Part shown: positions 1 through 13,507 of the stretch, piece after piece
Layout: the number at the start of each line of letters is the position of its first letter
How positions within the stretch are numbered: the stretch's first letter is position 1
Source: Methanocaldococcaceae archaeon
GTDB taxonomy: Archaea > AGJL01 > Methanococci > Methanococcales > Methanocaldococcaceae
Assembly: GCA_027023665.1 (NCBI GenBank)
Contig: JALVUY010000085.1
Coordinates: 1-13,507 of the forward strand
DNA: 13,507 nucleotides
Reading direction: 5' to 3'
The notes under the pieces: generated by a model
The model's database searches: none
Seen by the model: only the letters and a program-made list of their open reading frames with translations
What the model was told of the DNA's origin: nothing
Made by a program: the position numbers and the translations under genes

Positions 1-16
1 TAATTATTACAATCAT

Positions 17-712
17 TTACAACTTTTTTATCATTCTTAGCCAATCTTTAACCACTTCTTTTTCTTCAAATCCTAATTTTTTGTAAAATTCTCTTGCATT
101 TTTATTTTCTACCCCAACCCATAGTTCAACTAAATCTTTTCCTCTTTTTTTAGCATATTCTATTGCCTTGTTCATTAACAATTTACCTATTCCTCTACCT
201 CTGTAATCTGGATCTACAAATATCTCGTGGATTTCAGCCACATCTCTTTTCTCTATATTACTAATCCAATTACAATCACAACCTATAAATCCAACTGGTT
301 TATTGTTAATTTCACAGACAAAAAATCCATCCTTATCTCTTTTCATTAACCACTTAAAATACCACTTGGCCCATCTTCTTGTCTTATAATAGTATTTATC
401 AAAACCTCTATATGCTTTAAAGTACAAATTAAGAAAGTTTTCCAAATCATCCTTAGTTACATTTCTTATTACAAATTTTTCATCTTTATCCTTTTTTGTT
501 AAATCATAAGTTTTTATACTGGCATCTAAACATCTAAAAAAATCATCTAAAATTGACTTTAAAGAACCTATAGAGCGTGTTTTAACATATAATATTGGCT
601 CTTTTTCACATTGTAATTTAATCGTAATATCATCTTTAATATAGTTATCAACCTCTAAACTTTTACAAACTTCTTTTGGAATGTCTAATTTAAGTTTTAA
701 ATTGACCCTCAT
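17..712 (-). CDS. GNAT N-acetyltransferase with N-terminal Pcc1-like domain
   Basis: This 231-residue protein has two parts. Residues about 79-231 are a GNAT acetyl-CoA-dependent acetyltransferase of the RimI type. The acetyl-CoA loop RGRGIG lies at 171-176, followed by the conserved stretch ENKNAREFYKKLGF at 202-215. Residues about 1-75 resemble the KEOPS subunit Pcc1: a beta-rich start, SLEVDN at 18-23, then SIGSLKSILDDFFRCLDA at 47-64, which fits the Pcc1 'S-L-(R/K)-(A/S)-x-(L/I)-(N/D)-D' helix. The start ATG is preceded on the minus strand by a GTGAGATT ribosome site. The gene lies just downstream of two tRNA genes on the same strand but appears to have its own TATA box near 757-767. The GNAT assignment is firm. 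The Pcc1 assignment rests on pattern recognition only. The substrate, a protein N-terminus or something else, cannot be read from the sequence. It is probably the counterpart of M. jannaschii MJ1207. Confidence 0.88.
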   Translation of the reverse strand: MRVNLKLKLDIPKEVCKSLEVDNYIKDDITIKLQCEKEPILYVKTRSIGSLKSILDDFFRCLDASIKTYDLTKKDKDEKFVIRNVTKDDLENFLNLYFKAYRGFDKYYYKTRRWAKWYFKWLMKRDKDGFFVCEINNKPVGFIGCDCNWISNIEKRDVAEIHEIFVDPDYRGRGIGKLLMNKAIEYAKKRGKDLVELWVGVENKNAREFYKKLGFEEKEVVKDWLRMIKKL

Positions 713-756
713 AATCTCACAAAGAATTAAAAAAGTTAATTTGTTAATTTAATTCT

Positions 757-767
757 ATAAATATATT
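757..767 (-). promoter_or_regulatory. Putative TATA box for the acetyltransferase gene
   Basis: Read on the minus strand, the sequence CAATATATTTATA covers this site. It lies about 45-55 bases before the ATG at 712, which leaves room for a transcription start about 25 bases downstream and a short leader with the ribosome site. The whole region is A+T-rich, so a chance match is possible. Confidence 0.4.
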
Positions 768-770
768 GTT

Positions 771-783
771 CAAAAATAAAAAA
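771..783 (-). terminator. Oligo-T terminator after the tRNA-Gly pair
   Basis: Immediately after the CCA end of the first tRNA, the minus strand reads TTTTTTATTTTTG. Runs of T directly after a stable RNA gene are the usual archaeal termination signal. It would separate the tRNA transcript from the acetyltransferase gene. Confidence 0.55.
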
Positions 784-859
784 TGGTGCGCCGGCCGGGA
801 TTTGAACCCGGGTTGCTGGCTTGGAAGGCCAGAGTGATACCAGGCTACACCACCGGCGC
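784..859 (-). tRNA. tRNA-Gly (anticodon TCC)
   Basis: A complete cloverleaf of 76 bases can be read on the minus strand. The acceptor arm is GCGCCGG paired with CCGGCGC, followed by discriminator A and an encoded CCA (784-786). The anticodon stem is CTGGC/GCCAG with loop CTTCCAA, giving anticodon TCC, which reads GGA and possibly other GGN codons. The T-arm is CCGGG-TTCAAAT-CCCGG. All stems are perfectly paired and G+C-rich, as expected for a hyperthermophile. No intron is present. It is the second gene of a tandem glycine pair, 24 bases after the first. Confidence 0.97.
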
Positions 860-883
860 TTATTAGTAGCCACTCAAATTCAG

Positions 884-959
884 TGGTGCGGCCTCCGGGA
901 TTTGAACCCGGGGTCCGGGCGTGGCAGGCCCGTGTGTTACCAGGCTACACCAAGGCCGC
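884..959 (-). tRNA. tRNA-Gly (anticodon GCC)
   Basis: A complete 76-base cloverleaf on the minus strand. The acceptor GCGGCCT pairs perfectly with AGGCCGC, followed by discriminator A and an encoded CCA (884-886). The anticodon stem CGGGC/GCCCG holds loop CTGCCAC, giving anticodon GCC, which reads GGC and GGT. The T-arm is CCGGG-TTCAAAT-CCCGG. It is upstream of the TCC isoacceptor and probably co-transcribed with it from the TATA box near 1002-1010. The 5' leader forms a palindrome with the first bases of the tRNA (956-971), described under findings. Confidence 0.97.
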
Positions 960-1001
960 TCATTTGAGCGGTTGTAAGCAAGAATAACATACGCAGAACT
1001 A

Positions 1002-1017
1002 CTATATATACTTTTCG
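1002..1017 (-). promoter_or_regulatory. Promoter (BRE and TATA box) of the tRNA-Gly pair
   Basis: On the minus strand the sequence CGAAAAGTATATATAG combines a purine-rich BRE (CGAAAAG, 1011-1017) with a TATA element (about 1002-1010). The predicted transcription start, about 25 bases downstream, falls near 978-985, in TTGCTTACAA, about 20 bases before the mature 5' end at 959. This is the best-looking stable-RNA promoter in the window. Confidence 0.65.
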
Positions 1018-1262
1018 GTCATAAGATTGAAATATATAAAAATTTTTGGAGATAAAATGTAACCAAACTAATATTAAAATATTTTTAGTCGTTTATTAGC
1101 ATAATAGACTATAATAGTGTCCTAAAACATCTTATAAAACTTATTTAATTTTCTTAAATTTAGTAACACTTATACACATAAAAATAATTTTTTATACTTT
1201 GATTTGTTTTATTAATATCATTGAGAGATTACTATTCATTGGTGAGATTCAAAATTATTACT
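1018..1262. other. A+T-rich divergent intergenic region
   Basis: Together with the tRNA leader this makes about 300 bases without a gene. It separates the leftward tRNA promoter from the rightward dnaG gene. I see no convincing open reading frame, no C/D-box RNA and no strong hairpin. A possible dnaG TATA box is TTTATACTT around 1190-1198. A second GGTGAG at 1241-1246 resembles a ribosome site but is not followed by a usable start codon. Confidence 0.5.
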
Positions 1263-1272
1263 GGTGATGATT

Positions 1273-2529
1273 ATGAATAATTTGGGGACTACTAAGTATA
1301 TAATTCATGCTGAACTTATTGCTGATGGTTATGTTGAGAAACATGACGTTATTGGAGCAATATTTGGACAAACAGAGGGACTTTTAGGAGATGAATTAGA
1401 TTTAAAAGAATTACAAAAGTCTGGGAGAATAGGAAGGATTGATGTGGAATTAACTAATATAAATGGAAAGTCTATTGCTAAAATTACTGTTCCTTCAAGT
1501 TTAGATAGAATAGAAACTTCTATACTGGCAGCTACCTTGGAGACAATAGATAGAGTTGGTCCCTGTGTGGCAAATGTTAGAATAGTAGAGATTGAAGATG
1601 TTAGAAAGAAAAAGAGAGAATATATTGTTAGAAGAGCTAAGGATATACTTAAACAGTTAATGAGTAATATAGATATAAATACAATAGTTGAGGAGGTTAA
1701 AGAAAGTGTAAGGATGGGAGAAATTATTGAATATGGTCCTGAAAAACTACCTGCTGGGCCAGCAGTTGATATATCTGACGATATTATCGTAGTTGAAGGA
1801 AGAGCGGATGTTTTAAATTTATTAAGATGTGGTTTTAAAAATGTCATAGCGGTTGAGGGAACATCAGTTCCTAAAACCATAATAGAACTTAGTAAGAAAA
1901 AGATAGTAACTGTTTTCACTGATGGAGATAGAGGAGGAGAACTTATTTTAAAAGAATTACTACAAGTTTGTGATGTTGATTTTATAGCAAGAGCTCCCCC
2001 TGGAAGAGAAGTTGAAGAACTTTCTAAAAAGGAGATAATAAAATGTCTAAGAAGCAAAATACCAGTAGAACATTTTTTAACCCAACAAGTATGTAGTGAG
2101 AAAAATAAGGATAAACTTGAATATGAAAAATTTTTATATGTTGCTGAAAATAATAACAATAATATCAATGTTAGTATTACCAGTGCACAATCAACAGTAA
2201 AAACAGAAGAAGATTCTGATATAGAAAAATATCCACAAACATTAAAACTTATAAAATATAAAAAATATTATGAGAAATTTATTAATTTAAAAGATTCTGA
2301 AGTTTTAGTAATTTATAATGGTGAAGAGAAAGTTGTAAATCTTAATGAATTGATATCTAATATATCTCACTATGACCTATTTGATGCCATTATAATTAAA
2401 GGGACTGTTAATCAAAAGTTAGTAGATATTTTATATGAAAAGACTAACTTAATTTTTTGTAATGATGCCAAAATAATAAAAAAGCCAGCAAACTTGAGAA
2501 TTATCTCTTTTGGTGATTTAAATGCATAA
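1273..2529 (+). CDS. dnaG: Archaeal DnaG-type primase
   Basis: The protein has 418 residues if it starts at ATG 1273. That start sits four bases after a GGTGAT ribosome site (1263-1268); GTG 1264 and ATG 1267 overlap that site and are less likely. The central TOPRIM domain spans about 170-245. It shows VEGRADV at 174-180, with catalytic Glu175, and the metal-binding DGDRGG at 217-222. The N-terminal ~165 residues ([20 protein letters not shown] and onward) are the domain conserved in archaeal DnaG. After the TOPRIM domain comes an Asn/Ser/Thr-rich linker (about 292-318), then a C-terminal domain with [10 protein letters not shown], typical of the archaeal family. Archaeal DnaG is a TOPRIM primase and is also known as a component of the archaeal exosome, so its main role here could be RNA-related. 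It heads an apparent operon with the UPF0058 gene and hisG. Confidence 0.96.
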
Positions 2530-2839
2530 AGATGAACTTATTCAGTTACATCAACTACTTGTTTATTTAAGAAAATACATTGAAAAAAAATATAGCTGTA
2601 GTAATGATGAATTTAAAGAGTATGATGACTTAAATATATATCCCCATCACATTCATAGAACCAAGGCTGAGCATATATATGCGATATTTTTACTTTCAAC
2701 CATTATAGCAAAGGTATTATCTGACAATGGGAAAATACCAAGAAGTGTCTCAAATCTACTTAGAGCAAGTGGAGAAGAAATAAAAAAAGAAATCCAAAGA
2801 AAAAGATTAAAAATAAAAAATAAGTTAAAAAAAAGATAA
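2522..2839 (+). CDS. UPF0058 family protein, function unknown
   Basis: A basic 105-residue protein that I recognise as the small archaeal UPF0058 family (M. jannaschii MJ1205 type). The N-terminus is [21 protein letters not shown], followed by the conserved [15 protein letters not shown] at about residues 42-56. It appears all-helical, and the last ~20 residues are strongly Lys/Arg-rich ([12 protein letters not shown]). That suggests nucleic acid or ribosome contact but does not prove it. The ATG overlaps the end of dnaG by 8 bases. Its ribosome site GGTGAT (2512-2517) lies inside the last dnaG codons, so translation of the two is probably coupled. No enzymatic motif is visible. Confidence 0.88.
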
Positions 2840-2858
2840 AATCTTCATATGTGATAAA

Positions 2859-3725
2859 ATGATAATGTTTGCTTTACCAAATAAGGGAAGGATTTCAGAA
2901 CCAGTTATGAAGGTCTTAGAAAAGGCAGGTTTAAAAATTACTGTTCAAGGTAGAAGTTTATTTGCAAATACAGTAGATGAGGATATTAAAGTAATGTTTG
3001 CAAGAGCAAGAGATATTCCAGAATTCGTTGCTGACGGCGTTGCTGATGTTGGTGTTACTGGATATGACTTAGTCTTAGAGAGAAATGTAGAAGATAAGGT
3101 TGAGTTTTTATTAGATTTTGGTTTTGGATTTGCAAAATTAGTTTTAGCCGCTCCAGAAGACTCAAATATTAATAGTGTTGATGATATAAAGGATGGAATG
3201 AGAGTGGCAACAGAATTTCCAAATTTAACAAGAAAATTTTTTGAAAAATTAAATAAAAAAGTTGAAATTATTGAACTTAGTGGAGCCACAGAGATAGCCC
3301 CATTTATAGGAGTAGCGGATATAATAAGTGATTTAACATCTACAGGAACCACATTAAAGTTAAATAGATTAAAGGTTATTGAAGAAATTGTATCATCAAC
3401 TACAAGGTTAATAGCAAATAAAAATAGTCTAAAAGATAAAGAAAAGAGAGATAAAATAAATAAAATTGTATTAGCGATAAAAAGTGCATTATTTGCAGAG
3501 ACTAAGAGATTAATTATGATGAACGCTCCTAAGGATAAAGTTGAAGAAATAAAAAAGTTAATTCCTGGAATGAGTGGCCCTACAGTGGCGAAGGTTTTAT
3601 CTGACGATAATATGGTGGCTATTCACGCAGTTGTTAATGAAGATGAAATATTTAATTTAGTTCCTAAACTTAACGCCTTAGGAGCAAGAGATATATTAAT
3701 AGTGCCAATTGAAAGAATTTTATAA
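2859..3725 (+). CDS. hisG: ATP phosphoribosyltransferase, long form
   Basis: This enzyme catalyses the first step of histidine biosynthesis, joining ATP and PRPP to make phosphoribosyl-ATP. At 288 residues it is the long, homohexameric form that carries its own regulatory domain and needs no HisZ. Visible features are the N-terminal [12 protein letters not shown] (5-16), [10 protein letters not shown] (61-70), the SGATEIAPF stretch (141-149) and the PRPP loop [13 protein letters not shown] (153-165). Residues about 212-288 form the C-terminal ACT-like domain that in this family binds histidine for feedback inhibition. The start ATG 2859 follows a GTGAT ribosome site (2851-2855). ATG 2865 is a less likely alternative. 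The gene follows the UPF0058 gene after 19 bases and seems to be the last gene of the dnaG operon. No other his genes are present. Confidence 0.97.
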
Positions 3726-3735
3726 ATCCAAAAGT

Positions 3736-3743
3736 TTTATATA
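3736..3743 (+). promoter_or_regulatory. TATA box of the L7Ae gene
   Basis: The sequence AAAG-TTTTATATAC (3731-3744) matches the methanogen box-A consensus TTTATATA with a purine-rich BRE in front. It lies 10 bases after the hisG stop codon. The expected transcript start is near 3765, which gives a leader of about 50 bases before ATG 3816. It shows that L7Ae is transcribed separately from hisG. Confidence 0.6.
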
Positions 3744-3766
3744 CTAAAAATAATTAAGTTGTTATA

Positions 3767-3808
3767 CCTTCTTAACCAATGACTGAAAAATAAAAAGATG
3801 AAGGAGGT
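3767..3808 (+). promoter_or_regulatory. L7Ae mRNA leader with possible K-loop and anti-SD
   Basis: The leader holds CTGA at 3783-3786 and AAGATGA at 3795-3801, separated by eight A/T bases. These resemble box D' and box C', which together form the K-loop bound by L7Ae. The motif ends directly at the Shine-Dalgarno sequence AAGGAGGT (3801-3808). In addition CCTTCTT (3767-3773) can pair with AAGGAGG (3801-3807) with one G-U pair, hiding the ribosome site. Regulation by these elements is an inference. Confidence 0.4.
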
Positions 3809-3815
3809 CGAAAAT

Positions 3816-4169
3816 ATGGCAGTTTATGTAAAGTTTAAAGTTCCAGAAGAAATTCAAAAAGAATTATTAGACGCTGTAGCAAAAGCTCAAAAAATCAAAA
3901 AAGGAGCAAATGAAGTAACTAAAGCTGTAGAGAGAGGAATTGCAAAATTAGTTATAATCGCTGAAGATGTTAAACCAGAAGAAGTTGTTGCTCATTTACC
4001 ATACTTATGTGAAGAAAAAGGAATTCCTTATGCTTATGTAGCATCAAAACAAGATTTAGGTAAAGCTGCTGGATTGGAAGTTGCAGCTTCGTCAGTGGCT
4101 ATTATCAACGAAGGAGATCCAGAAGAATTTAAAGCGCTAATTGAAAAAATAAATGCTTTAAAACAATAA
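3816..4169 (+). CDS. rpl7ae: Ribosomal protein L7Ae, kink-turn binding
   Basis: L7Ae is a component of the large ribosomal subunit. In archaea it also binds kink-turns and K-loops in box C/D and H/ACA guide RNPs and in RNase P. The 117-residue product starts at ATG 3816, seven bases after a strong GGAGGT site (3803-3808). The upstream ATG at 3798 overlaps the ribosome site and the K-loop-like motif and is rejected as the start. Kink-turn contacts are visible in [14 protein letters not shown] (28-41), with Gly30, Asn32, Glu33 and Lys36. Leu87-Glu88-Val89 sits in the loop-9 position that in archaeal L7Ae allows K-loop recognition. The gene has its own promoter after hisG and an inverted-repeat terminator before S28e. 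Confidence 0.97.
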
Positions 4170-4195
4170 AAACACGATGATATAAAGTTAAAAAA

Positions 4196-4225
4196 ATAAA
4201 AAAGTATGAATTATCACTTTTTTAT
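4196..4225 (+). terminator. Inverted repeat and T-run after L7Ae
   Basis: A perfect 10-base inverted repeat (ATAAAAAAGT / ACTTTTTTAT, 4196-4205 and 4216-4225) with a 10-base loop lies 26 bases after the L7Ae stop codon. It contains a run of six T, and a second T-run follows at about 4229-4234. An archaeal terminator is the simplest reading. The stem is nearly all A-T and may be weak at high temperature, in which case the T-runs would matter more. Confidence 0.5.
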
Positions 4226-4310
4226 AGATTTTTTATATTAAACCTTTAAATTTTCTTTTAAGATATAAATATACTAACATTGCAAAAATTTTTATTATTA
4301 GGTGATGAGG

Positions 4311-4538
4311 ATGGAAGACGAATTTGTATATAAAGAGGCAGTAGCAGCTGAAGTTATTGAAGTAATTGGTAGAACAGGAGTTACTGGAGGGATTATCCAA
4401 GTTAGATGTAAAATTTTAGGTGGAAAAGACGCTGGTAGAGTTTTAGTTAGAAACGTTAAAGGTCCTGTAAAAGTAGGAGATATAATTATGTTAAGAGAAA
4501 CAGAAAGAGAAGCAAGACCATTAGACAGAAAAAGATAA
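4311..4538 (+). CDS. rps28e: Ribosomal protein S28e
   Basis: A small OB-fold protein of the 30S subunit found only in archaea and eukaryotes. The product has 75 residues from ATG 4311, four bases after the GGTGAT ribosome site (4301-4306). Upstream GTG and ATG codons at 4302 and 4305 overlap that site and are unlikely starts. Family hallmarks are the [24 protein letters not shown] strand region, [11 protein letters not shown] in the middle, and the C-terminal [11 protein letters not shown]. It is followed after 33 bases by L24e, and the two are probably co-transcribed. A TATA-like stretch GATATAAATATA (about 4262-4273) or TTTAAATT (about 4245-4252) could serve as promoter; I cannot choose between them. 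Confidence 0.96.
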
Positions 4539-4571
4539 AACATTAAAAAATTAATTTTAAGGTGAAGAACT

Positions 4572-4787
4572 ATGCCAGAGTGGAGAGTTTGCAGTTTCTG
4601 TGGATATGAAATTGAGCCTGGAAAAGGAAAAATGGTTGTAGAGAAAGATGGAACAGTATTATATTTCTGCTCATCAAAGTGTGAAAAAAGTTATAGAATG
4701 GGAAGAAACCCAAGAAAATTAAAGTGGACTAAAGTATATCAAGATATGAAAGCAGAGTTAAAGAGAGCTCAAGAGGCTAAAGAATAA
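4572..4787 (+). CDS. rpl24e: Ribosomal protein L24e, zinc-binding
   Basis: A 71-residue protein of the 50S subunit. Its zinc ribbon uses Cys7 and Cys10 (CSFC) and Cys33 and Cys37 (CSSKC), the C-X2-C...C-X3-C pattern of the family. The conserved IEPGKGKM lies at 14-21, and the basic [14 protein letters not shown] follows the second cysteine pair. The GGTGA ribosome site is at 4561-4565. The gene forms the usual archaeal pair with S28e. A T-rich stretch after the stop (about 4787-4810) probably ends the transcript. Confidence 0.97.
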
Positions 4788-4909
4788 ATTTTCTTCTATT
4801 TTACTTTTAATTAATTTAAGTTAAGATATTATTCTTTGTTTTATTTTGTTGATTTTGTTAATTTTTATTTAGTTATTCTTTATAATAACAAAAAATAATA
4901 TTTATTATT

Positions 4910-4915
4910 GGTGAT
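4910..4915 (+). promoter_or_regulatory. Ribosome site that sets the methyltransferase start
   Basis: GGTGAT lies four bases before TTG 4920. The same spacing is seen before dnaG and S28e, which supports TTG 4920 over the overlapping upstream TTG 4908. Confidence 0.7.
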
Positions 4916-4919
4916 AAGG

Positions 4920-6005
4920 TTGAAATTTATAGACTTATTTTGTGGATGTGGGGGATTTTCGAGAGGTTTTGTAGAGGAAGGTTTTGAACCATTAGTGGCT
5001 ATTGAGTTAAATGAAGATGCTGCCTTTTCCTATGCATTAAACTTTAATGGAGAGATATATGAAAAAGTTAGAGATGGAGAATATAGATTAAAGGAATTAA
5101 AAGGTTATGTAGGAAGTTACCCATTCAAATTTCCTTTTGAAGAGGAAGACATAAAGTGGTTAAGAAGATTGGGAACATTAAACGAAAAAACTGAAAAATT
5201 AAATCCAGTAGTTATTAACGATGACATTAAAGAAATACATTCCATAGATATAAAAAAATTCTGTAAAAATAAAAAAGTAGATGTTATTATTGGAGGACCT
5301 CCCTGTGAAGGATATACAGGGGCTAATCCAAAGAGAGAAAAAAATCCCTATGATAGATTGTATAAAGATGAAACTGGAAGGTTAGTTTTAGAGTTTATAA
5401 GAATCGTTGGAGATTTACAACCAAAAATATTTGTTATGGAAAATGTTCCTGGAATTAAAGAAGTTAGAGGAGAAATAATAAAGGAGTTTAGAGACATTGG
5501 CTATGAGAATGTATATTTCAATATCTTAAAAGCTGAAGATTATGGAAATCCATCTGTCAGAAGAAGAGTTTTCGTATCAAATATAGAAATTAATCCTGAA
5601 AAGAAAGAACCAGTTCCCGTTATTGAGGCTATAGGAGATTTAATGTATAAAGGTAGAGATGTTCCTAATCACGAATTTGCAGCTTTACCAGCAAGGTTTA
5701 GAAAGAGAGTTCACAAGTTAAGTTGGGGAGATGCTTTTATATATTTCAAAGGGGCTAATAGAAGGTTAGGTAATTATATAAGATTGCATCCTCTTAAATT
5801 ATCTGAAACTGTTATGGGTAAGAGATTTTTTATACATCCTTATGAAGATAGATTATTAACACCAAGAGAACAAGCGAGATTAATGAGTTATCCTGACTAT
5901 CATCTATTTGCTGGAGGTATAAGAAGTTGCTATAATCAGATTGGAGAGAGTGTTCCTGTAGCTTTGAGTAGAGCAATTGCCCAAGTAGTTAAGGAAAATT
6001 TATAA
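4920..6005 (+). CDS. DNA (cytosine-5-)-methyltransferase
   Basis: The enzyme transfers a methyl group from S-adenosylmethionine to C5 of cytosine in DNA. With the TTG start at 4920 it has 361 residues. Motifs appear in standard order: motif I FIDLFCGCGGFSRGF (3-17), motif IV GGPPCEGY (125-132) with catalytic Cys129, motif VI ENVPG (174-178), motif VIII RRRVF (214-218) and motif X QIGESVPVALS (340-350). The target-recognition region between motifs VIII and IX is short, as in single-specificity enzymes. About 55 residues (roughly 44-98) sit between the adenine-binding AIELNEDAAFSY and VVINDDI, longer than in the compact HhaI-type enzymes. No restriction endonuclease gene is next to it, so it may be a solitary methylase or a remnant of a restriction-modification system. 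Its recognition site cannot be deduced here. Confidence 0.95.
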   Translation: MKFIDLFCGCGGFSRGFVEEGFEPLVAIELNEDAAFSYALNFNGEIYEKVRDGEYRLKELKGYVGSYPFKFPFEEEDIKWLRRLGTLNEKTEKLNPVVINDDIKEIHSIDIKKFCKNKKVDVIIGGPPCEGYTGANPKREKNPYDRLYKDETGRLVLEFIRIVGDLQPKIFVMENVPGIKEVRGEIIKEFRDIGYENVYFNILKAEDYGNPSVRRRVFVSNIEINPEKKEPVPVIEAIGDLMYKGRDVPNHEFAALPARFRKRVHKLSWGDAFIYFKGANRRLGNYIRLHPLKLSETVMGKRFFIHPYEDRLLTPREQARLMSYPDYHLFAGGIRSCYNQIGESVPVALSRAIAQVVKENL

Positions 6006-6093
6006 ATAAAGTAATAAAAATAAATTATCAAAAAACATATAGAAAATTAAAAGAACAAAATAAAAAATAATTAAAAATTAACTGGGTGAAAAA

Positions 6094-6525
6094 ATGTTTA
6101 TCTGCTTACATAATACATACAGTGCTAAGCAAGTAGAGGAGTTTGGTAGAATAGCCTATGGGTTTGACATAAATACAATAGTTATAACAAAGGCTACTGC
6201 TTCAGCGGCACAAAGTGGAGTTCCTACATTGCACAAGATGGCATATAAATTAGGTAAAAATGTTTTATTCTTTGAGGAGTTGGATGACGCTATAGAAGTT
6301 TTAAGACCAGAAAAAGTATTTTTAATAGGAAATAAAAATATTTGTGAAGAAAAACTAAATTTTGACGAAGTTGGAAAAAATGATTTAATTGTTTTTTGTG
6401 GAGCATCAACAGGATTTACACAGTTAGAATTAGAGAAGGGTTTAGGAAGATACATTGTAGAAAATGAAATTGGAGCATTGGGGAATTTATCAATCTTTTT
6501 ATATGAAATGAGTAAAAGACTTTAA
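6094..6525 (+). CDS. SPOUT-like small archaeal protein (DUF2122 / 'RecB-family nuclease')
   Basis: A 143-residue protein that I recognise as the archaeal family usually labelled 'RecB-family nuclease' (DUF2122, COG4080). I see no RecB nuclease motif such as GxxD...DxK. Instead the layout resembles a trefoil-knot (SPOUT) methyltransferase: a Rossmann-like start with alternating strands and helices, VFLIGNK at 75-81, LIVFCGASTGF at 98-108, and a C-terminal EIGALGNLSIFLYEM at 125-139 that parallels the SpoU motif 'SLNVSVAxAILLYE'. An RNA methyltransferase-like role is therefore plausible but unproven. The start ATG has GGGTGA at 6084-6089. It follows the DNA methyltransferase after 88 bases on the same strand and faces the DHH gene convergently. 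Confidence 0.8.
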   Translation: MFICLHNTYSAKQVEEFGRIAYGFDINTIVITKATASAAQSGVPTLHKMAYKLGKNVLFFEELDDAIEVLRPEKVFLIGNKNICEEKLNFDEVGKNDLIVFCGASTGFTQLELEKGLGRYIVENEIGALGNLSIFLYEMSKRL

Positions 6526-6559
6526 AAACTGAATATTCAATTAAATCAATAAATAGAGC

Positions 6560-6578
6560 TAAATAAAAAAGTTTTTAA
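6560..6578. terminator. Bidirectional T-rich terminator between convergent genes
   Basis: The 54-base gap between the two convergent genes contains AAATAAAAAAGTTTTTAATT. Read rightward it ends the small SPOUT-like gene with GTTTTTAATT. Read leftward it gives TTTTTTATTT for the DHH gene. Both fit archaeal oligo-T termination. Confidence 0.4.
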
Positions 6579-6579
6579 T

Positions 6580-8862
6580 TTACTCTTTTGGCTTCATATT
6601 TCTAATAATTTCTATAAATCTACTAATTACTTTATCTCTCAACCCCTCCACAAATTTTAAACTACCTGCACACTCATGCCCTCCTCCATCTAAAGATGCT
6701 TCAGGAATCTCTTCCATTAACTGCTCAACTATTAAGTTTAAATTAAAGTTGTATTTTTCATGAACTGCGTCTGTTGCTCTAACAACTCCAAAGTCAGGAC
6801 CATAGGATAATGTTATAATTGGCTTGTCTTCACCATACTTCTGTACCATATAGTCATGAGCAAATCCTGTTGTTTTTCCTGGTGGTGGGAAGGTAAATTT
6901 ATGAGCATACTTCTCTACATCTAAAGTATTCAATATAATCCCATTTTCTAAGAACTCTGTTTTTAATGCAGGAATTACTGCCTTCATCTGTCTATCAACC
7001 ATTTTCATTGCCTGTTCATATAATATCTCAATTAAATCCTCGTGTCTCTTAAATTCTTTTATGTTTGTTGCTAATATATCATCAACGATTCCCTTTCCAT
7101 CCATAAATCTTAAGTAGAATGCTTCAAAATCCATACATAAGGATATTTTTTCTAAATATTCTCTATTATATTCTCTTCCTTTACCATACTTTTTACTTAG
7201 TTCAGTCAATCTCTCAATTGCTATTTTTACATACTGCTCTGCCTCTTCCCCTTTAGCGTGATCCCCAACAACAGCTATTCCAGGAATATGTTTTATCTCA
7301 TCTTCAACATCTGGATTAATCATCCTTGCTATCTCAGTTCCTAAAACTCCTGCCGTTAAATTACTATCTCCACCAACTAAGTAAGGATTTACATGAGCAT
7401 CGACATAGTCATCAACTTCTACTCTACCATCTACAACCTCTCCAGGGAAGTGGTGATCAATAACTATAACTTCAATACCATAAGCCTTTGCTTTGGATAT
7501 AGCAGGAATATCCTCATCAGTACTTCCATTATCAATTAACACAATCAAAGGTAATTTTTGTCCAAACTTTAAAGAATCCTCTATAGAGAATACAAGGTCT
7601 TTGGTAACATCTTCTAACTCATAGAATGGAGCTTTTGAAGGTCTTCTCTTAAAGAAGTGCCATATTGCATCGACATCTATAGCAAACTGGTCAATTATTG
7701 GCAGTATTGCCTTCTCTAAGGCAATTCCTCCACAGTAACCATCTGTATCTGCGTGATGCCTAATAATTATTGGTCTTCCATCTAAAACTGCTTTTCTAAT
7801 TCTTTTAGCAACATCAGCCATTTTTGGTCTTAATTTTTCTAAAACCTCACTTTTAACTAAGAATTCTATATCTCTTGCTGGCTCTGCTCTTTTATCTATT
7901 TCTTCCTCTATTTTTTTCTTAATTTCTTCTGCCTCTTTACCTTCTAATTTTACAAGTTTTATTCTTTCAATTTGTAATCTTCCTTCCCTTATTGTAACTC
8001 TACCTATAACATCAACTATATCTCCAACTTTAACTTCTGGATGAGCCCTTAAACCAGCAATTTCTAACGCTGCTACCCATGTAAAGTCAGTTCCATCAGT
8101 TATGGTAAATACAGTTGGTCCAGGAGTTTGAACTATTTGGACTACTTCTCCTCTTATATGAACTACTTGATCTCTCATTTCAACTAAATTTTTGGTTATA
8201 TCTTTTATCTGAGAGATAGGTATCTCTTTTTCATATTTAACTAAGTCATAAGTTGTTAGTGGGATATATTTAAAGTCAATTTCTCTTTTTTCTGGTCTAA
8301 CATCTATAGCCTGAACTATAATCTCATCGCCAATATTTAAGTCCTCTAATTTTAAACTTATCATGTCTCTTGGCCTTAATAGTCCTCTAACATGCTCATT
8401 TAAATTAATAAATGCTCCATACTTTTCAATTCTTGTTACAACACCCTTGTAAAATTTACCTGGCTCTACATCATGGAATGTTGCAAGTTCATCAAACACA
8501 TAAACATTTCTTAATCCTTTCTTTCTCTCTTCCTCCTCTTTTAAACATTTGTCACATAAAGTTCTATCTTTGAAGTCAGGATACTTTCCAATTATTGCTC
8601 CACATCTGTCACATTTAACTACCTTTCCACTTCCTCCACAGAAATCACATTTTGCATAAACAGGAATTTTACCAGTTCCTTTACACTTTGGACATTCTAT
8701 TTCTCCATAATCTAAGTCATAATTTGCTCTCTTAGAAACTCTTTTTATATGTTGTTTTGGTGAAAATTCATCAAGATAACCAGTTCCACCACATACAGGA
8801 CATGTTTTATAACCAACTATTTTTTTACCAGTTCCATCACAAATTGGACACTTGACTATCAT
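6580..8862 (-). CDS. Zinc-finger / S1 / OB-fold / DHH-DHHA1 phosphoesterase (archaeal RecJ-like)
   Basis: A 760-residue multidomain protein of the archaea-specific RecJ-like family (COG1107 type). The N-terminus holds DnaJ-like zinc repeats: CPIC (5-8), CPVCGGTG (21-28), CPKCKGTG (57-64) and CDFCGGSG (72-79), then another CxxC pair set at 84-87 and 103-106. An S1-like RNA-binding domain covers about 135-200 (KGVVTRIEKYGAFINL). An OB-fold follows at about 233-305 (VVHIRGEVVQIV). The DHH phosphoesterase core shows RHHADTDG (368-375), VLIDNGS (441-447), DHH (469-471) and GDH (533-535). The DHHA1 domain ends with GGGH (726-729). All expected metal ligands are present, so it should be an active Mn-dependent nuclease or phosphodiesterase. 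The preferred substrate, RNA or DNA, is unknown. A strong ribosome site, GGGGGAGA, precedes the ATG. Confidence 0.93.
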   Translation of the reverse strand: MIVKCPICDGTGKKIVGYKTCPVCGGTGYLDEFSPKQHIKRVSKRANYDLDYGEIECPKCKGTGKIPVYAKCDFCGGSGKVVKCDRCGAIIGKYPDFKDRTLCDKCLKEEEERKKGLRNVYVFDELATFHDVEPGKFYKGVVTRIEKYGAFINLNEHVRGLLRPRDMISLKLEDLNIGDEIIVQAIDVRPEKREIDFKYIPLTTYDLVKYEKEIPISQIKDITKNLVEMRDQVVHIRGEVVQIVQTPGPTVFTITDGTDFTWVAALEIAGLRAHPEVKVGDIVDVIGRVTIREGRLQIERIKLVKLEGKEAEEIKKKIEEEIDKRAEPARDIEFLVKSEVLEKLRPKMADVAKRIRKAVLDGRPIIIRHHADTDGYCGGIALEKAILPIIDQFAIDVDAIWHFFKRRPSKAPFYELEDVTKDLVFSIEDSLKFGQKLPLIVLIDNGSTDEDIPAISKAKAYGIEVIVIDHHFPGEVVDGRVEVDDYVDAHVNPYLVGGDSNLTAGVLGTEIARMINPDVEDEIKHIPGIAVVGDHAKGEEAEQYVKIAIERLTELSKKYGKGREYNREYLEKISLCMDFEAFYLRFMDGKGIVDDILATNIKEFKRHEDLIEILYEQAMKMVDRQMKAVIPALKTEFLENGIILNTLDVEKYAHKFTFPPPGKTTGFAHDYMVQKYGEDKPIITLSYGPDFGVVRATDAVHEKYNFNLNLIVEQLMEEIPEASLDGGGHECAGSLKFVEGLRDKVISRFIEIIRNMKPKE

Positions 8863-9071
8863 ATTCTCCCCCTTAATTTAATAACCGTAAATTTGTTAAG
8901 TAAGGTTAATTATTAATATTAATTTTAATATTAGTTGAAGATAACTTTAATTAATAATAAGGTAGAATAGTAAGTATTACTATCGCTAATAACTTAGAAG
9001 TCATTAATATAATTATCGAAGTTGGGAATAGAATTACTAAAAGATCAAATATAAAATTACAGAGAATGTAG
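8863..9071. other. Divergent control region between the DHH gene and the permeases
   Basis: The 209-base gap carries signals for both directions. It contains a direct repeat of the palindrome-like TTAATATTA (8913-8921 and 8925-8933, 12 bases apart) and a perfect inverted repeat at 8967-8983. A possible rightward TATA box is TAATATAA at about 9005-9012. No open reading frame of note is visible. Confidence 0.4.
8967..8983. promoter_or_regulatory. Perfect inverted repeat, possible operator
   Basis: ATAGTAA-GTA-TTACTAT is a 7+3+7 perfect dyad. It lies about 90-100 bases upstream of the permease ribosome site and 20-40 bases before the putative TATA box. The size fits a dimeric helix-turn-helix repressor or activator. 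Which regulator binds it, if any, is unknown. Confidence 0.35.
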
Positions 9072-9101
9072 GGTGATAACATTTCAAAAATTAGAATATC
9101 T

Positions 9102-10127
9102 TTGCTTTTATCGTTTCTTATATTATCAATATTTTCTTTATCAATACTAAGTATAACAACAGGAACTATTAAAATAGAGCCAAAAAAATTTTATAATTAT
9201 TTATTAAAGGGAACGACTGGAAATCCTATTTATGATAAAATTATTGAAAAGTGTAGAATGCCAAGAACTCTTGGAGCTATATTTGCAGGAATGGGGTTAG
9301 CTGTTGCAGGCTTGTTAATGCAAAGTTTATTTAGAAATCCACTTGCAGATCCCTATTTAATAGGTGTATCAAGTGGAGCATCACTAGGAGTGGCTATTTA
9401 TGTTTTTACCTCTTTACTATTTAAGTTTGGGATACCGCAATCTATATGGGGATTTATAATATCTGCATATTTAGGCTCGCTATTGTCTATGTTTGTTGTT
9501 TTAGCCCTTGCAAAGAAGGTTAAACAAATTACTACGCTTTTAATTGTAGGTCTTATGCTTGGTTATATATCATCTGGGTTAATAACAATTGTCATTGCAT
9601 TTAGTGATTTTGTTGGTGTCAATAATGAAGTCTTAGCAAGTTTTATAATGTGGGGATATGGTTCTTTAAGTCCATTAACTCTGAAGGAATCAATAATTAT
9701 GAGTATTTTTGTAGTTATATGTTGCTCTATAACCTACCTTTTGTCAAAATACCTTGATTCTTACTTACTTGGGGAAATGTATGCAAAAAGTGTAGGAGTT
9801 GACATAAAAAAATTGAGAATTTTTATTATTTTAATATCTTGTATGATTACAGCAACTGTTGTAGCATTTGCTGGACCAATAGGATTTATTGGGTTGGTGT
9901 GTCCAATAGTTGCGAGATTGTTGTGCGGAACTTCAAAACACATCTATGTAATTCCAAGTGCTATGTTAATCGGGTCAGTTTTTTTAATTATAGCAGACAT
10001 TCTTGTTAGACCAGGAGTAGTAATCCCAACAACAAGTACAGAGCTACCTTTAATGTGTCCTTTATCGATAATTGGAGCTCCAATTGCTATAATAATTTAC
10101 ATAAAAAGAAAGAAGATGGGGATATAA
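9102..10127 (+). CDS. FecCD-family ABC transporter permease (iron-chelate/cobalamin class)
   Basis: An integral membrane subunit of an ABC importer of the BtuC/FhuB/HmuU type. From TTG 9102 it has 341 residues, close to the family norm, with about nine or ten hydrophobic segments. Hallmarks are [19 protein letters not shown] (52-70), RNPLADP (78-84), SSGASLG (90-96), [17 protein letters not shown] (257-273) and the C-terminal [14 protein letters not shown] (314-327). These include the coupling region that contacts the ATPase. The substrate (ferric siderophore, haem, cobalamin or another chelate) cannot be told from the permease. The only good ribosome site, GGTGAT at 9072-9077, is 24 bases upstream of the TTG. 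It would better fit an ATT start at 9081, which adds seven residues (see findings). It directly abuts a second permease gene. Confidence 0.93.
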
Positions 10128-11159
10128 ATGAGAAAGATCCTTATTATTCTGATATTAATATTATTAACTTCCTCACTATTTGTCTATGGAATTTTTAAAG
10201 GAGGTAATGCAAAGTCTATAAGTATTGAAGATGTAAAGAATTTTCTACTATATGGAACTACTGGAAATGATTTTAAAGATATGTTAATCTGGAGAGTTAG
10301 AATCCCTCCACTAATAACTGCCTTAATAGTTGGTGCAGTTTTGGCGGTTTCAGGTTTAAAACTTCAAACCTTATTTAGGAATCTATTAGCATCCCCATAT
10401 ACGACAGGAATATCGAGTGGAGCTGTTCTTGGAGTAGCTATTGCCATATTTCTTGGATTTTCATTTACCTCTTTAAGTTTTCTTTTAGATATTTCTAAAT
10501 CTAACTATGTAGTTGGTGGTTGGGTAGGAGCAGCTTTGGCATTGGTTGTTTTATTATTACTTGCTTCAAAAGTTAGAGAAGTTACTGGTGTGTTAGTTTG
10601 TGCTTTACTATTTTCATACTTCTATTATGGTGTTGAGAGTTATCTTATAACATTTGCTGAAAATGTGCAAATTCAGGAATTTTGGATGTTTCTACAGGGA
10701 AGTTTTACAGGCGCTGGATGGAATGATATAAAATTAATGGTTATATGTTCCTTAATTTTTTTAATTTCATCATATTTATTATCAAAACACTTAAATGCCC
10801 TACTGTTTGGAGAAACTTATGCAAAAAGTTTTGGTTTAAATATTAAGAGGGTTAGAATATTAATTCTATTACTTTCTGGCTTTATTGTAGGATCTATAAT
10901 TCCATTTGTAGGTTTAATTCCATTTATTGGAATAGCCTCTCCATATATAGCCAGAATTATTATGAGAACATCTGATCATAGATGGACTATTCCTGCGTCA
11001 ATGCTTATAGGAATGTGTATCTCACTACTGTGTTATTTGGTATCTATAAAGCTATTTGCTCCAAAAGTAGTTCCTGTAAAATCAATTTTAGATTTGTTAG
11101 GTGGAGCGTTAGTTGTTTATTTAATATATAGCTCAGAGAAAAAATATAGGTTTGAGTAA
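10128..11159 (+). CDS. Second, diverged FecCD-family ABC permease
   Basis: A 343-residue membrane protein of the same family as its neighbour. It starts at the base after the upstream stop codon, with GGGGAT (10118-10123) as ribosome site, so the two are surely co-transcribed and probably form a heterodimeric channel. It keeps the fold (RVRIPPLITALIVGAVLAVSG, 56-76; SSGAVLG, 96-102; FVGLIPFIGIASPYIAR, 260-276) but departs from the consensus. RNPLADP is RNLLASP (84-90). The C-terminal ELPxG...GAPxF signature is replaced by VPVKSILDLLGGALVVYLIY. About nine or ten hydrophobic segments are visible. No ATPase or solute-binding gene follows in the window. Confidence 0.92.
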   Translation: MRKILIILILILLTSSLFVYGIFKGGNAKSISIEDVKNFLLYGTTGNDFKDMLIWRVRIPPLITALIVGAVLAVSGLKLQTLFRNLLASPYTTGISSGAVLGVAIAIFLGFSFTSLSFLLDISKSNYVVGGWVGAALALVVLLLLASKVREVTGVLVCALLFSYFYYGVESYLITFAENVQIQEFWMFLQGSFTGAGWNDIKLMVICSLIFLISSYLLSKHLNALLFGETYAKSFGLNIKRVRILILLLSGFIVGSIIPFVGLIPFIGIASPYIARIIMRTSDHRWTIPASMLIGMCISLLCYLVSIKLFAPKVVPVKSILDLLGGALVVYLIYSSEKKYRFE

Positions 11160-11190
11160 ATTATTATATAATAGTTGCAAGCAAATAGTG

Positions 11191-11200
11191 TTTATATATA
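11191..11200 (+). promoter_or_regulatory. TATA box of the phosphorylase-like gene
   Basis: TTTATATATA is a full match to the methanogen box A and lies 32 bases after the permease stop. The next bases, TTAAAGAGTGC, place an initiator-like TGC at about 11209-11211, with transcription likely beginning near 11210-11220. An imperfect dyad, ATAGTTGC-AA-GCAAATAG (11171-11188), sits just upstream and could be a control site. The leader before ATG 11319 would be about 100 bases of very A+T-rich sequence. Confidence 0.5.
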
Positions 11201-11318
11201 TTAAAGAGTGCTTTACCAAAAGAAATTAAAGAAATTAAAAATAAATTATTAATAATATAAATTATTAAATTATTTTATTTAAAAAAATAATTAATAATAA
11301 AAAATTGTGGGGATATTT

Positions 11319-12878
11319 ATGAAACCAACAGCTTATTTTTGTATGGAGTTTGCTATTCATCAACCTTTAAAAACTTACGCAGGGGGCTTAGGTTTCTTAG
11401 CAGGTTCTCATTTTAGAGCGGCTAAGAGATTAAATCAACCTCTTGTAGGAGTTTCAATATTGTGGAGTTATGGATACTATGACCAATTGAGAGATAGAGA
11501 AGGTAATATGAAAGTTGAATACATAAGGAAGTATTATGATTTCTTAGAGGATATTAATCTAAAAGTTCCAGTTACTATAAACAATAATACAGTGTGGGTT
11601 AAGGCATATAAATTGGAAGAAGATGTCTTTGGAACATGTCCAATATATTTCTTAACCACTGACATTCCAGAAAATGACGATTTTTCTAGAACAATAACAC
11701 ATAGGTTGTATGATGCTAACAATATATTACACATTGCTCAACAGATAGTTTTAGGAGTTGGAGGTTATAAGGTCATAAAAGAGTGTGAAAATGTAAAACT
11801 CTATCATATGAACGAACCTCATCCTCTACCGCTTGTTTTTAAACTTATAGAAGATTATGGACTTGAATATACTAAAAATCATGTCGTTTTTACTACCCAC
11901 ACTCCTTTACCAGAAGGAAATGAAACTCAGGACATTAATTTATTAAAATCTATGGGTTTCTTTGGAAATGTGGATATAAAATTAGCTGAAAAATTAGGAG
12001 GTAATCCATTTAACTATACTGTATGTGCTTTAAGAGCATGTAAGAGGGCTAATGCAGTATCTAAGAAACATAAAGAAGTTTGCGATAAAATGTGGAGTTG
12101 GGTTAAAGACAAATGTGAGATAGTATCTATAACGAACGCTCAAGATAGACACTATTGGCAAGATCCTATAATAAGAGAGGCGGCAAAAAAATATGATATT
12201 GATATGTTGAGAGAGAGAAAGATGGAATTAAAAGAGATATTATTTGAAGAAGTAGCTGATCAAACAGGTAAGATATTTAAAAAAGATAGATTAACCGTAG
12301 TTTGGGCAAGAAGATTTGTAGCTTACAAAAGACCACATATTCTACTATATGATGAAATGAGACTACTTGAATTATTAAAAAAGAAAAAGATACAGGTTAT
12401 TTGGGCTGGAAAACCTCATCCTAATGACCATAATATGATAGCCACATTTAACTGGATAGTATCAAAGACGAGGGATATGAAAGGGGCTACAATATTAACA
12501 GGTTACGAGTTAAAATTAAGTAAATTACTAAAACAGGGTTCAGATATATGGCTTAATACTCCAAAATTAAATCATGAAGCTTCAGGAACTTCTGGAATGA
12601 CAGCATCAATGAATGCATCTATACATATGAGTACTTTAGACGGTTGGCATGTAGAATGGGCTAAGATGTATCCAGATGATAGTTTTACAATTGGAGATGG
12701 AGTTAGAGATGATGATCCTTATGTGGCTAACTGCATTTATAATTTATTGGAAGAAGTTGCTGATATGTATGACACTGAAAGATGGTGGATGAAGGCATGT
12801 AACTGTGTTAATCATATTGTTGAATACTTTGATGCTGAAAGAATGGCAAAAGAATACGCTGAAAAGCTTTATAAATAA
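11319..12878 (+). CDS. Alpha-glucan phosphorylase-like protein (GT35) lacking the PLP lysine
   Basis: The family (glycogen/maltodextrin phosphorylase, GT35) releases glucose-1-phosphate from alpha-1,4-glucans using pyridoxal phosphate. The product has 519 residues from ATG 11319, preceded by GGGGAT (11309-11314), making it a short-form member. An upstream GTG at 11307 overlaps the ribosome site. Visible motifs are CMEFAIHQPLKTYAGGLGFLAG (8-29), YHMNEPHP (162-169), FTTHTP around His194, the phosphate-contacting RRFVAYKR (331-338), VIWAGKPHPND and WLNTPKLNHEASGTSGM up to 427. The residue after GTSGM is Thr428 (codon ACA), where the family has the Lys that forms the Schiff base with PLP. ITNAQDRHYW also departs from the usual ITNGVHxxxW. 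It may therefore be a PLP-independent glycosyltransferase or have lost phosphorylase activity. In methanogens, glycogen metabolism is the likely context. No other glycogen genes are adjacent. Confidence 0.88.
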   Translation: MKPTAYFCMEFAIHQPLKTYAGGLGFLAGSHFRAAKRLNQPLVGVSILWSYGYYDQLRDREGNMKVEYIRKYYDFLEDINLKVPVTINNNTVWVKAYKLEEDVFGTCPIYFLTTDIPENDDFSRTITHRLYDANNILHIAQQIVLGVGGYKVIKECENVKLYHMNEPHPLPLVFKLIEDYGLEYTKNHVVFTTHTPLPEGNETQDINLLKSMGFFGNVDIKLAEKLGGNPFNYTVCALRACKRANAVSKKHKEVCDKMWSWVKDKCEIVSITNAQDRHYWQDPIIREAAKKYDIDMLRERKMELKEILFEEVADQTGKIFKKDRLTVVWARRFVAYKRPHILLYDEMRLLELLKKKKIQVIWAGKPHPNDHNMIATFNWIVSKTRDMKGATILTGYELKLSKLLKQGSDIWLNTPKLNHEASGTSGMTASMNASIHMSTLDGWHVEWAKMYPDDSFTIGDGVRDDDPYVANCIYNLLEEVADMYDTERWWMKACNCVNHIVEYFDAERMAKEYAEKLYK

Positions 12879-12889
12879 AACTCTATTTC

Positions 12890-12896
12890 TTTTTTT
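12890..12896 (+). terminator. Oligo-T terminator after the phosphorylase-like gene
   Basis: A run of seven T begins 11 bases after the stop codon, with more T just before it (CTATTTC). No stable hairpin precedes it, as is usual for archaeal terminators. Confidence 0.5.
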
Positions 12897-13027
12897 ATAT
12901 ACTATGTAAAATAACTTTTTTAAATAATTAAATTTATTAAATCGTTTTATTGTTTTTATAGATTTGTCTATTAATTTAGATAAATAGATTGAATCAGATT
13001 TAAAGAAGTGTAAATAATAATAAGTAG
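12897..13027. other. A+T-rich flank between the phosphorylase-like gene and the CRISPR array
   Basis: I see no gene, no strong promoter and no intact repeat here. If the crRNAs are transcribed leftward, this is the trailer side of the array. The stretch ATCAGATTTAAAG at 12992-13004 vaguely recalls repeat sequence but is too short to call. Confidence 0.35.
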
Positions 13028-13507
13028 TTTCCATCCCCTTAGGGGTCTGATTTTAAACCAGATTCATTTATAATCACATCAAAATATCCAATATCGCTAT
13101 TTCCATCCCCTTAGGGGTCTGATTTTAAACTTAGACTCTACAGACCAGATCCCTGAATTACAAGTGCTTTCCATCCCCTTAGGGGTCTGATTTTAAACAA
13201 AACTCTCTAATGAACTCTCCGTTTGATAATCTTTATTTCCATCCCCTTTGGGGTCTGATTTTAAACTATAATGCAAAATACAGAAATCGTTGATTTCTTA
13301 TTTCCATCCCCTTTGGGGTCTGATTTTAAACGTGGGAGTTGTGCATGCTCCCACCAGAAGTGTAATATTTCCATCCCCTTTGGGGTCTGATTTTAAACGA
13401 TGAAATCTAAAATCATATCAACTTGTTCAAATGTATTTCCATCCCCTTTGGGGTCTGATTTTAAACAGGACACGATTTGAAGAGATTTTAAGATATAATT
13501 ACTTTAT
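13028..13507 (-). CRISPR. CRISPR array, seven 31-base repeats visible, probably running off the right edge
   Basis: Seven repeats of 31 bases begin at 13028, 13100, 13168, 13236, 13301, 13368 and 13436. Six complete spacers of 41, 37, 37, 34, 36 and 37 bases lie between them. At least 41 bases follow the last repeat, so this is either a seventh spacer cut by the window edge or the flank. Each repeat reads TTTCCATCCCC on the left and GGGGTCTGATTTTAAAC on the right, with the three-base loop TTA in repeats 1-3 and TTT in repeats 4-7. CCCC/GGGG gives the repeat hairpin. In the reverse direction the repeat starts GTTTAAAATCAGACC and ends GGATGGAAA, which matches the usual orientation of Methanocaldococcus repeats. 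Transcription is therefore probably leftward with the leader beyond the right edge. No cas gene is in the window, so the type cannot be assigned. Confidence 0.97.

Follow-up and report, generated by a model that had tools for sequence, protein, structure and literature searches.

A compact GT35 protein of Methanococcales with threonine at the PLP-lysine site: a probable glycogen phosphorylase working without covalently bound PLP

Glycogen phosphorylase is defined in textbooks by PLP bound to a lysine. Its activity was reportedly measured in extracts by Yu et al. in 1994. In enzymes of this kind PLP is covalently attached, and the residue of E. coli MalP that carries it is Lys646, as stated in passages of PMC11046441. 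The closest described system is the glycogen phosphorylase of M. maripaludis (MmGP), which according to a passage of a review needs no PLP, unlike all other characterised phosphorylases, and for which a table in the same source gives Fru-6-P and FBP as activators and ADP, GMP, ATP, ADP-Glc, UDP-Glc, PEP, citrate and PPi as inhibitors (PMC12267944, citing Gonzalez-Ordenes et al. 2024); an excerpt of another paper assigns the glycogen phosphorylase activity of this species to MMP1220 (PMC4902934). The core function considered here is therefore already reported for a close orthologue in that review passage (PMC12267944), while the chemistry of the clade to which these proteins belong is still unexplained.

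Here it is reported that the window, i.e. the whole 13,507-nucleotide stretch of Methanocaldococcaceae DNA that was analysed, encodes what is very probably a compact alpha-1,4-glucan (glycogen) phosphorylase working without covalently bound PLP, a reading adopted because of its GT35 homology, its predicted GT-B fold, the retention of the MalP catalytic residues examined other than the PLP lysine, the clade-wide occurrence of threonine, serine or alanine at the lysine site, the accompanying glycogen gene set and the reported activity of MmGP. New in this work are the wide distribution of the clade, its fusions to ROK kinase domains, its sister lineage with the lysine and the gene clusters in which it occurs; among the publications listed by literature searches none on the wider clade was noticed, and the primary MmGP paper may itself describe the substitution or the clade.

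The window protein and its active-site residues

The protein is encoded on the forward strand by an open frame at positions 11319-12878 (519 amino acids, or 523 from an in-frame GTG upstream). It belongs to the GT35 family, as indicated by matches to TIGR02094 (alpha-glucan family phosphorylase; 361 bits, cut-off 191.7) and PF00343 (55 bits, cut-off 27), and it is not placed among the GT5 glycogen synthases, the GlgA model TIGR02095 failing to match it even at an E value of 1. Profile matches of this kind were found in 30 of 36 Methanococcales genomes, and the protein is regarded as orthologous to the GT35 protein of M. maripaludis, P0008, whose 73% identity and identical threonine place the window protein in the MmGP group. 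From this orthology, the presence of one GT35 gene per genome and the MMP1220 naming in the excerpt of PMC4902934, we infer that P0008 is the assayed MmGP.

Both the reading frame and an alignment to MalP bear out the first-pass annotation in its central observation, namely that the motif EASGTSGM is followed by threonine (Glu420 to Thr428, positions 12576-12602, forward strand, the Glu420 codon being 12576-12578): Thr428, encoded by ACA at 12600-12602, aligns with the Schiff-base lysine Lys646 of MalP, and the protein is consequently not filed among the PLP-dependent glucan phosphorylases. On the same strand, the family motif TNGVHxxxW is replaced by TNAQDRHYW (residues 272-280, positions 12132-12158), a change noted from the start and recovered in the alignment, in which Asn273 and Trp280 are retained (Asn450 and Trp457 of MalP) and all 270 clade members in the alignment have Gln275. 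The phosphate-site residues Arg331, Arg332 and Lys337 (12309-12329, forward strand) correspond to Lys534, Arg535 and Lys540 of MalP; Arg332 and Lys337, whose retention together with that of Glu420 had also been pointed out, are present in all 270 clade members, and Arg331 is Lys in five. Lys365 (Lys574 of MalP) is retained and followed by the clade-specific Pro366 (12411-12416, forward strand), which occurs in 269 of the 270 members; the 55 sequences with Lys in the same alignment have Ala here, and another set of Lys-forms has Ala (99%) or Thr (1%). In the segment Gly395-Tyr396-Glu397-Leu398 ... Ser401 ... Lys405 (12501-12533, forward strand) the tyrosine is retained (Tyr614 of MalP) and the other residues are clade-specific, and Glu420, Gly423 and Thr424 align with Glu638, Gly641 and Thr642. 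Judged against MalP, the catalytic residues of GT35 other than the PLP lysine (N273, W280, R332, K337, K365, Y396, E420, G423 and T424) are thus all kept, and across 39 aligned clade members from archaea and bacteria they vary little or not at all.

The frame had been described as open and conserved rather than decaying, and this description is supported by the retained residues and by conservation across the clade. Lysine in close orthologues, which would have pointed to a sequencing error from AAA to ACA, was looked for in Methanococcales and not found, all 30 copies having threonine (29) or serine (one, L027). Because these 30 copies and the bacterial clade carry Thr or Ser at this site, Thr428 is regarded as neither an error nor a sign of decay.

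It could be argued that the protein is a phosphorylase in which PLP continues to serve as cofactor, bound non-covalently through the phosphate-binding residues that are kept, in view of the fact that residues aligned with the ligands of the PLP phosphate are kept (Arg331, Lys337) and that residue 428, being Thr, Ser or Ala in the 229 motif-bearing clade proteins, leaves room for the cofactor. However, this is very unlikely, since the segments at 275 and 395-405, which we take to lie near the PLP ring site, are changed. It also disagrees with the review passage in which MmGP is said not to need PLP (PMC12267944).

Near the end of the window, at 13016-13507, there is a CRISPR-like array consisting of seven copies of a repeat of about 31 bases at a spacing of 65-72 bases, the first three copies reading CTTAGGGG and the last four CTTTGGGG. 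A frame at 4908-6005 presumably resembles a C5 cytosine DNA methyltransferase, judging from its motifs; no obvious nuclease partner is seen for it among the listed frames.

Distribution and phylogeny of the Thr/Ser/Ala form

In Methanococcales the gene occurs in 30 of 36 genomes, the window's own included, and no second GT35 gene is detected with PF00343 or TIGR02094 in the same 36 genomes, so that wherever the family is found in this order it is represented by a single gene; G005 contains an additional sub-threshold TIGR02094 stretch of 18.7 bits. Two protein searches of a 5.8-billion-sequence database, each taking the best 120 of 8000 scored matches and thereby favouring the nearest relatives, gave among the matches listed 230 clade proteins including the query, with Thr (158), Ser (65) or Ala (6) at position 428, Lys in none and one fragment without the motif. 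A third search with a Lys-form as query returned lysine in 121 of 121 proteins, query included. Loci with Thr, Ser or Ala at this position were found in Campylobacterota, Bacteroidota (with Cytophagales) and Verrucomicrobiota (Akkermansia relatives), and L071 and L072, the most distant of 44 loci at 31% identity, have lysine.

The Thr/Ser/Ala form is the sole GT35 in most searched genomes that carry it. When 34 of the 44 loci were followed to their genomes, 32 proved to carry this form, with a Lys-form partner in two (G037 and G041); one further fragment among the genomes of this set, L184 in G058, is unclassified. In Cytophagales, GT35 is present in 75 of 117 genomes, and a motif check confined to 28 newly fetched loci gave 25 with Thr or Ser and three with Lys, one long and two compact. 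Two divergent paralogues of the Thr/Ser/Ala clade occur in nine bacterial genomes (G046, G051, G052, G057, G059, G060, G061, G064 and G069). No phage copy was confirmed in one pattern scan of viral_contigs.

The Thr/Ser/Ala clade forms one branch with full support (100/100) in the trees, and its sister group (100/99) is a compact Lys-bearing GT35 lineage, here called Kshort, represented by L243 and L249 from Cytophagales (541-544 amino acids, motif EASGTSGMK). The genomes of these two loci, G310 and G257 respectively, both hold a second GT35-size match. One tree run warned of long branches meeting; in a later run, which included more rows, this warning did not appear. The root was set with TIGR02093 enzymes instead of an independent outgroup, and with this root all Lys-forms fall on one side of the clade stem; the topology and the Lys-bearing sister lineage together suggest a single loss of the PLP lysine on that stem, a sequence-based reading that depends on the placement of the root. 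An ancestral PLP-free GT35, which corresponds to a root on the stem of the clade itself, is formally admissible.

The stem was characterised by comparing 270 clade sequences with 50 TIGR02094 Lys-forms, positions 428 and 420 being preset by the selection of sequences (EA[S/C]GTSGM followed by T, S or A). At 38 further positions one residue is present in at least 90% of the clade and in at most 10% of the Lys-forms and is absent from the compact Lys-bearing lineage; some of these, e.g. Lys301, match TIGR02093 enzymes, and 14 other clade positions are common to the compact Lys-bearing lineage. Clustering of the stem changes near catalytic landmarks in the sequence was not significant (p 0.11, and 0.72 among conserved positions).

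Gene context and alternative functions

In Methanococcales the GT35 gene and the GH57 family share their distribution, 30 genomes having both and six having neither; 31 of the 36 genomes have PF08323 and 27 have GH15. G018-G020 possess the GT35 gene and GH57, have PF08323 only in frames of 384-432 amino acids without a GlgA-like frame of about 525 amino acids, and have no GH15. In Campylobacterales, 150 genomes were sampled (completeness of at least 95% requested) and the forms were separated by match range, score and frame length, which gave 57 genomes with GT35: 28 with the Thr/Ser/Ala form alone, 22 with both, five with the Lys-form alone and two unclear (G138, G143). Motif checks, covering 27 Lys-type loci and 24 of the 50 genomes with the Thr/Ser/Ala form, agree with these calls.

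Among 20 hand-picked stretches, in which order and content vary and a Lys-form occurs in six, the typical Campylobacterales set reads [Lys-form] - Pgm - Pgi - Thr/Ser/Ala form - AMPK1_CBM protein - nucleotidyltransferase/mutase fusion - GH57 - GH57 - GalT-like - [GlgA] - ROK - GlgA - GlgB. Families were checked for the genes of L037, L040 and L041, four GalT-like genes, one phosphofructokinase (in L228, an adjoining gene) and two GH57 genes of branching type, the rest being named by BLAST against these or by the start of the sequence. This recurring glycogen/glycolysis cluster and the co-occurrence with GH57 agree with a phosphorylase role. By database Pfam marks, a ROK-type sugar kinase domain is fused to the Thr/Ser/Ala enzyme in 12 protein clusters (P0105 and P0243-P0253), one of which was scanned here; when the first 200 residues were searched with simple patterns, only some of these proteins showed the usual ROK motifs.

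The protein had been read in the first-pass annotation as a PLP-free retaining glycosyltransferase rather than a phosphorylase. Its PLP-free character is in line with the review passage on the M. maripaludis enzyme, and it is the second half of that reading that has to be given up, as the orthologue is there called a glycogen phosphorylase with reported activity (PMC12267944) and the gene is the sole GT35 found in 30 of 36 Methanococcales genomes. The accompanying idea of a nucleotide-sugar retaining alpha-glucosyltransferase, or of a reversible glucan:NDP enzyme in which the nucleotide replaces PLP, is highly improbable. It could draw on the predicted GT-B fold, which ties with GT5 synthases in structure comparison, on the fact that 15 of 39 clade members match PF08323 at E up to 0.1, compared with none of 30 and two of 10 Lys-forms (the window protein itself has no match), on the GalT-like gene of many Campylobacterota clusters and on the suggestion, in a passage of PMC11046441, that PLP entered a proto-GT35 NDP-sugar enzyme. 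The Lys-form structure model is poorer (pLDDT 83.5), and the absence of GT5 chains from its 50 listed matches excludes nothing. However, where the two forms differ, the clade matches GT5 at three columns and the Lys-forms at five (six GT5 sequences compared), and the GT5 profile scores both alike, so that neither a nucleotide-sugar role nor a GT5-like pocket gains support from the sequence. The GalT-like family is moreover absent from all 36 Methanococcales genomes, and a reversible glucan:NDP enzyme feeding a GalT-like phosphorylase is accordingly not general (PF01087, 0 of 36). GlgA exceeds the cut-off in 55 of 59 GT35-bearing Campylobacterales genomes (the 57 plus G037 and G040) and in 49 of the 52 that have the Thr/Ser/Ala form, and for this reason the form is also rejected as the missing glycogen synthase of Campylobacterales. 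Among 50 genomes, GlgA lies within 15 kb of the gene in 28 and at 25 and 164 kb in two; the remaining 20 have it on a different contig or lack a full GlgA.

It is extremely improbable that the protein is a non-catalytic glycogen-binding or regulatory one. The form accompanies a PLP-type GT35 in 22 of the 57 GT35-bearing Campylobacterales and adjoins the small glycogen-binding AMPK1_CBM protein in some clusters, as such a role would allow; against it stand the near-invariance of the other catalytic residues in the 39 aligned members, the frequent status as sole GT35 and the activity reported for the orthologue in the review passage (PMC12267944).

Some plasmid and island contexts were also recorded. 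At L125 and L215 (Pontibacter actiniarum plasmid) the Thr-form lies in an island with DUF1622, type II GAPDH, a formate/nitrite transporter, cytochrome c3 and manganese catalase, and DUF1622 adjoins a Lys-form on a Methylophaga plasmid. The cyanobacterial plasmid loci L117 and L123 encode Lys-forms with an N-terminal YHS-like domain, which exceeds the Pfam cut-off in L123 and just misses it in L117.

Proposed mechanism and comparison with known systems

Phosphorolysis without PLP is reported for MmGP in the review passage (PMC12267944) and is attributed to the window protein by orthology. In the mechanism proposed here, inorganic phosphate would bind to the retained platform formed by Arg332, Lys337 and the Gly423-Gly426 loop, make a same-face attack, with retention, on the terminal glucosyl bond and itself hand its proton to the 4-OH of the leaving glucan. 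The vacated PLP cavity might be filled by the clade-specific Gln275, Pro366, Glu397, Ser401 and Lys405, or by a second phosphate or other anion; the stem changes show no significant concentration around catalytic landmarks, for which reason this part of the mechanism is put forward tentatively. In the predicted structures, which were built from different alignments, the Thr-form model is confident and the Lys-form model has low confidence at 14-25, 491-495 and 515-533; with that difference in alignments, the low-confidence segments are compatible with an empty PLP pocket.

From an evolutionary perspective, an ancestor still equipped with the lysine would have lost it once. An evenly balanced proposal is that PLP disappeared in a single event from a compact GT35 ancestor that had the lysine, that the PLP-free phosphorylase now serves as the usual GT35, or the only one, in Cytophagales and related Bacteroidota, many Campylobacterota, Akkermansia relatives and Methanococcales, and that substrate phosphate and a new side-chain network replace the acid-base work of the PLP phosphate. 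As a widespread clade lacks the PLP lysine, the automatic name 'alpha-glucan family phosphorylase' and others like it may conceal two chemistries. With this clade it can be tested directly how a retaining phosphorylase manages without the PLP phosphate and how an ancient cofactor is lost; a sister lineage that has the lysine, and PLP-type enzymes encoded nearby in some of the clusters, are available for comparison.

Among known systems, GT5 GlgA shares with the clade a GT-B fold and aligned Arg/Lys, Glu and Tyr positions, but it uses a nucleotide-sugar donor and its model does not match the window protein. The GT4 retaining trehalose phosphorylase is a retaining GT-B phosphorylase without PLP and provides a mechanistic precedent from another family and with another substrate. 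PLP-dependent GT35 enzymes (E. coli MalP/GlgP; TIGR02094 members, e.g. Segatella copri 9l6i) have in common with the clade the fold, the phosphate-site Arg/Lys, the Glu, Asn and Trp and the GTSG helix, and are set apart by the change of Lys to T/S/A, of NGVH to NAQN/D and by the 38 stem positions rare in TIGR02094 Lys-forms; the long forms possess a DUF3417 domain, whereas the clade proteins are compact and without it. Kshort is compact like the clade and shares Lys18, Trp49, Asn201 and Ala274, but retains the PLP lysine, Ala366 and Trp456. Closest of all is MmGP, from which the window protein, known from sequence alone, was not distinguished by any feature in the comparisons made: the two come from the same order, with P0008 73% identical, the same threonine and NAQ motif, and one GT35 gene per genome where it is found.
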